Of a DNA stretch of 64,000 nt, positions 1 through 64,000 are shown one piece after another (the stretch's first letter is position 1; the number at the start of each line of letters is the position of its first letter). The stretch covers positions 4,358,001-4,422,000 of the forward strand of contig NZ_CP021768.1 in assembly GCF_002192255.1 (NCBI RefSeq), read 5' to 3'. The stretch comes from Stenotrophomonas sp. WZN-1 (lineage in GTDB: Bacteria; Pseudomonadota; Gammaproteobacteria; Xanthomonadales; Xanthomonadaceae). The position numbers and the translations under genes were made by a program. The notes beneath the pieces were generated by a model. The model had not been told where the DNA came from, did no database searches, and saw only the letters and a program-made list of their open reading frames with translations.

Positions 1-469
1 ACAATCCGTTGTAGAGCATCCAGACCCGGTCCGACGCGTACAGCGCGGTCAGCAGGGCCAGGCTGCCGTTGAGAACGAAAAAGCCGCACCACACCTGGGT
101 GACGCGGCGGGTATAGGCCACCGCGAACGGGGGCAGGTCCGGCTCCTGCAGCCGCGCCAGGCGCTCCACCAGCGGCGGCCCGAAGCGCAGGCTGGTGCCG
201 AACACCGCCAGCATCACCGCGTTGACCAGCGCCGGGTACAGCTTCAGCGGCAGGGCCTGGTTGAGCACGGTGGCCAGCACCGCCAGCAGGCCGGTGCCGG
301 CGGCGGCGGCCCACCACAACGGCTGGCGCGTGCTCAGCGCACGCAGCAGGGCCAGGGTGAACAGCAGCAGCGACAGCCAGCGCGGCTCGAAACGGCCCAT
401 CGCCAGGTACACCAGCAGCGGATAGGCAAGCGAAATCGCTGCCACCACGACGGTACGTGCGCGAGCCAT
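1..469 (-). CDS. COG4648-type membrane protein of the aryl-polyene cluster (3' end off window)
   Basis: Starts at the ATG at 469 and runs off the left edge, so only about 156 N-terminal residues are visible. It begins MARARTVVVAAISLAYPLLV and shows at least four hydrophobic segments broken by basic loops, so it is a polytopic inner-membrane protein. It lies about 22 bases downstream of the second ACP on the same strand. In aryl-polyene (APE) clusters a small membrane protein of this kind follows the two ACPs, which is the main basis for the call. Its biochemical role is unknown. The missing 3' end prevents a length check. Confidence 0.7.
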   Translation of the reverse strand, partial: MARARTVVVAAISLAYPLLVYLAMGRFEPRWLSLLLFTLALLRALSTRQPLWWAAAAGTGLLAVLATVLNQALPLKLYPALVNAVMLAVFGTSLRFGPPLVERLARLQEPDLPPFAVAYTRRVTQVWCGFFVLNGSLALLTALYASDRVWMLYNGL

Positions 470-491
470 GGCGACGCCGCTGGCGCTGCGG

Positions 492-749
492 TCAGGCGGC
501 TGCCTGGTCCGGCAGCAGTCCATGCACGACATCGACGATGTCCTGCACGGTGCGCACGGCCTTGAACGCTTCCGGCTGCAGATTGCGGCCGAGCAGCGGC
601 TTGAGCTGCACGATCAGGTCGACCGCATCGATGCTGTCGATGTCCAGGTCGTCGTACAGGCGGGCCTCGGGGGTGATCCGGGCGGTTTCGATCTCGAAGC
701 TGTCGGTCAGGATGCTGACGATGCGTTCGAACAGTTCATTCTTGGTCAT
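492..749 (-). CDS. Acyl carrier protein (second ACP of aryl-polyene cluster)
   Basis: An 85-residue acidic carrier protein. The pantetheine attachment motif DLDIDSIDAV is present, with Ser39 as the expected 4'-phosphopantetheine site. ATG start at 749 with an AGGA Shine-Dalgarno about 7 bases upstream. It follows another ACP by 17 bases and belongs to the same minus-strand operon as the acyltransferase and chain-length factor. In APE synthesis two ACPs carry the growing polyene and/or its aryl starter; which role this one has cannot be read from the sequence. The phosphopantetheinyl transferase gene at 45667-46266 is a plausible activator. Confidence 0.88.
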   Translation of the reverse strand: MTKNELFERIVSILTDSFEIETARITPEARLYDDLDIDSIDAVDLIVQLKPLLGRNLQPEAFKAVRTVQDIVDVVHGLLPDQAAA

Positions 750-766
750 GGCAATTCCTGGCGCCG

Positions 767-1024
767 TTACGACTGGCGGGCGGCGACGAACTCGCCGAGC
801 GCGCGCACGCTGGAGAAATGGCGACGGGTTTCTTCCGAATCGGCCGAGAGGCTGACACCGTACTTCTTCTGCAGCGCCAGGCCCAGCTCCAGCGCGTCGA
901 TCGAATCCAGGCCAAGGCCCTCGACGAACAGTGGCGCGGTCGGATCGATGTCCTCCGGCGTAATGTCCTCCAGCGAAAGGGAGGAAATGATCAATTCCTT
1001 GATCTCGTGCTCAAGTGCTTGCAC
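767..1024 (-). CDS. Acyl carrier protein (first ACP of aryl-polyene cluster)
   Basis: An 85-residue ACP with the motif GLGLDSIDALEL; Ser41 is the predicted phosphopantetheine site. I chose the GTG at 1024 because it gives the same 85-residue size as the neighbouring ACP. A longer reading to 1186 would add sequence that is really the 3' end of the acyltransferase gene. It overlaps that gene by 14 bases, which implies translational coupling. Two different ACPs in tandem after an acyltransferase is a hallmark of APE and xanthomonadin-type pigment clusters. Confidence 0.87.
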   Translation of the reverse strand: MQALEHEIKELIISSLSLEDITPEDIDPTAPLFVEGLGLDSIDALELGLALQKKYGVSLSADSEETRRHFSSVRALGEFVAARQS

Positions 1025-1808
1025 GGGGCGGATCTCCAGACAGGTCGAAATAACGAGAAAGGTGCTCGGTGACGCGGCGTGCTGCCAAGGCATCCCCCCT
1101 TGGCGAGTCGTCATCGGCCAGGAAGGGCGCGATCGGGATATCTTCGCCGACCTGCAGCCGAACGTGAAAGCGACGTGAGGGGACACGATACCACTTCTGT
1201 CCCTTGGTCAACGTGGGCGGGGTGCAGGTGATCCGCACCGGGGTGATGTCCAGCCGGCCGCGGACGGCGATGTTGGCAGCCCCGCGCTGCAGCCGCGGCG
1301 ACTGGCCCGGCACGCTGCGGGTGCCCTCCGGGAAGATCACCAGGGTACCGCCGGCATGCACCGCCGCCACGCAGTCGTCAACCAGGCCCGCCCCGTCATC
1401 ATTGGCGATGTAGCCGGCCGCCCTCACCGGGCCGCGCATGAACGGATTGCAGGCCACGGCCCGTTTCACCACGCAATCGGCGTTGGGCAGGAGCGAGATC
1501 AGGCAGACCACGTCGATCAGGGTCGGGTGATTGGCCAGAACCAGCAAACCGTCGCGCTGCAGGCGTTCCCCGCCCTCGATCTGGTAGGTCATCACCCCCA
1601 GCGCACGCATCAGGCGCAGGTGGCTGGCAAAGGCGACCTGGACCACGCGGCGCGCCCGGCGGCGGCGGACCACCGGGTCGCGCATCAGCAGCAGCACCGG
1701 CATCACCAGCACGCCCAGCAGCAGGCCGCCCACGCCAAAAGCGACAAAGCTCAGGCCGGTGCCGAACACCCGCCAAACATGATCGAGGCGGCGCAGCGCC
1801 TCAGCCAC
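1011..1808 (-). CDS. Lysophospholipid acyltransferase family protein (aryl-polyene cluster)
   Basis: A 265-residue PlsC-type acyltransferase. The HX4D catalytic motif is HPTLID (His94, Asp99), and the substrate-binding block FPEGTR lies about 55 residues further on. An N-terminal hydrophobic stretch at about residues 16-42 probably anchors it in the inner membrane. The GTG start at 1808 overlaps the stop of the chain-length factor gene by 8 bases. In APE clusters an acyltransferase of this family is thought to transfer the polyene chain to its lipid carrier; this role is inferred from context. A reading frame running up to 2465 is antisense-shadow extension, not gene. Confidence 0.85.
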   Translation of the reverse strand: MAEALRRLDHVWRVFGTGLSFVAFGVGGLLLGVLVMPVLLLMRDPVVRRRRARRVVQVAFASHLRLMRALGVMTYQIEGGERLQRDGLLVLANHPTLIDVVCLISLLPNADCVVKRAVACNPFMRGPVRAAGYIANDDGAGLVDDCVAAVHAGGTLVIFPEGTRSVPGQSPRLQRGAANIAVRGRLDITPVRITCTPPTLTKGQKWYRVPSRRFHVRLQVGEDIPIAPFLADDDSPRGDALAARRVTEHLSRYFDLSGDPPRAST

Positions 1809-2544
1809 GGCGCCCCCAGCGCCAGCGCTGGCCCTGGGCCACGTGCTCCAGCGCCGGCGCGCCGGACAACAGGAAACGGTGCAGGTCCAGCGCGTGCGGC
1901 AGCATGCCCGGTGCGGTGGCCGTAGCATGCGGCGCCGCCTCCCACTGCAGCGAGAGGGTCGGCCGGCCCGGCGTAGGCGCGGCCAAACGCCAGCACCAGG
2001 CAAAGAATGGGTCGGGTTCGTCGGCGAACGTCGCGTAAATTTCAGGAAGTGGCGATTGATAGACCACCACCCGCACTTCGCGGGCACCATCGGCCAGCAG
2101 ACCGACCGCTTCCAGGCAGGCGGTCTCGACCGTGGCCTGGCCGGCGGCCAGCGCCAGGTAGTTGCCGCGATAGCCGCGGGCGATCGAGTACAGCGCCGCG
2201 ATCGCGTTGTGCACCGACAGGCCGAACCCGGTCGGCGACAGCGGCTGCTCGCCGGCCAGCGCCCCCAGCAGGTCCATCGAACGGGCCACGTCGCCGTGGC
2301 GGCTGGCGAACACCAGCGGTACCTGGCTGTCAGCGCCCTGCCCGTCCTCGCACCAGCAGGCAACCTGGACCGCCATCCGGCCCAGCCGCTCGATGCGGCG
2401 GCGCTGCATCGCCGGTATCTCGGGCAGCGCCGGCGTGTCTTCGCCCTGTGGCGGATACGGCGCATCGGCCCAGCCCAGCCACTGGCTACGCTCGCTCAGG
2501 CCGGGCGCCCAGGCAGCCCAGTCGACGATGGAGAATTCGATCAT
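1801..2544 (-). CDS. Beta-ketoacyl synthase chain-length factor (KS-like, aryl-polyene cluster)
   Basis: A 247-residue ketosynthase-like protein beginning MIEFSIVDWAAWAPGL, typical of the Ketoacyl-synt_2 family (PF13723). At about 250 residues it is far shorter than a full ketosynthase (about 410) and I see no Cys-His-His active site. It fits the chain-length-factor partner (ApeC-like) of an APE ketosynthase. The ATG at 2544 is preferred over one at 2580 because homologues start with this Ile-Glu-Phe pattern. It is the first gene of the minus-strand run, so the cluster promoter should lie within 2545-2761. The following genes overlap or abut it. Confidence 0.8.
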   Translation of the reverse strand: MIEFSIVDWAAWAPGLSERSQWLGWADAPYPPQGEDTPALPEIPAMQRRRIERLGRMAVQVACWCEDGQGADSQVPLVFASRHGDVARSMDLLGALAGEQPLSPTGFGLSVHNAIAALYSIARGYRGNYLALAAGQATVETACLEAVGLLADGAREVRVVVYQSPLPEIYATFADEPDPFFAWCWRLAAPTPGRPTLSLQWEAAPHATATAPGMLPHALDLHRFLLSGAPALEHVAQGQRWRWGRRG

Positions 2545-2761
2545 TTGGCGATGGTGCTTCAGCGGGAGAACGATAGGCACGAGCCATTACGGCGACGCGC
2601 GGCGGCCCCCCATTCCTGCAGCCGTGCGTCCGTCCAGGACGTCGCCGGCTGCCCCCCTGGCCGCCGGAAAGGAGCGCACGCTAGCACGTCCTGCACGGGG
2701 TGTGCAGGTTTCACATTCCCCAACGCGGGACCAGGCACCGGCGGCCCCCCGTTTCAATCGA

Positions 2762-3775
2762 TCAGTGGTAACCGGTATCTGCGCGCACCTTGCCGCGGAA
2801 CACCCGGTACGACCATGCCGTGTAGCCGAGGATGACCGGCAGCAGAACGGCCAGCCCGACCAGGGTGAAGCCCAGCGAGGAAGCCGGCGCGGCGGCCTGC
2901 CACAGCGTCATCGACGGCGGCAGCAGGTAGGGCCACATGCCCAGCACCAGGCCGAGGAAGCCGAGCACGAACAGGGCAAGGCTGAGCAGGAACGGCGGCA
3001 GGTCGCGGCGCGGATGGGTCGCGCTGCGCCACAGCGCGGCAGCCACCGCCAGGGTCAGCAGCGGCACCGGCGACAGCCACCAGAAGTTGCCGTCGCTGAA
3101 CCAGCGGTCCATCAACCGCGAATCGAGGAACGGCAGCCAGCTGCTGACCAGGCCCATCGCCGCGATCACTGCCACCACCAGCGGCCGGGTCATCTGCCGT
3201 GCAAGCGCCTGCACACGCCCTTCGGTCTTCAGGATCAGCCACGTGCTGCCGAGCAGCGCGTAACCAGCCACCAGTGCAGCACCGGTCAGCATCGCGAACG
3301 GGCTGAACCAGGCAAACGCACCGCCCTGGTAGACACCGTCCACCAGCGGAATGCCCTGCACCAGGGTGCCCAGGATCACGCCCTGGGCGAAGGTCGCCAG
3401 CAGCGAGCCGAGGCCGAACGCCACGCTCCACAGCCGGCGCGAACGATGTGCCTTGAAGCGGAACTCGAAGGCCACGCCGCGGAACACCAGCGCCACCACC
3501 AGCAGCAGCACCGGCAGGTACAGCGCCGACAGCAGCACCGCATAGGCCTTCGGGAACGCCGCCAGCAGGCCGGCGCCACCGAGCACCAGCCAGGTCTCGT
3601 TGCCGTCCCAGATCGGCGCGGCGGTGTTCATCATCAGGTCCAGCTGTTCCTCGTCCTCGGCGAACGGAGCAAGGATGCCGATGCCGAGCACGAAGCCGTC
3701 CAGCACCACGTACATCAGCACGCCGAAGCCGATCACCGCGAACCACGCCACCGGCAGCCAGGTCATCAGGTCCAT
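2762..3775 (-). CDS. cydB: Cytochrome bd-type ubiquinol oxidase subunit II
   Basis: A 337-residue polytopic membrane protein starting MDLMTWLPVAWFAVIGFG, the CydB/CioB family. It pairs with subunit I to make a quinol oxidase that reduces O2 to water without proton pumping. The N-terminal DGFVLGIG segment and the following WDGNETWLVLGG block are family signatures. The ATG at 3775 leaves one base after the cydA stop, so the genes are translationally coupled. A possible upstream extension to 3862 lies inside cydA and is rejected. No small CydX-like ORF with the expected start was seen after it. Confidence 0.95.
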   Translation of the reverse strand: MDLMTWLPVAWFAVIGFGVLMYVVLDGFVLGIGILAPFAEDEEQLDLMMNTAAPIWDGNETWLVLGGAGLLAAFPKAYAVLLSALYLPVLLLVVALVFRGVAFEFRFKAHRSRRLWSVAFGLGSLLATFAQGVILGTLVQGIPLVDGVYQGGAFAWFSPFAMLTGAALVAGYALLGSTWLILKTEGRVQALARQMTRPLVVAVIAAMGLVSSWLPFLDSRLMDRWFSDGNFWWLSPVPLLTLAVAAALWRSATHPRRDLPPFLLSLALFVLGFLGLVLGMWPYLLPPSMTLWQAAAPASSLGFTLVGLAVLLPVILGYTAWSYRVFRGKVRADTGYH

Positions 3776-3776
3776 G

Positions 3777-5174
3777 TCAGCGGTCCTCCAGCGGTTCGTC
3801 GGCGGCCGACAGCGGGCGTGCCGGAGTGTGGCTGCCATGGTCCAGCGACGGCCCCTCGGCATACGGCTGCGGCCCGTGGCGCAGGATCTTCACCAGGTAC
3901 CAGATGCCCCAGCCGAACACGAAGGCGTAGCCGACCACGTAGACGCCCAGCGACAGCGCGGTCATCCACGCGCTCTGCGGGCCGACCGCATCGGCGGTGC
4001 GCAGCACGCCGTACACCACCCACGGCTGGCGCCCCATCTCGGTGACGAACCACCCCGACAGCAGCGCGATGAAGCCGCTGGGCAGCATCCAGTTCCAGCC
4101 ACGCAGCAACCACGGTGAATCCAGCAGCTTCCTGCGCCACAGCTGGAACGCTGACACCCAGGCCAGCAGCAGCATCAGCGTGCCCAGCCCGACCATGATG
4201 CGGAAGGCGAAGAACACCGGCGTCACCGGCGGCCGTTCGCTGGCCGGTACCGAGGTGAGCGGATCGAAGGTGCCGTCCAGCGAATGGGTGAGGATCACGC
4301 TGCCCAGCTTCGGGATGGCCACTTCGAAATCGTTGCGCTCTTCCTTCTCGTTCGGCAGCGCGAACACCACCAGCGGCACGCCCTCGCCTTCCTTGGTTCC
4401 ATGCCAGTGCGCTTCCATCGCCGCGATCTTCATCGGCTGGTGCTTGAGCGTGTTCAGGCCATGCATGTCGCCGACGAAGATCTGCACCGGCACGGTCAGC
4501 GCAGCGAATCCAACGGCGGCGATCAGCATGCGCCGGCCCGCTTCGACGTGCGAGCCCCTGCGCAGGTACCACGCGCCGACGCCACCAATCACGAAACAGG
4601 TAGTGATGAACGAACCCAGCGCCATGTGCGCCAAGCGGTACGGGAACGAGGGATTGAACACCACCTGCCACCAGTCCACCGGATGCACGATGCCGTTGAC
4701 CATCTCGTAGCCGGCCGGCGTATGCAGCCAGCTGTTGGACGACAGGATCCAGAACGTGGAGAACAGCGTACCCAGCGCCACCATGCAGGTGGACAGGAAA
4801 TGCAGGCGCGGCGAAACCCGGCCCCAGCCGAACATCATCACGCCGAGGAAGCTGGCTTCCAGGAAGAACGCGGTCAGCACTTCATAGGTCAGCAGCGGGC
4901 CGATGACCGTGCCGGCCACCTCGCTCAGCCGCGGCCAGTTGGTGCCGAACTGGAAGGCCATGACGATGCCGCTGACCACGCCCATGCCGAACGACACGGC
5001 AAAGATCTTCTGCCAGAAGAAATACAGTTCCCGCCACACGGGCAACTTCGTGCGCAGCCAGCGCCATTCGATGAAGGCCAGCCAGCTGGCCGTGCCAATG
5101 GTGAAGGCGGGGAACAGCACGTGGAAACTGATGACGAATCCGAACTGGATCCGGGACAACAACAACGCGTCCAA
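3777..5174 (-). CDS. cydA: Cytochrome bd-type ubiquinol oxidase subunit I (CIO-like, short Q-loop)
   Basis: A 465-residue subunit I with the quinol-oxidase signature GRQPW and the HGTASW-like N-terminal helix region holding haem ligands. The Q-loop after KHQPMKIAAMEAHW is short, and the protein is shorter than E. coli CydA (522), so it belongs to the cyanide-insensitive (CioA-like) branch. The start is TTG at 5174: AGGAGG lies 6 bases upstream (5181-5186), and no ATG fits the conserved N-terminus. It begins a two-gene cydAB operon. The 200-base upstream region carries a SMAG dimer but no FNR-type box that I could find. Confidence 0.94.
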   Translation of the reverse strand: MDALLLSRIQFGFVISFHVLFPAFTIGTASWLAFIEWRWLRTKLPVWRELYFFWQKIFAVSFGMGVVSGIVMAFQFGTNWPRLSEVAGTVIGPLLTYEVLTAFFLEASFLGVMMFGWGRVSPRLHFLSTCMVALGTLFSTFWILSSNSWLHTPAGYEMVNGIVHPVDWWQVVFNPSFPYRLAHMALGSFITTCFVIGGVGAWYLRRGSHVEAGRRMLIAAVGFAALTVPVQIFVGDMHGLNTLKHQPMKIAAMEAHWHGTKEGEGVPLVVFALPNEKEERNDFEVAIPKLGSVILTHSLDGTFDPLTSVPASERPPVTPVFFAFRIMVGLGTLMLLLAWVSAFQLWRRKLLDSPWLLRGWNWMLPSGFIALLSGWFVTEMGRQPWVVYGVLRTADAVGPQSAWMTALSLGVYVVGYAFVFGWGIWYLVKILRHGPQPYAEGPSLDHGSHTPARPLSAADEPLEDR

Positions 5175-5290
5175 GGGACGCCTCCTGCCTGTGACCGGTG
5201 GGATACCGGACCACTTTAGGAGGATTTCGTTAAGCCGGGATGCGACCGGGTGACGCGCTGCTTCACTTTGTCGCAGGGGTCAACCGTTCT

Positions 5291-5350
5291 GGTAGCTGCC
5301 AACCTTGGTTGGCACACACGCCCAGACGCCGACCAAGGTCGGCATCTACC
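5291..5350. repeat. SMAG-type REP dimer (inverted)
   Basis: Two palindromic units in opposite orientation: GTAGCTGCCAACCTTGGTTGG (first) and GCCGACCAAGGTCGGCATCTAC (second). Each has a GTAG foot (CTAC when inverted), the hallmark of SMAG elements. It sits between cydA and the small membrane protein gene. Confidence 0.85.
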
Positions 5351-5372
5351 AGGCCCACCGCCCGGAGGGCCC

Positions 5373-5588
5373 TCAGTTCCAGAAATACCAGGCTGCGGCA
5401 GCCAGCAGCGCGCCAAACAACAGCACCTGCACCACCACATAGCCCACACCACTGTCGCGCGACTCAGCGGTAATGCGCTTCTGCAGCGCCTCGCTTACAT
5501 CCGGCGTGTCTTCCTGCTGCGCCTGCTCACGCAACGCCTGTGCCAGCGCGCGCGCGTCCGCATCACGAGGGTCGGTCGGTGGGTTCAC
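5373..5588 (-). CDS. Small single-pass membrane protein downstream of ECF sigma factor
   Basis: A 71-residue protein: a polar, charged N-terminal half of about 48 residues with DPRDADARALAQALREQAQQ, then one transmembrane helix (VVVQVLLFGALLAAAAWYFW) at the C-terminus. Its ATG overlaps the sigma-factor stop (ATGA), so the two are co-translated. Position after an ECF sigma gene and an N-in, single-helix layout suggest a sigma-regulating or signal-relay partner, although it is smaller than known anti-sigma factors and lacks a visible zinc-binding motif. I do not recognise the family. Confidence 0.75.
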   Translation of the reverse strand: MNPPTDPRDADARALAQALREQAQQEDTPDVSEALQKRITAESRDSGVGYVVVQVLLFGALLAAAAWYFWN

Positions 5589-6238
5589 AGCAGCTCTCCG
5601 GCGGTGGCATGCCGCGTCAGTTCCTGCTTCAGGACCTGGCGCGCGCGGTGCAGGTGGCTCTTGATGGTACCGCGTGCCAGCCCGGTCACCTGTTCGATCT
5701 CGGCCAGATCGAAATCCTCCAGGTAATGCAGGCCGACGATCAGGCGCTGCGGTGCGCTCAGTCGCTCCAGCGCAGCGCCGAGCTGGCGCCCCGCCTGCAG
5801 CGCCTCGCTCAACTCGGCCGGGCCCGGGCCCTCATCACCGATGCCAAGTTCTTCCGGCACCTCCACCGCCACCATCCATTGCGCCTCCAGCCGCCGCCGG
5901 CGCAGGTGCTGCAGCGCGGTGGTGTAGGCCACCCGCGAAACCCAGGTACGCAGCGAGGATTCGAAGCGGAACCGGTGCAGCTGGCGGAACACGGCCAGGA
6001 AGGTCTCCTGCAGCAGGTCGGCGACCTGGTCGCGGTCGCCGACCATGCGTCCGATCACATGCGCGCAGGTGCGCTGGTGGGTCTCCACCAGCTGCGAAAA
6101 CGCCGCCTGCGAACCGTCGATGATGGCCCGCACCAGGGCCTGGTCCGCGTCCAGCGGCTCGGCGGGCGGTGCCGCCGCTGCTGCATCGTGGCGGCGACGG
6201 CCCCGCAGTGCCGACAGCGCTTCGCCGAGCAGGTTCAT
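5585..6238 (-). CDS. RNA polymerase sigma factor, ECF (sigma-70) family
   Basis: A 217-residue ECF sigma factor. Region 2 contains the core-binding motif DQVADLLQETFLAVFRQLHRF and the -10 recognition helix around SSLRTWVSRVAYTTALQHLRR. Region 4 is a C-terminal helix-turn-helix, LAEIEQVTGLARGTIKSHLHRA. The ATG at 6238 (MNLLGEAL) is chosen; an upstream extension to 6337 would overlap the preceding gene. The neighbours on both sides are small membrane proteins on the same strand, implying a three-gene unit responding to an envelope or membrane cue. The target promoters cannot be told from this window. Confidence 0.9.
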   Translation of the reverse strand: MNLLGEALSALRGRRRHDAAAAAPPAEPLDADQALVRAIIDGSQAAFSQLVETHQRTCAHVIGRMVGDRDQVADLLQETFLAVFRQLHRFRFESSLRTWVSRVAYTTALQHLRRRRLEAQWMVAVEVPEELGIGDEGPGPAELSEALQAGRQLGAALERLSAPQRLIVGLHYLEDFDLAEIEQVTGLARGTIKSHLHRARQVLKQELTRHATAGELL

Positions 6239-6275
6239 GCGCGGGGCGCCCCCTGTGCCCGTGGCATGTTCCGGC

Positions 6276-6605
6276 TCAGCTCTTGCGAGCGGCAGGACGG
6301 GTGAAGTGCCAGGCCAGCAGCTGGCCCAGGCCAGCACTGCCGACCAGCGCGGCGGCGGCGCCGAAGGTCAGGTCACGGGCACCGATGGCTTCCAGCAGGG
6401 CCATGGCCAGGGCCAGGCAGACCAGGCTGATGCCCCAGCGCAGCGCGCCCTGGCGGCGACGCTCTTCTTCCAGCACCGCCAGCGAGCGGATCACTTCCTC
6501 CGGCACGTGCGGGGCCACCAGCTTGCTGCGCGCCCGCGCATCGGCAATGGCATGGATCGCGTAGGCGATGCAGATGAAGAGGGTGATCGGGATCAGTTCC
6601 TGCAT
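6276..6605 (-). CDS. Small two-helix membrane protein (DUF6249-like)
   Basis: A 109-residue protein starting MQELIPITLFICIAYAIHAI. It has one N-terminal membrane segment, a charged middle (HVPEEVIRSLAVLEEERRRQ) and two further hydrophobic stretches ending at about residue 100. Proteins of this shape near ECF sigma genes in Xanthomonadaceae are annotated DUF6249; I make that link from memory of the pattern. It lies 37 bases upstream of the sigma-factor ATG and is probably the first gene of that operon. Function unknown. Confidence 0.72.
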   Translation of the reverse strand: MQELIPITLFICIAYAIHAIADARARSKLVAPHVPEEVIRSLAVLEEERRRQGALRWGISLVCLALAMALLEAIGARDLTFGAAAALVGSAGLGQLLAWHFTRPAARKS

Positions 6606-6684
6606 GGTCGAGCTCCTGTTCGGTGGATGATGCGGGTTCAGGAGAATGGATGCGCAGGGCCGGCTACCGGTTGCAGTGGAGATT

Positions 6685-7128
6685 TCAGGCCTCGTCGTCG
6701 CTCTCGGAGTCGACCGGCGGATCCGGAAAATAGGTTTCCAGATGGAAACCCAGGCGGAGATCGGCCATCAGTCGCACCAGCGCGTCGTCCAGTACAAACC
6801 CGGCCCAGGCGCGCTTGCCGAATACGCCGATGCGCAGGCCGACGTCGGCGCCTTCCTGGCTCAATGCCTGGATCACAGCCACCCGCGCCTGCAGCATGTC
6901 GACCAGCTGTGGCCAGGCGTCCATCAGCCAGCCGTCCTTGCCCTCGGCCAGCTCGAAGAGCACCCAGGTGTGTGCATGCACGCGGATCAGCCTGCCATCG
7001 GCGCCACGCAGATCGGTCCCCACATCGCGGAAGAACCCGCGCTCCATGCCGAGCCGGGCGGCGATGTCAGCGCTGGCTGCGGAGGAGTGCCTGACGCCCA
7101 GGGAGATGGCGTAGTCGTAGCTGTACAC
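6685..7128 (-). CDS. DUF4279-like hypothetical protein
   Basis: A 147-residue soluble protein with no signal peptide. The pattern of an opening strand (YDYAISLGVRHSSAASADIA), a WVLFELAEGKDGW-type core, a long helix and a late LRIGVFGKRAWAGFVLDDAL segment resembles DUF4279. The C-terminus is acidic (DSESDDEA). It is a single gene whose start at 7128 lies 149 bases from the divergent S9 peptidase gene. Function is unknown for the family. Confidence 0.7.
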   Translation of the reverse strand: MYSYDYAISLGVRHSSAASADIAARLGMERGFFRDVGTDLRGADGRLIRVHAHTWVLFELAEGKDGWLMDAWPQLVDMLQARVAVIQALSQEGADVGLRIGVFGKRAWAGFVLDDALVRLMADLRLGFHLETYFPDPPVDSESDDEA

Positions 7129-7277
7129 GTCGGTTCCTTCCGGGGCGGGTGCCCATCATGCGCCACACAGGGCCCCGCCGCGCCTTTGCCCATGCGGGTT
7201 GCATGACCTGTGGCCCCTGCCCCGGGTCCTTGCGGCTGCTACGCTTGCCCGGTTTCCTCTTCTGGTGCCGTCCGCCC

Positions 7278-9647
7278 ATGTCCCGAGTGCTGCCCCTGTC
7301 CCTCCTGCTGTCGGCCGTGCTGGCCGCACCGGCTGCGCATGCCGCGCCGACGCCGATCACCATCGAACAGGCCATGGCCGACCCGGACTGGATCGGTCCG
7401 CCGGTCGAGAAGGCCTGGTGGTCGTGGAACAGCCAGCAGGTGGAGTACCAGCTCAAGCGCAACGGCAGCCCGGTGCGCGATACCTTCCGCCAGTCGGTGG
7501 CCGGTGGCGTGGCCGCACAGGTGGCCGATGACCAGCGCGGCACCCTGGACGTGGCCGAGCCGGTCTACGACCGCAGCCGCAGCCGCAGCGCCTTCGTCCG
7601 CAATGGCGACGTGTTCGTGCGTGACCTGCGCAGCGGCGCGCTGACCCAGCTGACCCGCAGCAACGAGCGCGCGGGCAACGTGAACTTCGCCGCTGACAAC
7701 GGCGTGATCTGGCGTGTCGGCCAGAACTGGTTCCACTGGACCGCCGCCAGCGGCGTGCAGCAGGTGGCCAGCCTGAAGGCCGACAAGGATCCGCGCACGC
7801 CGCCGAAGGCCGACGTGCTGCGCGACCAGCAGTTGCGCACGCTGGAAACCCTGCGCCGCGACCGCGACCAGCGCGAGGCACTGAAGGACCAGGACCAGCG
7901 CTGGCGCCAGGCCGACCCGACCCGCGCGCCGGGCCCGGTGTACCTGGGCGCCGACGTCGAGATCGGTGACAGCGTGCTGTCGCCCGACCTGACCCACCTG
8001 ATCGTGGTGACCAAGCCGAAGGACTTCGACGACGGCCGCACCAGCAAGATGCCGCTGTACGTGACCGAATCGGGTTACGAAGAAAGCGAGGACACCCGCA
8101 CCCGCGTCGGCCGCAACGGCTTCGAACCGCACACCCTGTGGTACGTGGACGTGCGCACCGGCAAGGCCGAAAAGATCTCGCTGTCCGGCTTGCCGGGCAT
8201 CAGCACCGACCCGCTGGCCGAGCTGCGCCGCAAGGCCGGCAAGGATGCGCTGAAGGGCGAGCGCAGCGTGCAGGTGATGAGCGACTTCATGGGCGGCGGC
8301 ATCCGCTGGAGCGCCGACGGCCAGCAGGCCGCGGTGATGCTGCGTGCCAACGACAACAAGGACCGCTGGATCATCAGCGTCAACGCCGCCGACGGCCGCG
8401 TGCAGAACCGCCACCGCCTGACCGACAACGCCTGGATCAACTGGGGCTTCAATGATTTCGGCTGGATGGCCGATGGCCGCACGCTGTGGCTGCTGTCCGA
8501 GGAATCGGGTTTCTCGCACCTGTACACCCAGGCCGGTACCGCCAAGCCGCAGGCGCTGACCAGCGGCAAGTGGGAAACCTCGGCGCCGGTGCCGTCGGCC
8601 GATGGCAAGGGCTTCTATTTCCTGTGCAACCAGCAGGCGCCGCATGACTATGAAGTCTGCGCGGTCGACACCGGCAATCGCCAGGTGCGCGAACTGACCA
8701 GCCTCAACGGCGTGGAAGATTTCTCGCTGTCGCCGGACGGCCAGCAGCTGCTGGTGCGCTACTCCGGTGCCTACCTGCCGCCGCAGCTGGCGGTGCTGCC
8801 CAGCGCCGGTGGCCAGGCACGCGTGCTGACCGATACCCGCACCGCCGACTACAAGGCACGCCAGTGGATCCAGCCGAAGCTGGTCGCGGTGCCGTCCAAG
8901 CATGGTGCCGGCGTGGTCTGGGCCAAGTACTACGAGCCCGAGCACAAGGAACCGGGCAGGAAGTACCCGATCGTGATGTTCGTGCACGGCGCTGGCTACC
9001 TGCAGAACGTGCACCAGCGCTACCCGGCCTATTTCCGCGAGCAGATGTTCCACAACCTGCTGGTGGAGAAGGGCTACATCGTGCTGGACATGGACTACCG
9101 CGGCAGCGAGGGCTACGGCCGCGACTGGCGCACGGCCATCTACCGCAACATGGGCCACCCGGAACTGGAAGACTACAAGGACGGCCTGGACTGGCTGGTC
9201 GACACCCAGCAGGGCGACCGTGACCACGCCGGCATCTACGGCGGCTCCTACGGCGGCTTCATGACCTTCATGGCGCTGTTCCGTGCACCGGGCACGTTCA
9301 AGGCCGGCGCAGCGCTGCGCCCGGTGGTCGACTGGCACAACTACAACCACGGCTACACCAGCAACATCCTCAACACCCCGGACATCGATCCGGAGGCGTA
9401 CCGCGTGTCCTCGCCGATCGAGTACGCGCAGAACCTGCAGGACAACCTGCTGATCGCCCACGGCATGATGGATGACAACGTGTTCTTCCAGGACTCGGTG
9501 CACCTGACCCAGCGCCTGATCGAACTGCACAAGGACAACTGGTCGATCGCACCGTACCCGCTGGAGCGCCACGGCTACGTCCGCGCCGATTCCTGGCTGG
9601 ACCAGTACAAGCGCATCCTCAAGCTGTTCGAGCAGAACCTGAAGTGA
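7278..9647 (+). CDS. S9 family (prolyl oligopeptidase / DPP-IV-like) peptidase, exported
   Basis: A 789-residue exported serine peptidase. The signal peptide is MSRVLPLSLLLSAVLAAPAAHA. A beta-propeller-like region (about residues 60-520) precedes the alpha/beta-hydrolase domain. The catalytic triad is visible: Ser657 in GGSYGG, Asp732/733 in HGMMDDNV and His765 in LERHGY. The ATG at 7278 puts the signal peptide at the N-terminus; the 43 upstream in-frame codons are rejected. It ends overlapping the Nudix gene (GTGA). The DPP-IV/S9B-C arrangement suggests removal of dipeptides or cleavage of short peptides in the periplasm. Substrate preference is not readable. Confidence 0.92.
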   Translation: MSRVLPLSLLLSAVLAAPAAHAAPTPITIEQAMADPDWIGPPVEKAWWSWNSQQVEYQLKRNGSPVRDTFRQSVAGGVAAQVADDQRGTLDVAEPVYDRSRSRSAFVRNGDVFVRDLRSGALTQLTRSNERAGNVNFAADNGVIWRVGQNWFHWTAASGVQQVASLKADKDPRTPPKADVLRDQQLRTLETLRRDRDQREALKDQDQRWRQADPTRAPGPVYLGADVEIGDSVLSPDLTHLIVVTKPKDFDDGRTSKMPLYVTESGYEESEDTRTRVGRNGFEPHTLWYVDVRTGKAEKISLSGLPGISTDPLAELRRKAGKDALKGERSVQVMSDFMGGGIRWSADGQQAAVMLRANDNKDRWIISVNAADGRVQNRHRLTDNAWINWGFNDFGWMADGRTLWLLSEESGFSHLYTQAGTAKPQALTSGKWETSAPVPSADGKGFYFLCNQQAPHDYEVCAVDTGNRQVRELTSLNGVEDFSLSPDGQQLLVRYSGAYLPPQLAVLPSAGGQARVLTDTRTADYKARQWIQPKLVAVPSKHGAGVVWAKYYEPEHKEPGRKYPIVMFVHGAGYLQNVHQRYPAYFREQMFHNLLVEKGYIVLDMDYRGSEGYGRDWRTAIYRNMGHPELEDYKDGLDWLVDTQQGDRDHAGIYGGSYGGFMTFMALFRAPGTFKAGAALRPVVDWHNYNHGYTSNILNTPDIDPEAYRVSSPIEYAQNLQDNLLIAHGMMDDNVFFQDSVHLTQRLIELHKDNWSIAPYPLERHGYVRADSWLDQYKRILKLFEQNLK

Positions 9648-10063
9648 GCAACGCCGCGGCCACGATCCACATCGTGGCCGCGGTCATCCTGGATGACCGC
9701 GGCCGGGCGCTGGTGGTGCGCAAGCACGGTGCCCGCCGCTTCATCCAGCCCGGTGGCAAGCCCGAACCCGGCGAGGCACCGCTGCAGGCGCTGGCGCGCG
9801 AGCTGGACGAGGAACTGGGGGTGCAGCTGCGCACCGCGTCAGCCATCGCGCTGGGCACGTTCGAGGACTGGGCAGTGAACGAGCCCGGCCACCGGGTGCA
9901 GGCACAGGCGTGGTGGGTGCAGGTGGTCGGCACGCCGCAGGCACGCGCCGAGATCGCCGGACTGGCCTGGGTACCGCTGCAGCCGCCGCATGGCCTGCCC
10001 TTGGCACCCTTGAGCGAACACCATATCCTGCCGGCGGTCGCCATCCGGGTGACGGCCCGCTGA
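9644..10063 (+). CDS. Nudix hydrolase
   Basis: A 139-residue Nudix protein with a perfect Nudix box GX5EX7REUXEEXGU: it begins GKPEPGE at about residue 40 and ends RELDEELGV. It should hydrolyse a nucleoside diphosphate linked to another group, using a divalent metal bound by the REXXEE glutamates. The start is a GTG at 9644 that overlaps the stop of the S9 peptidase by 4 bases, so the two are co-translated. Short-form members of this kind act on (d)NTPs or related pyrophosphates; the specificity here is unknown. Confidence 0.92.
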   Translation: MSNAAATIHIVAAVILDDRGRALVVRKHGARRFIQPGGKPEPGEAPLQALARELDEELGVQLRTASAIALGTFEDWAVNEPGHRVQAQAWWVQVVGTPQARAEIAGLAWVPLQPPHGLPLAPLSEHHILPAVAIRVTAR

Positions 10064-10093
10064 GCAGGCGGGCGCCGACTGCAAGGACATCGG

Positions 10094-10654
10094 ATGTCAA
10101 TGTCGATCCCGTCGATCCCCTCCCTGCCTTCCCCGGCCTATCACGCCTGGGTGCGCCCGGTGGCCCAGGCCTCGTTCTGGCTGTCGCTGCTGCTGACGAT
10201 CTACTTCGTGCTGCAGGGCCTGGTGCTGTGGCCGCTGCACAACCTCGCGCTGTGGCGCCTGGTGGAAGGCGAAGTGCAGCTTCAACAGCTGCACAGCCTG
10301 ATCTGGCTGCTGGCGCACCCGGTGGCCGCGTCGATGGTCATCGCGCTGCTGTGCCTGGCCTCGACCGTGTCCAGCTGGGGCCTGTTGCGCGAACGGCGCT
10401 GGGGCCTGTGGAGCTTCGTGCTGTTGCTGCTGCTGAGTGGCTTGACCAACTTCGCAGCCGCCTGGTGGCTGGATGTGTTCATGGGCGACCTCATCCCGTT
10501 CCTGGCCGATGACCCGGCCCTGCTGCAGGAACTGCAGCTGAAACGCTGGCTGATCACGCTGACCGTGGTCGGCATGTCGTTCGTGCTCCTCGGCCTGCAG
10601 GGTTGGCTGGCCTGGCGCCTGCTGCGCCCCGACGTGCGCTCGCGCTTCCACTGA
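10094..10654 (+). CDS. Hypothetical four-helix membrane protein
   Basis: A 186-residue protein with about four hydrophobic helices: around residues 27-50 (FWLSLLLTIYFVLQGLVLW), 70-92, 103-125 and 155-180. A short soluble loop between helices three and four (GDLIPFLADDPALLQELQ) is acidic. A Shine-Dalgarno AAGGA lies 6 bases before the ATG at 10094. It follows the Nudix gene by 30 bases on the same strand. I do not recognise the family. Confidence 0.78.
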   Translation: MSMSIPSIPSLPSPAYHAWVRPVAQASFWLSLLLTIYFVLQGLVLWPLHNLALWRLVEGEVQLQQLHSLIWLLAHPVAASMVIALLCLASTVSSWGLLRERRWGLWSFVLLLLLSGLTNFAAAWWLDVFMGDLIPFLADDPALLQELQLKRWLITLTVVGMSFVLLGLQGWLAWRLLRPDVRSRFH

Positions 10655-10688
10655 GTTCCACCGATCCCTGCCCGACAAGGACTGTCGC

Positions 10689-11810
10689 ATGCGCTGGCTG
10701 TCGCTACTTCCTGCACTGCTGCTGTTCGCCGCGCTACCTGCTTCCGCCGACGCACTGCAATGCGGTGAGTACCGCAGTGTCGATGACGGCGTGGCACTGA
10801 TGTTCACCACCCACAGCAGCGGCTACCGCCACAACGGCATCGGTGAGCCGCAGCCGCTGTGGGTCGATCGCAGTGCGGCACAGACCCGCCTGGTCATGCT
10901 CGACGATGGCGTCGCGGAGCCGATCCGGATCAGCGCCGATGGGCGGCGCATCGAGGACGACGCGCTCGTGGTCTACACCCTGCGCCAGCCCCGGGCCTGC
11001 GCTGTCGAGCCCAGCACCGTTGCCGGCAGCTGCCGCGCTGCTGGCAGCTACTGCATGGTGCAGCTGCCAACGGCCTCGCCCGGCCAGGCCCGGCGCGCCT
11101 GCGACGAGGGGGTGGGTGCCGGTTGCTCGGCACTGCTGCAGCAAAGGCTCGAAAGCAACTCCGCGGCAGCGACCGATGGCGCCGGCACCGCGCGCTTCGA
11201 GCGCCCGCCAGCCTGCCGCGCGCACACCCCCACCCACGATCCACAGGCCTGCGAAGCGCTGACCGACGATGATCTGGCTGCCGCCATGCGACGGGTTGAT
11301 CAGCGCCTGGAACGGGCCGGGATGGCACCGGAGGGACCGCCGTTGCCCCTGGCGGCACTGCAACAGCTGCAGCAGCTGTGCCTGCGCCATCGCGGTGGCC
11401 GCTTCTGTGTCGAAGTGGCCGAACAACAATTGAAAGCACTGCAGCCGGCGCTGGCAGTACAGGCGCTGCAGGTGGTCTGCGACGCAGGCCGCGTCAGTGC
11501 CTGCGAACGTACCGCGCCATTGCGTGAACTCGGTGCCGATCTACGCCTGGTGCCGCTCCAGCAGCTGCCGTGTGGCCGCTACCAGGCCGAGGGTGGCCAG
11601 GTCGACATGCTCGACTTCGGTGATGGCACGCGGGGCCGCCTGCAGGAAGGTGCTGTCCATCTTCAGCGCGACGGCGAAACCCTGGTGCTGCGCCAGCTCG
11701 GCAACGGCGACCTGCTCGGCATGGATACGCAGACCGGTTACCAGCGCTACCAGCCGGTGGCCGGCACGGCACAATGCTCGCCCCCGCGCGAAGGCCGTGG
11801 TTCGCCGTAG
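10689..11810 (+). CDS. Secreted Cys-rich protein of unknown function, paralog 1 of 3
   Basis: A 373-residue exported protein with signal peptide MRWLSLLPALLLFAALPASA. Two similar beta-rich modules start with CG-[YF]: QCGEYRSVDDG near residue 26 and LPCGRYQAEGGQVDMLDFGDG near residue 298. Between them lie Cys-rich helical segments such as ACDEGVGAGCSALL and LCLRHRGGRFCVEVAE, like Sel1/Hcp-type repeats. It is the shortest of three paralogs and lacks the C-terminal Cys-rich extension of the other two. The gene starts 34 bases after the membrane protein gene. No function is known to me; the paired Cys residues imply periplasmic or surface disulfides. Confidence 0.8.
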   Translation: MRWLSLLPALLLFAALPASADALQCGEYRSVDDGVALMFTTHSSGYRHNGIGEPQPLWVDRSAAQTRLVMLDDGVAEPIRISADGRRIEDDALVVYTLRQPRACAVEPSTVAGSCRAAGSYCMVQLPTASPGQARRACDEGVGAGCSALLQQRLESNSAAATDGAGTARFERPPACRAHTPTHDPQACEALTDDDLAAAMRRVDQRLERAGMAPEGPPLPLAALQQLQQLCLRHRGGRFCVEVAEQQLKALQPALAVQALQVVCDAGRVSACERTAPLRELGADLRLVPLQQLPCGRYQAEGGQVDMLDFGDGTRGRLQEGAVHLQRDGETLVLRQLGNGDLLGMDTQTGYQRYQPVAGTAQCSPPREGRGSP

Positions 11811-11847
11811 CGCCTGGAGTTTCCCGTTCGATCGTCAAGGAGACGAC

Positions 11848-13464
11848 ATGCATTCATCCGCACCGCGCCGCCGCTGGCTGGCCTGGGCCTTGCTGCTGGC
11901 CGCGCCGACCGCCTTCGCACAGTCACCGCAATGCGGCCTGTTCAAGGCCGACGAAGGCAGCGGTACGCTGCGCATCAGCTCACCCAACCGTGGCGAACAG
12001 AAGCACTTCGGCAGTGCACCGTCTCCGGTCGCGTTCCAGCAGATCGACGGAACGCTGCAACTGGTGAACCTGGAGTACGGCCTGCCCAGCGCGCTGCAGG
12101 TGCGCGATCGTGGCCGCACGGTCGAGGTGGATGGCACGGTCTACCTCCTGCAGGCTCCCGCACAGTGCGCCGCAGCCGCCACGCCGGCTGAAGGCAGCTG
12201 CCTGGCTGATGCGGCGGCGTGCCTGGACAACCGTCGCGAAGCGACCCCGACCGCGCTGGAAGCAGGGTGCCGGGAAGGCGTGCCCGGCATGTGCCTGCAA
12301 CTGGCTGATCGTTGGCACGAGGAGGCCAAACCCACGGTCGAGGCCGATCCCGCCTTGGCAAAGGCAGCGCTCGACGCCGCCCTGTCCGGCATCAAACTCC
12401 CGGCCGCCTGTAACAACGGCGGCTTCGAACAGGGAACCCCGGCGTGTGCCGCCGCACTCGAGGCCGACCCCGCGGTGCAGGAGCAGCTGGTCAAGGCCGC
12501 GATGACAGCAGCCATGACCGAAGCCATGGTGACGATGACGGCGCCGACCGTGCCGGTGATCATTCCGGCCGAGCGGCGGCAACAGTTGTTGCGGCTGTGC
12601 CGCGAGGTACCGCATGGCGGCTTCTGCACCCGCGTAGCTGAGCTGTCCTGGGAGGCGGGAGATCCCCTGCAGGCAGTGCAAGCGCTGGCTGCGGGCTGCA
12701 CACCTGGCAATGACACCGCCACCTGCGAGCGCCTGCCGGCGTTGCAGGCGGTGGGCGCATCGTTGCAGCCGCAACCGGCAACGGCCTTGCCCTGCGGCAA
12801 TTACCGGGCCGACGGCGGCCTGATGGACACGCTGGACTTCGGCGATGCCGGCCTGGTCGGCGTCGGCTGGGGCAGCCATCTTCGCGCGCGTGTCGAAGCG
12901 GGCGACATCCGCATCCGCCACGACAAGGGCGGCGACTTCGTGCTGCGCCCACTGCCGGGCGGCCAGCTGCTGGGCCTGGATACCTGGACCCGCTTCCAGG
13001 TGTTCCGTCCCACCGGCGAGGGCCCGACCCGCTGCAGTGCACCGAAGCAGTTCAAGGTGCTGCCACTGCCGCAGGATTGCCCGCTGGCGCTGGCCAACGA
13101 GGGCGGTGCCGAAGCCTGCTGTGCCCAGGGCAAGCTGCAGGGCTGCAACATTCTTGGCAACCACCTTGCGCTGTCCGGAAACTGGCTGCAGGCCGCCGGG
13201 CACTACACCACGGTCTGCCGCGCCGGCGTCCGCGAGGGCTGCGAGAACCTGGTCACCGCTCAGGGCAACGGTGCGGATGTGGACGCACGGGCAACCCTGG
13301 AGCAGCTGTGCAAGGCCGACCGCAGCGGCCTGCACGTGGCCTGCGACGTGCTCGGAACCCAGAACTGGGAGCTGATCACGCTGGGTGGTGCCCTGCAGAA
13401 GGCGGTTGACGAGGCGGCCGTGGACGACGCTCCGGCGCCGCGCAATTCCAACCGCAAGCGCTGA
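11848..13464 (+). CDS. Secreted Cys-rich protein of unknown function, paralog 2 of 3
   Basis: A 538-residue exported protein, signal peptide MHSSAPRRRWLAWALLLAAP followed by TAFA and a mature start QSPQCG. The ATG at 11848 has AAGGAG upstream. It repeats the layout of the gene before it: QCGLFKADEG, Cys-rich helices (GCREGVPGMCLQLADRW), then LPCGNYRADGGLMDTLDFGD near residue 312. It adds a C-terminal region (about residues 395-538) with EACCAQGKLQGCNILG and TTVCRAGVREGCENL, very like Hcp/Sel1 Cys-paired repeats. hemF follows 54 bases later. Function unknown. Confidence 0.82.
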   Translation: MHSSAPRRRWLAWALLLAAPTAFAQSPQCGLFKADEGSGTLRISSPNRGEQKHFGSAPSPVAFQQIDGTLQLVNLEYGLPSALQVRDRGRTVEVDGTVYLLQAPAQCAAAATPAEGSCLADAAACLDNRREATPTALEAGCREGVPGMCLQLADRWHEEAKPTVEADPALAKAALDAALSGIKLPAACNNGGFEQGTPACAAALEADPAVQEQLVKAAMTAAMTEAMVTMTAPTVPVIIPAERRQQLLRLCREVPHGGFCTRVAELSWEAGDPLQAVQALAAGCTPGNDTATCERLPALQAVGASLQPQPATALPCGNYRADGGLMDTLDFGDAGLVGVGWGSHLRARVEAGDIRIRHDKGGDFVLRPLPGGQLLGLDTWTRFQVFRPTGEGPTRCSAPKQFKVLPLPQDCPLALANEGGAEACCAQGKLQGCNILGNHLALSGNWLQAAGHYTTVCRAGVREGCENLVTAQGNGADVDARATLEQLCKADRSGLHVACDVLGTQNWELITLGGALQKAVDEAAVDDAPAPRNSNRKR

Positions 13465-13518
13465 GCCCGCCAGGGCCTGTCCGCTGCTTCGGGCGGGCCC
13501 TGCGGTAAAGTACGCGCC

Positions 13519-14415
13519 ATGAACGAATTCGAGCGCGTGCGCGCCTACCTCACCGACCTGCAGGACCGCATCTGTGCGGCGATCGAGGCCGTCGATGGCC
13601 AGGCCCGCTTCCAGGAAGACCTGTGGCAGCGGGCCGAGGGCGGTGGCGGGCGTACCCGCGTGCTGCGCGATGGCGCAGTGTTCGAGCAGGCCGGCATCGG
13701 CTTCTCCGACGTGGCCGGCAGCCGCCTGCCGCCGTCGGCCTCGGCCAACCGCCCGGAACTGGCCGGCGCCTCCTGGCGTGCTACCGGCGTGTCGCTGGTG
13801 TTCCACCCGCTCAACCCGTATGTGCCGACCACCCATGCCAACGTGCGCTTCTTCCAGGCGCAGCGCGACGGCGAAGTGGTGGCCAGCTGGTTCGGCGGCG
13901 GTTTCGACCTGACCCCGTTCTATCCGTTCGACGAGGACGTGCAGCACTGGCACCGGGTCGCACGCGACCTGTGCACACCGTTCGGCGAAGAACGCTACGC
14001 CGCGCACAAGCGCTGGTGCGATGAGTATTTCTTCCTGCGCCATCGCAATGAAACGCGCGGCGTCGGTGGCCTGTTCTTCGACGACCTGCACGGCGACTTC
14101 GAGCGCGATTTCGATTACCTGCGCGCGGTCGGCGATGGCTTCCTCGACGCCTACCTGCCGATCGTGCAGCAGCGCAAGGACGCCGCCCATGGCGAGCGCG
14201 AACGCGAGTTCCAGCTGTACCGCCGCGGCCGCTATGTGGAATTCAACCTGGTCTACGACCGCGGCACCCTGTTCGGGCTGCAGAGCGGTGGCCGCAGCGA
14301 AAGCATCCTGATGAGCCTGCCGCCGCGGGTGCGTTGGGAGTACGGCTTCAACCCGGAAGCCGGCAGCGCCGAGGCGCGCCTGGCCGATTACCTGGTGCCA
14401 CGCGACTGGCTCTGA
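13519..14415 (+). CDS. hemF: Oxygen-dependent coproporphyrinogen III oxidase
   Basis: A 298-residue cytosolic enzyme that oxidatively decarboxylates coproporphyrinogen III to protoporphyrinogen IX in haem synthesis. Family blocks are present: [39 protein letters not shown], the conserved [11 protein letters not shown] and the C-terminal [10 protein letters not shown]. Length matches the family (about 300). It is on the same strand as the flanking secreted paralogs. A GC-rich hairpin at 13465-13505 and a weak hairpin after the gene suggest separate transcription. This oxygen-requiring form fits an aerobic lifestyle. Confidence 0.97.
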
Positions 14416-14423
14416 TCTTGCGA

Positions 14424-14449
14424 CGCCACGCCTGACGCGTGGCGCCTTC
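14424..14449 (+). terminator. Weak hairpin after hemF
   Basis: CGCCACGC and GCGTGGCG pair around a short loop, followed by a pyrimidine-rich CCTTCTC rather than a clean T-run. It may slow or end hemF transcription before the next gene; I would not call it a strong terminator. Confidence 0.4.
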
Positions 14450-14510
14450 TCACGCCTGTGGTGCGCCCTGCACCGGACAGGCCCTGCTCTGCCTCCTCAA
14501 GGATGACCCC

Positions 14511-16031
14511 ATGCCTGTTGCTGTTCCCTTCCGCCCCCGCGCCGCGGGCTGGCGTGCCTTGCTGGTGCTCGCGCTGGCCTCGGCCAGCCTGCCGGCCGCC
14601 GCGCAATCGATGGCCTGCGGCACCTACAAGGACAGCAGCGGCAACACCACGCTGACCATCGAAAGTGAAGGCCATGGTTTCCTGTCCGGCCCCTACCAGG
14701 CCACCGAGCAACTGCGCATCGCCCGCCAGGAAGACGTGCTCGGTACCGGCAACCTGTCCACGGGCCAACTGGAAAACTGGTACTTCTCGGACAACAACCG
14801 CACGATCAACACGCCCTATCGCGAGTTCACCCGTGAGCGGTCCGCCGCGTGCACGACGATGCCGGAGCCCATCGAGGGCGGCTGCGTGATGAACACCTCC
14901 GAGTGCCTGGAGGCGTTGCCGGAGGCCGAACCGGGGAAGCTGCATGCCTGGTGCGCCGAAGGCGTGGGCGCAGCCTGCACGCAGCTGCTGGAAACCTACC
15001 AGCGGCAGGCCAAGGACACAGCGCCGGCGCCTGCACGGGCCGAGCCGCCGATGCCGGAGATCTGCAAGGAGAGTTCGGCATCCTTCAATGCCGAGGGCTG
15101 CAGGGCAATCGCCGAGGTGATCGGCGCGGAGATGATGGGCAAGGCCGTGCTCGGCCTGCAGCATTCGGTCGATCCTGCGTTGCCGTCCGCGCAGCTCGAT
15201 GAGCTGGCCGCCCTATGCCGGCAGCAGCACGGCGAGACGTTCTGCGGCGACGTTGCCGAGGCGCTGTGGAGTGGTGGACGCCTGTTGCAGGCCAACGAAG
15301 CGCTGCAGCTGTCGTGCGCCCAGCGCGCGGAGGGCGTGGCCTGCGGCCGCGCCGAGGCGCTTGCCCCACTGGCCTCGGTACCGGCCGCTGCACTGGCCCC
15401 GGTGCCGGCCACCACGCTGCCGTGCGGGAGCTTTGAAGCCGGTTACGGCGTGCTGTCGCAGCTGCGCTTCCTCGATGGTGGCCTGGTTGAAGCCGAAGGC
15501 CGCGACCAGCGCCTGCGCGCGAGCCTGCAGGACGGCCGCATCCTCATCCATCGCGACGTCGGCAGCGACTTCGTACTGCAGCCGCTGAAGAACGGAAACC
15601 TGGCCAGCGTCGACGGCGGCAACCGCTTCGCCTACTACGAGCGCACGCCGGGCACAGGCAATGCCAGCTGCGCACCGCCAGTGGCCTTCGTGGAAATCCC
15701 GCTGCCGCTGGACTGCCCGGCCCTGGGCCGCAAGGACGGCGCCAAGGCCTGCTGCACCGAGGGCAAGCTGCTGGGCTGCAAGGTTGCCGGCGAGGCACTG
15801 TTCAACAACGAACAATGGGCCGCCTCGCTGCCCTATTTCGAGACCCTGTGCCGCGCGGGCGTGCGCGAAGGTTGCGTGGCGCTGGCCGCGGTGTACGCGC
15901 GTACCGCGGACCCGAAGATTCCGCAGGCCATGGCTGCGATCTGCGCGAAGGACGGCAAGGGCACCCACGTCGCCTGCGATGTGGACGCGACGCGCAACTG
16001 GCCGGCGCTGAAGGCTGAAGCCGCTCCCTGA
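14511..16031 (+). CDS. Secreted Cys-rich protein of unknown function, paralog 3 of 3
   Basis: A 506-residue exported protein. The ATG at 14511 has AAGGA upstream and opens a signal peptide ending ASLPAAAQ. Mature modules match its paralogs: ACGTYKDSSGN near residue 31, a Cys-rich helical block (WCAEGVGAACTQLLETY), LPCGSFEAGYGVLSQLRFLD near residue 303, then a C-terminal extension with ACCTEGKLLGCKVAGEAL and ETLCRAGVREGCVALAAVY. The extension is closest to that of paralog 2, which implies a duplication followed by divergence. An in-frame start at 14439 would place the signal peptide internally and is rejected. Function unknown. Confidence 0.82.
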   Translation: MPVAVPFRPRAAGWRALLVLALASASLPAAAQSMACGTYKDSSGNTTLTIESEGHGFLSGPYQATEQLRIARQEDVLGTGNLSTGQLENWYFSDNNRTINTPYREFTRERSAACTTMPEPIEGGCVMNTSECLEALPEAEPGKLHAWCAEGVGAACTQLLETYQRQAKDTAPAPARAEPPMPEICKESSASFNAEGCRAIAEVIGAEMMGKAVLGLQHSVDPALPSAQLDELAALCRQQHGETFCGDVAEALWSGGRLLQANEALQLSCAQRAEGVACGRAEALAPLASVPAAALAPVPATTLPCGSFEAGYGVLSQLRFLDGGLVEAEGRDQRLRASLQDGRILIHRDVGSDFVLQPLKNGNLASVDGGNRFAYYERTPGTGNASCAPPVAFVEIPLPLDCPALGRKDGAKACCTEGKLLGCKVAGEALFNNEQWAASLPYFETLCRAGVREGCVALAAVYARTADPKIPQAMAAICAKDGKGTHVACDVDATRNWPALKAEAAP

Positions 16032-16046
16032 GGCCAGGCACCTGTT

Positions 16047-16072
16047 GAGCCGGGCCTGGGCTCGGCGCTACA
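16047..16072. repeat. SMAG-type REP monomer
   Basis: A palindrome reading CTGTAGCGCCGAGCCCAGGC on the minus strand, with a GTAG foot. It lies between the convergent ends of secreted paralog 3 and the DUF421 gene. Confidence 0.75.
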
Positions 16073-16074
16073 GG

Positions 16075-16554
16075 TCAGGTGCTCTTCCGCACGATGATCG
16101 TGATGTGCCCGGTCGTCTCCAGCAAGGCGATCTGCACGTCCTCGATCCGCAGCCCGCCCTGCTGGCGCAGCGCGGCATCGAAATCGGCCCGGCTGATCAG
16201 TTCGCGGCGGAGAACGCCCTCCAACAGCCGGCCATCACGCGCGATCACGGTGGGCTCTCCTTCGATCATCCGCTCCATGCGCCGATTCCGGGTGGTCAAC
16301 CAGCCCACCCCATAGTTCAGCACGATCAGGGTGGCCGCCAGCAGCAGGCCACCGCCCAGCGAGGTGTCGGTGCCCAGCAGCGCGTTCTGTACCGCGTTGC
16401 CCAGCAGCACGATCAGCAGCACGTCGAAGGGCGTGATCTGCCCCAGAGCCCGCTTGCCACCGAGCCGGACCATGCCCAGCACCACGACATACACCACCAC
16501 TGCGCGCAGGATGAACTCCCACCACGGCATGGCCAGTGCGAACAGGTCGGGCAT
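16075..16554 (-). CDS. DUF421 (YetF-family) inner-membrane protein
   Basis: A 159-residue protein: three membrane helices in about the first 85 residues (including FILRAVVVYVVVLGMVRLGG and LGGGLLLAATLIVLNYGVGW), then a cytosolic domain with ERMIEGEPTVIARDG and LRRELISRADFDAALRQQG. This is the YetF/YrbG-type DUF421 layout. The start is the ATG at 16554 (MPDLFALAMPWW), preceded by AGGGGAAG; a longer frame to 16731 runs through the sRNA terminator and is rejected. Role in the envelope is unknown for most members. It converges on secreted paralog 3. Confidence 0.9.
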   Translation of the reverse strand: MPDLFALAMPWWEFILRAVVVYVVVLGMVRLGGKRALGQITPFDVLLIVLLGNAVQNALLGTDTSLGGGLLLAATLIVLNYGVGWLTTRNRRMERMIEGEPTVIARDGRLLEGVLRRELISRADFDAALRQQGGLRIEDVQIALLETTGHITIIVRKST

Positions 16555-16617
16555 TGTCTTCCCCTGCGGAGCGGTGGCCCAGCGTGGCGCAGGCCATGGC
16601 GTCTGGCAACGGCACAA

Positions 16618-16656
16618 ATAAAAAGCCCCGCTGACCAGGGGGAGGTCAACGGGGCC
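16618..16656 (-). terminator. Rho-independent terminator of the sX13-like sRNA
   Basis: On the minus strand GGCCCCGTTGACC pairs with GGTCAGCGGGGC around TCCCCCT, followed by TTTTTATTT. It is a strong intrinsic terminator and forms the 3' hairpin of the sRNA. It would also stop read-through from polA. Confidence 0.9.
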
Positions 16657-16740
16657 GGGGAACGGGCACTTGGGGAGGAGTCCCCGTTCCGAGATCTGCT
16701 CCAGGGGATGGGAGAGATCCACAACAGGCATTGCGCCTGT
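16619..16740 (-). ncRNA. sX13-like small regulatory RNA downstream of polA
   Basis: A roughly 120-nt transcript is predicted on the minus strand. A TATAAC -10 box lies at 16746-16751, six bases before A16740. The RNA then forms four hairpins in order: ACAGGC/GCCTGT (16724-16740); GATCTCTCC paired with GGAGCAGATC and a loop CATCCCCT; GGAACGGG/CCCGTTCC (16659-16690) with TCCTCCCC in its loop; and a terminator stem with a TCCCCCT loop. The C-rich loops, size and three main stem-loops are the published hallmarks of Xanthomonas sX13, a virulence-related sRNA that pairs with G-rich mRNA regions. That sX13 also lies beside polA in Xanthomonas is from memory. No strong -35 is visible. Confidence 0.78.
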
Positions 16741-16882
16741 CGGGAGTTATAGAAGCACTCCGAACACTAACGGTTCGTGAAGAGGCCCCATTTAATGAAT
16801 TTCAATCGGGGCAACATTCATGGTCGAGTCAGAAACCCCCGACTCATGAACAAATTCACGTCGTTTTCGGCCTGAAATGCCG

Positions 16883-19657
16883 TCAGTGCGCTTCGTCCCA
16901 GTTGCTGCCGACGCCCGTATCGACCACCAGCGGCACCCGCAGTTTGGCCGCTTGCGACATACGCTCCACCACCTGCAAACGCAAGTCTTCAACGAAACTG
17001 CTTTCGGTTTCGAACACCAGCTCATCGTGCACCTGCAGGATCATCCGCGCCGGTGCCCCGCTGTCACGCAGCCACTGGTCCACATCCACCATCGCGCGCT
17101 TGATGATGTCGGCAGCGGTGCCCTGCATCGGCGCGTTGATCGCCGCGCGTTCGGCACCGGCCCGCAGGCCCTGGTTGCGAGCGTGAATGTCGTTCAGGTA
17201 CAGGCGGCGGCCGAACAGGGTTTCCACGTAGCCCTGGTCACGGGCCTGCTGGCGCATCCGCTCCATGAAGTCGCGCACGCCCGGGTAGCGGCTGAAGTAC
17301 AGCGCTACGTAGTCCTGCGCCTGGCCGCGGTCGATGCCCAGGTTGCGGGCCAGGCCGAAGGCGCTCATGCCGTACATCAGGCCGAAGTTGATCGCCTTGG
17401 CGGCACGGCGCTCGTTCGGGGTCACCTCCTCCAGCGTGCGCCCGAACACCTCGGCGGCGGTGGCACGGTGCACGTCGGCGCCCTGCTCGAAGGCACGCAC
17501 CAGGCCCGGGTCTTCGGACAGGTGGGCCATGATCCGCAGCTCGATCTGCGAATAGTCGGCCGCCAGCAGCTGGAAGCCCTCCGGGGCGATGAACGCGCGG
17601 CGGATGCGGCGGCCGTCCTCGGTGCGGATCGGGATGTTCTGCAGGTTCGGGTCCGACGAGGACAGGCGGCCGGTGGCGGCACCGGACTGGTGGTAGCTGG
17701 TATGCACGCGGCCGGTGTCCGGGTTGACCATCTCCGGCAGCTTGTCGGTGTAGGTGCTGCGCAGCTTGGCCAGGCCCCGGTAGTCGAGGATCACCCGCGG
17801 CAACTCGTGCTGGTCGGCAATCGCCTCCAGCGCCTCTTCATTGGTGCTGGGCTGGCCCTTCGGGGTCTTCACCACCGCCGGCAGCTTCAGTTCGTCGAAC
17901 AGCACCGCCTGCAGCTGCTTGGGCGAATCCAGGTTGAAGCTGCGGCCGGCCAGCTCGGTGGCCTTCTGCTGTGCGGCCAGCATGCGCGAGGAGAGGTCCT
18001 GGCTCTGCCGGCGCAGTTCGTCGGTGTCGATCCGCACGCCGTTGGCTTCGATCGTGGTCAGCACCGGCACCAGCGGCATCTCGATGTCGCGGTACACGCT
18101 GTCCAGCGCCGGCTCGGCCAGCAGCTGCGGCTGCAGCGCGTGGTGCAGGCGCAGGGTGACGTCGGCGTCTTCGGCCGCATAGCGGCTGGCTTCGTCGATG
18201 CCCACCTGCGAGAACGGAATCTGCTTGGCGCCCTTGCCGGCCACGTCCTCGAACTTGATGGCGCTGTAGCCCAGGTAACGCAGGGCCAGCGAATCCATGT
18301 CGTGGCGGGTGGCGGTGGAATTGAGCACGAAGCTCTCGAGCATGGTGTCGTCGTGGTAGCCCTGCACGTCCACGCCGTGGCGGCGCAGCACATGCAGGTC
18401 GTACTTGCCATGCTGGCCCAGCTTCTTCTTCGCCGGGTCCTGCAGCACCGGGCGCAGCGCATCCAGCACCTGCTGCATCGGCAGCTGCGCTGGCGCACCC
18501 GGGTAATCGTGGCCAACCGGAATGTAGGCCGCCTTGCCGGGCTCGACCGCCAGGCTGATGCCGACCAGGCGCGCACGCATCGCATCCAGCGCATCGGTTT
18601 CGGTATCGAAGCTGATCAGGTCCGCCTGCTGCAGGCGCTCGACCCACGCCTGCAGCTGTTCGACGGTCAGCACGGTCTCGTAATCACCCGGCGCGGCCAA
18701 CGCCGGATCCAGCGTGCCGGCGGCCGGTGCTTCGGCGCTGCCACGGGCGAAGCCAGCGGCGGTGCCGCGCAGGCTCGGCGTGGCCTCGCTGGCCGCGGCC
18801 GGCGCCGGCAGCGGCGCCCCCAGCTCCTTCAGCGCCTGGGTGAAGCCGTAGCGCGTATACAGCTCGGTCAGCGCCGGCACGTCCTGCTCGCGCAGGGCCA
18901 GCGTGGTCGGGCTGGCGTCCAGCGCCACGTCGGTGCGGATGGTCACCAGCTCGCGGTTCAGCGGCAGCCGCTCCAGCGCGGCGCGCAGGTTCTCGCCGAT
19001 CTTGCCCTTCATGGCCGGCGCGGCTGCCATCACCCCGTCCAGGTGCTGGTACTCGGCCAGCCACTTGGCGGCGGTCTTCGGTCCGCACTTCTCCACGCCC
19101 GGCACGTTGTCGACGGTGTCGCCCATCAGCGCCAGCAGGTCGATGATCTGGTCGGCGCGCACGCCGAACTTCTCCATCACCACCGCGTCCGAATCCATGC
19201 GGCTGCCGGTCATGGTGTTGACCAGCTCGATACCCGGGCGCACCAGCTGGGCGAAGTCCTTGTCGCCGGTGGAAATGGTCACCTTCAGGTCCTGCGCCAG
19301 GCCCTGCAGGGCCAGCGTGCCGATCACATCGTCGGCTTCCACGCCGGGAATGCGCAGGATGCTGATGCCCAGCGCTTCGACGATGCGGCACATCGGCTCG
19401 ACCTGGCTGCGCAGTTCATCGGGCATCGGCGGGCGGTTGGCCTTGTACTGCTCGTACAGGTCGTCGCGGAAGGTCTTGCCCGGCGCGTCGACCACGAACG
19501 CCACGTAGGCCGGGCGCTCCTTCAAGGTCGAGCGCAGCATGTTGACCACGCCGAACAGCGCGCCGGTGGGTTCACCCTGTGCATTGGACAGGGGCGGCAG
19601 CGCGTGGAACGCGCGGTACAGGTAACTGGACCCGTCGATCAGGACTAATCTGCTCAT
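16883..19657 (-). CDS. polA: DNA polymerase I
   Basis: A 924-residue PolA with all three domains: N-terminal 5' nuclease (about 1-290), a 3'-5' exonuclease domain with the DxE motif in ISFDTETDAL (about 335), and the polymerase. Polymerase motif A is AADYSQIELRIMAHL near residue 700, motif B is RRAAKAINFGLMYGM and motif C is QVHDELVFE near residue 875. Length matches E. coli Pol I (928). It removes RNA primers and fills gaps in replication and repair. It is divergent from the DUF2782 lipoprotein gene across 98 bases, and an sRNA follows its 3' end. Confidence 0.98.
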   Translation of the reverse strand: MSRLVLIDGSSYLYRAFHALPPLSNAQGEPTGALFGVVNMLRSTLKERPAYVAFVVDAPGKTFRDDLYEQYKANRPPMPDELRSQVEPMCRIVEALGISILRIPGVEADDVIGTLALQGLAQDLKVTISTGDKDFAQLVRPGIELVNTMTGSRMDSDAVVMEKFGVRADQIIDLLALMGDTVDNVPGVEKCGPKTAAKWLAEYQHLDGVMAAAPAMKGKIGENLRAALERLPLNRELVTIRTDVALDASPTTLALREQDVPALTELYTRYGFTQALKELGAPLPAPAAASEATPSLRGTAAGFARGSAEAPAAGTLDPALAAPGDYETVLTVEQLQAWVERLQQADLISFDTETDALDAMRARLVGISLAVEPGKAAYIPVGHDYPGAPAQLPMQQVLDALRPVLQDPAKKKLGQHGKYDLHVLRRHGVDVQGYHDDTMLESFVLNSTATRHDMDSLALRYLGYSAIKFEDVAGKGAKQIPFSQVGIDEASRYAAEDADVTLRLHHALQPQLLAEPALDSVYRDIEMPLVPVLTTIEANGVRIDTDELRRQSQDLSSRMLAAQQKATELAGRSFNLDSPKQLQAVLFDELKLPAVVKTPKGQPSTNEEALEAIADQHELPRVILDYRGLAKLRSTYTDKLPEMVNPDTGRVHTSYHQSGAATGRLSSSDPNLQNIPIRTEDGRRIRRAFIAPEGFQLLAADYSQIELRIMAHLSEDPGLVRAFEQGADVHRATAAEVFGRTLEEVTPNERRAAKAINFGLMYGMSAFGLARNLGIDRGQAQDYVALYFSRYPGVRDFMERMRQQARDQGYVETLFGRRLYLNDIHARNQGLRAGAERAAINAPMQGTAADIIKRAMVDVDQWLRDSGAPARMILQVHDELVFETESSFVEDLRLQVVERMSQAAKLRVPLVVDTGVGSNWDEAH

Positions 19658-19755
19658 GCGCCGATTCTACGCGCCCGTGCCTGCACCGCGGCGACACGGC
19701 CCGTACACCGCGATGGGGCATAATCAGGGCTCTTTCCAGGCAAAGGCCCCCGCCG

Positions 19756-20040
19756 ATGAAGACCCTGATGCTCGCTTCCCTGCTCCTGCTCGCTGGCTGC
19801 GCCAGCATGGGTGGCGCAGGCGCTCCCCCGGTGGACGTCAAGGGCGCGGATGTGTCCAAGCGCACCATGGACAACGGCGACACCATCGAGGAATACCGCG
19901 TGTCCGGCCAGCTGCGCATGGTCAAGGTGACCCCGTCGCGCGGCGCCCCGTTCTACATGTACGACAAGAACGGCGACGGCCGCATGGACAACGACAAGGA
20001 CGGCGTGTCGCCGGTCTACTGGAAGCTGTACAGCTGGTGA
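19756..20040 (+). CDS. DUF2782 lipoprotein
   Basis: A 94-residue lipoprotein. The lipobox LLAGC places the acylated Cys near residue 15. The mature part has the DUF2782 pattern: DTIEEYRVSGQLRMVKVTPS, then GAPFYMYDKNGDGRMDNDKD, an acidic Asp-rich loop that could bind a divalent cation. The ATG at 19756 is chosen because it puts the lipobox in the right place; longer frames are rejected. DUF2782 genes commonly sit next to polA, as here. Function unknown. Confidence 0.85.
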   Translation: MKTLMLASLLLLAGCASMGGAGAPPVDVKGADVSKRTMDNGDTIEEYRVSGQLRMVKVTPSRGAPFYMYDKNGDGRMDNDKDGVSPVYWKLYSW

Positions 20041-20070
20041 TGTGACCGGGGGTCGGGTCCCTGCGATCCA

Positions 20071-20094
20071 GTAGATCCACGCCATGCGTGGATG
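20071..20094. repeat. SMAG-type REP monomer
   Basis: GTAGATCCACGCCATGCGTG, completed by GAT, is a palindrome on a GTAG foot. It lies after the DUF2782 stop codon and before the usp terminator. Confidence 0.75.
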
Positions 20095-20106
20095 CCCCCC
20101 GGCCCC

Positions 20107-20146
20107 ACAAAAAACAACGCCGGCGCGCATCCTGCGGCCGGCGTCG
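20107..20146 (-). terminator. Rho-independent terminator of the universal stress protein gene
   Basis: On the minus strand ACGCCGGC pairs with GCCGGCGT across a 12-base loop, followed by TGTTTTTTG. It lies 26 bases after the usp stop codon. Confidence 0.85.
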
Positions 20147-20171
20147 GGTCCCCTCCCCGGGAACACTTGTA

Positions 20172-20618
20172 TCAGCGGATGACCAGCACCGGCAGCGTGC
20201 TGCGTGCCAGCACCTCGGCGGTCTGGCTGCCCAGCAGCACGCGGGTCACGCCACGGCGGCCGTGCGAGGTCATCACGATCAGGTCGCTGTTGCGCTCCCC
20301 TGCTGTCTCGATGATGCCGTCGGCGGCGTAGCGGTCCAGCACGTGCACAGGATTGGCGGTGATGCCCTGCTCGGCGGCCTTGGCCAGCGCCGGCTGCAGC
20401 ACTTTCTGTGCGCCTTCCTCGCGGTCGGCCTTGTACTCGGGGCTGTTCATGTAGCCCACGCTCCAGCCCATGGCGTCGTACATGCCGACGGCCCACGGCT
20501 CGGAAACAGTGACGATATCGACCTCGGCGTTGAGGTCCTTGGCCAGCTCCAGGCCCTTGGCCAGGCCCTTGTCGGCCAGCTCGGACCCGTCAGTGGCAAT
20601 CAGGATGCGCTTGTACAT
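20172..20618 (-). CDS. Universal stress protein (UspA family)
   Basis: A 148-residue single Usp domain. It begins MYKRILIATDGSELADKG, has the LDRYAADGIIETA strand-helix step and the ATP-binding signature MTSHGRRGVTRVLLGSQTAEVL (G-2x-G-9x-G-S/T type), so it probably binds ATP. The start is the ATG at 20618; a 14-codon upstream extension lacks conservation. A near-consensus FNR/ANR box lies at 20687-20700, about 70 bases upstream, which suggests induction when oxygen is low. A strong terminator follows. Confidence 0.94.
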   Translation of the reverse strand: MYKRILIATDGSELADKGLAKGLELAKDLNAEVDIVTVSEPWAVGMYDAMGWSVGYMNSPEYKADREEGAQKVLQPALAKAAEQGITANPVHVLDRYAADGIIETAGERNSDLIVMTSHGRRGVTRVLLGSQTAEVLARSTLPVLVIR

Positions 20619-20686
20619 GGTGGGGCTCCGTGGCGGTCTGCCAGATGGGAACACCACCATTGCACACCGGATGTGCAGGGCGCGCC

Positions 20687-20700
20687 TTGAGCAGGATCAA
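20687..20700. promoter_or_regulatory. Candidate FNR/ANR-type operator upstream of usp
   Basis: TTGAGCAGGATCAA matches the FNR/ANR consensus TTGATNNNNATCAA with one mismatch. Its centre is about 75 bases before the usp ATG, a reasonable activator position. It is also about 108 bases before the divergent 48-codon gene. Confidence 0.55.
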
Positions 20701-20801
20701 TCCGGCGTCGCGCATTGGCGTGTGCGCACCGCCGGCTTGCGTACCCGAACACTGCAGCGCAAGCTGGGTGGGCGGCGGCGCGCCGCCTTGGGAGAACCCG
20801 C

Positions 20802-20948
20802 ATGCAGGACAGCAAGCCGACACCACCAAGAACGCTCAGGATCATCTTGTGGAGCCTTATCGCCGCCTTCGTACTGTTCTGCGGCGGCTATTACTTGGGC
20901 AAGGATCTGGCCCAGCGCGACAACGCCCGGCAGTCAGCCGGCCGATAA
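20802..20948 (+). CDS. Small single-pass membrane protein (48 aa)
   Basis: A 48-residue protein starting at the ATG at 20802, which has GGGAG about 6 bases upstream. A basic N-terminus (MQDSKPTPPRTLR) precedes one helix, IILWSLIAAFVLFCGGYYLG, then a short polar tail. It is divergent from usp. Longer readings from 20715 have no support. Function unknown; small one-helix proteins of this kind are often regulators or subunits of membrane complexes. Confidence 0.65.
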   Translation: MQDSKPTPPRTLRIILWSLIAAFVLFCGGYYLGKDLAQRDNARQSAGR

Positions 20949-20956
20949 CCTGCTTC

Positions 20957-21024
20957 TGTAGAGCCGAGCCCATGCTCGGCTGCTTTTCCCGTCAGAAGCA
21001 GCCGAGCATGGGCTCGGCTCTACA
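20957..21024. repeat. SMAG-type REP dimer, near-perfect long inverted repeat
   Basis: Two GTAG-footed units face each other: TGTAGAGCCGAGCCCATGCT from 20957 and its complement ending at 21024. The arms match over about 29 bases with an 11-base spacer, so the pair can form one long hairpin. It lies between the 48-codon gene and the convergent 184-aa gene. Confidence 0.88.
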
Positions 21025-21036
21025 TCAGGCCTGCCC

Positions 21037-21591
21037 TCAGGCGATCTGCACCACGCGTGCGTTCTGGCACAGCGGGTAGCTGGCCACGAATTCAGCGATC
21101 GCATCACGCATCGCTTCGAACGATTCGCCGTACATGTACAGCGCGGTCTCGGTCGGGCCCTGCCACCAGCTGCAGATCTCGCCCAGGCCGTCGATGCGCT
21201 CCGACAGCTGCTCGAACACGTGGTTGGAATCGCACTGCTCGTAGACGTCGTCCGGCAGGTTCAGGCCATCCAGGTAGATGCCCAGGCCTTCGGTCACGCC
21301 GAAGTGGCGATCAGCCTCGCCCGCGCCCTGCAGCTGCGAGCCCTTCGGCGCACCCAGCTGCTCCAGCAGGTCGATCAGCTTGGGCACGCCGGCGGCGTCC
21401 ACCAATGCAACCTCGATGTCGCCGTACAGGACCTCGCCCTCGTCGGAGGTCGCGGTGCCACCGCCGACGATCTCGCCGATCCCGGCGGCCTGCATCAACG
21501 CGTCGAGCGGATCCTCGAACAGTTCATGACGATGCGCGGGCTGCAGCTTGGCATTCAACGTCACGGTAACGTGCAGGGTCGGTTCGGTCAT
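21037..21591 (-). CDS. Conserved hypothetical protein (184 aa)
   Basis: A soluble acidic protein beginning MTEPTLHVTVTLNAKLQPA; the ATG at 21591 has AGGAA upstream. Notable segments are GEIVGGGTATSDEGEVLYGD, a helix VPKLIDLLEQLGAPKGSQL, and an acidic middle LDGLNLPDDVYEQCDSNHVF. There is no signal peptide or membrane helix. It is flanked by SMAG dimers on both sides, so it is probably transcribed alone. I do not recognise the family. Confidence 0.72.
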   Translation of the reverse strand: MTEPTLHVTVTLNAKLQPAHRHELFEDPLDALMQAAGIGEIVGGGTATSDEGEVLYGDIEVALVDAAGVPKLIDLLEQLGAPKGSQLQGAGEADRHFGVTEGLGIYLDGLNLPDDVYEQCDSNHVFEQLSERIDGLGEICSWWQGPTETALYMYGESFEAMRDAIAEFVASYPLCQNARVVQIA

Positions 21592-21621
21592 CGGGGTGTT
21601 CCTGGTGGATGTGACCGCTAT

Positions 21622-21690
21622 TGTAGAGCCGAGCCTGTGCTCGGCTGATTTCCCCGCCAACAGCAGCCGAGCCTGGGCTCGGCTCTACAG
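21622..21690. repeat. SMAG-type REP dimer (inverted)
   Basis: Two units face each other, TGTAGAGCCGAGCCTGTGCT and CCGAGCCTGGGCTCGGCTCT, with GTAG feet at the outer ends. It separates the 184-aa gene from uvrD. Confidence 0.87.
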
Positions 21691-21714
21691 GAATTCCCGA
21701 TCCCTCGATGGTGA

Positions 21715-23907
21715 TCAGATCACCGTCAGGTTGGCGTAGGCCATCACAAGCCACTTGCTGCCGGCGTCGGCAAACTCGACCTGCACGCGGGCGTGGGCAC
21801 CGTTGCCTTCGTAGTCGGTCACCATGCCTTCGCCGAACTTGGGATGGGTAACCAGCGCGCCGAGCTTGATCGGCGGTGCCTCGATCGAGGCATGGCCCAT
21901 CACCCGGCTGGCGCCCATCGAGGCCGGTCGCGAAACCTGCACCTTCGGGCGCACTTCGTGCAGCAGCTCGCGCGGGATCTCGCGCAGGAAGCGCGACGGC
22001 AGGCTGTAATTGTCCTGGCCGTGGATGCGGCGCGATTCGGCATAACTCAGCACCAGCTTCTGGCGCGCGCGGGTGATGCCCACGTAGGCCAGGCGGCGCT
22101 CTTCTTCCAGCCGCCCGCTTTCCTCCAGCGAGCGTGCGCTGGGGAACAGGCCTTCTTCCAGGCCGGCCAGGAACACCAGCGGGAATTCCAGCCCCTTGGC
22201 CGAGTGCAGGGTCATCAGCTGCACGCCGTCCTCGCCCGCCTGCGCCTGGCCCTCACCGGCCTCCAGCGCGGCGTAGGCCAGGAACGCGACCAGCTCGTCC
22301 ATGTCCTCTCCCACTTCCTCGATATCGTCGGCGCGGCGCACGAAGCGCGAGGCCACCGAGACCAGTTCGTCGAGGTTGTCGGTGCGCGATTCGGAGTCCA
22401 GCGCGTTGCGGCTTTCCTTGCTCCAGTGCTCGCGCAGCTGCGAGCGGGCCAGCACGTGGTCCACGCGCTCGGCCAGGGTCATGTGCAGGGTCTGCGCCTG
22501 CAGCTCGTTGACCAGCACCAGGAAGCCCGCCAGCGCATTGCGCGCACGCGCGGCCAGCGCGCTGCCCTGGGTGACCAGCATGGTCGCTTCCCACAGCGAA
22601 ATGCCCTGCGCGCGCGCCTCGCGGCGCACTTCGTCCAGCGTGCGGTCGCCGATGCCACGCGTCGGCGTGTTGACCGCGCGCTCGAACGCCGCGTCGTCGT
22701 TGCGGTTGGACAGCAGGCGCAGGTAGGCCAGCGCGTCCTTGATTTCGGCACGCTCGAAGAAGCGCATGCCACCGTACACGCGGTACGGCACCTGTTCGCT
22801 CAGCAGCGCTTCTTCCAGCGCGCGCGACTGCGCATTGCTGCGGTAGAGCACGGCCACTTCGGTATAGCTGCCACCGTCACGCACCCACTGGCGCGCGCGC
22901 TCGACGATGTAGCGTGCCTCGTCCATCTCGTTGTAGGCGGCGTACAGGTCGATCGGCTCGCCGTCGCCGCTGTCGGTCCACAGCTGCTTGCCGATGCGGT
23001 CGGGGTTGTGCGCGATCACCGCATTGGCGGCGCCGAGGATGTTGGCGGTGGAGCGGTAGTTCTGTTCCAGGCGGATGGTCTGCGCGCCCGGGAAGTCGCG
23101 CAGGAAGCCCTGCACGTTCTCGACCTTGGCACCGCGCCAGCCGTAGATGGCCTGGTCATCGTCGCCGACCACAAACACGTGGCCGGAATCGCCGGCCAGC
23201 ACGCGCACGAAGGCGTACTGGATGGCATTGGTGTCCTGGAACTCGTCCACCAGGATCTCGCGGAAGCGCGCGCGGTAGTGCGACAGCAACGCCGGGTTGT
23301 CGCGCAGCAGTTCGTGCGCGCGCAGCAGCAGCTCGGCGAAGTCGACCAGGCCGGCGCGGTCGCAGCGTGCCTGGTACTCGATGTAGGCCTGGCGCATGGT
23401 TTCCAGCCAGGCATCGTGCGGCTCGGGCTGGATGTGCTGCGGGCGGCGGCCTTCGTCCTTCTGCGCGTTGATCCACCACGCGATCTGCTTGGCCGGGTAC
23501 TTGCCGTCGTCCAGTTCCAGCGCCTGCACCACGCGCTTGACCAGCCGCAGCTGGTCGTCCGAATCCATCACCTGGAAGCCTTCCGGCAGCTTCGCGTCCT
23601 GCCAGTGCAGGCGCAGCAGGCGGTTGGCCAGGCCGTGGAAGGTGCCGATCCACATGCCACGGCTGCCATTGGGCAGCTGTGCGTCGATGCGGTGGCGCAT
23701 TTCGCCGGCCGCCTTGTTGGTGAAGGTCACCGCGAAAATGCCGTGGGTCGGCACGCCATCGACTTCATGCAGCCAGGCGATGCGGTGGGTGAGTACGCGG
23801 GTCTTGCCGGAACCGGCACCGGCCAGCACCAGGTGGTGGCCGGGGGGAGCGGAGACGGCTTCGCGCTGGGCCGGGTTCAGGCCATCAAGCAGGTGGGAGA
23901 CATCCAT
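21715..23907 (-). CDS. uvrD: DNA helicase II (UvrD/Rep/PcrA family)
   Basis: A 730-residue SF1A 3'-5' helicase for mismatch and nucleotide-excision repair. Motif I (Walker A) is GAGSGKTR at about residues 30-37. Motif II (Walker B) is LVDEFQDTN, motif III is GDDDQAIYGWRGA, and late motifs include TLHSAKGLEFPLVFL and YVGITRARQKL. Length is normal for UvrD (about 720). The C-terminal tail after about 650 is the variable protein-interaction region. It starts 9 bases after the stop of the upstream FAD-protein gene, so the two may form an operon. Confidence 0.97.
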   Translation of the reverse strand: MDVSHLLDGLNPAQREAVSAPPGHHLVLAGAGSGKTRVLTHRIAWLHEVDGVPTHGIFAVTFTNKAAGEMRHRIDAQLPNGSRGMWIGTFHGLANRLLRLHWQDAKLPEGFQVMDSDDQLRLVKRVVQALELDDGKYPAKQIAWWINAQKDEGRRPQHIQPEPHDAWLETMRQAYIEYQARCDRAGLVDFAELLLRAHELLRDNPALLSHYRARFREILVDEFQDTNAIQYAFVRVLAGDSGHVFVVGDDDQAIYGWRGAKVENVQGFLRDFPGAQTIRLEQNYRSTANILGAANAVIAHNPDRIGKQLWTDSGDGEPIDLYAAYNEMDEARYIVERARQWVRDGGSYTEVAVLYRSNAQSRALEEALLSEQVPYRVYGGMRFFERAEIKDALAYLRLLSNRNDDAAFERAVNTPTRGIGDRTLDEVRREARAQGISLWEATMLVTQGSALAARARNALAGFLVLVNELQAQTLHMTLAERVDHVLARSQLREHWSKESRNALDSESRTDNLDELVSVASRFVRRADDIEEVGEDMDELVAFLAYAALEAGEGQAQAGEDGVQLMTLHSAKGLEFPLVFLAGLEEGLFPSARSLEESGRLEEERRLAYVGITRARQKLVLSYAESRRIHGQDNYSLPSRFLREIPRELLHEVRPKVQVSRPASMGASRVMGHASIEAPPIKLGALVTHPKFGEGMVTDYEGNGAHARVQVEFADAGSKWLVMAYANLTVI

Positions 23908-23916
23908 GCCCCCATT

Positions 23917-25320
23917 TTACGGCATCGCCGTCGCGGCTCCTGCGACCACCTGGGTGGCCAGTGCCTGCGCCTGCTGACGCAGTTCAGGCACCGCCAGGCT
24001 TTCCCACAGGCTGCCGATGCGCAGGCTGCCGAGCACGCCCAGCCGTGCCTGCGGCTGGCCACCAGCGGCACGCAGGCGGTCGCCCGGCACCGTGCTGTCC
24101 AGGCCCAGCCCATGCGGGCCGGGGCGCGCCAGTCCATCAGCCTGCAGCTGCTGCAGCAGCGGATTACGCAGCGCGCTGGCGCGGGTTTCCACGCCGGTGG
24201 CGTTGATCACCCCGCTGATCGTCCACTGCTGTTCATTGCCCAGGGTATCGCGGCCGGACAGCTGCAGCGCATCGCCTTCGCGGCAGACGCGCTGCAGGCG
24301 GGACCGGTGGATACGCAGTTGGCCGCTGTCCTGCAGGGACTGCAGCTGCGCGTCGACCTCTTCGGCGATGCGGTGGCGATGCACGTCCCAATAGCGCACC
24401 ACATGGCGCAGGAAGCGGCGCTGGTCGGCCTCATCGAGGCTGCACCACAGCGCCTGCCCGTGCGGACGGATGCGGTCCATCACGCCCTGCCACGGCAGGC
24501 CGTCGGCCTGGGCCTGGCGCGCGAATCCGCGCAGCGCGCGCAGGCGCTGGCGCAGGTTCATCGGCAGCAACGTGGCCGGGTCGAACGTGGGCAGGCCGCC
24601 ATGCGCATGCGGCAACGGCAGCAGGCCATGGCGCGAAATCACGTGCAGCGGGCCGGTGTGGCCGGCGGCGACCAATGCCAGCACGGTGTCGGCCATGCTC
24701 AGGCCGGACCCGACAATGGCCACGGCCTGCTCGCCGGCCAGGGTGCGTACGCCGTCGTAGTCCCAGGCCTCGATCACATCGTCGGCAGGCAGCGCATCGG
24801 CACCGGCCACCGGCAGCGGACGCATGCTGTTGCCGGTGGCGAGCACCGCCCGCGTGGCGTGCAGCGTCTGGCCATCGCCCAGCTGCAGCCGGTAACCATG
24901 GTCATCCGGCTGCAGGCCCAGCACCGGCTGCGCGATCACCTGCAGCTGCGCCGGGCTGGCCGCGGCGGCCTCCTGCAGGCGCTGCTGCAGATAAGCCGCA
25001 AAGTAGTGGCGGCATACGTAACGCTCGCCGAGCACCTCGCGCGCCTCGCCCGGGTAGGCATTGGCCGCTATAAGGTAGTCGAGGAAATCGCCGGGCTGGT
25101 CGGCAAACGCACTCATCTTCGCCGCCGGCACGTTCAGCAGATGCTCCGGCCATGGCGTGGCATAGGCGATGCCCTGCGCCAGCTGCGAGGCGGGTTCGAA
25201 AATGGCCAGCGCCAGCGGCGCCTTGGCCTGGCGCAATACCTGGATCGCCACCAGCACGCCAGCCGCACCACCACCGATGATCGCCAGGTCCAGTTCGCCA
25301 TTACGCGGTGAATCAGTCAT
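23917..25320 (-). CDS. FAD/NAD(P)-binding protein, YdhS (COG4529) type
   Basis: A 467-residue flavoprotein. The FAD dinucleotide-binding motif is DLAIIGGGAAGVLVAIQVLR near residue 12. A second nucleotide motif, AIVGSGLSMADTVLAL, lies in the middle, and GVINATGVETRAS is the late ATG-type FAD motif. The family (FAD_NAD(P)_binding) is related to hydroxylating monooxygenases; substrate unknown. The start is the ATG at 25320, six codons inside the longest frame. It is immediately upstream of uvrD on the same strand. Confidence 0.85.
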   Translation of the reverse strand: MTDSPRNGELDLAIIGGGAAGVLVAIQVLRQAKAPLALAIFEPASQLAQGIAYATPWPEHLLNVPAAKMSAFADQPGDFLDYLIAANAYPGEAREVLGERYVCRHYFAAYLQQRLQEAAAASPAQLQVIAQPVLGLQPDDHGYRLQLGDGQTLHATRAVLATGNSMRPLPVAGADALPADDVIEAWDYDGVRTLAGEQAVAIVGSGLSMADTVLALVAAGHTGPLHVISRHGLLPLPHAHGGLPTFDPATLLPMNLRQRLRALRGFARQAQADGLPWQGVMDRIRPHGQALWCSLDEADQRRFLRHVVRYWDVHRHRIAEEVDAQLQSLQDSGQLRIHRSRLQRVCREGDALQLSGRDTLGNEQQWTISGVINATGVETRASALRNPLLQQLQADGLARPGPHGLGLDSTVPGDRLRAAGGQPQARLGVLGSLRIGSLWESLAVPELRQQAQALATQVVAGAATAMP

Positions 25321-25383
25321 GCGCCGATTGTAGGCCATCGGCGATGACAGGCCGGATTGCCGAAATGGGCGGTTGCCGCCGCC

Positions 25384-26802
25384 TCACATCAACGCATCGG
25401 CCAGGCGTGCGATGCCCTCGCGGCTGCGCCGCCACGTGGGGCGGCTGCGCCATTGCTGCAGGTCCAGCTGCCGCGCTTCACGCAGGTAGCCGTCCTCGAT
25501 CGCACACAGCTGTTGCACCAGCGCACGGTCGTAGCAGATCAGGCCGATCTCGGCATTCAGCGCGAACGAGCGGATATCCATGTTGATCGAGCCGAGCACG
25601 GCGATGTCCTCGTCCACGCTCATGTGCTTGGCGTGCAGGAACTGCGGCTCGTACAGGGCGATGCGCACGCCGCAGCGCAGCAGCTCGTCGTAGTACGCCT
25701 CCTGCGCCCATGAGGTCAGCCGCTGGTTGTTGCTGGCCGAGAGGATCAGCTGCACCTGCACGCCGGACAACGCCGCAATGCGCAGCGCGCTCAGCGTGGC
25801 TTCGTCAGGCACGAAGTACGGGGTGACCATCACCAGCCGGCGCCGCGCCAGATGGATCAGCGCCGCCACCGCATCGCGTGCGTTGCTGTAGGGATAGGCC
25901 GGGCCGCTGGGCAGCAGCTGGGTGGCGATGTCGTCGCTGCACTCGGGCACATCGGCGATCACGTCCAGGCGCTGGCCGGTCTCCATGTACCAGTCGCTGG
26001 CAAATACGGCCTCCAGATGCGCCACCGCCGGGCCGCGCACGCGCGCCACCAGCTCGCGGTTCGGGTGTCCGGGCACGAACTGCGGGCCCGCCAGGTTCTG
26101 CGAACCGACGTAGGCCACTTCGTTGTCGATCACCGCGATCTTGCGGTGGTTGCGCAGGTCCATGCGCCCGCTGCGGCGCCAGCGCAGGCCACCGGGCAGC
26201 ATCGCACGCACTTCGATGTCGCGTGCTTCCAGGCGCTTGCGATAGGCGCGCAGGCCGCGCTTGGCACCTACCGCGTCGAGCAGCACCCGGCACTGCACGC
26301 CACGCGCCGCTGCACGCTGCAGCGCCTCGACCACCGCCTCGCCCACCGCGTCATCGAACATCAGGTAGTACAGCAGGTGCACGCGGTCTTCGGCCTGGTC
26401 GATGTCGGCGATCAGCGTGTGCAGCGATTCGTCGTAGTCGGTCAGCAGGTCCACCGCGTTGCCGTGCACCGGCATGAAGTCGCCTTGGCGCTGCACCAAC
26501 GGCACGATCTCGGCGCAGGCGGTGTCCGGCTGCGGGGCCCAGCGCAGGCGATGCTGCAGCGCCTGTTCCTCGCGGATCACCTGCGAGGCCTCGGCCTGGC
26601 GGCGGATACGCTCGCGCGACAGCCACGGGTGGCCGAACAGCAGGTACAGCGGCAGGCCCAGCAGCGGCACGAAGCCGACCAGCAGCAGCCAGCTGCGCGC
26701 CGCCCCCGGCGTGGTGCGGGTGGGGATCCAGCACAGCGCGACCAGCCGGATCAGCCAGTCGATCAGCAGCAGGTACGAACCCAGCAACCACTCGAACAGC
26801 AT
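25384..26802 (-). CDS. cls: Cardiolipin synthase (PLD family)
   Basis: A 472-residue membrane enzyme that joins two phosphatidylglycerols to make cardiolipin and glycerol. Two N-terminal transmembrane helices (about residues 4-24 and 35-58) are followed by two phospholipase D motifs: HRKIAVID in the first half and HAKHMSVD in the second. Length matches bacterial Cls enzymes. I chose the ATG at 26802 (MLFEWLLGSY) over an upstream ATG 10 codons earlier. A SMAG dimer separates it from the 82-aa gene upstream. Confidence 0.93.
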   Translation of the reverse strand: MLFEWLLGSYLLLIDWLIRLVALCWIPTRTTPGAARSWLLLVGFVPLLGLPLYLLFGHPWLSRERIRRQAEASQVIREEQALQHRLRWAPQPDTACAEIVPLVQRQGDFMPVHGNAVDLLTDYDESLHTLIADIDQAEDRVHLLYYLMFDDAVGEAVVEALQRAAARGVQCRVLLDAVGAKRGLRAYRKRLEARDIEVRAMLPGGLRWRRSGRMDLRNHRKIAVIDNEVAYVGSQNLAGPQFVPGHPNRELVARVRGPAVAHLEAVFASDWYMETGQRLDVIADVPECSDDIATQLLPSGPAYPYSNARDAVAALIHLARRRLVMVTPYFVPDEATLSALRIAALSGVQVQLILSASNNQRLTSWAQEAYYDELLRCGVRIALYEPQFLHAKHMSVDEDIAVLGSINMDIRSFALNAEIGLICYDRALVQQLCAIEDGYLREARQLDLQQWRSRPTWRRSREGIARLADALM

Positions 26803-26848
26803 CGCGTCGCCCGTCGGGAGGTGATGGGCCATTCTGCCCAGCGGCCCT

Positions 26849-26920
26849 TGTAGAGTCGAGCCGCGCTCGACGGCCTTTCGGTCCGACGGCAGAGCAGCCG
26901 AGCGTAGGCTCGGCTCTACA
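26849..26920. repeat. SMAG-type REP dimer (inverted, arms diverged)
   Basis: Outward GTAG feet bound two palindromes, TGTAGAGTCGAGCCGCGCTC and GCCGAGCGTAGGCTCGGCTC. The arms differ more than in the dimers at 20957 and 21622. It lies between cls and the 82-aa gene. Confidence 0.83.
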
Positions 26921-26927
26921 GGACGGC

Positions 26928-27176
26928 TCAATGCCGCACCAGCGCCTCGCACAGCTGCCGCACCGATTCGGCGTGACGGCGGCCGTTGAGCGCCATGCAG
27001 GCAATGGCCTGTGCGGCCCGCTCCAGCTGCGCCTCCGGCAGCGGCGACGGCGCACCGTTGGCCAGTGCCAGATGGTGGTCGCACAGCAGCAGCGCCATGC
27101 CCTCGATGCCTTGCAGCATGCGCTGCAGGCGCAGCCAGCCCAGTTCCAGGTCCTGCCGGTGTGATGGGGTGTTCAT
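26928..27176 (-). CDS. Hypothetical helical protein (82 aa) with strong RBS
   Basis: An 82-residue soluble, mostly helical protein starting MNTPSHRQDLELGWLRLQRM. It includes a Cys/His pair (LLLCDHHLAL) and two further Cys (AIACMALN, QLCEALVRH). The ATG at 27176 has a near-perfect AAGGAGGT Shine-Dalgarno, which makes translation likely and rejects the longer frame to 27251. A large structured element (27227-27390) lies 50 bases upstream in its predicted leader. Family unknown; a regulator or small binding protein is possible but unsupported. Confidence 0.7.
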   Translation of the reverse strand: MNTPSHRQDLELGWLRLQRMLQGIEGMALLLCDHHLALANGAPSPLPEAQLERAAQAIACMALNGRRHAESVRQLCEALVRH

Positions 27177-27226
27177 GCAACCTCCTTCAACGGATCTGGC
27201 CACCGTGAAGGTGGCGGACGATGCGT

Positions 27227-27390
27227 GGTTGCAATACCGGGAAGCAATCAATCAGCAAACGAACCGGCGGGCGCAAGGCCCCCTCGCACCGTCCGCCATA
27301 GAGGCGGATAGGTCACCAACCGTCGCCGGAGGGATCTCCGGCGACGGCGGGCGAGTCTACTGATTGATTGACTTCACGGGATTGCAAGCC
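27227..27390 (-). ncRNA. Candidate structured leader RNA (multi-hairpin junction)
   Basis: On the minus strand a long closing stem (GAAGTCAATCAATCAG with CTGATTGATTGCTTC, one bulged T) encloses three hairpins. They are CCGTCGCCGGAG/CTCCGGCGACGG with a 4-base loop, TCCGCC/GGCGGA with TCTAT, and GGTGCGAGG/CCTTGCGCC with GGG. An outer helix, ATTGCAA/TTGCAAT, extends the base across an internal loop. The layout resembles a riboswitch-like junction 50 bases before the RBS of the 82-aa gene. It matches no riboswitch consensus I know (not yybP, TPP, SAM, cobalamin, glycine or c-di-GMP). A MITE-like DNA element is the alternative. The strand is inferred from the downstream gene. Confidence 0.5.
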
Positions 27391-27560
27391 CGACCGCTGC
27401 AACCGCAGCGGCTCGCCATCATGGGCACGGTCACGCCCGTCGTTCCAATCGATTTGAACCGCGCGGAGCACCGGAACCGGTAGGAAGAATCATTTATCGC
27501 ATTCGGCCCTTCACACCAGGCAGGGCGCCATTGGCGACAGCCTGCGCGGGGACTGCCCCA
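27391..27560. other. Intergenic stretch with small hairpin and palindrome
   Basis: Between the structured element and the SMAG unit. It holds a hairpin CCGCTGC/GCAGCGG at about 27394-27411 and a near-palindrome TTCCAATCGATTTGAA at 27443-27458 (one mismatch), which could be an operator. A possible weak -10 (GATAAA, minus strand) lies further upstream. No ORF is credible here. Confidence 0.4.
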
Positions 27561-27587
27561 GTGCCGACCAACGGTCGGCACCCACCA
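27561..27587. repeat. SMAG-type REP monomer (variant foot)
   Basis: GTGCCGACCAACGGTCGGCA followed by CCCACCA; read on the minus strand it starts TGGTGGGTGCCGACC. The palindrome core matches other units, but the foot is GTGG rather than GTAG. Confidence 0.65.
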
Positions 27588-27627
27588 CGGCAATGCAGGA
27601 AGTACCCACTACCTGGATGCCAGACAT

Positions 27628-27657
27628 GAAAAAACCCGCCACAAGGGCGGGTTTTTT
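27628..27657 (-). terminator. Rho-independent terminator of rpmBG
   Basis: AAAAAACCCGCC, a loop ACAA, then GGGCGGGTTTTTT. It is symmetrical, so it works on both strands. It lies 26 bases after the rpmG stop. Confidence 0.93.
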
Positions 27658-27682
27658 CGCGGGGACCAGCAATCCTTGCGGA

Positions 27683-27847
27683 TTACTTGATCTTGCCTTC
27701 CTTGTACAGGACGTGCTTGCGCACGACCGGATCGTACTTCAGGAATTCCATCTTCCCCGGGGTGTTCTTCTTGTTCTTGTCGGTCGTGTAGAAGTGGCCG
27801 GTACCGGCCGAGGAAATCATACGGACCTTATCGCGCTTGCCTGCCAT
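27683..27847 (-). CDS. rpmG: 50S ribosomal protein L33
   Basis: A 54-residue basic protein, [20 protein letters not shown] then a lysine-rich stretch and [19 protein letters not shown]. It is the Cys-free (zinc-independent, C-minus) form of L33. It follows rpmB by 13 bases on the same strand, the usual rpmB-rpmG order, and is followed by a strong terminator. Confidence 0.97.
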
Positions 27848-27860
27848 GATGCTTTACTCC

Positions 27861-28097
27861 TCAGACCTTTTCGCCGCGCGCACGCAGCTCAGCCAGAACG
27901 GAATCAATGCCGTTCTTGTCGATGGTGCGCAGTGCATGCGCGGAAACACGAAGCTTGACCCAGCGGTTCTCGCTGGCCACCCAGAAACGGCGCTCGTGCA
28001 GATTCGGCAGGAAACGACGACGGGTCTTGTTGTTGGCGTGCGAGACGTTGTTACCCGTCTGCACTCGCTTGCCGGAAACCTGGCATACGCGGGACAT
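27861..28097 (-). CDS. rpmB: 50S ribosomal protein L28
   Basis: A 78-residue basic protein, [20 protein letters not shown] with the conserved [19 protein letters not shown] segment. Length is typical. It is the first gene of the rpmB-rpmG operon. A sigma-70 promoter (-35 TTGCGC, 17-base spacer, -10 CATAAT) lies at 28265-28293, giving a leader of about 160 bases. Confidence 0.98.
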
Positions 28098-28264
28098 TGC
28101 GCACCTCGATAGTAGTAGTTGTCAGCCCGTAGCCCGGGAGACGGCGGCCTCGATGGTTGCCCACCACACGTCAAGAGAATCAAAGGGTTACGCTGGCGTT
28201 GGGCGGCCGGGGACGTGCTCCCGGGGGCGCCGCCCGGTAGAAAACCGGACACAGCGAGCCGCGC

Positions 28265-28293
28265 ATTATGCACGGGTTCAAGCACTTGCGCAA
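28265..28293 (-). promoter_or_regulatory. Sigma-70 promoter for rpmBG
   Basis: On the minus strand TTGCGC (-35), exactly 17 bases, then CATAAT (-10). No better match lies closer to rpmB. Confidence 0.6.
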
Positions 28294-28375
28294 GTTACCC
28301 ACAGGCTGGGGCTGAACCAGCAGGGCCGGGCGCCCGCCAACCGGCATACTGGTCCAGATCACTGCGGAGCTTTCC

Positions 28376-29590
28376 ATGCGGCTGCTGGCCCTGACCTACG
28401 GAACCGAAGGCGATACGCGTCCGCTGGCCATGCTCTGCCATGGGCTGACCGGCGCAGGCCACGAGGTGACACTGCTGGCCGATGGCGGCACCTTGGGCAG
28501 CGCGCAGGCGCTGGATGTGCCCCACGCGGCCCTTGAGGGTGACATCCATGACGAAGTGGTCGCCTTGGTGTCGCGTGGCAACGGTGTTGCCGCCGCCAGT
28601 ACCGGTCTGGCACGGATGGCGCTGCAGCATGTCAGCGGCTGGATGCGCCAGGCCGATGCCGCAGCCGAAGGCTGCGATGCGATTCTGACCGGTGGGCTGG
28701 CGGCCTTTGTCGGCCTGAGCGTGGGCGAGCGCCGGGGTCTGCCGGTAATCGGCACCGGCATGATTCCGCTGACACCGACGCGAGCCTTCCGCTCTCCGTT
28801 CCTGCCACCTGGACGCTCGCCGGGCTGGTTGAACCGGGCCAGCTACGGTCTGGTCAACGGCCTGATCTGGCGCCAGTTCCGCCGGCCGATCAACGCAGCA
28901 CGCCAGCAGTTGGGGCAATCGCCGCGCCGCGCGCTATGGTCCGGCCTGCCGATGCTCTATGGCATCTCGCCGCAACTGCTGCCGCCACCGGCGGACTGGC
29001 CGGTCGACCACATCGCCTGTGGTCAATGGCGGCTTCCTGACGCGCCTTGGACGCCCTTCGCCGATCTGCGGGCCTTCCTCGATGCCGGCCCGCCGCCGGT
29101 GTACCTGGGCTTTGGCAGCATGACCGGGTTTGATCGCGAGCGCGTGCTGCCGGCCCTGCTGCACGCGCTGGCACCGCGCCGGGTGCTCCTGTTTCCAGGG
29201 TGGGCCGGTCTGCCGACGGGTGCGCTGCCAGCAAATGTATTCGTGCTCGGCCCGACGCCACACGAAGCACTGTTCCCGCATTGCGTACTCGCCATCCACC
29301 ATGGTGGCAGCGGCACTACGCATTCGGCCTGCCGCGCCGGCATTCCCTCGCTGGTGATGCCGTTCGCCGCGGATCAGTTCTTCTGGGCCGATCGCCTGCA
29401 TCGATTGGGCGTGGCACCGGCACCGTTGTCACCGAAACGACTGGATGCAGCAACGCTGGCAGCAGCCATCACCTTCGCTGAAACCGAAGCAACACGCGCA
29501 CGCGCGGCGGCTCTGGGCGTAGCGATGAGCGATGAGGACGGGGTGGCATGTGGCGTGGCAATGATCGAGCGCTGGTTGCGGCCGATGTAA
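28376..29590 (+). CDS. GT1-family (UGT-like) glycosyltransferase
   Basis: A 404-residue glycosyltransferase of the GT-B fold. The N-terminal acceptor domain starts MRLLALTYGTEGDTRPLAML with the glycine-rich loop seen in sterol- and macrolide-type UGTs. The C-terminal donor-binding signature is HHGGSGTTHSACRAGIPSLV then PFAADQFFWADRLHRLGV (about residues 305-345). It should use a nucleotide-sugar to glycosylate a lipid, sterol-like or secondary metabolite; the acceptor is unknown. It has GGAG upstream of its ATG, and it is divergent from rpmB, so it stands alone. Confidence 0.86.
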   Translation: MRLLALTYGTEGDTRPLAMLCHGLTGAGHEVTLLADGGTLGSAQALDVPHAALEGDIHDEVVALVSRGNGVAAASTGLARMALQHVSGWMRQADAAAEGCDAILTGGLAAFVGLSVGERRGLPVIGTGMIPLTPTRAFRSPFLPPGRSPGWLNRASYGLVNGLIWRQFRRPINAARQQLGQSPRRALWSGLPMLYGISPQLLPPPADWPVDHIACGQWRLPDAPWTPFADLRAFLDAGPPPVYLGFGSMTGFDRERVLPALLHALAPRRVLLFPGWAGLPTGALPANVFVLGPTPHEALFPHCVLAIHHGGSGTTHSACRAGIPSLVMPFAADQFFWADRLHRLGVAPAPLSPKRLDAATLAAAITFAETEATRARAAALGVAMSDEDGVACGVAMIERWLRPM

Positions 29591-29603
29591 CGGCGGCCAG
29601 GCC

Positions 29604-30113
29604 TCAACGCAGGTGCGGAATCACCTGGGCCAGCAGATGGGCATCCTTCAACGCGCCGTGCAGACCCCGGTTGCCGGGGATGCGCAGGCGCTGCAGGACA
29701 TCATCCAGCTTGTTGCCCTGGCCGGGCCAGCGCCCGCGCGCCAGCTTCAGGCTGCAGGTGATGCGGCAGTGCTGGGCCAGCGTGCCGGGGATGCCAGCCA
29801 GGCGCAGCTCGTTGTCCAGGAAACCCACGTCGAAGGTGGCGTTATGCGCGACCATCTCGCTGCCGCGCAGGAAGTCGAGCAGTTCGGCGGCCTTGCTGGA
29901 AAACAGTGGCTTGCCCACCAGCATCGCATCGCTGATGCCGTGCACGCGCTGCGCGCCCCAGTCGACCCTGCGCTGCGGCTGCAGGTAGGTGTGGAACTGG
30001 CGGCCGCTGAGCTGGCCATCGATCAGTTCGACGGCACCGATCTCGATCACCCGGTGCCCCAGGCGGTGGGAGATGCCGGTGGTTTCGGTGTCCAGTGCGA
30101 CGATGCGATTCAT
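29604..30113 (-). CDS. DEDDh 3'-5' exonuclease, DnaQ-like stand-alone domain
   Basis: A 169-residue protein consisting only of the exonuclease domain. Motifs: ExoI ALDTETTG (Asp8, Glu10), ExoII VAHNATFDVGFLDNEL, ExoIII HGALKDAHLLAQV with the catalytic His and Asp. It is closest to the epsilon subunit of DNA polymerase III. It ends right after the exonuclease fold, so it lacks the C-terminal clamp-/alpha-binding tail of full DnaQ (about 240 residues). It may be a repair or RNA-processing exonuclease rather than the replicative proofreader. Confidence 0.85.
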   Translation of the reverse strand: MNRIVALDTETTGISHRLGHRVIEIGAVELIDGQLSGRQFHTYLQPQRRVDWGAQRVHGISDAMLVGKPLFSSKAAELLDFLRGSEMVAHNATFDVGFLDNELRLAGIPGTLAQHCRITCSLKLARGRWPGQGNKLDDVLQRLRIPGNRGLHGALKDAHLLAQVIPHLR

Positions 30114-30178
30114 GCGTGGCGATGGTTCCTGTTGCGTGCCGCGATGATTTTCGCATGCCTGCAGCAGGAAGCCCTCCC

Positions 30179-30267
30179 TGTAGCCGAACCCGTGCTCGGC
30201 TCACGCGCGAAGCGCTGGCCTTGAGCGTTGGAGCGAGAAGCAGCCGAGCGTGGGCTCGGCTCTACAG
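30179..30267. repeat. SMAG-type REP dimer (long spacer)
   Basis: TGTAGCCGAACCCGTGCTCG and CCGAGCGTGGGCTCGGCTCT are opposed, with outward GTAG feet and a spacer of about 37 bases. It lies between the exonuclease and LysR genes. Confidence 0.8.
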
Positions 30268-30278
30268 GTGCGTGTGCA

Positions 30279-31172
30279 TCACCCCAACGCTTCCACCACC
30301 CAATCAATGAACACCCGCAGCCGCTGGCTCATGTGCCGGTTCGGCGGAAACATCACATGCATCGGCATCGGCGGCAGCTGCCAGTCCTGCAGCACCGGCA
30401 GCAGCTCGCCACGCGCCACGTGTGGTTCGGCCATGTAGCTGGGCAACGCGACCACGCCCAGCCCCGCCAACGCCGCGGCCAGATAGGCGTTGCCGTCATC
30501 GAAGCCGACCGTGTAGCGGCCCTGCACCTCAACGCGCTCATCGCCGCGCTGCGCGCTGAACGCCCGGGCCCGGCCACTGCGCGGGCTGAGGAAGCCGACC
30601 ATGTGGTGGTCGGGTCCTTCCAGCGCGCGCGGATCGGCTGGCAGCCCGAAACGCTGCACATAACCCGGACTGGCGTGGAAACCGATCGGCAGCGCAGCCA
30701 ACGGCCGCGCCACCAGTGCCGGGTCGGCCGGGGTGCCGCCGCGGATCACGCAGTCGACGTTGTCGGCGATGACATCAACCTCGCGGTCGCTGACGCCGAT
30801 GTCCAGCTGGATCTCCGGGTAGCGCGCCTGGAAATCCGGCAGCGCCGGCACCAGCCGCAGCCGCGCGTACGGCCCGGGCACATCGACCCGCAGGCGGCCG
30901 CGCGGCTGGCTGGCCGCGTCGCCCAGCCCGCCCTCCACCTCTTCCAGCTCGGCCAGCAGGCGGGCGATGCGCGGGTAATAGGCCGCGCCATCGGCGGTGA
31001 CGCTGACCCGGCGCGTGGTGCGGTTGAGCAGGCGCAGCCGCAGGTGCGCCTCCAGCTGCTGCACCAGTTGGGTGGCCGTGGTGCGGCTGATCTGCAGGGT
31101 CTGCGCGGCGCGGGTGAAGCTGCCGGTTTCCACCACGCGGGCAAAGGCCCGCATCGCCTCGAAACGGTCCAT
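30279..31172 (-). CDS. LysR-family transcriptional regulator
   Basis: A 297-residue LTTR. The N-terminal winged helix-turn-helix is MDRFEAMRAFARVVETGSFT then RAAQTLQISRTTATQLVQQL; the C-terminal effector domain includes LRLRLLNRTTRRVSVTADG and GYVQRFGLP. The CrgA/DmlR-like DRF..MRAF start fixes the ATG at 31172; a longer frame to 31337 runs through the divergent promoter. It is transcribed away from the ridA-family gene 109 bases off, the usual layout for a regulator and its target. Confidence 0.93.
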   Translation of the reverse strand: MDRFEAMRAFARVVETGSFTRAAQTLQISRTTATQLVQQLEAHLRLRLLNRTTRRVSVTADGAAYYPRIARLLAELEEVEGGLGDAASQPRGRLRVDVPGPYARLRLVPALPDFQARYPEIQLDIGVSDREVDVIADNVDCVIRGGTPADPALVARPLAALPIGFHASPGYVQRFGLPADPRALEGPDHHMVGFLSPRSGRARAFSAQRGDERVEVQGRYTVGFDDGNAYLAAALAGLGVVALPSYMAEPHVARGELLPVLQDWQLPPMPMHVMFPPNRHMSQRLRVFIDWVVEALG

Positions 31173-31281
31173 GGTGGGCCATGATTGTTTGGGATCGGCA
31201 ATCAATCTAGGCCGATCATCGCGGTTTATCCAGACAGCGCTGGCGCGGAGGATGGGCGTTCTCTCCCACGGGATCTTGCCC
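31173..31281. promoter_or_regulatory. Divergent LysR / RidA promoter region
   Basis: The 109-base gap between two divergent start codons should hold both promoters and a LysR-binding site (T-N11-A type). I could not choose one specific operator by eye. Confidence 0.4.
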
Positions 31282-31680
31282 ATGTCACAGCGTGATGTCG
31301 TTTTCCCCGCCGGTCGCCAGGCCCTGTACGAGCGCAACCGTTACTCGCCGGCGATCCGATCCAATGGCTTCCTGTTCGTCTCCGGCCAGGTCGGCAGCCG
31401 CGAGGACGGCTCGCCCGAGCCGGATTTCGAAACCCAGGTGCGCCGCGCCTTCGAGAATCTCAACGCGGTGCTGGCTGCTGCGGGCTGCACCTTCGATGAC
31501 GTGATCGACGTGACCGTGTTCCTGGTCGATCCCGAGAAGAACTTCGAGAAGGCCTGGGCGATCGTGCCCGAGTACTGGGGCGAGGCGCCGCACCCGACCC
31601 TGACCGGCATCGGCGTGACCTGGCTGTACGGGTTCCAGTTCGAGATCAAGGTGATCGCGAAGCTGCCAGCAGACCGGTAG
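31282..31680 (+). CDS. RidA family (YjgF/YER057c/UK114) protein
   Basis: A 132-residue RidA-fold protein. Conserved parts are YSPAIRSNGFLFVSGQVG, NLNAVLAAAGCTFDDVIDVT and the C-terminal FEIKVIAKL. True RidA hydrolyses reactive enamines/imines; this one belongs to a related subgroup whose substrate is unclear. The start is the ATG at 31282. Its stop codon TAG is part of a SMAG GTAG foot (31677-31680). It is divergent from a LysR gene that probably controls it. Confidence 0.87.
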   Translation: MSQRDVVFPAGRQALYERNRYSPAIRSNGFLFVSGQVGSREDGSPEPDFETQVRRAFENLNAVLAAAGCTFDDVIDVTVFLVDPEKNFEKAWAIVPEYWGEAPHPTLTGIGVTWLYGFQFEIKVIAKLPADR

Positions 31681-31747
31681 TGCCGGCCGCTGGCCGGCAA
31701 TGTGCCGGGGGGTTGAAATGCGTGTCGACCAAGGTCGACACCCACCA
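31677..31747. repeat. SMAG-type REP pair overlapping the ridA-family stop codon
   Basis: The first unit is GTAGTGCCGGCCGCTGGCCG (31677 on) and the second, inverted, is GTCGACCAAGGTCGACACCC at 31724-31743. The TAG of the first unit is the gene's stop codon. Confidence 0.85.
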
Positions 31748-31877
31748 GGGCAGAAGATCGGCAGCCACCAAGGCAGATGGCCCCCCAGACCGCCCACCTG
31801 AACGGGAGATTCCGACGAATTCCCGAGGTGGCCATTGATATTGTATCCGGCGAAAACCGCTTGCTAGCCTCCCCTTC

Positions 31878-32210
31878 ATGCGCCGGATTTCCCGCCACCT
31901 TCGCTCGTACCTGCTGATGCTGCTGATGGCGGCATTCGTGGTCGTACCGGTGGCCGACGCGCTGGCCTGCACGGTGGAACCGCACGCCAGCACGGTGCAC
32001 GTGGAGTCCGCACCGGATGCCGATGGCGATGCCGACGGCAAGCACGTCGGTGCCTGTGGCCACAACCACTGCCACCACTCCAATCTGAGCCTGCCGGCCA
32101 GCACCCTCGCCGCCTTCGGTGCGCCGCTGCCGGCGCGCTGGATGAGTGCGGGCGATGCGGCGACCTATGCGGTCGCCCAGGATGAATTGACGCGTCCTCC
32201 CCGGGCGTGA
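31878..32210 (+). CDS. Small exported His-rich protein at head of efflux operon (CzcI-like position)
   Basis: A 110-residue protein with signal peptide SYLLMLLMAAFVVVPVADALA. Its mature part has an acidic run (DADGDADGK) then HVGACGHNHCHHSN, a Cys/His cluster that should bind a transition metal. It lies 56 bases upstream of czcC. In Cupriavidus a small periplasmic protein, CzcI, has the same position, and regulates or buffers metal; I infer a similar role without claiming homology. Confidence 0.72.
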   Translation: MRRISRHLRSYLLMLLMAAFVVVPVADALACTVEPHASTVHVESAPDADGDADGKHVGACGHNHCHHSNLSLPASTLAAFGAPLPARWMSAGDAATYAVAQDELTRPPRA

Positions 32211-32266
32211 GTTGAGCGCGTCCCGCGATTGCGGGCTCCCGTTTCACTCACAACCGGAATCCCCCT

Positions 32267-33520
32267 ATGTCGATCCTGACACCTCGGTCGCCGCGCGCGG
32301 CCGGGCTCGTCGTCGCTGTGCTGCTGGGCCTGGCCCCGGCGGCATCGGCGATGGCGCAAGCCGCCCCTTCCTACGACACCCTGCTTGAACGCCTGGACCA
32401 GCTGCCCGGTACCCGTGTGGGTACGGCGCTGGCCGAGGCCGCCGACGCGCGCGCCGACCAGGCCCGCGCGTTGCCCAACCCTTCCCTCTCCTACTCCGCA
32501 GAGAACGCCTGGGGCACCGGCTCCTATGGCGGCATGGGCAAGGCCGATACCGTGCTTACCCTGTCCCAGCCGCTGGAGGTCTGGGGCCAGCGTGGCGCGC
32601 GTGTCCGTGCCGCCCGTGCCGAGGCACAGGCCGCCAACCTGCGTGGTGCCCAAAGCCGCAGCGACGTGGCCAGCCAGCTGGCGGTGGTCTACGCACAGGC
32701 GGAAAGTGCACTGCGCCGCTACTCCCTGGCCGAAGAGGCGCTGACCCTCACCCGCGATGACGCCAATGCGGTCAACGCGATGGTCAAGCAGGGCCGCGAA
32801 CCGCAGCTGCGCGCGGTGCAGGCGCAGAGCGAAGTGGCCAATGCCAGCGCTGCGCTGGATGAAGCGCAGGCGTTCCGCGACGCCGCGCTGGCCCGCCTGG
32901 CCGGTGCCGCGCTGCTGGATGCGCCGGTGCAATCGATCGACAACAGCCTGCTCGACCGTGCCCCGCCGCTGCCGCGTGGCGCCACCGACGTGGCGCTGGC
33001 CGTGCGCATCGCCGAAGCCGAAGCCGATGCAGCCGGCAAGCTGGTCGACGTGGAGCGCAAGCGCGCCCTGCCCGATCTGAGCGTCACCGCCGCGCAGACC
33101 CGCTTCCGCGAAGGCGGCGAGCGTGCCTACAACCTCGGGATCAGCCTCAGCATCCCGCTGTTCGACCGCAACCGCGGAGGCATCCGCGCCGCCAATGCCG
33201 ACCAGCGCGCGGCCGAGGCACGCCTGGACCAGCAGCGCCGCGACAGCGAGGCCGAACGCCTGTCTGCCGTGGCCGGGCTGAAGGCGGCCGGCAGCCGCAC
33301 CCGCGCCGCCGATGAAAGCGTGGTCGCCGCCGAAGAGGCGTATCGCCTCGCACGCGTCGGCTTCGACGCCGGACGCATCTCGCAGCTGGAACTGCGCAGC
33401 ACGCGCAGCGCCCTCATCGCCGCCCGCGGCACCGCCGTGGACGCGCGCCTGTCGCGCGTCGGCGCCGAAATCGATCTTGCCCGGCTTGAAGGGCGCGCAC
33501 CCTTTGTGGAGGCCAAATGA
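32267..33520 (+). CDS. czcC: CzcC-type outer-membrane factor (TolC family)
   Basis: A 417-residue TolC-family outer-membrane channel. A signal peptide ends near SAMAQA, residue 32. Two repeats of long amphipathic helices rich in Ala, Glu and Arg follow (for example LEVWGQRGARVRAARAEAQ and LAVRIAEAEADAAGKLVDVE), as in OEP proteins. It completes the trans-envelope conduit formed with CzcB and CzcA. Its stop overlaps the czcB ATG (ATGA). Confidence 0.9.
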   Translation: MSILTPRSPRAAGLVVAVLLGLAPAASAMAQAAPSYDTLLERLDQLPGTRVGTALAEAADARADQARALPNPSLSYSAENAWGTGSYGGMGKADTVLTLSQPLEVWGQRGARVRAARAEAQAANLRGAQSRSDVASQLAVVYAQAESALRRYSLAEEALTLTRDDANAVNAMVKQGREPQLRAVQAQSEVANASAALDEAQAFRDAALARLAGAALLDAPVQSIDNSLLDRAPPLPRGATDVALAVRIAEAEADAAGKLVDVERKRALPDLSVTAAQTRFREGGERAYNLGISLSIPLFDRNRGGIRAANADQRAAEARLDQQRRDSEAERLSAVAGLKAAGSRTRAADESVVAAEEAYRLARVGFDAGRISQLELRSTRSALIAARGTAVDARLSRVGAEIDLARLEGRAPFVEAK

Positions 33521-34722
33521 CTCTCTCCCGTACCTTCCCGCTGATCGGCGGCGTGCTGCTGACCGTGCTGCTGGCCGGCTGCGCCGGCAATGCGCAGACG
33601 CCTGCCAATGAAGACCCCGCTGCGGCCAAGGCCGGCACCGACGATGGCCACGGGCATGCCGCCGACAGCAAACAGGCCAAGGCGGAAACCGCCAAGGCCC
33701 CGGCCGACGCCGATGAAGGCGTGGTGCAGTTGACGCCTGAGCAGATCAAGGCGTCCGGTATTGAAGTGGTCGCGATCGGCCGCGGCGGCGGTGGCTCCAC
33801 GCGCCTGTCAGGCCGCGTCGAGCCGTCGGTGGGCGCACGCGCGTCGGTGGCCTCCACGGTGACCGGCCGCGTCGAACGCGTGCTGGTCGCGCCGGGCACG
33901 GCGGTGAAGCAGAACCAGGCACTGGCGATCGTGGTCAGTGGCGAGGCCGCGGTGTTCCGCGCCAATGCGCTGGCCGCTTCGGCCGAAGCCGAGGCCGCGC
34001 GCCTGGCCTATGGCCGCGACAAGGCGCTGGTCGACCAGGGCGTGGTCGCCCGCCAGGAACTGGAGGCCTCGCGCGCCCGCTCGCTGGCGGCACAGGCCCA
34101 GGCCGCTGCCGCGCAGGCACAGGCCGCCGCCAACGGTGCGCCCGATGCCAGTGGCCGCGTGCGCATCACCAGCCCGGTGGCCGGCATCGTCGGCAACGTG
34201 CAGGTCACCCCGGGTGGCGTGGTCGCTGCCGGCAGCGCGGTGGCCGATGTCGCCGACCCGTCGATGAACGAACTGGTGTTCACCGCGCCGCCCGCGCTGG
34301 CCGCACAGGTCACGCCCGGCATGAAGCTGGAAGTGAGCGTGCCGGGTGGCAGCTTCACCGCCACCGTCACCGGTTCGGCCGCCGATGTGCGCCAGCAGGG
34401 CGGCGTCGCGGTGATCCGCGCCACGCCGGTGGATGCTTCGCTGCCGCCGGCCGGTTCGCCGGTTTCGGCGGTGGTGGTCACCGAAGGCCAGGACGGTTCG
34501 CTCAGCGTGCCCGCCGATGCGGTGCAGAACGTTGATGGCAGCAGCGCGGTGTTCGTCGCCGTCGATGGCGGCTTCAAGGCGCAGCCGGTGCTGGCCGGGC
34601 GCCGTGCCGGCGACCGCATCGAGATCCTCGGTGGGCTGACCGGCAACGAGCGCATCGTCGGTGCCAACGCCTTCCTGCTCAAGGCCGAACTGGCCAAGGG
34701 CGAAGCCGAGCACGGCCACTGA
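33517..34722 (+). CDS. czcB: CzcB-type periplasmic adaptor (membrane-fusion protein)
   Basis: A 401-residue lipoprotein adaptor: lipobox VLLAGCAG places the acylated Cys near residue 22. A His/Asp-containing linker (DDGHGHAADSK) follows, which may carry metal. Then come the lipoyl/barrel-sandwich half (about 85-150), a hairpin of Ala/Glu helices (LAASAEAEAARLAYGRDK), the other lipoyl half (RITSPVAGIVGNVQVTPG) and a beta-barrel. The gene overlaps czcC by 4 bases and precedes czcA by 10. Confidence 0.92.
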   Translation: MTLSRTFPLIGGVLLTVLLAGCAGNAQTPANEDPAAAKAGTDDGHGHAADSKQAKAETAKAPADADEGVVQLTPEQIKASGIEVVAIGRGGGGSTRLSGRVEPSVGARASVASTVTGRVERVLVAPGTAVKQNQALAIVVSGEAAVFRANALAASAEAEAARLAYGRDKALVDQGVVARQELEASRARSLAAQAQAAAAQAQAAANGAPDASGRVRITSPVAGIVGNVQVTPGGVVAAGSAVADVADPSMNELVFTAPPALAAQVTPGMKLEVSVPGGSFTATVTGSAADVRQQGGVAVIRATPVDASLPPAGSPVSAVVVTEGQDGSLSVPADAVQNVDGSSAVFVAVDGGFKAQPVLAGRRAGDRIEILGGLTGNERIVGANAFLLKAELAKGEAEHGH

Positions 34723-34732
34723 GGAGGCGACC

Positions 34733-37700
34733 ATGTTCAAGCTGATCATTGAAACAGCGGTGCGCCACCGCTGGCTGGTGGTGTTCATGGCGGCGCTGAT
34801 CGCTGCCGTGGGCCTGTTCCAGCTGGGCAAGCTGCCGATCGACGCAGTACCGGACATCACCAACCGCCAGGTGCAGATCAACACGGTGGCACCGGCGCTG
34901 CCCCCGGAGCAGATCGAGCGGCAGGTGACCTATCCGCTGGAAACCGCGCTGGCCGGCATTCCCGGCCTGACCACCACGCGTTCGCTGTCGCGCAATGGCT
35001 TCTCGCAGGTGACCGCGATCTTCACCGATGCGACCGACATCTACTTCGCCCGCCAGCAGGTGGCCGAACGCATGCGCGAGGCATCCGAAGACCTGCCCGA
35101 TGGCGCGTCGCCGATGCTGTCGCCGGTCACCACCGGCCTCGGCGAAGTGCTGATGTGGACCGTGGACTTCACCACGTTCGATCCAGCCAGGCTGGCCAAG
35201 CCCGGTGAAGCCGGCTGGCAGGCCGGTGAGGTCTACCGCACGCCGGAAGGCAACCTGCTGCGTACGCCGGAAGAACGCGCCACCTACCTGCGCACCGTGC
35301 AGGACTGGATCATCGCGCCGCAGATGCGTTCCAGCCCGGGGCTGGCCGGCGTCGATACGGTCGGTGGTTATGTAAAGGAATATGGCGTGCATCCGGACAG
35401 CGCCCGACTGGCCGCGCACGGCCTCGGTCTGGCCGATCTGGTCACTGCCCTGCAGCGCTCCAACGTGCAGGCCGGTGCCGGGTTCGTACAGCGTGCCGGC
35501 GAAGGCCTGGTGGTACGTGCTGACGGCCTGGCGCTGACCACCGAGGATCTGGCACAGGCCCCGGTGGCCACCCGCAATGGCGTGGTGGTGCGCGTGTCCG
35601 ATGTGGCCGAGGTCGAGCTGAGCCGCGCACCGCGCCTGGGTGCGGCCAGCCGCAACGGCCACGAAGCCGTGCTGGGCACCGCGCTGATGATTGCCGGCGG
35701 CAACAGCCGCACCGTGGCCCAGGCCGCGGCCGCGCGCCTGGAGCAGGTGAACACGTCGCTGCCGGCCGACATCGTGGCGGCACCGGTGCTGGACCGCAGC
35801 GTGCTGGTCAATTCCACCATCAAGACCGTGGCCAAGAACCTCACCGAGGGCGCGCTGCTGGTGGTGGTGGTGCTGTTCCTGCTGCTGGGCAACCTGCGTG
35901 CGGCGACGATCACCGCGCTGGTGATTCCGCTGTCGTTCCTGTTCGCGGTGATCGGCATGAGCCGCTTCGGCATCAGCGGCAACCTGATGAGCCTGGGTGC
36001 GCTGGACTTCGGCATCCTGGTGGACGGTGCAGTGATCGTGGTCGAGTCGACGCTGCTGATGCTGGGCCAGCGCCGTGCCGAACTGGGCCGTGCGTTGACC
36101 GCGATGGAACGCCTGCGCGTGGCCGCCGATTCGGCCATGAAGATGGCGCGCCCTGCGGCCTTCGGCCAGTTGATCATCCTGCTGGTGTTCGCGCCGATCC
36201 TCACGCTGGAAGGTGTGGAGGGCAAGACGTTCCACCCGATGGCGGCGACCTTCATGCTGGCCCTGGTCGGTGCCTTCATCTTCTCCTTCACCTTCGTGCC
36301 GGCGATGGCCGCACTGCTGGTGCGCGAGCCGAAGGTCAAGGACGGTGATGCGCATGCCGATGATGGCGAGCACGAGACGAAACTGATCCGCGTGCTGCGT
36401 GCGCGCATCGAACCGGTGGTGCGCAAGGCCGTGGCGCATCCGCGCACGGTACTGGCTGGTGCGGTAATGATGGTGGTGGTGGGCGTCGGCTCTTTCTCGC
36501 TGCTGGGCCGCGAGTTCATGCCGACGCTGGATGAAGGCAACGTGGCGATGCAGGCCCTGCGCGTGCCGTCGACCTCGCTGGAACAGTCACTGGCGATGCA
36601 GCTGGCACTGGAAAGGGCAATCGCCAAGCAGCCGGAAGTGGAGACCGTGTTCTCGCGCACCGGTACCGCCGAGGCGGCGATCGACCCGATGCCGACCAAC
36701 ATCTCCGACAGCGTGATCGTGCTGAAGCCACGCAAGGACTGGCCCGATCCGAAGCTGGGCAAGGACGCGCTGGTGGCGCGCTTCGAAACGCTGGCCGGAC
36801 AGCAGCTGGGCAACAGCTTCGAGTTCAGCCAGCCGATCGAGCTGCGCTTCAACGAACTGATTTCCGGCGTGCGTACCGATCTGGCGGTGATGATCTTCGG
36901 CGATGACTTCAGCCAGCTGCAGAAGGTGGCCGACCAGGTGGCGTTGAAGCTGCGTGCGGTGAACGGTGCGGCCGACGTGCGGGTGGAACAGATCTCCGGC
37001 CTGCCCACGCTCAATGTGGCCATCGACCACGTGGCGGCGGCGCAGTACGGCCTGACTGCCGCGGACGTGAGCGATGCACTGTCCACCGGCATCGGTGGTG
37101 CTGCGGCCGGCAAGATCTTCGAGGGCGACCGTCGCTTCAACGTGGTGGTGCGCCTGGACGATGCCTCGCGCAACGATCCGGACCAGCTCGCATCACTGCC
37201 GATCGCCACGCCATCGGGGCTGGTGATTCCGCTGTCGTCGGTCGCGCGCATCACGGTCAGCGAAGGGCCGAACCAGATCAGCCGCAACAACGGCAGCCGC
37301 CGCGTGGTGGTGCAGGCCAACGTGCGTGGGCGTGATCTGGGTGGCTTCGTCGGTGAAGCACAAGCGGCGGTGGCCGACGTGGCGCTGCCACCGGGTGCCT
37401 ACCTGACCTGGGGCGGCCAGTTCGAGAACCTGCAGCGCGCTGAGAAGCGGCTGGCGACGGTGGTGCCGGTGGTGTTCCTGCTGATCGGCAGCCTGCTGTT
37501 CATGGCCCTGCGCAGCGGCAAGGAGGCCATTCTGGTGTTCAGCTGCGTGCCGTTGGCGCTGGTCGGCGGCATCCTCGCGCTGCTGCTGCGTGGCATGCCG
37601 TTCTCGGTGTCGGCGGCGGTCGGCTTCATCGCCGTCTCCGGCGTGGCCACCTTGAATGGTCTGGTGTTGATGCAGGCGATCCGCGAACGCCTGGATGCCG

Positions 37701-37942
37701 GTGAACTGCCATTGCAGGCGGCGATCAACGGTGCCTCCAGCCGTATCCGCGCGGTGCTGACCACGGCGCTGGTGGCGATCGTCGGCTTCATACCGATGGC
37801 GATCGCCAGCGGTTCCGGTGCCGAGGTGCAGAAGCCGTTGGCGACGGTGGTGATCGGTGGCCTGATCACCGCCACCGTGCTGACCCTGCTGGTGCTGCCG
37901 ACTTTCGCGGCACGGGTGGCCAAGCCGCGGGCGGTGGGGTGA
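34733..37942 (+). CDS. czcA: CzcA-type heavy-metal RND efflux pump
   Basis: A 1069-residue HME-RND transporter that exports divalent cations (Co, Zn or Cd by family) by proton antiport. The HME signature DFGILVDGAVIVVES lies in helix 4 at about residues 425-439, with the proton-relay Asp425 and Asp431. Twelve membrane helices and two large periplasmic loops (about 35-340 and 560-870) are evident. The ATG at 34733 has GAGGAGG upstream. The metal cannot be fixed by eye, but this signature is the CzcA rather than CusA type. No metal-sensing regulator lies in this part of the window. Confidence 0.94.
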   Translation: MFKLIIETAVRHRWLVVFMAALIAAVGLFQLGKLPIDAVPDITNRQVQINTVAPALPPEQIERQVTYPLETALAGIPGLTTTRSLSRNGFSQVTAIFTDATDIYFARQQVAERMREASEDLPDGASPMLSPVTTGLGEVLMWTVDFTTFDPARLAKPGEAGWQAGEVYRTPEGNLLRTPEERATYLRTVQDWIIAPQMRSSPGLAGVDTVGGYVKEYGVHPDSARLAAHGLGLADLVTALQRSNVQAGAGFVQRAGEGLVVRADGLALTTEDLAQAPVATRNGVVVRVSDVAEVELSRAPRLGAASRNGHEAVLGTALMIAGGNSRTVAQAAAARLEQVNTSLPADIVAAPVLDRSVLVNSTIKTVAKNLTEGALLVVVVLFLLLGNLRAATITALVIPLSFLFAVIGMSRFGISGNLMSLGALDFGILVDGAVIVVESTLLMLGQRRAELGRALTAMERLRVAADSAMKMARPAAFGQLIILLVFAPILTLEGVEGKTFHPMAATFMLALVGAFIFSFTFVPAMAALLVREPKVKDGDAHADDGEHETKLIRVLRARIEPVVRKAVAHPRTVLAGAVMMVVVGVGSFSLLGREFMPTLDEGNVAMQALRVPSTSLEQSLAMQLALERAIAKQPEVETVFSRTGTAEAAIDPMPTNISDSVIVLKPRKDWPDPKLGKDALVARFETLAGQQLGNSFEFSQPIELRFNELISGVRTDLAVMIFGDDFSQLQKVADQVALKLRAVNGAADVRVEQISGLPTLNVAIDHVAAAQYGLTAADVSDALSTGIGGAAAGKIFEGDRRFNVVVRLDDASRNDPDQLASLPIATPSGLVIPLSSVARITVSEGPNQISRNNGSRRVVVQANVRGRDLGGFVGEAQAAVADVALPPGAYLTWGGQFENLQRAEKRLATVVPVVFLLIGSLLFMALRSGKEAILVFSCVPLALVGGILALLLRGMPFSVSAAVGFIAVSGVATLNGLVLMQAIRERLDAGELPLQAAINGASSRIRAVLTTALVAIVGFIPMAIASGSGAEVQKPLATVVIGGLITATVLTLLVLPTFAARVAKPRAVG

Positions 37943-37951
37943 TGTGATGCC

Positions 37952-37990
37952 GGGGTCGGAGCCCTTTCCGTGGGAAAGGGTTCCGACCCC
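37952..37990. repeat. Stable hairpin of a second repeat type after czcA
   Basis: GGGGTCGGAGCCCTTTCC, loop GTGG, then GAAAGGGTTCCGACCCC. It is not a GTAG-footed palindrome. Its position 10 bases after the czcA stop suits a transcript-end hairpin, but there is no T-run. I recall similar GGGGTCGGA...TCCGACCCC hairpins as abundant in Stenotrophomonas genomes. Confidence 0.7.
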
Positions 37991-38009
37991 GTCTACCGCG
38001 CTTCGCGCT

Positions 38010-38070
38010 CGCCGGGCATGGCCCGGCGCTACCACCGCACGTTCCGGTAGCGCCGGGCCATGCCCGGCGA
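38010..38070. repeat. SMAG-type REP dimer (tail to tail)
   Basis: CGCCGGGCATGGCCCGGCGC then TACC, and the facing GGTAGCGCCGGGCCATGCCC. The two GTAG feet face each other across a 13-base spacer. It lies between the convergent czcA and DUF885 genes. Confidence 0.85.
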
Positions 38071-38079
38071 CGCGTCGGG

Positions 38080-39852
38080 TCAGGCCTTCTTGCGCTCAGC
38101 GATGTAGGCCTGGATCTGCTGTTCCAGCACCGGCAGCGGCACCGAGCCCTGCTTGAGCAGGGTGTCGTGGAAGCCCTTGATGTCGAACTTGTCGCCCAGC
38201 TCCTTCTCGGCCTGCGCACGCAGGCGCACGATGGCGATCTCGCCCAGCTTGTAGCTCAGCGCCTGGCCCGGCCAGGAGATGTAGCGGTCCACTTCGGTGG
38301 TGACTTCATGCTCGCTCAGCGCGGTGTGGTCACGCAGGTAGGCCAACGCCTGTTCGCGGGTCCAGCCCTTGCTGTGCACACCGGTGTCGATCACCAGGCG
38401 CGCCGCGCGCCACATTTCGTAGGTCAGGCGACCGAAATCCTCGTACGGGGTTTCGTAGATGCCCATCTCCACGCCCAGCTTCTCGCAGTACAGCGCCCAG
38501 CCTTCGCCATAGGCAGAGATGTAGGCGTTGCGGCGGAACTCGGGCAGGTTCTTCTGCTCGGCGGCAATCGCCCCCTGCAGCGAGTGGCCCGGGTCGGATT
38601 CATGCAGGGTCAGCGCCGGCAGGTTGTACAACGGGCGCGACGGCAGGTTGTAGGTGTTGAGCCAGTAGGTGCCCATGCCACCACGGCCGGCGGTCCAGAA
38701 CGGTGCGATGTCCGGCGGCACCGGCACGATGGTGAAGCGCGCACGTGGCAGCGTCATGTACTTGCCGAGCTGGCCGTCGGCCCGCTTGGAGATCCATGCC
38801 GCGCGCGACAGCAGCTCCTCCGGGGTCTTGGCGTAGAACTGCGGATCGGTGCGCAGGAAGGTCAGGAACTCGGCGAAGCTGCCCTTGAACTTCACCTGCT
38901 TGATGATGTCGTTCATTTCCTTCTGGATGCGCTCGACTTCACCCAGGCCGATGCGGTGGATCTCGTCCGGCGACAGGTCCAGCGTGGTGTATTCGTGGAT
39001 CTGCTGCTTGTAGTACGCCTTGCCGTCCGGCATCGCTTCGGCGGCCAGGGTGGTGCGCGCCTGCGGCACGTATTCGTTGACGAAGAAGGTGCGCAGCTGC
39101 TGGAACGCCGGCACGACCTTGCCGCTGATCGCCGCGCGCGCCTGCGCCTGCAGCCTGGCCTGTTCGGCGGCCGGGATGCTGTTGGGCAGCTTCTTGAACG
39201 GCGCGTACAGCGGCGACTCGGTCGGGTCTTTCAGCTCGGCGACGGTGGCGATGGACACTTCGCGACCATCGAGCACGGCACGCGGCACGCTGAAGCCACG
39301 CTTCAGGCCGGCCCGCATGTTCTCGGTCTGCTGGCCGAAGTAGCGCGGCACATCGTTCAGGCGGGCGATGTAGTTCTGGTAGTCCTGCGCGGTCTTCATC
39401 TCGCGCCGGGCCATGAAGGACAGGTTGGACCAGAACGAGGAGTCGGCGTTGAACGGCATCTCGTAGCCGCGCAGGCGCGTCTCTTCGGCCAGGTTGAACA
39501 CCTGGTCGTGGTAGATCGCGTAGTTGACCTGGTTGTCGGGCGACAGGGTCTTCGGATCGATCTTCTTCAGCGCGGCGAGGGTTTCGTCCCACACCTTCAG
39601 GCGTGCCTGCTGCGCAGCCGGGCCGATGTCGGGCATGCGGGTGGCGTTGGCCGGGGCGTCCTCGTCCTCGCTGGCTTCACCGCCGCCCTGCTGGCGCCAC
39701 TTCCATTCCTTCTCGTACAGCGCGCGGAAGGCGGCGTCGGCGGGCGATTCAGTGGCCACGCTGGCCGGTGCGGCGGTGGCGGGCGGCGCGGCCAGGGCCA
39801 CGGCGGGGGCGGACAGGGCGATCAGCAGGGCAACGGCAAGACGGGTTTTCAC
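38080..39852 (-). CDS. DUF885 family (putative metallopeptidase-like) exported protein
   Basis: A 590-residue exported protein. GTG at 39852 starts the signal peptide VKTRLAVALLIALSAPAVAL, with cleavage near residue 24. A long helical body follows. The DUF885 hallmark HESDPGHSLQ, an HExxxGH-like metal motif, lies near residue 420. Distant similarity to gluzincin-type carboxypeptidases suggests peptide hydrolysis, but this is not shown. In-frame sequence up to 40143 crosses a SMAG cluster and is rejected. Confidence 0.88.
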   Translation of the reverse strand: MKTRLAVALLIALSAPAVALAAPPATAAPASVATESPADAAFRALYEKEWKWRQQGGGEASEDEDAPANATRMPDIGPAAQQARLKVWDETLAALKKIDPKTLSPDNQVNYAIYHDQVFNLAEETRLRGYEMPFNADSSFWSNLSFMARREMKTAQDYQNYIARLNDVPRYFGQQTENMRAGLKRGFSVPRAVLDGREVSIATVAELKDPTESPLYAPFKKLPNSIPAAEQARLQAQARAAISGKVVPAFQQLRTFFVNEYVPQARTTLAAEAMPDGKAYYKQQIHEYTTLDLSPDEIHRIGLGEVERIQKEMNDIIKQVKFKGSFAEFLTFLRTDPQFYAKTPEELLSRAAWISKRADGQLGKYMTLPRARFTIVPVPPDIAPFWTAGRGGMGTYWLNTYNLPSRPLYNLPALTLHESDPGHSLQGAIAAEQKNLPEFRRNAYISAYGEGWALYCEKLGVEMGIYETPYEDFGRLTYEMWRAARLVIDTGVHSKGWTREQALAYLRDHTALSEHEVTTEVDRYISWPGQALSYKLGEIAIVRLRAQAEKELGDKFDIKGFHDTLLKQGSVPLPVLEQQIQAYIAERKKA

Positions 39853-39941
39853 GAGCACAGGTTCCCGGGAAGGCAGACCCCGATCATGGCACCCCCCACC
39901 GCCCGTGGCATGGGACGAAGGTCCTGCCTTGGCCGTGCCCA

Positions 39942-40149
39942 GTAGCTGCCGACCTTGGTCGGCACGCGGGGAGACCCAGCGCCGAAGGCGCACGGTAGCG
40001 CGGGGCCATGCCCCGCGAGCGCGCAGCGCGGCCGACGGATACAGCCGCCGGGCATGGCCCGGCGCTACCGGTGCACGGCCGCTCTGGTAGCTGCCAACCT
40101 TGGTTGGCACCCGGAGAATCCCAGCGCCGACCAAGGTCGGCATCTACCG
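39942..40149. repeat. Cluster of five SMAG-type REP units
   Basis: Five GTAG/CTAC-footed palindromes in 208 bases, at about 39942-39967, 39994-40017, 40045-40069, 40086-40110 and 40124-40149. Core sequences differ (TGCCGACCTTGGTCGG, GCGGGGCCATGCCCCG, CGGGCATGGCCCGG, TGCCAACCTTGGTTGG), so the cluster mixes SMAG subfamilies. It fills the 302-base gap between the DUF885 and LAB_N genes. Confidence 0.88.
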
Positions 40150-40154
40150 AAGAC

Positions 40155-40502
40155 CTAGTGGCTGGCCCTGTCCCGCTTCCAGCCCCGGTGCTTGATGTCC
40201 AGGTGCAGGCTGTACAGCGCGGTGAACGCCGGGAACAGGTTCTGCAGCACGCCCACCGAGTCCTGCTTGGCCGAGAACAGGAAGTAGCTCAGCGTCATCA
40301 GGCTGCCGACCACGCTCATGTACCAGAACAGGCGCGGGATCACCGGCTTGCCTGCACGCTTGGAGGCGACGAACTGGACCAGCCAGCGGCCACCGAACAT
40401 CAGCGCGCCGGTGTAGCCGATCAGCTTCCAGCCGGTCACATGCAGGCCGGTCCAGTACAGCCAGGTCAGGGGCTGGTCGAGCCAGTGCAGCTCCAGATCC
40501 AT
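40155..40502 (-). CDS. Lipid A biosynthesis N-terminal (LAB_N) domain protein
   Basis: A 115-residue membrane protein with three hydrophobic segments (WLYWTGLHVTGWKLIGYTGA, GRWLVQFVAS, then IPRLFWYMSVVGSLMTLSYF). The pattern fits the LAB_N domain (PF07578), which lacks a known activity. The ATG at 40502 overlaps the stop of the GT2 gene by one base. The pairing with a dolichyl-phosphate-mannose-like transferase suggests these two modify or flip a lipid-linked sugar. Confidence 0.83.
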   Translation of the reverse strand: MDLELHWLDQPLTWLYWTGLHVTGWKLIGYTGALMFGGRWLVQFVASKRAGKPVIPRLFWYMSVVGSLMTLSYFLFSAKQDSVGVLQNLFPAFTALYSLHLDIKHRGWKRDRASH

Positions 40503-41224
40503 CAACGCTCCTCCACCGCAGTGCGCTTGCTGCGGGTGATCAGCCAGGCCACGCCACGCAGGTCACGGATGCCGACCAGCGCACGGCCGAGGTTGTTGTA
40601 CTTGGAGACACCGGCGGTGCGGTGGCGGTGATTGACCGGCACGCTGGTGGTCTTCCAGCCGGCACGCTGCATCAGCGCCGGCAGGTAGCGGTGCATGTGG
40701 TCGAAGTACGGCAGGTCGAGGAACGCACTGCGTTCGAACAGCTTGATGCCGCAACCGGTGTCGGGCGTATCGTCGCGCAGCATGCGTGCACGGATGGCAT
40801 TGGCCCACTTGCTGGCCCAGCGCTTGCTGCCGCTGTCCTGGCGGTTGACGCGCCAGCCGGCGAACAGCTTCACCTGCGCCTCGGCGGCGTCGCGCGCGGC
40901 GAGCAGCTTGGGAATATCGGCCGGATCGTTCTGGCCATCGCCATCCAGGGTCGCGATCCACGGCGCCCGCGCGTGCTTGACGCCGGTGCGCACGGCGGTG
41001 CTCTGCCCGCTCTGGTTCACATGGTGCAGCACGCGCAGTTCCGGCGTGGTCGCCTTCAGGCCCTGCAGCACCGCCAGGGTGTCATCGCGCGAGTGATCGT
41101 CGATGTAGACGATCTCGAACGGCAACCGCCCACGCAGCGCGGCGGTGATTTCGGCGACCAGCGGGGCGACATTATCGCGCTCGTTGAATACCGGGACGAC
41201 AACGGAAAGCTCGGGTTGGCTCAT
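40502..41224 (-). CDS. GT2-family glycosyltransferase (dolichyl-phosphate mannose synthase-like)
   Basis: A 240-residue GT-A enzyme without C-terminal membrane helices. Motifs: SVVVPVFNERDNVAPLV at the N-terminus, the DxD-like DGDGQNDP at about residue 97, and TGCGIKLFERSAF. Relatives (ArnC, DPM1) attach a sugar to a polyprenyl phosphate. The ATG at 41224 is chosen over an upstream ATG 5 codons earlier. It is coupled to the LAB_N gene, so the product probably joins a lipid-linked sugar path, for example LPS or lipid A decoration. Confidence 0.9.
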   Translation of the reverse strand: MSQPELSVVVPVFNERDNVAPLVAEITAALRGRLPFEIVYIDDHSRDDTLAVLQGLKATTPELRVLHHVNQSGQSTAVRTGVKHARAPWIATLDGDGQNDPADIPKLLAARDAAEAQVKLFAGWRVNRQDSGSKRWASKWANAIRARMLRDDTPDTGCGIKLFERSAFLDLPYFDHMHRYLPALMQRAGWKTTSVPVNHRHRTAGVSKYNNLGRALVGIRDLRGVAWLITRSKRTAVEER

Positions 41225-41314
41225 AAGGCACTCGGCCAAAGGGGGGACAAAGACCGCGCATTCTCCGAAACCGAGGTTATCCGAAGATGAACCCCGCGGC
41301 GTGAGGATCCATCC

Positions 41315-42280
41315 TCAGGCGCGATCGCCAAAATACTCGCGGCACCACTGCACCACAGGCGGCAGGCCTTCTTCGATCGGGGTCACCGCATCGAAGCCGA
41401 AAGCGTCATGTGCGCGTCGGGTATCAGCCATCGTGCGCACCATGTCGCCGGGCTGCATGGGCTTGTAGACCTTCTGCGCGGGGCGGCCGGCGGCCTGCTC
41501 GATCACGCTGATGAAGCGCTCCAGCTCGACCGGCGTGTGGTTGCCGAGGTTGAACACCCGGTGCGGCACGGGACCATCGGCCGGATGCGCGAGGGCGCCG
41601 AGGATACCCGACACGATGTCGGAAACATGTGTGAAGTCTCGCTGCATGTGGCCTTCGTTGAACACGTCGATCGGCCGCCCGGCCAGCACCGCACGCGAGA
41701 ACAACAGCGGTGCCATGTCCGGCCGGCCCCACGGGCCATACACGGTGAAGAAGCGCAGGCCGGTGGCATGCAGGCCGTACAGCTGCGCGTAGGTGTAGGC
41801 CATCAGCTCGTTGGCGGCCTTGGTCGCCGCGTACAGCGAGCGCGGCTGGTCCACGCGCTGGTCCTCGGAGAACGGCGGCGTGGCCGAATCGCCGTAGACC
41901 GAGCTGCTCGACGCATACACCAGGTGCTGCACGCCACGGTGGCGGCACAGCTCGAGCATGTTGACGAAGCCGACCAGGTTGCTGTCGACGTAGGCGTGCG
42001 GGTTTTCCAGCGAATAGCGCACGCCGGCCTGCGCGGCCAGGTGGATCACCGCGGTCGGCTGCACTTCGTCGAACAGCGCCGCCAGGCCCTCGCGATCGGT
42101 CAGGTCCAGCGTGCGCAGGTCCAGCGCCGGGCACAGCGCGGCCACGCGGTCGCGCTTGATCTGCGGATCGTAGTAGTCGTTGAAGTTGTCCAAGCCGACC
42201 ACGGCCTGGCCGGCCTCCAGCAGCGCGCGGGCGGTGTAGGCACCGATGAAGCCGGCAGCGCCGGTGAGCAGGATGGTCAT
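41315..42280 (-). CDS. NAD-dependent nucleotide-sugar epimerase (UDP-glucuronate 4-epimerase-like)
   Basis: A 321-residue extended short-chain dehydrogenase. NAD-binding motif GAAGFIG at residues 7-13; catalytic Ser-Ser/Tyr-Lys is SSSSVYG followed by YAATKAAN. The sequence fits the LspL/UDP-glucuronate epimerase group (VFNEGHMQRDFTHVSDIV). It would supply an epimerised UDP-sugar to surface glycans. It starts 45 bases from the SUFU gene, with a CAGGGGCCT/AGGCCCCTG inverted repeat (42283-42313) in the gap. Confidence 0.9.
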   Translation of the reverse strand: MTILLTGAAGFIGAYTARALLEAGQAVVGLDNFNDYYDPQIKRDRVAALCPALDLRTLDLTDREGLAALFDEVQPTAVIHLAAQAGVRYSLENPHAYVDSNLVGFVNMLELCRHRGVQHLVYASSSSVYGDSATPPFSEDQRVDQPRSLYAATKAANELMAYTYAQLYGLHATGLRFFTVYGPWGRPDMAPLLFSRAVLAGRPIDVFNEGHMQRDFTHVSDIVSGILGALAHPADGPVPHRVFNLGNHTPVELERFISVIEQAAGRPAQKVYKPMQPGDMVRTMADTRRAHDAFGFDAVTPIEEGLPPVVQWCREYFGDRA

Positions 42281-42325
42281 GACAGGGGCCTGGAAACGAA
42301 GGTCAGGCCCCTGATGTTACCGGTC

Positions 42326-43060
42326 TCAGAACAAACCGAAACGCTTCCTGGCCACGTTGGTACGGCCGGGTTCGATCACGTCCTGGATCTTCTTCGCATC
42401 GAAGCGGTCCAGCAGCGCCTCGGCGCCCTTCTTCAGCTTCAGGTCCATCTCTTCCGGATACAGCGGGACCAGGGACATGAAGCTGATGGTCTTGCCATCG
42501 TCCAGTTCCAGCGCGGCGAAGTCGTCCGGAGCAGTCACCGGCGGCAGAACGATGGCACCGTCGAAGCCGACGCCCGGCGCGTAGGGTTCGCTGGGATGGC
42601 CGTTGGGGATGGTGTGGCCGAAGCCCAGCCAGGTGTCGTACTCGTGCGGCAGCCGCGCCATGCCCTTCAGCAGTCGCACGGGCCAGTAGTTGCGCTCATC
42701 CTCGAAGGCCTCCTGCGAGATCGGCCAGTCAGCCGGCAGGGTCACCATCAGTTCCATGTAGCGCGGCACGTCCGCGTCCAGCTCGGCGGGCACGGTCATC
42801 GGCAGATCGCTCATGCCGGAGGTCACCAGCCGCACATGCGGGCAGTGGTCATTGGGAGGCACCACGTGCACGTCGATGTGCACCAGGTCGGAGATGATTT
42901 CGTGCAGGACCGTGGCGATCGGTCCGAGATGGCGCGCGATGTGGTCGCTGATCGCCTCGATATGCTGTTCTTCGCCGGTGGCGAGCACGAAGTCCTTTTC
43001 GCGCTGGTGCACCAGTATCTGGGTGCCGTCCGGGCTGACGTCCTCGTATTCGTTGCTCAT
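42326..43060 (-). CDS. Suppressor-of-fused (SUFU) domain protein
   Basis: A 244-residue soluble protein with the bacterial SUFU fold (PF05076). Conserved parts are IDVHVVPPNDHCPHVRLVTS, MTVPAELDADVPRYMELMV and a GHTIPNGHPSEPYAPG loop. Bacterial SUFU proteins have no Hedgehog link; several appear in immunity and toxin-related contexts, but no toxin gene is visible here. It lies between parB and the epimerase gene on the same strand. Confidence 0.86.
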   Translation of the reverse strand: MSNEYEDVSPDGTQILVHQREKDFVLATGEEQHIEAISDHIARHLGPIATVLHEIISDLVHIDVHVVPPNDHCPHVRLVTSGMSDLPMTVPAELDADVPRYMELMVTLPADWPISQEAFEDERNYWPVRLLKGMARLPHEYDTWLGFGHTIPNGHPSEPYAPGVGFDGAIVLPPVTAPDDFAALELDDGKTISFMSLVPLYPEEMDLKLKKGAEALLDRFDAKKIQDVIEPGRTNVARKRFGLF

Positions 43061-43155
43061 GTCCTGCTCCCTGATGAGGCCACGGCGCGCGCGGCGGTAC
43101 GTTCCCTGTCACCGGCGGGACCCGGCACGCCGCGTCCCCCGTCACCGCACCAGGC

Positions 43156-44079
43156 TCAGCCTTGGCGCGTGCGCAGCTTTTCCAGCACGCCGTCCAGGGT
43201 ATCCAGGTCGGTGTAGTGGATGATCAGCTTGCCCTTGCCGCCGCGACCATGGTTGATCGCCACCTTGGCCCCCAGGGCTTCGGACAGCTCGGTTTCCAGC
43301 GAGGCGATGTCGGCCTGCTGCACCTTCGGCGTGGCCACCGGGCGGTTGTTCGGCACCTTGCCGGCCGCAAAGGCCTGCGCACGACGCTCGACCTCGCGCA
43401 CCGACCAGCCTTCATCGGCCGCTTCCTGCGCCAGCTTGCCGGCCAGCTCGGGAGCCAGGGTCAGCAGCGCGCGGGCGTGGCCCATTTCCAGGCGGCGGGT
43501 TTCCAGCAGCAGGCGGATCGCCACCGGCAGCTCCAGCAGGCGCAGCAGGTTGGACACCGCCGCGCGCGAGCGGCCAACGGCCTCGGCGGCCTCGGCATGG
43601 GTCAGGGTGAACTCGCTGATCAGGCGCTGCAGCGCCTCGGCTTCTTCCAGCGGGTTGAGGTCTTCGCGCTGGATGTTCTCGATCAGCGCCATCGCGATGA
43701 CGGTGCGGTCTTCCAGCTCGCGCACCACCACCGGCACTTCGTCCAGGCCGGCCAGCTGCGAGGCGCGCCAGCGGCGCTCACCGGCGACGATTTCGTAGTT
43801 GCCCGCCGGCAGCTGGCGCACCAGGATCGGCTGGATCACGCCCTGCGACTTGATCGAGTCGGCCAGCTCGGAGAGCTTGCCCTCGTCCATCTCGCGACGT
43901 GGCTGGTACTTGCCCGGCTGCAGCTGGCCCACGGCCAGCTTGCGCAGCACTTCACCCGGCAGCGGTTCGATCACCGCGGTGGTGGCCTGCACCTGGCTGA
44001 CCGCCCCCTTGGGACCGAGCAGGGCATCCAGGCCACGGCCGAGGCCTCGCTTCTTGGCTGCCGGCTTGCTGCTGGTCAT
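43156..44079 (-). CDS. parB: Chromosome partitioning protein ParB
   Basis: A 307-residue centromere-binding CTPase. N-terminal basic tail (KKRGLGRGLDALLG), then the ParB/Srx box GERRWRAS in the CTP-binding domain, and a helix-turn-helix, HAEAAEAVGRSRAAVSNLL. The C-terminus has the dimerisation region. The ATG at 44079 overlaps the parA stop by one base. With ParA it segregates the chromosome origin via parS sites. I found no parS 16-mer in this window, so those lie elsewhere. Confidence 0.96.
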   Translation of the reverse strand: MTSSKPAAKKRGLGRGLDALLGPKGAVSQVQATTAVIEPLPGEVLRKLAVGQLQPGKYQPRREMDEGKLSELADSIKSQGVIQPILVRQLPAGNYEIVAGERRWRASQLAGLDEVPVVVRELEDRTVIAMALIENIQREDLNPLEEAEALQRLISEFTLTHAEAAEAVGRSRAAVSNLLRLLELPVAIRLLLETRRLEMGHARALLTLAPELAGKLAQEAADEGWSVREVERRAQAFAAGKVPNNRPVATPKVQQADIASLETELSEALGAKVAINHGRGGKGKLIIHYTDLDTLDGVLEKLRTRQG

Positions 44080-44876
44080 CAGACGGTCTCCACGGCCTTG
44101 GTGGCCTTGTTGCGTTCGTTGTTGCGGCGGATGATCTCGCCGGCCAGGCCCAGGTAGGCCACGCCACCGCGCGAGGCGCGGTCGTAGCCGACGATGCTCT
44201 GGCCATGGCTGGGCGCCTCGGCCAGGCGCACGTTGCGCGGCACGATGGTGCGGAACACGCGGTCGCCGAAGTGCTCGGTGAGCTCGGCCGAGACCGCGTT
44301 GGCCAGGTTGTTGCGCACGTCGAACATGGTGCGCAGCACGCCTTCGATCTCCAGCGCCGGGTTCAGGCTGGTGCGTAGCGCCTCGATGGTTTCCACCAGC
44401 GCGCTCAGGCCTTCCAGCGCGTAGTACTCGCACTGCATCGGCACGATCACCGAGTCGGCGGCGGCCAGCGCGTTGAGCGTCAGCAGCGACAGCGCCGGCG
44501 GGCAGTCGATCAGGATGTAGTCGTACTCGTCGCGGATCGGCGCCAGCGCGCGCTTCAGGCGCTGCTCGCGCTCGCTCTGCCCCATCAACTGGATCTCGGC
44601 GGCGGTCAGGTCGATGTTGCCGGGCAGCAGGTCGTAGCCCTCTGCAGTCTGCACGCGCACATCGGCGGCGCTGTTCTCGCCGAGCAGCAGGTCACAGGTG
44701 GAGGCGGCCAGCTCTCGTTTGTCCACGCCACTGCCCATGGTCGCGTTGCCCTGCGAATCCAGGTCGACCAACAGCACGCGCTTGGGTGCGTTGGCCAGGG
44801 AAGCGGCCAGGTTGACGGCGGTCGTGGTCTTGCCGACGCCACCCTTCTGGTTGGCGATGGCGATGATGCGGGCCAT
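44079..44876 (-). CDS. parA: Chromosome partitioning ATPase ParA (Soj)
   Basis: A 265-residue deviant-Walker P-loop ATPase. The N-terminal motif KGGVGKTT (residues 11-18) carries the signature lysine, and LLVDLDSQGNAT and ILIDCPPALS complete the site. The short N-terminus (no HTH) marks the chromosomal rather than the plasmid type. The ATG at 44876 is chosen. It is followed by parB and preceded by rsmG, the usual chromosomal order. Confidence 0.97.
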   Translation of the reverse strand: MARIIAIANQKGGVGKTTTAVNLAASLANAPKRVLLVDLDSQGNATMGSGVDKRELAASTCDLLLGENSAADVRVQTAEGYDLLPGNIDLTAAEIQLMGQSEREQRLKRALAPIRDEYDYILIDCPPALSLLTLNALAAADSVIVPMQCEYYALEGLSALVETIEALRTSLNPALEIEGVLRTMFDVRNNLANAVSAELTEHFGDRVFRTIVPRNVRLAEAPSHGQSIVGYDRASRGGVAYLGLAGEIIRRNNERNKATKAVETV

Positions 44877-44988
44877 GCGGGTGTGCCTCGTCGACGTGTG
44901 CTGGGACCGGTCATTATGCGTACAACCGGCCCCTTGCGGAAATCGTGGATCGCCAACCCGTTGTTCCACAAGGGGCTGGCGGCGGGAA

Positions 44989-45627
44989 TCAGGGGCCTGT
45001 AACAGTGACCAGGTGGCGTTCGCCGGCCAGGCCGGGCACGCTCAACGGGGTCACCTCACGTACCTGCCAGCCAGCCGGCAGCTCCGCGATCTCTTCATGC
45101 GGGTAGACGCCCTTCATGGCCAGCAGCACGCCGCCGGGGCGCAGCAGGTGGCCACCGACGCGGACGATGCCGGCCAGGGTGTCCATCGCGCGCGCGGTCA
45201 GCTGGTCATAGTGGCCGGCCTCGTCCAGCGCCTCGGCGCGCGATTCGGCCACGCGGGCGTTACCCAGGCCGAGCTGGCGCACGGCCTCGCGCATGAAGCG
45301 CGCCTTCTTGCCGTTGCTCTCGACCAGGGTGACCTGCAGGCCCGGGCAGGCGATCGCCAGCGGGATGCCGGGCAAGCCGGGGCCGGTACCGAGGTCGGCC
45401 AGGCTGCCATCGGCCACGAACGGCTGCATCGCCAGCGAGTCGAGCAGGTGGCGGGTGACCATCTCCTGCGGATCGCGGATGGCGGTGAGGTTGTAGGTGC
45501 CGTTCCAGCGGTGCAGCAGGGCCAGGTAGCGCAGCAGCGGCGGCGCCAGCGCGGCGTCCAGGCCCATGCTGGCCAGGCCCTGTTCCAGCGTGGCAGCCAC
45601 GCTGGCGGGAAGTGGGTGTTCGCTCAT
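44989..45627 (-). CDS. rsmG: 16S rRNA (guanine527-N7)-methyltransferase RsmG
   Basis: A 212-residue SAM-dependent methyltransferase for G527 of 16S rRNA. The SAM motif is [17 protein letters not shown] (about residue 78 on), with [12 protein letters not shown] before it and [14 protein letters not shown] after it as family blocks. Loss of this enzyme is known to give low-level streptomycin resistance in other bacteria. It precedes parA and parB on the same strand, a common order, although mnmG is not seen here. Confidence 0.96.
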
Positions 45628-45666
45628 GCCGACATTATCGCCGGTTTTGCGCGCTGATTCCCCGCT

Positions 45667-46266
45667 TCAGTGCGGATACCAGGCCAATGCCGCACGGAAC
45701 TGGCCGGTGGCCTGCCATTCGTGCAGGTGCCAGCGCGTGGCCTCGCCCAGTTCCGGGTCGCACCAGCGCAGGTGCAGGGCGCCATCGGCCCCCGGTGCCA
45801 GCTGCAGGCGGTGCAGGCCGAACGAGATGCCCTGCCCGTGCGCCTTCAGGATGGCCTCCTTGATGCACCACACACGGAAGAACCAGTGCTCGCGCCCGGC
45901 CTCGTCCAGGCTTTCCAGCCAGGCTACTTCCTCGGGGTGGAAGAAGCGCTGCACGATCTCCAGCAGGCGCGCACGCGGCCTCAGCAGCTCCAGGTCGACG
46001 CCCAGCCGCACGCCCTCGCCCAGCGCCACCAGCAGCACCTCGCCGCTGTGGCTCCAGCCGGTGCCGTAGTGGGCCAGCGCGCCGCTCAGCTCCGGCCGGC
46101 CCTTGTCATCACGGACCAGTGGCAGCGTCTCCGGGTCGACGCCCAGCGCCTGCGCCAGCACCTGCCGCGCCTGCGGTTCGCCGCGGTGGCCCGGCACATG
46201 CGGGCGTCGCCAGACCGTCACCGGACCGAAGCGCCACGGGCCGTCGAGGGTGGCTGGCAGGCTCAT
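45667..46266 (-). CDS. 4'-phosphopantetheinyl transferase superfamily protein
   Basis: A 199-residue Sfp/AcpT-like transferase that moves phosphopantetheine from CoA to an ACP Ser. The two family motifs are GVDLELLRPR and WCIKEAILKAHGQGIS (the W-x-x-KE-x-x-x-K motif), which bind Mg and CoA. The start is given as the ATG at 46266; a start at 46293 is also possible. It is not next to any ACP gene in this window apart from the aryl-polyene cluster about 43 kb away, so its client may be those ACPs or fatty-acid ACP. Confidence 0.87.
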   Translation of the reverse strand: MSLPATLDGPWRFGPVTVWRRPHVPGHRGEPQARQVLAQALGVDPETLPLVRDDKGRPELSGALAHYGTGWSHSGEVLLVALGEGVRLGVDLELLRPRARLLEIVQRFFHPEEVAWLESLDEAGREHWFFRVWCIKEAILKAHGQGISFGLHRLQLAPGADGALHLRWCDPELGEATRWHLHEWQATGQFRAALAWYPH

Positions 46267-46350
46267 CCGCACGCGCCCATCACGCAATTCCACGACGGGT
46301 TCACGGCCGTGCGCGTCAACTGGTCACAGTTCCCCACCGGAGGTTCGATC

Positions 46351-46602
46351 ATGGGCATCATCATCTGGCTGATCGTCGGCGGCATCGTAGGCTGGCTGGC
46401 CAGCATCATCATGAAGCGCGATGCGCAACAGGGCATCATCCTCAACATCGTGGTCGGCATCGTCGGCGCGCTGATTTCCGGCTGGCTGTTCGGCGGCGGC
46501 ATTAACGAAGCGATCACCATCCGCACGTTCCTGTTCTCGCTGATCGGTGCGGTGATCCTGCTGGCGATCGTCAACCTGTTCACCCGCAAGAGCATACGGT
46601 GA
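46351..46602 (+). CDS. GlsB/YeaQ/YmgE-family small membrane protein
   Basis: An 83-residue protein with three hydrophobic helices: MGIIIWLIVGGIVGWLASII, then IILNIVVGIVGALISGWLF, then FLFSLIGAVILLAIVNLF. The GIVGWLASI and GIVGALISGWLF repeats are the transglycosylase-associated (YeaQ/YmgE) pattern. The ATG at 46351 has GGAGG upstream. Family members are often induced by envelope or stationary-phase stress; the function is unknown. Confidence 0.9.
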   Translation: MGIIIWLIVGGIVGWLASIIMKRDAQQGIILNIVVGIVGALISGWLFGGGINEAITIRTFLFSLIGAVILLAIVNLFTRKSIR

Positions 46603-46609
46603 TCTGAGG

Positions 46610-46678
46610 GGTAGCGCCGGGCCATGCCCGGCGTCTCCCAGCCGCCGCTGTGGTCGCCGGGCATGGCCCGGCGCTACC
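46610..46678. repeat. SMAG-type REP dimer
   Basis: GGTAGCGCCGGGCCATGCCC and the inverted GCCGGGCATGGCCCGGCGCT, with GTAG feet at the outer ends. It lies between the YeaQ gene and the convergent xthA gene. Confidence 0.87.
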
Positions 46679-47446
46679 TCAACCCAACTGCACCCATGCC
46701 GGCGCGTGGTCGCTCGGTCGTTCCCAGGTGCGCGGCTCGCGGTCGATGCCCGAGGCCACCGCACTGCCCTTCAGCGCGTCGGAGACCAGGGTCAGGTCGA
46801 TGCGCAGGCCCAGGTTGCGGCGGAAGCCCGCCGCACGGTAATCCCACCAGCTGAAGGTGCCCGCCTCGTCATTGTGCAGGCGGAAGCCATCGTGCAGGCC
46901 CAGCTGCAGCAGCTTGTTCAATGCACCGCGCTCGGCGGTGGAGGTCAGGATGTGGTTTTCGTTCCACACCTCCGGGTCGTGCACATCGCGCGCGTCCGGG
47001 GCGATGTTGAAATCGCCCATCACGATCAGCTTCGGATGCCGCTGCATTTCTTCGGCGATCCAGGCATGCACCGCCTCCAGCCAGCGGAGTTTGTACTCGT
47101 ACTTGTCGGTGCCGATGTCCTGGCCGTTGACCACGTACAGGTTGATCACCCGCAGGTCGCCGAAGGTACCGGCGATGACGCGCCTCTGCTCGTCCTCGAA
47201 GCCGGGAATGCCGATCTGCACGTCCTGCGCCGGCTCACGCGACAGCAGCGCCACGCCGTTGTAGGTCTTCTGGCCGGCGAACACGCTGCGGTAGCCCGCG
47301 GCGATCAGCGCCGAATCGGGGAACTTGTGGTCCTCCAGCTTGGTTTCCTGGATACCGACGATGTCCGGGCCGAACTCTTTGAGCCACTGCTCCAGGTGCG
47401 GCAGGCGGACATTGAGCGAATTGACGTTCCACGAGGCGATCTTCAT
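46679..47446 (-). CDS. xthA: Exodeoxyribonuclease III
   Basis: A 255-residue AP endonuclease/3' exonuclease for base-excision repair. Active-site blocks: SWNVNS with Asn7, IQETK with Glu34, GDFNIAP and the C-terminal PSDHAPAWVQL with the catalytic His. Length is typical (268 in E. coli). It is alone on the minus strand, between two SMAG clusters. Confidence 0.95.
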   Translation of the reverse strand: MKIASWNVNSLNVRLPHLEQWLKEFGPDIVGIQETKLEDHKFPDSALIAAGYRSVFAGQKTYNGVALLSREPAQDVQIGIPGFEDEQRRVIAGTFGDLRVINLYVVNGQDIGTDKYEYKLRWLEAVHAWIAEEMQRHPKLIVMGDFNIAPDARDVHDPEVWNENHILTSTAERGALNKLLQLGLHDGFRLHNDEAGTFSWWDYRAAGFRRNLGLRIDLTLVSDALKGSAVASGIDREPRTWERPSDHAPAWVQLG

Positions 47447-47490
47447 GGGGGCATTCTACCCGGGCGGGCCTTGATGGGCTCCCATATAAC

Positions 47491-47580
47491 CTGGTGGACG
47501 CCAACCCTGGTTGGCGCCGGCAATCACCGTGTGCCAACCAAGGTTGGCACCCACCAGGTAGTGCCGGCCGCTGGCCGGCA
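47491..47580. repeat. SMAG-type REP cluster of three units
   Basis: CTGGTGGACGCCAACCCTGG, then an inverted GTGCCAACCAAGGTTGGCAC ending CCACCAG, then GTAGTGCCGGCCGCTGGCCG. The outer CTGGTGG/CCACCAG of the first two units are complementary. Confidence 0.83.
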
Positions 47581-47601
47581 ACCCCATTACCCCCACCGGC
47601 G

Positions 47602-49011
47602 TTACCGCACCAAGAACCGTAACAACCCCGCAATCTTCGAATACGGCGGCCGCAGCCGGTCACTGGCCGCCCAGCGCGACTGCCACAGCACCGGCAGCCG
47701 CTTGCTCATCGCATCGAACCCGGCCCGGCCATGGTACGCACCCATGCCGCTGGCCCCTACCCCGCCAAACGGCAGGCCTTCGGCGGCGAAGTGCAGCAGC
47801 GCGTCGTTGACCGTCACTCCGCCGGCCACCACCTGGCCGAGGATGCGCTCCACCGCCGCCGTGTCGTGGCTGAAGGGATACAGCGCCAGCGGCCGGTCGC
47901 GGGACAGCACGTCGGCCAGCGCGCCGTCCAGGTCCGGGTAGGCGCGCACCGGCAGGATCGGCCCGAAGATCTCCTCGCGCATGAGGTCCAGGTCGTCCGG
48001 CGGGTCCAGCACCACGGTCGGCACCAGCAGCCGCTCACGATCAGCGCGCGCATCGTCCACCTGAGCCAGCGGAATCACCGGCACGCCGCGTTCGCGCGCC
48101 TGCGCCAGATAGCCCTGCAGGCGCCGGTACTGGCCCTCGTTGATGATGCGGGTGTAGTCGTCGGCATCGCTGAAGTCGCCATAGCGCTCGCGTACCTGCT
48201 GCTGCAGCGCCTGCACGAACTCGCGCTGGCGCACCGTATCGATCAGCACGTAATCCGGCGCGATGCAGGTCTGCCCGGCGTTGAACCATTTGCCAGTGGC
48301 CAGCCGCGCGGCGGCTTTGTCCAGTGGGAAATCGCGGCAGACGATGGCCGGCGACTTGCCGCCCAGTTCCAGCGTGACCGGCACCAGATGCTCGGCGGCG
48401 GCGGCCATCACCTTGCGGCCAACGGCCGTCGAGCCGGTGAACAGCAGATGGTCCAGCGGCAGCGACGACACCGCCGCGGCCACATCCGCCCCACCCTGCA
48501 CCACCGCCACCCGATCGGGCGGGAACACACTGGCCAGCAGATCGGCCAGGAACGCGCTGGTGCGCGGCGTGTGTTCCGAAGGCTTGAGCAGCACGTGGTT
48601 TCCGGCGGCGATGGCGGTAGCCAAAGGCACCAGTGCCAGCGTGACCGGGTAGTTCCAGGGCGAGATCACCCCGACCACCCCCAGCGGCGTCGGCCGCAGC
48701 TGCGCGCGCGCCGGCCACAGCCGCCAGCCGGCACCGACCCGCTGCGGCTTCGACCAGCGCCGCAGGTGGCGGCGCAGGTGGTCGATGGCCGACAGCACGC
48801 TCATGCCATCGGCCAGCTTCGATTCGGTGTGGGCGCGGTGGCCGAAGTCCTCGGCGATGGCCTCGGCCATTTCGTCCAGGCGCGGCTTCAGCGCCTCGCG
48901 CAGACGGCGCAGGTCAGCTTCGCGCTGGTCGAGCGAGGGGCGCTGCGCCTGCCAGGTGCTGCGCAGGGTGTGCAGGATGGCGGGGAGGCCGGCCGGAGTG
49001 AGGATGGTCAT
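47602..49011 (-). CDS. Aldehyde dehydrogenase, coniferyl-aldehyde type
   Basis: A 469-residue NAD(P)-dependent aldehyde dehydrogenase. The catalytic Glu lies in VTLELGGKSPAIV and the catalytic Cys in GQTCIAPDYVL. NAD-binding blocks include GVISPWNYPV and FTGSTAVGRKVM. The overall sequence suits the coniferyl-aldehyde dehydrogenase group, which oxidises aromatic or long-chain aldehydes; that specificity is inferred. The ATG at 49011 (MTILTPAGLPA) is chosen. Confidence 0.88.
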   Translation of the reverse strand: MTILTPAGLPAILHTLRSTWQAQRPSLDQREADLRRLREALKPRLDEMAEAIAEDFGHRAHTESKLADGMSVLSAIDHLRRHLRRWSKPQRVGAGWRLWPARAQLRPTPLGVVGVISPWNYPVTLALVPLATAIAAGNHVLLKPSEHTPRTSAFLADLLASVFPPDRVAVVQGGADVAAAVSSLPLDHLLFTGSTAVGRKVMAAAAEHLVPVTLELGGKSPAIVCRDFPLDKAAARLATGKWFNAGQTCIAPDYVLIDTVRQREFVQALQQQVRERYGDFSDADDYTRIINEGQYRRLQGYLAQARERGVPVIPLAQVDDARADRERLLVPTVVLDPPDDLDLMREEIFGPILPVRAYPDLDGALADVLSRDRPLALYPFSHDTAAVERILGQVVAGGVTVNDALLHFAAEGLPFGGVGASGMGAYHGRAGFDAMSKRLPVLWQSRWAASDRLRPPYSKIAGLLRFLVR

Positions 49012-49045
49012 GGGCCGACTATACGGGGTGCTGCGCAACGCAATG

Positions 49046-49124
49046 GTAGTGCCGGCCGCTGGCCGGCAGCCCCATGGAACTCCGGCAGACATCGTGCATT
49101 TGCCGGCCAGCGGCCGGCACTACC
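49046..49124. repeat. SMAG-type REP dimer
   Basis: GTAGTGCCGGCCGCTGGCCG and the inverted GCCGGCCAGCGGCCGGCACT, each with a GTAG/CTAC foot, bracket about 30 bases of unique sequence. It lies upstream of the aldehyde dehydrogenase gene. Confidence 0.85.
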
Positions 49125-49127
49125 GAA

Positions 49128-49156
49128 CAAAAAGGCCGCGGTCTGCACCGCGGCCC
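49128..49156 (-). terminator. Rho-independent terminator of the MHS transporter gene
   Basis: On the minus strand GGCCGCGGT, a short loop, ACCGCGGCC, then TTTTTG. It lies about 40 bases after the transporter stop. Confidence 0.88.
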
Positions 49157-49169
49157 CTGAAACCCGGCG

Positions 49170-49192
49170 GATGCCGACCGTTGGTCGGCACG
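49170..49192. repeat. SMAG-type REP monomer (variant foot)
   Basis: ATGCCGACCGTTGGTCGGCA lies between the transporter stop codon and its terminator. The core matches other units but no clear GTAG foot is present. Confidence 0.6.
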
Positions 49193-49196
49193 CCGG

Positions 49197-50858
49197 TTAT
49201 TTGGTGATATCCACGTCCTTGGTCTCGCGCAGGAACAGGCCACCAATCACCACCGACATCAATGCGATGATGATCGGATACCACAGGCCGTAGTACAGGT
49301 TGCCGGTACCGGCCACCAGCGCGAACGAGATCGCCGGCAGGAAGCCACCGAACCAGCCGTTGCCGATGTGGTACGGCAGCGACATCGAGGTGTAGCGGAT
49401 GCGGGTCGGGAACAGTTCGACCAGGTAGGCGGCGATCGGGCCGTAGACCATGGTCACGTACAGCACCAGCAGCCACAGCATGAACACCGTGCCGGCGATG
49501 TTGATGCGTGCGCCATCGGCCTTGGCCGGGTAGCCGGCGGTGGTCAGGGCGGTCTTCAGTTCCGCACCGAACGCATCGGCCTTGGCCTTGCCCTCTTCCT
49601 TGGTCAGGCCGGCCGCCTCATACGAGGTGACGCTGGCGCTGCCCACGTTCACCATCGCCAGCGAACCGGCGGCGGCGGGTTGCACGTCATACGGCACACC
49701 GGCCTTGGTCAGCGCGGCGGTGGCCACGTCGCAGGAGCTGGTGAACTTGCGCAGGCCAACCGGATCGAACTGGAACGAGCAGGTGGCCGGATCGGCCACG
49801 ACCAGGGCCGGCGAGCTGCTGCGGGCCTCTTCGATGGCCGGGTTGGCGAAGTGGGTCAGGCCCTTGAAGATCGGGATGTAGGTGACGGCGGCCAGCAGGC
49901 AGCCGGCCAGGATGATCTTCTTGCGGCCGATACGGTCGGACAGCCAGCCGAAGAAGATGAAGAACGGCACGCCCAGCGCCAGCGCGGCCGCGATCAGCAG
50001 GTAGGAGGTGGTGGCATCGACCTTCAGCATGCTGCTGAGGAAGAACAGCGCGTAGAACTGGCCGCCGTACCAGACCACCGCCTGGCCAGCCGCAGCACCC
50101 AGCAGGACCAGCAGCATCAGCTTCAGGTTGCCGCCCTTCAGGCTGTCACGGAACGGGGTCTTGGAACCCTTGCCCTCGGACTTCATCTGCTGGAACAGCG
50201 GCGATTCGCTCAGCTGCAGGCGGATCCACACGGACACGCCCAGCAGCAGGATCGAGACCAGGAACGGAATGCGCCAGCCCCAGGCTTCGAAGGCTTCGTT
50301 GCCGAGGAAGTAGCGGCAGGCCAGGATGATCAGCAGCGACATGAACAGGCCGAGCGTGGCGGTGCACTGGATGAAGCTGGTGTACAGGCCGCGCTTGTCG
50401 TCCGGCGCGTGCTCGGCCACGTAGGTGGCGGCACCGCCGTACTCACCGCCCATCGCCAGGCCCTGGGCCAGGCGCAGGATGATCAGGATCACCGGTGCGG
50501 CGAAGCCGATCGAGGCGTAGTTGGGCAGCACGCCGACCAGGAAGGTCGAGATGCCCATGATCAGGATGGTGACCAGGAAGGTGTACTTGCGGCCGATGCG
50601 GTCGCCAAGGCTGCCGAAGAAGGCTGCGCCGAACGGACGCACGAAGAAGCCGGCGGCGAACGCCAGCAGGGCGAAGATCATGCCCGTGGTTTCATTGACG
50701 CCACTGAAGAACTGCTTGGCGATGATGGCGGCGAGCGAGCCATACAGGAAGAAGTCATACCACTCGAACACCGTACCGAGGCTCGAGGCGAAGATGACTT
50801 TCTTGTGGCCCTTGGTCAGGGTGCCCGCTTTGTGTGCGGTGCTGGGTGTAGTGGACAT
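49197..50858 (-). CDS. MFS transporter, metabolite:H+ symporter (MHS) family, with internal soluble insert
   Basis: A 553-residue transporter with 12 helices, longer than usual MHS members (about 430-450). Signatures: GTVFEWYDFFLYGSLAAIIA, FGSLGDRIGRKYTF and GLAMGGEYGGAATYVAEHAP. Helix 8 is followed by a roughly 100-residue soluble insert (about 365-475) with two Cys (ATCSFQFDPVG, FTSSCDVATAAL) before helices 9-12. MHS carriers import carboxylates, osmolytes or amino-acid-like solutes with H+. With the DcaP porin just upstream on the same strand, dicarboxylates or aromatic acids are likely. The ATG at 50858 is chosen. Confidence 0.9.
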   Translation of the reverse strand: MSTTPSTAHKAGTLTKGHKKVIFASSLGTVFEWYDFFLYGSLAAIIAKQFFSGVNETTGMIFALLAFAAGFFVRPFGAAFFGSLGDRIGRKYTFLVTILIMGISTFLVGVLPNYASIGFAAPVILIILRLAQGLAMGGEYGGAATYVAEHAPDDKRGLYTSFIQCTATLGLFMSLLIILACRYFLGNEAFEAWGWRIPFLVSILLLGVSVWIRLQLSESPLFQQMKSEGKGSKTPFRDSLKGGNLKLMLLVLLGAAAGQAVVWYGGQFYALFFLSSMLKVDATTSYLLIAAALALGVPFFIFFGWLSDRIGRKKIILAGCLLAAVTYIPIFKGLTHFANPAIEEARSSSPALVVADPATCSFQFDPVGLRKFTSSCDVATAALTKAGVPYDVQPAAAGSLAMVNVGSASVTSYEAAGLTKEEGKAKADAFGAELKTALTTAGYPAKADGARINIAGTVFMLWLLVLYVTMVYGPIAAYLVELFPTRIRYTSMSLPYHIGNGWFGGFLPAISFALVAGTGNLYYGLWYPIIIALMSVVIGGLFLRETKDVDITK

Positions 50859-50888
50859 GGGACGCTTCCCCTCCGAAGCAATCGTTGT

Positions 50889-50948
50889 TGGTGGGTGCCG
50901 ACCTTGGTCGGCACTCAATCTCGGTAGGTGCCGACCGTTGGTCGGCGC
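50889..50948. repeat. Two SMAG-type REP units between porin and transporter genes
   Basis: GGTGGGTGCCGACCTTGGTC and GGTAGGTGCCGACCGTTGGT, in the same orientation. They occupy nearly all of the gap between the dcaP-like stop and the transporter ATG. Confidence 0.8.
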
Positions 50949-50952
50949 TCGA

Positions 50953-52380
50953 TCAGAAGCTGTACTTCGTGGTGAACTGCAACCGGGTGATGTCACCCTT
51001 GTTGCCGTTCTCCACTTCGCGACGGCCGTACATCAGCTCGGCGCCGATATCGACCTTGGGCAGCGGCGAGTAGAAGATGTTGCCGCGGATGCTCTGCACG
51101 CTCTTGGTCACCAGCGGGCCGAGGATGCTGTCGTTGTCGTAGTCGCTGCGCGCGTAGATCAGGTTGGTGCGCAGCTTCGGCGAGAACGCATGCCGCCAGC
51201 CCACGTAGCCGGCAAGCACGCCGGTCGGGTTGAGCTCGTCGCGGGCCACGTCGTAGGCACTGTCGGCGGTGATACCCAGGCCGATGTAGCGGGCGATGCC
51301 TTCGCCGCCGGTCAGCTGGTAGTGCAGCGAGTCGCTGTCACCCATCACCCACTTGCCGCCCAGGGTCAGGCCGCCGGCCACCTTGTCGGCCTTGGCGCCG
51401 GTGGCCTGGTTGTCAACCTTCAGCTGACGGACGATGCCGCCGACACCGAAGGTGCCCCAGTCGCCCTTCCAGCCGTAACGCATCGTCAGATCAGGCAGGC
51501 TGCCACGATCGGAGTTGGCGCTGGCATTGGTCCAGGCGCCGGTGACCGGGTTGCGGGTACCGGTGAGGGTGGTGGTTTCCGGGTTTTCCAGCGCGACGCT
51601 GAAGCCGCCCTGGGTGTAGCGCACCTGGGCCTGGCGCACGAAGATCACGCCGTCGGTGGGGCCGACGAAGTCGACCGCTTCCGGCAGTGCGGCCGCGTCC
51701 ATGAAGTTGGACCAGGTCTGGCCGGCCATCCAGTTGTTCCAGTACATGTAGGCGTGGCGCAGGGTCACACCGTAGGTATTGGTCGCGGTCTGGTTGCCCA
51801 GCGAGTTGCCGAAGAAGTCCATTTCGAAGAACGCACCGGCCTTGTTGCCCGATTCGCTCACGTTGTCGATGCCCAGGTTGAAGCGCGAGAACTTGGCGTG
51901 GGCATTGAAGTCGGTGCCCGAACGCTTGCCGCTGCCGCCGGCGCCTTCCACCGGGGTCTGGCCCGGCAGGTACAGCGAACGGCCGGTGGCGTCGTCGGCC
52001 AGCTGGCCATCGCTGGTCTGGGTGGCCAGGAAATCGGCCTTGATGAAGCCGCCGATCTTGACCGTGGTACCCGGCGCCGCGCCCGGGGTGATGGTGGTGA
52101 CCTGGATCGGCTGCTTGCCGGCCGGCACCCGTGCGACCGGCTTCTGCTCGGCCTGCACCGTGCGGACTTCGGTCACCGCCTGCTGGGTCTGGCTGATCTG
52201 GGTCTGCTGTTGTTGCTGCGAAGACAGCAGCAGCTGGACCTGGCGTTCCAGTTCGGCAACGCGTGCTTCCAGTGCCTTCTCTTTGGCGGTCTCTGCGAAC
52301 GCCATGCCCGGTGCGACCAGGGCGACCAACAGGCAGGCCGCCAAAGGTTTGCGCACGGCTTTCAACGTACGGTGGCTCAT
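50953..52380 (-). CDS. DcaP-family trimeric outer-membrane porin
   Basis: A 475-residue porin. Signal peptide MSHRTLKAVRKPLAACLLVA to about residue 29. A coiled coil (ALEARVAELERQVQLLLSSQ and a run of Gln) follows, then a 16-strand-type beta barrel with alternating aromatic motifs (GGFIKADFLATQTSD, YMYWNNWMAGQTWSNFMDAA, LQFTTKYSF at the C-terminus). DcaP porins in Acinetobacter take up dicarboxylates and small peptides. It is divergent from acs and lies directly upstream of the MHS transporter, so the two probably work together. Confidence 0.9.
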   Translation of the reverse strand: MSHRTLKAVRKPLAACLLVALVAPGMAFAETAKEKALEARVAELERQVQLLLSSQQQQQTQISQTQQAVTEVRTVQAEQKPVARVPAGKQPIQVTTITPGAAPGTTVKIGGFIKADFLATQTSDGQLADDATGRSLYLPGQTPVEGAGGSGKRSGTDFNAHAKFSRFNLGIDNVSESGNKAGAFFEMDFFGNSLGNQTATNTYGVTLRHAYMYWNNWMAGQTWSNFMDAAALPEAVDFVGPTDGVIFVRQAQVRYTQGGFSVALENPETTTLTGTRNPVTGAWTNASANSDRGSLPDLTMRYGWKGDWGTFGVGGIVRQLKVDNQATGAKADKVAGGLTLGGKWVMGDSDSLHYQLTGGEGIARYIGLGITADSAYDVARDELNPTGVLAGYVGWRHAFSPKLRTNLIYARSDYDNDSILGPLVTKSVQSIRGNIFYSPLPKVDIGAELMYGRREVENGNKGDITRLQFTTKYSF

Positions 52381-52625
52381 GTTGCCCTCTCTCCCAAGTG
52401 GCAAGGTGATGCCGCGCGTGGGGCACGGTCGAGCCGAGACTGCGGGGCGTTCACGCACAGCGGCTATTCGCCATTGGTCGAACCCGGCCCTGCTGGGCGC
52501 TCACTTTCGACCATGGTCTAACCAGTGTGGTGACGCGGCCGGGGGTGGATGGGGCAAACTGAGGGGGATCGGTCGCTGCGATGCTGCGACCGCACATACA
52601 AAGTCAACGTGCAAGTGAGGGTGCC
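52381..52625. promoter_or_regulatory. Divergent dcaP-like / acs promoter region with inverted repeat
   Basis: The 245-base gap between two divergent genes. It holds CCATTGGTCGAA (52471-52482) and its near-complement TTCGACCATGG (52506-52516), 23 bases apart, which could be an operator for a dimeric regulator. The core GACCATGGTC is itself a 10-base palindrome. No firm -10/-35 pair was chosen. Confidence 0.45.
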
Positions 52626-54569
<1,944 letters not shown>

Positions 54570-54579
54570 TGGCGTGACT

Positions 54580-54651
54580 GCAGGCGCAGGACGCGCCAGG
54601 GACGTGGCCGGGAGGAGGGACCCGGCCGTGTCCGACCCGTCCTGCACCTGC
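54580..54651 (+). promoter_or_regulatory. Long nested inverted repeat between acs and response regulator gene
   Basis: GCAGGCGCAGGACG pairs with CGTCCTGCACCTGC, and inside it GGACGTGGCCGGG pairs with CCCGGCCGTGTCC. A T-run (CTTTTTCC) lies about 20 bases beyond. It could be an attenuating or terminating hairpin limiting read-through from acs. Confidence 0.45.
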
Positions 54652-54690
54652 CATCACGTCGCTCTTTTTCCTGATCGATAAGCTCGACCC

Positions 54691-55356
54691 ATGACCACCC
54701 TCCTGATTGCCGATGACCACCCGCTGTTCCGCGAAGCCCTGCGTGGGGCGGTGCAGCGGGTCATCCCCGGCGTGCAGCTGTTCGAGGCCGACAGCGTGGA
54801 AGCGCTGTATGCACTGGCCGACCAGCACAACGACGCCGACCTGGTCCTGATGGATCTCAACATGCCCGGTGCGCAGGGTTTCAACGCGCTGGTGCACATG
54901 CGCTCGCTGCACCCGCACCTGCCGGTGGTGGTGGTGTCCGCGCGCGAGGAAGCCACGGTGATGCGCCGCGCGCTCGACCACGGCGCGCTGGGCTTCATTC
55001 CGAAATCCGCCGACTCGGACACCATCGGCCATGCACTGGGCACCATCCTTGATGGCGAGACCTGGGCTCCGCCGGAAGCGCACAACGTGCCGCCCACCGG
55101 CAGCGAAGAACGCGAAGTCGGCCAGCGCCTGCGTGAGCTGACGCCGCAGCAGTTCCGCGTTTTGCAGATGCTGGGCGCTGGTCGCTTGAACAAGCAGATC
55201 GCCTACGACCTCAACGTCTCCGAAGCGACGATCAAGGCCCACGTCACCGCCATCCTGCGCAAGCTGGGCGTGACCAACCGCACCCAGGCCGTGCTGATGG
55301 CCGGCAAGCTGGCCATCGACGACGACGCCATCGTGCTGCCGCCGGAAGAAGACTGA
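54691..55356 (+). CDS. LuxR/NarL-family response regulator, CrbR/ErdR-like
   Basis: A 221-residue response regulator. The receiver domain opens TLLIADDHPLFREAL and has the phosphorylated Asp55 in LVLMDLNMPG. The C-terminal helix-turn-helix is LTPQQFRVLQMLGAGRLNKQ then IAYDLNVSEATIKAHVTAIL. In Vibrio and Pseudomonas the CrbR/ErdR regulators of this type, with an SSS-domain sensor kinase (CrbS/MxtR), activate acs; both that kinase (56383-59829) and acs are neighbours here. This makes CrbR the best guess. Confidence 0.87.
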   Translation: MTTLLIADDHPLFREALRGAVQRVIPGVQLFEADSVEALYALADQHNDADLVLMDLNMPGAQGFNALVHMRSLHPHLPVVVVSAREEATVMRRALDHGALGFIPKSADSDTIGHALGTILDGETWAPPEAHNVPPTGSEEREVGQRLRELTPQQFRVLQMLGAGRLNKQIAYDLNVSEATIKAHVTAILRKLGVTNRTQAVLMAGKLAIDDDAIVLPPEED

Positions 55357-55357
55357 A

Positions 55358-55484
55358 GGTAGTGCCGGCCGCCGGCCGGCAATCGCCTTCAGTTCCTGAA
55401 ATCACCCGAAACCGCTTCGGTAGGTGCCAAGCTTGCTTGGCACGCTCTCGCCGTTGCGCATGCCGGCCAGCGGCCGGCACTACT
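55358..55484. repeat. Three SMAG-type REP units downstream of the response regulator gene
   Basis: Units at about 55358-55382 (GTAGTGCCGGCCGCCGGCCG), 55419-55443 (GGTAGGTGCCAAGCTTGCTT) and 55460-55484 (inverted GCCGGCCAGCGGCCGGCACT). They fill much of the gap before the mntP riboswitch. Confidence 0.82.
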
Positions 55485-55587
55485 CGGCACCGCTGCGCTC
55501 TCGATATAGCCATCGCTATACAAACCAGCCCTGCCTGCGCATTTCGCTGGAAATGCGCCACGCGCGAATCGCGGTGCTAAGCTTCGC

Positions 55588-55696
55588 GTCCCCTTGGGGA
55601 GTAGCCGGATTCCTTCGCAGGAATCGTCCACGTCAACATACTCGGCCAGTGCGCCGTGGCGTGGACAACCATGATGGTTGGCGAGACCAGCGGCCC
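55588..55696 (+). promoter_or_regulatory. yybP-ykoY (manganese) riboswitch upstream of mntP
   Basis: The conserved core of the Mn2+ aptamer is present: CTTGGGGAGTAGCC at about 55594-55607, CGTCAACATACTCGGCC near 55631-55647 and GGCGAGACCAGC near 55680. The spacing and order fit the yybP-ykoY consensus. The family senses Mn2+ and controls manganese exporters, and mntP starts 72 bases downstream. A GC-rich stretch (CGCGCGCGCAACGTC, then GGGCGCGAGCG) after the aptamer could be the expression platform. Confidence 0.92.
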
Positions 55697-55767
55697 GCGC
55701 GCGCAACGTCAGGTTGGGCGCGAGCGCAGGCCGTGCGTCCGTCCTAGCCCGACCTCAGCCGCTGCCC

Positions 55768-56343
55768 ATGTCCCCCATTTCGATCCTCCTGATCGGCTTT
55801 GCCATGTCCACCGATGCCTTCGCCGCTGCAATCGGCAAGGGCGCGGCCATGCGCAAGCCGGTGTTCCGCGACGCACTGCGTGCCGGCATCATCTTTGGCG
55901 TCATCGAGGCGATCACGCCCATCATCGGCTGGCTGCTCGGCCGTGCCGCCCTGCAGTACGTCGAAGCCTTCGACCACTGGATCGCGTTCGGCCTGCTCGG
56001 CGCGCTGGGCATCCACATGATCTACAACGGCCTGCGCCCGGACAGCGCCGAGGACGATGAAGATCCCTCGCAGCACCACGGCTTCTGGAAGCTGGCGCTG
56101 ACCGGCTTCGCCACCAGCATCGATGCGATGGCGGTGGGTATCGGCCTGGCCTTCATGGACGTGCATATCGGCGTGATGGCTGCGGTGATCGGCCTGTGCA
56201 CGCTGAGCATGGTCACCGTCGGCATCATGCTCGGCCGCGTGCTGGGCAGCATGGTCGGCAAGCGTGCCGAGATCATCGGCGGCGTGATCCTGGTGATCAT
56301 CGGTGCGACGATCCTGTACGAACACCTGCACGGCGTGGGGTAA
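55768..56343 (+). CDS. mntP: Manganese efflux pump MntP
   Basis: A 191-residue exporter with six helices in two repeats. Each repeat has an Asp-containing motif: [15 protein letters not shown] near residue 10 and [17 protein letters not shown] near residue 111. These are the MntP/YebN signatures. The ATG at 55768 is chosen. A Mn riboswitch in its leader implies induction by excess Mn2+. It sits between the response regulator gene and the convergent kinase gene but has no functional link to acetate. Confidence 0.95.
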
Positions 56344-56362
56344 CACATCCGCGATTACGTGG

Positions 56363-56387
56363 TTGCCGGCCGGCGGCCGGCACTACT
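56363..56387. repeat. SMAG-type REP monomer overlapping the kinase stop codon
   Basis: On the minus strand GTAGTGCCGGCCGCCGGCCG; its TAG at 56383-56385 is the stop codon of the hybrid histidine kinase gene. Confidence 0.83.
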
Positions 56388-59300
56388 GGGCGTCGCGCAG
56401 CGCGCCCAGGAAGGCGCGCAGCGAGGCCGGCTTGATCGGCTTGGTCAGCACGCGGTAGCCCCGTTCACGCGCCATCCGCTTCAGCTCGTCGCGGCCATCG
56501 GCGGTCAGCAGCGCGCCCGGCAGCGGGTAACCGGCGGCTTCGCGCAGCGCCACCAGCGCATCCAGGCCGTCCATGCGGTCGTGCAGGTGGTAATCCACCA
56601 GCATCACCTGTGGGTGCTCGGCGATCTTCTCCAGCGCCTGGTCGACGGTGGCCGCAGTGATCACCTGCACCTGCCAACGACCGAGCAGTGCGCGCATGCC
56701 GTCGAGGATCTCCTCGTCGTTGTCCACGCACAGCACGCGCAGGCCCGCCAGCGAATCGCTGCGCACCGGCGCGGCGACAGCCTGTACCGGCGCGGCCAGT
56801 TCGGTGTAGCCCGGCAGGGGCGCCACCCGCGGCAGGATGATCGAGAACATCGAGCCCTTGCCAACCCGGCTGCGCGCGTTCAACCGATGGTCGAGCAGGC
56901 GCGAAATGCGCTGGCAGATCGACAACCCCAGTCCCAGCCCCTGCTCACCCCAGTCGAACGGCTGCTGGTAGCGGTGGAACTCGTCGAAGATCTGCCGCAT
57001 GTGGTGCTCGGGAATGCCGGGCCCGGTATCCCAGACCTGCAGCTCCACTTCGTCGCCGCGCTGGCGCACGGCCAGCACGATGCGACCCTGGCGGGTATAG
57101 CGCAGCGCGTTGGCCAGGAAGTTCTGCAGCACGCGGCGCAGCAGGCGGCGGTCACTGCGTACCCATGCCGGGCGCGCGAACAGGTCCAGGCGCAGGCCAC
57201 GGCCAGCGGCAACCGGGGTGTACTGGGCGGCCAGCTCGCGCATCAACGCGCTCACGTCGAACTCGCCGATCACCGGGTGCAGGCCGCCGGCATCCAGCCG
57301 CGATACATCCAGCAGGCCATCGAGCAGTTCTTCGGCCGCGCGCAGCGACGCGTCCACGCGCTCGGCCAGGTGCTTCTGCTCGTCGCTCACGTGATCACTG
57401 TCGCGCAGTGCCGAAGCGAACAGGCGTGCTGCGTTCAGCGGCTGCAGCACGTCGTGGCTGATCGCCGCCAGGAAGCGCGTCTTCGACTGCTGCGCGACCT
57501 CGGCCTCGTGGGAGCGCTCGGCCACGCGCTGTTCCAGCGTTTCGTTGGCTTCCAGCAGTGCTTTCTCCGCGTGCTTGTAGTCGGTGATGTCGTTGTAGCT
57601 GGTCACGTAGCCGCCACCGGGCAGCGCCTGGCCGCGCATCTCGATCACCTTGCCGTCGCTGCGGGTACGCTCGAACACGTGCGGTGAACCAGCGCGCATG
57701 TAGCCGATGCGGCGGTTGATCTGCACCTCGATATCACCCTCGCCCAGCTCGCCGCGCTCGGCGTTGTAGCGGATCAGGTCGGCCACCGGGCGGCCCACGT
57801 AGAGCATGCCGTCGGGATAGCCGAACATGTCCTGGTAGCGACGATTCCACGCCGTCAGCCGCATGTCCGGATCGACCACGCTGACACCGGCGCTGATGTT
57901 CTCCAGCGTGGTCGACAGGATCTCGCGATTGAAGCGCAGTTCCTGTCCGGCTTCGTCCAGCACCGCCACCACTTCGCCCAGATCCATGCCCGAGCCGCGC
58001 AGCAGGCTGGTCAGCAGCAGGCGTGCCGATGCCGCACCGATCGAGGCGGCCAGCAGGCGCTCGGTGAACTGTACCCACGGCCGGTCCGCAGGCGCCGAGG
58101 ATTGCAGCTCGCGGCCCAGCGACTGCGCCTGCTCGAAGAACGAACGCCGCGCATGGCGCTCGCCCACCACGCGCGAGGCCAGCGCCAGCAGGTCGCCCAC
58201 GTGCACATGGCCCGGCCAGCCACCGGCCACCGACGGGCGCTCGGCATACGGGTCGAGGAACGGTGCGGCACGCAGCCGCTCATCGACGCCGGGGCGCCAG
58301 CGTGCGGACACCAGCATCATCGTCGCCGCATTGACCAGCAGCGACCAGAACGTGCCGTGGGTCAGCGGGTCCCAGCCGGTCATCCCGAACAGCTGCTGCG
58401 GGCGCAGCCACTCGATGCCGAATGGACCGTGCTGCACCCAGGCGGCATCGACCCAGCCGGCCATGGTCATCGCTGGCAGCAGCAAGGTGTACAGCCAGGT
58501 GGCGAAGCCCAGCAGCATGCCCACCTCGACGCCGCGCCGGCTGGCGCCGCGCCAGTACAGGCCGCCAATCAGGCCGGGTGCGAACTGCGCCACCGCTGCG
58601 AACGCCATCAGGCCATACGAGGCCAGCGTGCTGTCGTTGCTGCTGGTGCGGTAGTAGCTGTACGCCATCAGCGCCAGCAGCAGGATCGCCAGGCGGCGGA
58701 TCCACAGCACGCGCGAGGCGACGTCGGCGGCCTCCTGGTGGTCACCGCTCCGACGCAGCAGCACCGGCATCACCAGGTCGTTGCTGACCATGGTGGCCAG
58801 CGCGATCGACGACACGATGACCATGCCGGTGGCCGCCGAGAAGCCGCCCACATAGGCGATCAGCGCCAGCGCGTTGCGGCCCTCGGCCAGTGGCAGGGCC
58901 AGCACCATCGAGTCGTCGGCGACGCTGCCGCCGGTGCCGAACAGGGTCACGCCGGCGGTGGCGATCGGCAGCACCATGCCCGAGATCAGCACCAGGTAGC
59001 CACCGAACATCCAGCGCGCGCGGCGCACGTCGCGCACGTCACCGCACTCGACCACAGCCACGTGGAACTGCCGCGGCAGGCAGATGATGGCGAGGAAACT
59101 GAGCAGGGTCTGCGAAATGAAGCCCACCGGCGGCAGGCCGGTGAACAGCGTATGCACCGACTCGACCACTGCATCGGTGCGGTTGCTCAGCCACAGGTAG
59201 GCGAACACGCCCACGGCCAGCATCGCCAGCAGCTTGATCACCGATTCGAAGGCGATCGCCAGCATCATGCCGTGATGGTGCTCGGTGGCATCGACCTGGC

Positions 59301-59829
59301 GGGTACCGAACAGGGTGGCGAACAATGCCATCAGCAGCGCCACGTACAGCGCGGGATCGGTGAAGAAGCCGGTCGGGCCGGTGTTGCCGGTCAGCACCTG
59401 CAGGCTCATCGCCACCGCTTTGTACTGCAGGGCCAGGTACGGAATGATGCCGATCAGCGCGATGATCGCCACCAGCGCCGCCAGCCTCCGCGAACGGCCG
59501 AAGCGCGAGGAGATGAAATCGGCGATGGACACCACGTTCTGGCTGCGCGCGATCAGCGCCAGGCGTTCGATGATGCGCCAGCCGAACAGCAACAACAGCA
59601 GCGGGCCTATGTAGATCGGCAGGTAGCCCACGCCGTTGCGCACGGCGGTGCCGACCGCGCCGTAGAAGGTCCACGACGAGCAGTACACGGCCAGCGCCAA
59701 GCTGTAGACCACCGGCCGCAGCCAGGGTCTATCCGGATACATCGGTCGACGGTCACCCCACCACGCCACGCCGAACAGCAGCGCGGCATAGGCAACCGAG
59801 ACCAGCAGCAGGATCCAGCTGGAGACCAC
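56383..59829 (-). CDS. Hybrid sensor histidine kinase with sodium/solute symporter domain (CrbS/MxtR-like)
   Basis: A 1148-residue membrane sensor. The N-terminal half (about residues 1-530) is a sodium:solute-symporter (SSS) domain with roughly 13 helices, which may carry or sense acetate. A linker, a PAS domain (about 655-780) and a dimerisation/phosphoacceptor helix AAISHDVLQPLNAARLFASA (His near 788) follow. The ATPase domain has DTGPGIPE and GLGLGLSI. A C-terminal receiver ends the protein, with Asp near 1077 in MLVDYHLHD. The start is taken as GTG at 59829 (VVSSWILLL); it is uncertain. It pairs logically with the response regulator at 54691. Confidence 0.87.
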   Translation of the reverse strand: MVSSWILLLVSVAYAALLFGVAWWGDRRPMYPDRPWLRPVVYSLALAVYCSSWTFYGAVGTAVRNGVGYLPIYIGPLLLLLFGWRIIERLALIARSQNVVSIADFISSRFGRSRRLAALVAIIALIGIIPYLALQYKAVAMSLQVLTGNTGPTGFFTDPALYVALLMALFATLFGTRQVDATEHHHGMMLAIAFESVIKLLAMLAVGVFAYLWLSNRTDAVVESVHTLFTGLPPVGFISQTLLSFLAIICLPRQFHVAVVECGDVRDVRRARWMFGGYLVLISGMVLPIATAGVTLFGTGGSVADDSMVLALPLAEGRNALALIAYVGGFSAATGMVIVSSIALATMVSNDLVMPVLLRRSGDHQEAADVASRVLWIRRLAILLLALMAYSYYRTSSNDSTLASYGLMAFAAVAQFAPGLIGGLYWRGASRRGVEVGMLLGFATWLYTLLLPAMTMAGWVDAAWVQHGPFGIEWLRPQQLFGMTGWDPLTHGTFWSLLVNAATMMLVSARWRPGVDERLRAAPFLDPYAERPSVAGGWPGHVHVGDLLALASRVVGERHARRSFFEQAQSLGRELQSSAPADRPWVQFTERLLAASIGAASARLLLTSLLRGSGMDLGEVVAVLDEAGQELRFNREILSTTLENISAGVSVVDPDMRLTAWNRRYQDMFGYPDGMLYVGRPVADLIRYNAERGELGEGDIEVQINRRIGYMRAGSPHVFERTRSDGKVIEMRGQALPGGGYVTSYNDITDYKHAEKALLEANETLEQRVAERSHEAEVAQQSKTRFLAAISHDVLQPLNAARLFASALRDSDHVSDEQKHLAERVDASLRAAEELLDGLLDVSRLDAGGLHPVIGEFDVSALMRELAAQYTPVAAGRGLRLDLFARPAWVRSDRRLLRRVLQNFLANALRYTRQGRIVLAVRQRGDEVELQVWDTGPGIPEHHMRQIFDEFHRYQQPFDWGEQGLGLGLSICQRISRLLDHRLNARSRVGKGSMFSIILPRVAPLPGYTELAAPVQAVAAPVRSDSLAGLRVLCVDNDEEILDGMRALLGRWQVQVITAATVDQALEKIAEHPQVMLVDYHLHDRMDGLDALVALREAAGYPLPGALLTADGRDELKRMARERGYRVLTKPIKPASLRAFLGALRDAQ

Positions 59830-59901
59830 GCGTGCGTTTCCGTCGGAAGAACCCGCAGTGTAGGCCAGGCGTGGCCGGGGGTGCGGGCTCGTTGGGGGCA
59901 A

Positions 59902-59958
59902 CCACCCCCACCAAGGTGGGGGCCTACGCGGAGCGGGCCACGACCGTTGGTCGTGGCC
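59902..59958. repeat. Two REP-like palindromes upstream of the S46 peptidase stop
   Basis: CCACCCCCACCAAGGTGGGG followed by CCTACG, and CCACGACCGTTGGTCGTGG. The first has a CTAC-like foot; the second lacks one. They lie between the kinase start and the S46 gene. Confidence 0.65.
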
Positions 59959-59964
59959 GGCTTC

Positions 59965-62112
59965 TTACTGGGCCGGTACGCCCATTTCCTTCAGCAGTTC
60001 CGGTGCCGGGTAGACCTTGGCCAGCAGCCAGCGCAGGTAGCGCATGTCCACGTGCACGGCGCGCTTGTAGCGCGGGTCGAACCACCAGCTGGCGCTGACC
60101 GACTCCCAGTTGCTGTCGAAGTTCAGGCCGATCAGTTCGCCCTTGGCGTTGAGCACCGGCGAGCCGGAGTTGCCGCCGGTGGTATCCAGGTTGGTCAGGA
60201 AGTTGACCGTCTGGGTCTCCAGCGCCGGATCGGCGGTGCTGCCGAAATCACCCTTGGCGATCGCCGCCAGCAGCGGCTTGGGGGCATCGAACGGATAGGC
60301 GTTGGTGTTCTTCTCGACGATGCCGGCCACGGTGGTCACCGGCGAGTAGGTCACGCCGTCGCGCGGATGCAGCGCTTCGACCTTGCCGTAGCTGATGCGC
60401 AGCGTGCGGTTGGCATCCGGGTACACCGCACGGCCCTGCTTGGCACGCCAGGCGAACAGCGCCTGCATGTAGGCCGGGCGCAGGCGCAGCTGCTCGCCTT
60501 CGCGGGTCTTGCTCTCGTTCTCGATGCGCAGCTGCGCGGCCACCAGCGGGCCGGCCACGGCGATCAGCGGATCGGTGGCCAGTGCCTTGCCTTCGCGGGC
60601 CGCAGCGAAGCGGGACAGGCGCTGCGCCTCCTCACCCAGCTGGGTACCGGCATACAGGGTGTCCAGCGCCGCGGCCAGCTGCTGCGGGGTACGGCCGAAG
60701 GCGGCGTCGAACTCGGCCACGCGCTGCGCGTCCGGCAGCTGCTGGTAGCGGGTCAGCAGGGTGCTCAGCAGCGCCTTCTCGACTTCCGGCGCGTAGCGGC
60801 GCTGGACCTGCTTGAGCACGCCTTCGATCATCGCCTGGTCGCGCTGCTGGTAGCCGCTCTCGCGCTGTGCGTCCGGCTTGGCCGATTCGATGCGCAGGCG
60901 CTCCAGCAGCAGTGCCGAGCGCAGCAGCTGGCTCTGTGCGGCCATCTGCTCCAGCAGCAGGTCGCGCTCACCCACCGCCGCACCCTGCGACAGGTTGGCC
61001 AGCAGCGCCTTGATGTCGCCCTGGTACTTGCGGTCGGTGGCGGCCAGCATCGCCGTCTCGTCGGCGGCACGCTGGGCCTTGGCGTCGCTGCGCAGCAGGC
61101 CTTCCAGCTCACCGGCAGCGCGCTTGCGGTTGTTCTTCAGCGACTGCAGCTGCGAGGCGTAGCGGGTACGCGCCTGCGCATCCTTGGCGCTGGCCGCCTC
61201 GATGGTGTCGATCATCTGCTGGAACACCGACACGCGGCGCGGCAGCACGGTATCGATCTGGCCAGCGAATTCGGCGGCGGTGCGGTGGCGGTAGGTGATG
61301 CCCGGGTAACCGGCCAGCATCGCGTAGTCGCCTTCCTTCGGCCCTTCCACCGACATCTGCAGGTGCGCCGGCGCCTGGTAGGGCACGTTGTCCTTGCTGT
61401 ACGCGGCCGGCTTGCCGTCCTTGCCCACGTAAGCGCGCAGCAGGGTGAAGTCGCCGGTGTGGCGCGGCCACATGAAGTTGTCGATCTCATCGCCGTAATT
61501 GCCGATCGCACGCGGCGGCGCGTAGACCAGGCGCACGTCGCTCAGCTCCAGCTGGGCGATGCGGTAGAAGTCAGTGCCGTAGTACATGTTGGCCACCGAG
61601 CAGCGCACGCTGCCGTCCTTCTCGCACTCGGCCACGATCTGCTTGCTGGCCGCATCCACGGCATCGAAGTAGGCACGGCCGGTCTTGCCACGGGCCTGCG
61701 CCAGCACCTGGTCGGTCACCTTGTCGAAGCCGACGGTGACCAGCACGCGGAAGTCCGGGTTGGCCGGGCGCTCGTCGGCACGGTCCCTGGCGATGAAGCC
61801 ACCATTGATCAGGTCGTGCTCGGGCGAGCTGTTGTACTGGATCACGCCCATCGCCACGTGGTGGTTGGTCAGCAGCAGGCCGTCGCTGGACACGAACGAT
61901 CCGGTGCCACCACCGGCACGCACCACTGCGCTCAGCGGCGGCGCGGTGACGTTGGCCAGGTCGGCCGGATTGCCCTTGAAGCCCGCGGCCTGCAGCGGCT
62001 TGACCAGCTCCGGCAGCTGGGTCGGCATCCACATGCCTTCATCGGCATGGGCGCCGGCGGCGAGGGTCAGGCCCAGGGCCAGGGCGGTGGGAAGGGCTTT
62101 GCGTGGTGACAT
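59965..62112 (-). CDS. S46 family dipeptidyl-peptidase (DPP7/DPP11-like), exported
   Basis: A 715-residue exported serine peptidase that releases N-terminal dipeptides. Signal peptide MSPRKALPTALALGLTLAAG to about residue 23, then DEGMWMPTQLPEL. The catalytic triad is His84/85 in TNHHVAMG, Asp221 in HTGDFTLLRAY and Ser649 in TTGGNSGSPV. The helical insertion domain typical of S46 occupies about residues 260-560. Relatives are known from Stenotrophomonas and Pseudoxanthomonas. The ATG at 62112 is chosen; an ORF extension to 63642 is only the antisense of hscC. Confidence 0.93.
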   Translation of the reverse strand: MSPRKALPTALALGLTLAAGAHADEGMWMPTQLPELVKPLQAAGFKGNPADLANVTAPPLSAVVRAGGGTGSFVSSDGLLLTNHHVAMGVIQYNSSPEHDLINGGFIARDRADERPANPDFRVLVTVGFDKVTDQVLAQARGKTGRAYFDAVDAASKQIVAECEKDGSVRCSVANMYYGTDFYRIAQLELSDVRLVYAPPRAIGNYGDEIDNFMWPRHTGDFTLLRAYVGKDGKPAAYSKDNVPYQAPAHLQMSVEGPKEGDYAMLAGYPGITYRHRTAAEFAGQIDTVLPRRVSVFQQMIDTIEAASAKDAQARTRYASQLQSLKNNRKRAAGELEGLLRSDAKAQRAADETAMLAATDRKYQGDIKALLANLSQGAAVGERDLLLEQMAAQSQLLRSALLLERLRIESAKPDAQRESGYQQRDQAMIEGVLKQVQRRYAPEVEKALLSTLLTRYQQLPDAQRVAEFDAAFGRTPQQLAAALDTLYAGTQLGEEAQRLSRFAAAREGKALATDPLIAVAGPLVAAQLRIENESKTREGEQLRLRPAYMQALFAWRAKQGRAVYPDANRTLRISYGKVEALHPRDGVTYSPVTTVAGIVEKNTNAYPFDAPKPLLAAIAKGDFGSTADPALETQTVNFLTNLDTTGGNSGSPVLNAKGELIGLNFDSNWESVSASWWFDPRYKRAVHVDMRYLRWLLAKVYPAPELLKEMGVPAQ

Positions 62113-62238
62113 GAGGCAATCCGGTACGACAGAACAGCCCGGGACCATAGCCCGTGGGGCGCTGTCGGGCAACGCCCGATAGTCAGGCCTGCGCCGCGCT
62201 CCTAGAATTGCCGTTTTCTGCACATCGGACGTTCGCAG

Positions 62239-63927
62239 ATGATCGTCGGCATCGATCTTGGCACCACCCATTCCCTCATCGGCATGCACACGGCAGCGGG
62301 GCCGCAGCTGTTCCCCAATGCCCATGGCGAGCTGTTGACCCCTTCGGTGGTCAGCCTCGTCGATGGCGCCGTGCTGGTCGGCCAGCCGGCCCGTGACCGC
62401 CTGGTCAGCCATCCGCAGCAGACCGTGGCCCATTTCAAGCGCTGGATGGGCAGCGACCGTGAGACCCGGCTGGGTGAGCGCAGCTTCCGTCCTGAGGAAC
62501 TCTCGGCCATGGTGCTGCGCTCGCTGCTGGCCGACGCCGAGGCCGCCCTGGGCCACAAGGTGGAGGAAGCGGTGATCAGCGTGCCGGCCTACTTCTCCGA
62601 TGCCCAGCGCAAGGCCACCCGTGCCGCCGGCGAGCTGGCCGGCATCCGTGTCGAGCGCCTGATCAATGAACCCACGGCCGCCGCGCTGGCCTATGGCCTG
62701 CAGGAACGTGACGGCGAAGGCCGCGTGCTGGTGCTGGACCTGGGCGGTGGCACCTTCGACGTCTCCATCCTGGAATTGTTCGACGGCGTGGTCGAAGTGC
62801 ATGCCAGCGCCGGCGACAATTTCCTGGGCGGCGAGGACTTCCTGCAGGTACTCGTGCAGGCCTTCCATGCCGACCAGGGCACGTCTGCCAGCGACCTGTC
62901 CGCTGCCGAACAGGCGCAGCTGCTGCGTCGGCTGGAACTGTTCAAGCGCGAACTCAGCCAGAGCGGCGCTGCCAGCCTGCAGTTGCCCCTGACCGGCCGC
63001 GAACGCCAGTGGCAGCTGGATGAGGCACGCTACGCGCAGCTCTGTGAGCCGCTGCTGCTGCGCATGCGGACGCCCATCGAGCGCGCGATCCGCGACGCCC
63101 GGCTCAAGCCCGAAGCGCTGGACGACATCATTCTGGTCGGCGGTGCGGTACGCATGCCGATGGTCAGCAAGCTGGCGACCCGGATGTTCGGCCGGCTGCC
63201 ACTGCGCCACGTCCATCCGGACCAGGCGATTGCATTGGGTGCCGCCGTTGCCGCCGGACTGAAGGCGCGCGACGAATCGCTGCGCGAGGTCGTGCTGACC
63301 GATGTCTGCCCCTACACGCTGGGCACGCAGGTGTCCCGCCAGGATGCTTCCGGTGGCGAGCGCAGCGGCTATTTCCACCCGATCATCCAGCGCAACAGCG
63401 TGGTGCCGGTCAGCCGCGAGGATCGCTTTTTCCCGCTGCACGAGCGGCAAAGTGCCATCCGCATCGACGTGTTCCAGGGCGAGAGCCCGACGGTGGATCG
63501 CAACATCAAGCTCGGTGAGCTGAGCGTGCCGCTGACCCATTCCGTCCCGATGCAGGAGCGCAGCGTCACCGCCCGCTTTACCTACGACGTGAACGGGCTG
63601 CTGCAGGTCGAAGTCACCGAGGACGCTACCGGTAGGCGCCACGAGCTCATCCTGGAGCAGAACCCCGGGCTGCTGTCACCCGAAGAAATCCAGCAGCGCC
63701 TGCGGGTGCTGGAAGCATTGAAGATCCACCCGCGCGACGCTCAGCCCAATCTGGCCGTGATTGCCCGCACCGAGCGCCTCTACGAGGAACGCATCCATCA
63801 CCGCGAACAATTGCAGTCATGGCTGAGCAGCTTCCGCCATGTGCTGGAAAGCCAGGATGCCGTCGCCGTCGAGCGTCATCGCCAGCAGCTGGATGAGGCA
63901 CTCGATGCCCTCGAGCGCGATGCATGA
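62239..63927 (+). CDS. hscC: Hsp70-family chaperone HscC
   Basis: A 562-residue DnaK-like ATPase, shorter than DnaK (about 640) and without a long C-terminal lid. ATPase motifs: GIDLGTTHSLIG at the N-terminus, INEPTAAALAYGL and LDLGGGTFDVSILEL. The substrate domain begins TDVCPYTLGTQV and includes HPIIQRNSVVPVSR. The linker and short lid fit HscC rather than HscA. Its stop overlaps the ATG of a J-domain protein gene (ATGA), matching the HscC/DjlC pairing. Confidence 0.94.
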   Translation: MIVGIDLGTTHSLIGMHTAAGPQLFPNAHGELLTPSVVSLVDGAVLVGQPARDRLVSHPQQTVAHFKRWMGSDRETRLGERSFRPEELSAMVLRSLLADAEAALGHKVEEAVISVPAYFSDAQRKATRAAGELAGIRVERLINEPTAAALAYGLQERDGEGRVLVLDLGGGTFDVSILELFDGVVEVHASAGDNFLGGEDFLQVLVQAFHADQGTSASDLSAAEQAQLLRRLELFKRELSQSGAASLQLPLTGRERQWQLDEARYAQLCEPLLLRMRTPIERAIRDARLKPEALDDIILVGGAVRMPMVSKLATRMFGRLPLRHVHPDQAIALGAAVAAGLKARDESLREVVLTDVCPYTLGTQVSRQDASGGERSGYFHPIIQRNSVVPVSREDRFFPLHERQSAIRIDVFQGESPTVDRNIKLGELSVPLTHSVPMQERSVTARFTYDVNGLLQVEVTEDATGRRHELILEQNPGLLSPEEIQQRLRVLEALKIHPRDAQPNLAVIARTERLYEERIHHREQLQSWLSSFRHVLESQDAVAVERHRQQLDEALDALERDA

Positions 63928-64000
63928 GCTGGGCACTGCATGTCCTGGAGCTGGACGAGACGGCTGACGAGCGCGCGATCAAGCGCGCCTACGCAAAGCG
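63924..64000 (+). CDS. J-domain protein, partial (DjlC-like partner of HscC)
   Basis: Only the first 25 codons are visible before the window ends. They read MSWALHVLELDETADERAIK then RAYAKR, the start of a J domain with helices I and II; the HPD motif would lie downstream. Its ATG overlaps the hscC stop by 4 bases. In E. coli the J-domain protein DjlC works with HscC, so this should be its cochaperone. Confidence 0.8.
   Translation, partial: MSWALHVLELDETADERAIKRAYAK

Follow-up and report, generated by a model that had tools for sequence, protein, structure and literature searches.

A C4-type antisense RNA module with a private address in the leader of a small Stenotrophomonas gene

Results

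The window, which is the whole 64,000-nt stretch of Stenotrophomonas sp. WZN-1 DNA that was analysed, carries on its minus strand an 82-aa gene preceded by a structured leader, and the neighbours of this unit are rpmG and a gene of the phospholipase-D family (Table 1). The initial annotation had read the frame correctly (26928-27176, stop included) and had described a large multi-hairpin structure at 27227-27390 in front of it. The structure proved to be real. When the minus strand of this segment was folded, the minimum free energy (MFE) was -103.9 kcal/mol, while shuffled sequences gave a mean of -59.2 (sd 3.7; z -12.1) and none of 200 shuffles was as good; the centroid structure agreed with the MFE structure. 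The long closing stem, the outer TTGCAA helix and the three internal hairpins drawn by eye were all found in the computed fold, and the hairpin given as 12 perfect base pairs is the strongest one (27319-27348), with 13 pairs of which the outermost is G-U and 12 are Watson-Crick. The gap of 50 bases claimed behind the element is right as the distance to the start codon (27176), but not for the ribosome-binding site AAGGAGGT (27180-27187), which lies 39 bases past the element. The unit is also larger than first drawn, as C4 extends to 27207 and a weak target-block match to 27425. A consensus scan of 26800-27900 showed no sigma-70 promoter and no terminator.

Table 1. Parts of the C4 unit, in window positions
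Feature	Position	Strand	Basis
Target block (hairpin, a1 and start of b1)	27373..27425	-	RF03163 c4-a1b1, 23.0 bits, below the cut-off of 46.7
a1 segment GGGCTTGCAATCCCG, complement of a'	27377..27391	-	fold, pairing tests
b1 segment, locus-specific address, complement of b'	27360..27375	-	fold, pairing tests
13-pair spacer hairpin separating target block and C4, not followed by a T run	27319..27348	-	fold
C4 antisense RNA	27207..27303	-	RF01695, 59.9 bits, cut-off 45; covariation
C4 stem P1, arms	about 27282-27298 and 27212-27228	-	RF01695 match
C4 stem P2	27269-27281	-	RF01695 match
C4 stem P3	27264-27268 with 27236-27240	-	RF01695 match
P3 loop, contains b'	27241..27263	-	
a' segment GTATTGCAACC	27227..27237	-	fold
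Ribosome-binding site AAGGAGGT	27180..27187	-	sequence
82-aa gene, stop included	26928..27176	-	reading frame; no family match

Several other features were noted in the window. Inverted repeats of the TGTAGAGTCGAGC/CGGCTCTACA type lie behind the 82-aa gene at 26847-26925, and we take them to resemble the GTAG/SMAG repeats of Stenotrophomonas; a similar repeat is also present at the unit-free site in genomes G017 and G005. Elsewhere, the Rfam sRNA sX13 was matched at 16619-16732 on the minus strand (124 bits), and a manganese yybP-ykoY riboswitch at 55590-55679 on the plus strand was barely above its cut-off (46.8 vs 45).

C4 antisense RNAs are best known from phages, and their function is known mainly from two of them, P1 and P7. 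In this RNA family the 5' end is made by RNase P and the product is about 77 nt long. The initial annotation had considered a new RNA and proposed a search with cmscan; this search matched a known Rfam family instead, with C4 (RF01695) well over its curated cut-off and the c4-a1b1 target block below its own (Table 1). The same kind of search in phage P1 (AF234172) gave 68.8 bits for C4 and 51.0 bits for a1b1, and in this phage a1, b1, C4, a2, b2 and icd follow one another, icd lying 50 nt past the end of C4. We named the segments after phage P1, a' being the stretch behind stem P3 and b' the P3 loop. C4 forms the 3' half of the folded element and the complements a1 and b1 lie upstream of it. 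Since the outer helix of the window fold is a1:a' and its closing stem is b1:b', the fold seen by eye is the antisense-target pairing within one uncut leader. In the predicted leader fold this pairing takes the place of C4 stem P1.

The compensatory changes that the initial annotation had asked for were present both in the C4 stems and in a1b1:a'b'. In the C4 fold, examined across 19 sequences, 96.2% of 470 cells were paired and 11 of the 26 pairs had changed on both sides, a result reached in none of 500 shuffles, and stems P1, P2 and P3 were all maintained through compensatory change. The GG at the start of stem P1 and the CCACC end are likewise present in the C4 sequences. We are highly confident that the window leader is a C4-type antisense module with a private address. 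The earlier labels of cis-regulatory RNA and sRNA were thus each partly right, as the sequence is that of an antisense RNA lying within a gene leader.

The 4.51-Mb source genome contains 15 C4 units, comprising 14 matches over the cut-off and one of 43.1 bits with the same layout; this count leaves out L035 and five weaker match places. L035 (36.5 bits) had been considered as a sixteenth unit and was rejected because, by eye, it has neither target block nor gene. In all 15 units a start codon follows C4 at 30-46 nt (three starts were set by hand). Sixty further units were taken from five genomes, namely 18 of 26 in G011, 12 of 13 in G005, 11 of 13 in G017, 13 of 18 in G021 and 6 of 6 in G035, the last belonging to another family of the order, outside Stenotrophomonas. 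When a range of 15-90 nt was examined, the start codon was found 27-47 nt behind C4 in 67 of the 69 Stenotrophomonas units, the exceptions being L095 and L121. At L095 (G011 contig 1, 3782785-3783749) the distance from C4 to the protein match is about 470 nt, compared with the usual value of about 40. Across the class, C4 was found in 24 of 369 genomes, with 1-6 copies outside the genus (11 candidates per genome were scored). In one 1.5-Mb genome, a stretch of 1.4 kb holds four head-to-tail C4 matches (G366 contig 9, 1700-3092 plus).

The gene of the window unit is present at an identity of at least 90% in 11 of 91 genus genomes, its own included; two further genomes, G086 and G099, carry lower-identity relatives, one of 51% and one of 38%. 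The interval between rpmG and the phospholipase-D gene (cls-rpmG) lacks the window unit in G017 and G005. Among 30 long frames flanking the 15 units of the source genome, 20 at 14 loci were considered; Pfam domains at E 1e-5 were found in 11 of these, with no phage structural or integrase domain among them. X-Tfes XVIPCD, AAA_13 and HNH_2 domains occur in the flanks of L031, L022 and L020, possibly by chance. The 8-mers TGTCGCAT, TCTGATTG and AAAGCGTC were found in 12, 10 and 8 of 44 upstream segments, the shuffle maximum being 6.

We then examined the products of the genes behind C4. Thirteen of the 15 are alignable paralogues (118-144 aa) that have a motif near ADGQPW, and the remaining two have 80 and 82 aa, the latter being the window gene. 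Family scans of the 15 products gave only weak single-member matches (best E 0.0048 in Pfam, 0.063 in NCBIfam and 0.0077 in PADLOC) and no PHROGs match at E 0.1; the window product (L026) had no family match in the same scans. A tblastn search with one paralogue against 50,697 phage records found no match, and a structure model of a larger paralogue (helical, mean pLDDT 69.7) had no PDB match at E 0.001 or below.

A protein search with five paralogues yielded 102 relatives, of which 80 were kept, all in Stenotrophomonas or [Pseudomonas] hibiscicola records. With a C4 model built on 19 sequences, 15 of them from the source genome, C4 was found upstream in 80 of these 80 loci, which had been located by protein alone, and in 13 of 13 loci of the 82-aa gene. 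Among 91 genus genomes the larger protein family was present in 48, and all 48 carried C4; of the rest, 9 had one or two C4 copies only and 34 had neither C4 nor protein. The copy numbers of C4 and protein were correlated (Spearman 0.95 over the 91 genomes and 0.85 among carriers), and two of the 48 carriers have 1 and 2 copies of C4 while the other 46 have 5-26. Over the whole order the protein was found in 14 of 299 genomes, 3 of which represent another genus of the same family and have weak scores. One larger-family relative (model positions 39-135) in G000 contig 1, at 2389806-2390096 on the minus strand, had no C4 match listed nearby.

In order to examine pairing specificity, a1 was located by pattern in 71 of the 75 units, and L033, L098, L105 and L124 were dropped. 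When a1b1:a'b' was scored jointly, the mean energy of cognate pairs was -37.1 kcal/mol and that of pairs permuted within genomes was -21.9 (z -21, 0 of 10,000 permutations), and in 64 of 66 Stenotrophomonas units no other C4 paired as well as the own one. In G035 this was the case in only 1 of 5 units, and 81 of 10,000 permutations were as good. The joint test was chosen after two weaker ones, in which the own C4 was best in 40 of 75 units (whole upstream region) and ranked first in 44 of 71 (b1:b' energy alone). With b1:b' alone, the observed sum was reached by no permutation in any of the five Stenotrophomonas genomes, and the own C4 was the unique best partner in only 43 of the 66 units. 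Since each unit has its own matching target address, the window unit seems to belong to a family of gene switches that carry their own address.

Comparison of orthologues revealed how these addresses change. In 69 orthologue-like pairs, defined by a protein identity of at least 70% and including some paralogues, the identity was 93% in the C4 stems and 84% in coding DNA, compared with 66% in b1 and 63% in b'. The own pairing was better than the swapped one in all 55 pairs with a b' identity below 0.8. At a limit of 80% (44 pairs, which are non-independent and in which the identities of such short segments are noisy), the 100 nt upstream were 83% identical, above b1 in 34 pairs and above b' in 29. 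At the window locus itself, where the DNA alignment took in loci L064-L075, we observed seven b1/b' alleles in groups A, B, C and D, each pairing with its own loop at -15.9 to -27.1 kcal/mol. Groups B and C bind the b' of A at about -13 kcal/mol and their own at -19 to -22, and in G071 a C-to-G change in b1 is matched by a G-to-C change in b'. To judge from these comparisons, the addresses appear to turn over fast between orthologues with their pairing kept.

A second cognate target was sought from C4 to 25 nt into the gene, and none was found (z -0.4 in 65 units; upstream control z -20.6), which makes blocking of the ribosome site as in phage P1 unlikely. At the start of the window gene, a' matches GGTTGCA over 7 bases; this match was discarded, as the orthologues G071 and G070 have C for one T there and a' is unchanged. 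A leader reading frame starting near b1 was also rejected; it was seen by eye in some units and is missing in others. The spacer lacks a run of five or more T in 62 of 65 Stenotrophomonas units, the window unit included, and such a run was seen in 5 of 6 readable units outside the two families of the order and in 6 of 6 in G035. In phage-type units (L077, L078, L079, L081, L083; L102, L108, L117; L124-L129) a T-run hairpin lies between target block and C4. The same units often contain GGCGC/GCGCC/GGCGC copies, from which two alternative hairpins could arise in an attenuator-like layout.

When ensemble energies were calculated on pseudoknot-free structures for 65 units, the in-cis pairing had a mean of -147.1 kcal/mol and the C4 stem -146.1, the former being lower in 38 units and the latter in 27. 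In the window unit the in-cis pairing is far more stable (-157.7 vs -141.9 kcal/mol), which could hinder the release of C4. The accessibility of the ribosome site was 0.30 and 0.24 in the two folds, with the C4-stem value higher in 19 of 65 units and no set direction.

Discussion

Following what is known of the C4 family, we suggest that RNase P would cut C4 out of the leader transcript, and that free C4 would then act in trans, pairing with a1b1 on transcripts freshly made from its own locus, and hold gene expression low. Because no cognate target was found by the ribosome site of the gene, we propose that the nascent leader is probably stopped or cut on C4 pairing. As long as the leader is uncut, its a1b1 can form pairs with the a'b' of the same molecule, and this excludes the full C4 fold. 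The lack of a target at the gene start and of a U-run terminator in 62 of 65 units speaks against silencing through a1b1. Silencing in trans as described is a proposal for which we see the case as evenly balanced, and the whole statement, a C4-type antisense module that silences its own locus in trans, is one that we slightly favour.

The units resemble C4 of phages P1 and P7 in the order of target block, C4 and small gene, in the P1/P2/P3 fold, and in the complementarity of a' and b' to the upstream a1 and b1. However, they differ in several respects. First, a second target (a2/b2) is missing near the ribosome site. Second, they are dispersed chromosomal units with a private address at each of many loci. 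Third, small genes without a convincing family match stand in the place of icd and ant, their products have no PHROGs match, and the neighbours of the window unit are rpmG and the phospholipase-D family gene.

Chromosomal and satellite relatives have been described as well. In the available part of PMC5320573, Group 1 of Acinetobacter baumannii comprises 21 C4-like chromosomal sRNAs, the RNAs and their processing being seen by RNA-seq. Both organisms have many such RNAs per genome (21 vs 15 here) with a variable loop, whereas that part of the paper mentions neither a cognate target within the leader nor a family of linked genes, and the units here are predicted from sequence. In the isrK-orf45 leader of Gifsy-1, an upstream segment likewise pairs with a distant downstream segment in front of a small ORF; this long-range pairing can silence the ORF, and the upstream RNA can relieve silencing in trans (PMC4825925, in part). 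We infer that the downstream RNA of that leader is C4-like, and isrK and C4 form one unit in Burkholderia cenocepacia (PMC4603805). In Gifsy-1, however, a terminator yields the short trans-acting IsrK, whereas 62 of 65 units here have no spacer T run, and the isrK model RF01394 had no match at 26900-27600 up to E 1. The CI RNA of satellite phage P4, described as a termination analogue in PMC4825925, is a processed antisense RNA that pairs with an upstream block of its own transcript. This likeness is drawn from that description, and P4 also has a downstream target, seqC, whereas none was found here. C4 predictions by Weinberg 2010 (PMC2864571) included Xanthomonadales according to the account in the available part of PMC5320573, C4 annotations exist in Xylella (PMC12189769, in part), and a P1vir study is a further C4 precedent (PMC8198154, in part). 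In the part of the literature results covered, no paper on Stenotrophomonas C4 units was recognisable by title or abstract.

Here, we need to consider that the leader may act purely in cis, which is the main rival to trans action of a processed C4. The gene would then be set by the choice between a1b1:a'b' in one molecule and the C4 fold, with no free RNA, much as in structures A and B of the Gifsy-1 isrK-orf45 leader, where the analogous pairing silences orf45 (available part of PMC4825925). The two folds are mutually exclusive and of similar mean energy (-147.1 vs -146.1 in 65 units), and address covariation fits equally, as all pairing would also be conserved under cis action. On the other hand, accessibility of the ribosome site has no consistent direction between the folds (C4-stem value higher in 19 of 65), covariation keeps a C4 fold with the features of phage P1, and the isrK system itself includes a trans-acting RNA. 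Trans specificity is also the better fit to addresses that change fast and are kept apart among the loci of a genome, though drift could suffice. We consider purely cis action a serious possibility, yet an unlikely one.

It is improbable that C4 is a stand-alone sRNA for unlinked targets, as proposed for the 21 RNAs of A. baumannii Group 1 (PMC5320573, in part), with the downstream gene incidental. The linkage to the gene in 80 of 80 and 13 of 13 loci, the start codon at 27-47 nt in 67 of 69 units and the cognate target in the same leader all argue against it. A MITE-like folded repeat placed in the leader by chance, which the initial annotation had also raised, would agree with several units per genome and with a window unit that 11 of 91 genus genomes carry (at least 90%) and that is absent at cls-rpmG in two others. 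However, the full 164-base element occurs once in the genome, with 3 partial matches of 36-71 bases; the other copies are diverged and hold their structure by compensation, and the 15 units have in common their structure and a fixed position ahead of a gene and differ by compensated changes in their addresses, so that we give this idea hardly any weight. A new ligand-binding riboswitch or other non-antisense cis-element, for which the strong fold in a leader would speak, is just as remote, since C4 is over its cut-off, no aptamer family was matched at 26900-27600 up to E 1 (in line with the initial annotation, which had recognised no riboswitch), and the paired address is the most variable part, the opposite of a conserved ligand pocket.

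The proposed trans-silencing units represent a known kind of RNA in a new arrangement, that of dispersed, privately addressed C4 units, with a multi-copy C4 precedent in Acinetobacter baumannii. P1 and P7 are heteroimmune phages. It is a tentative and rather doubtful idea that about half of the sampled Stenotrophomonas genomes have an antisense switch network with private addresses, each silencing one lineage-restricted small gene, which may serve as a strain-recognition or DNA-entry alarm. If this is true, a unit that reaches a cell lacking its address would be expressed immediately, as for phages P1 and P7, and since the turnover of the addresses exceeds that of the other parts measured in the unit, strains would differ in 'immunity type' at the same locus. 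No proven targets accompanied the publication of the multi-copy chromosomal relatives in Acinetobacter; as each copy here brings its own target and its own gene, target, specificity and turnover become readable from sequence. The units would offer dozens of natural orthogonal antisense pairs and a handle on unannotated protein families, and would allow a direct test of whether an RNA for phage immunity has been co-opted to control genes or to recognise strains.
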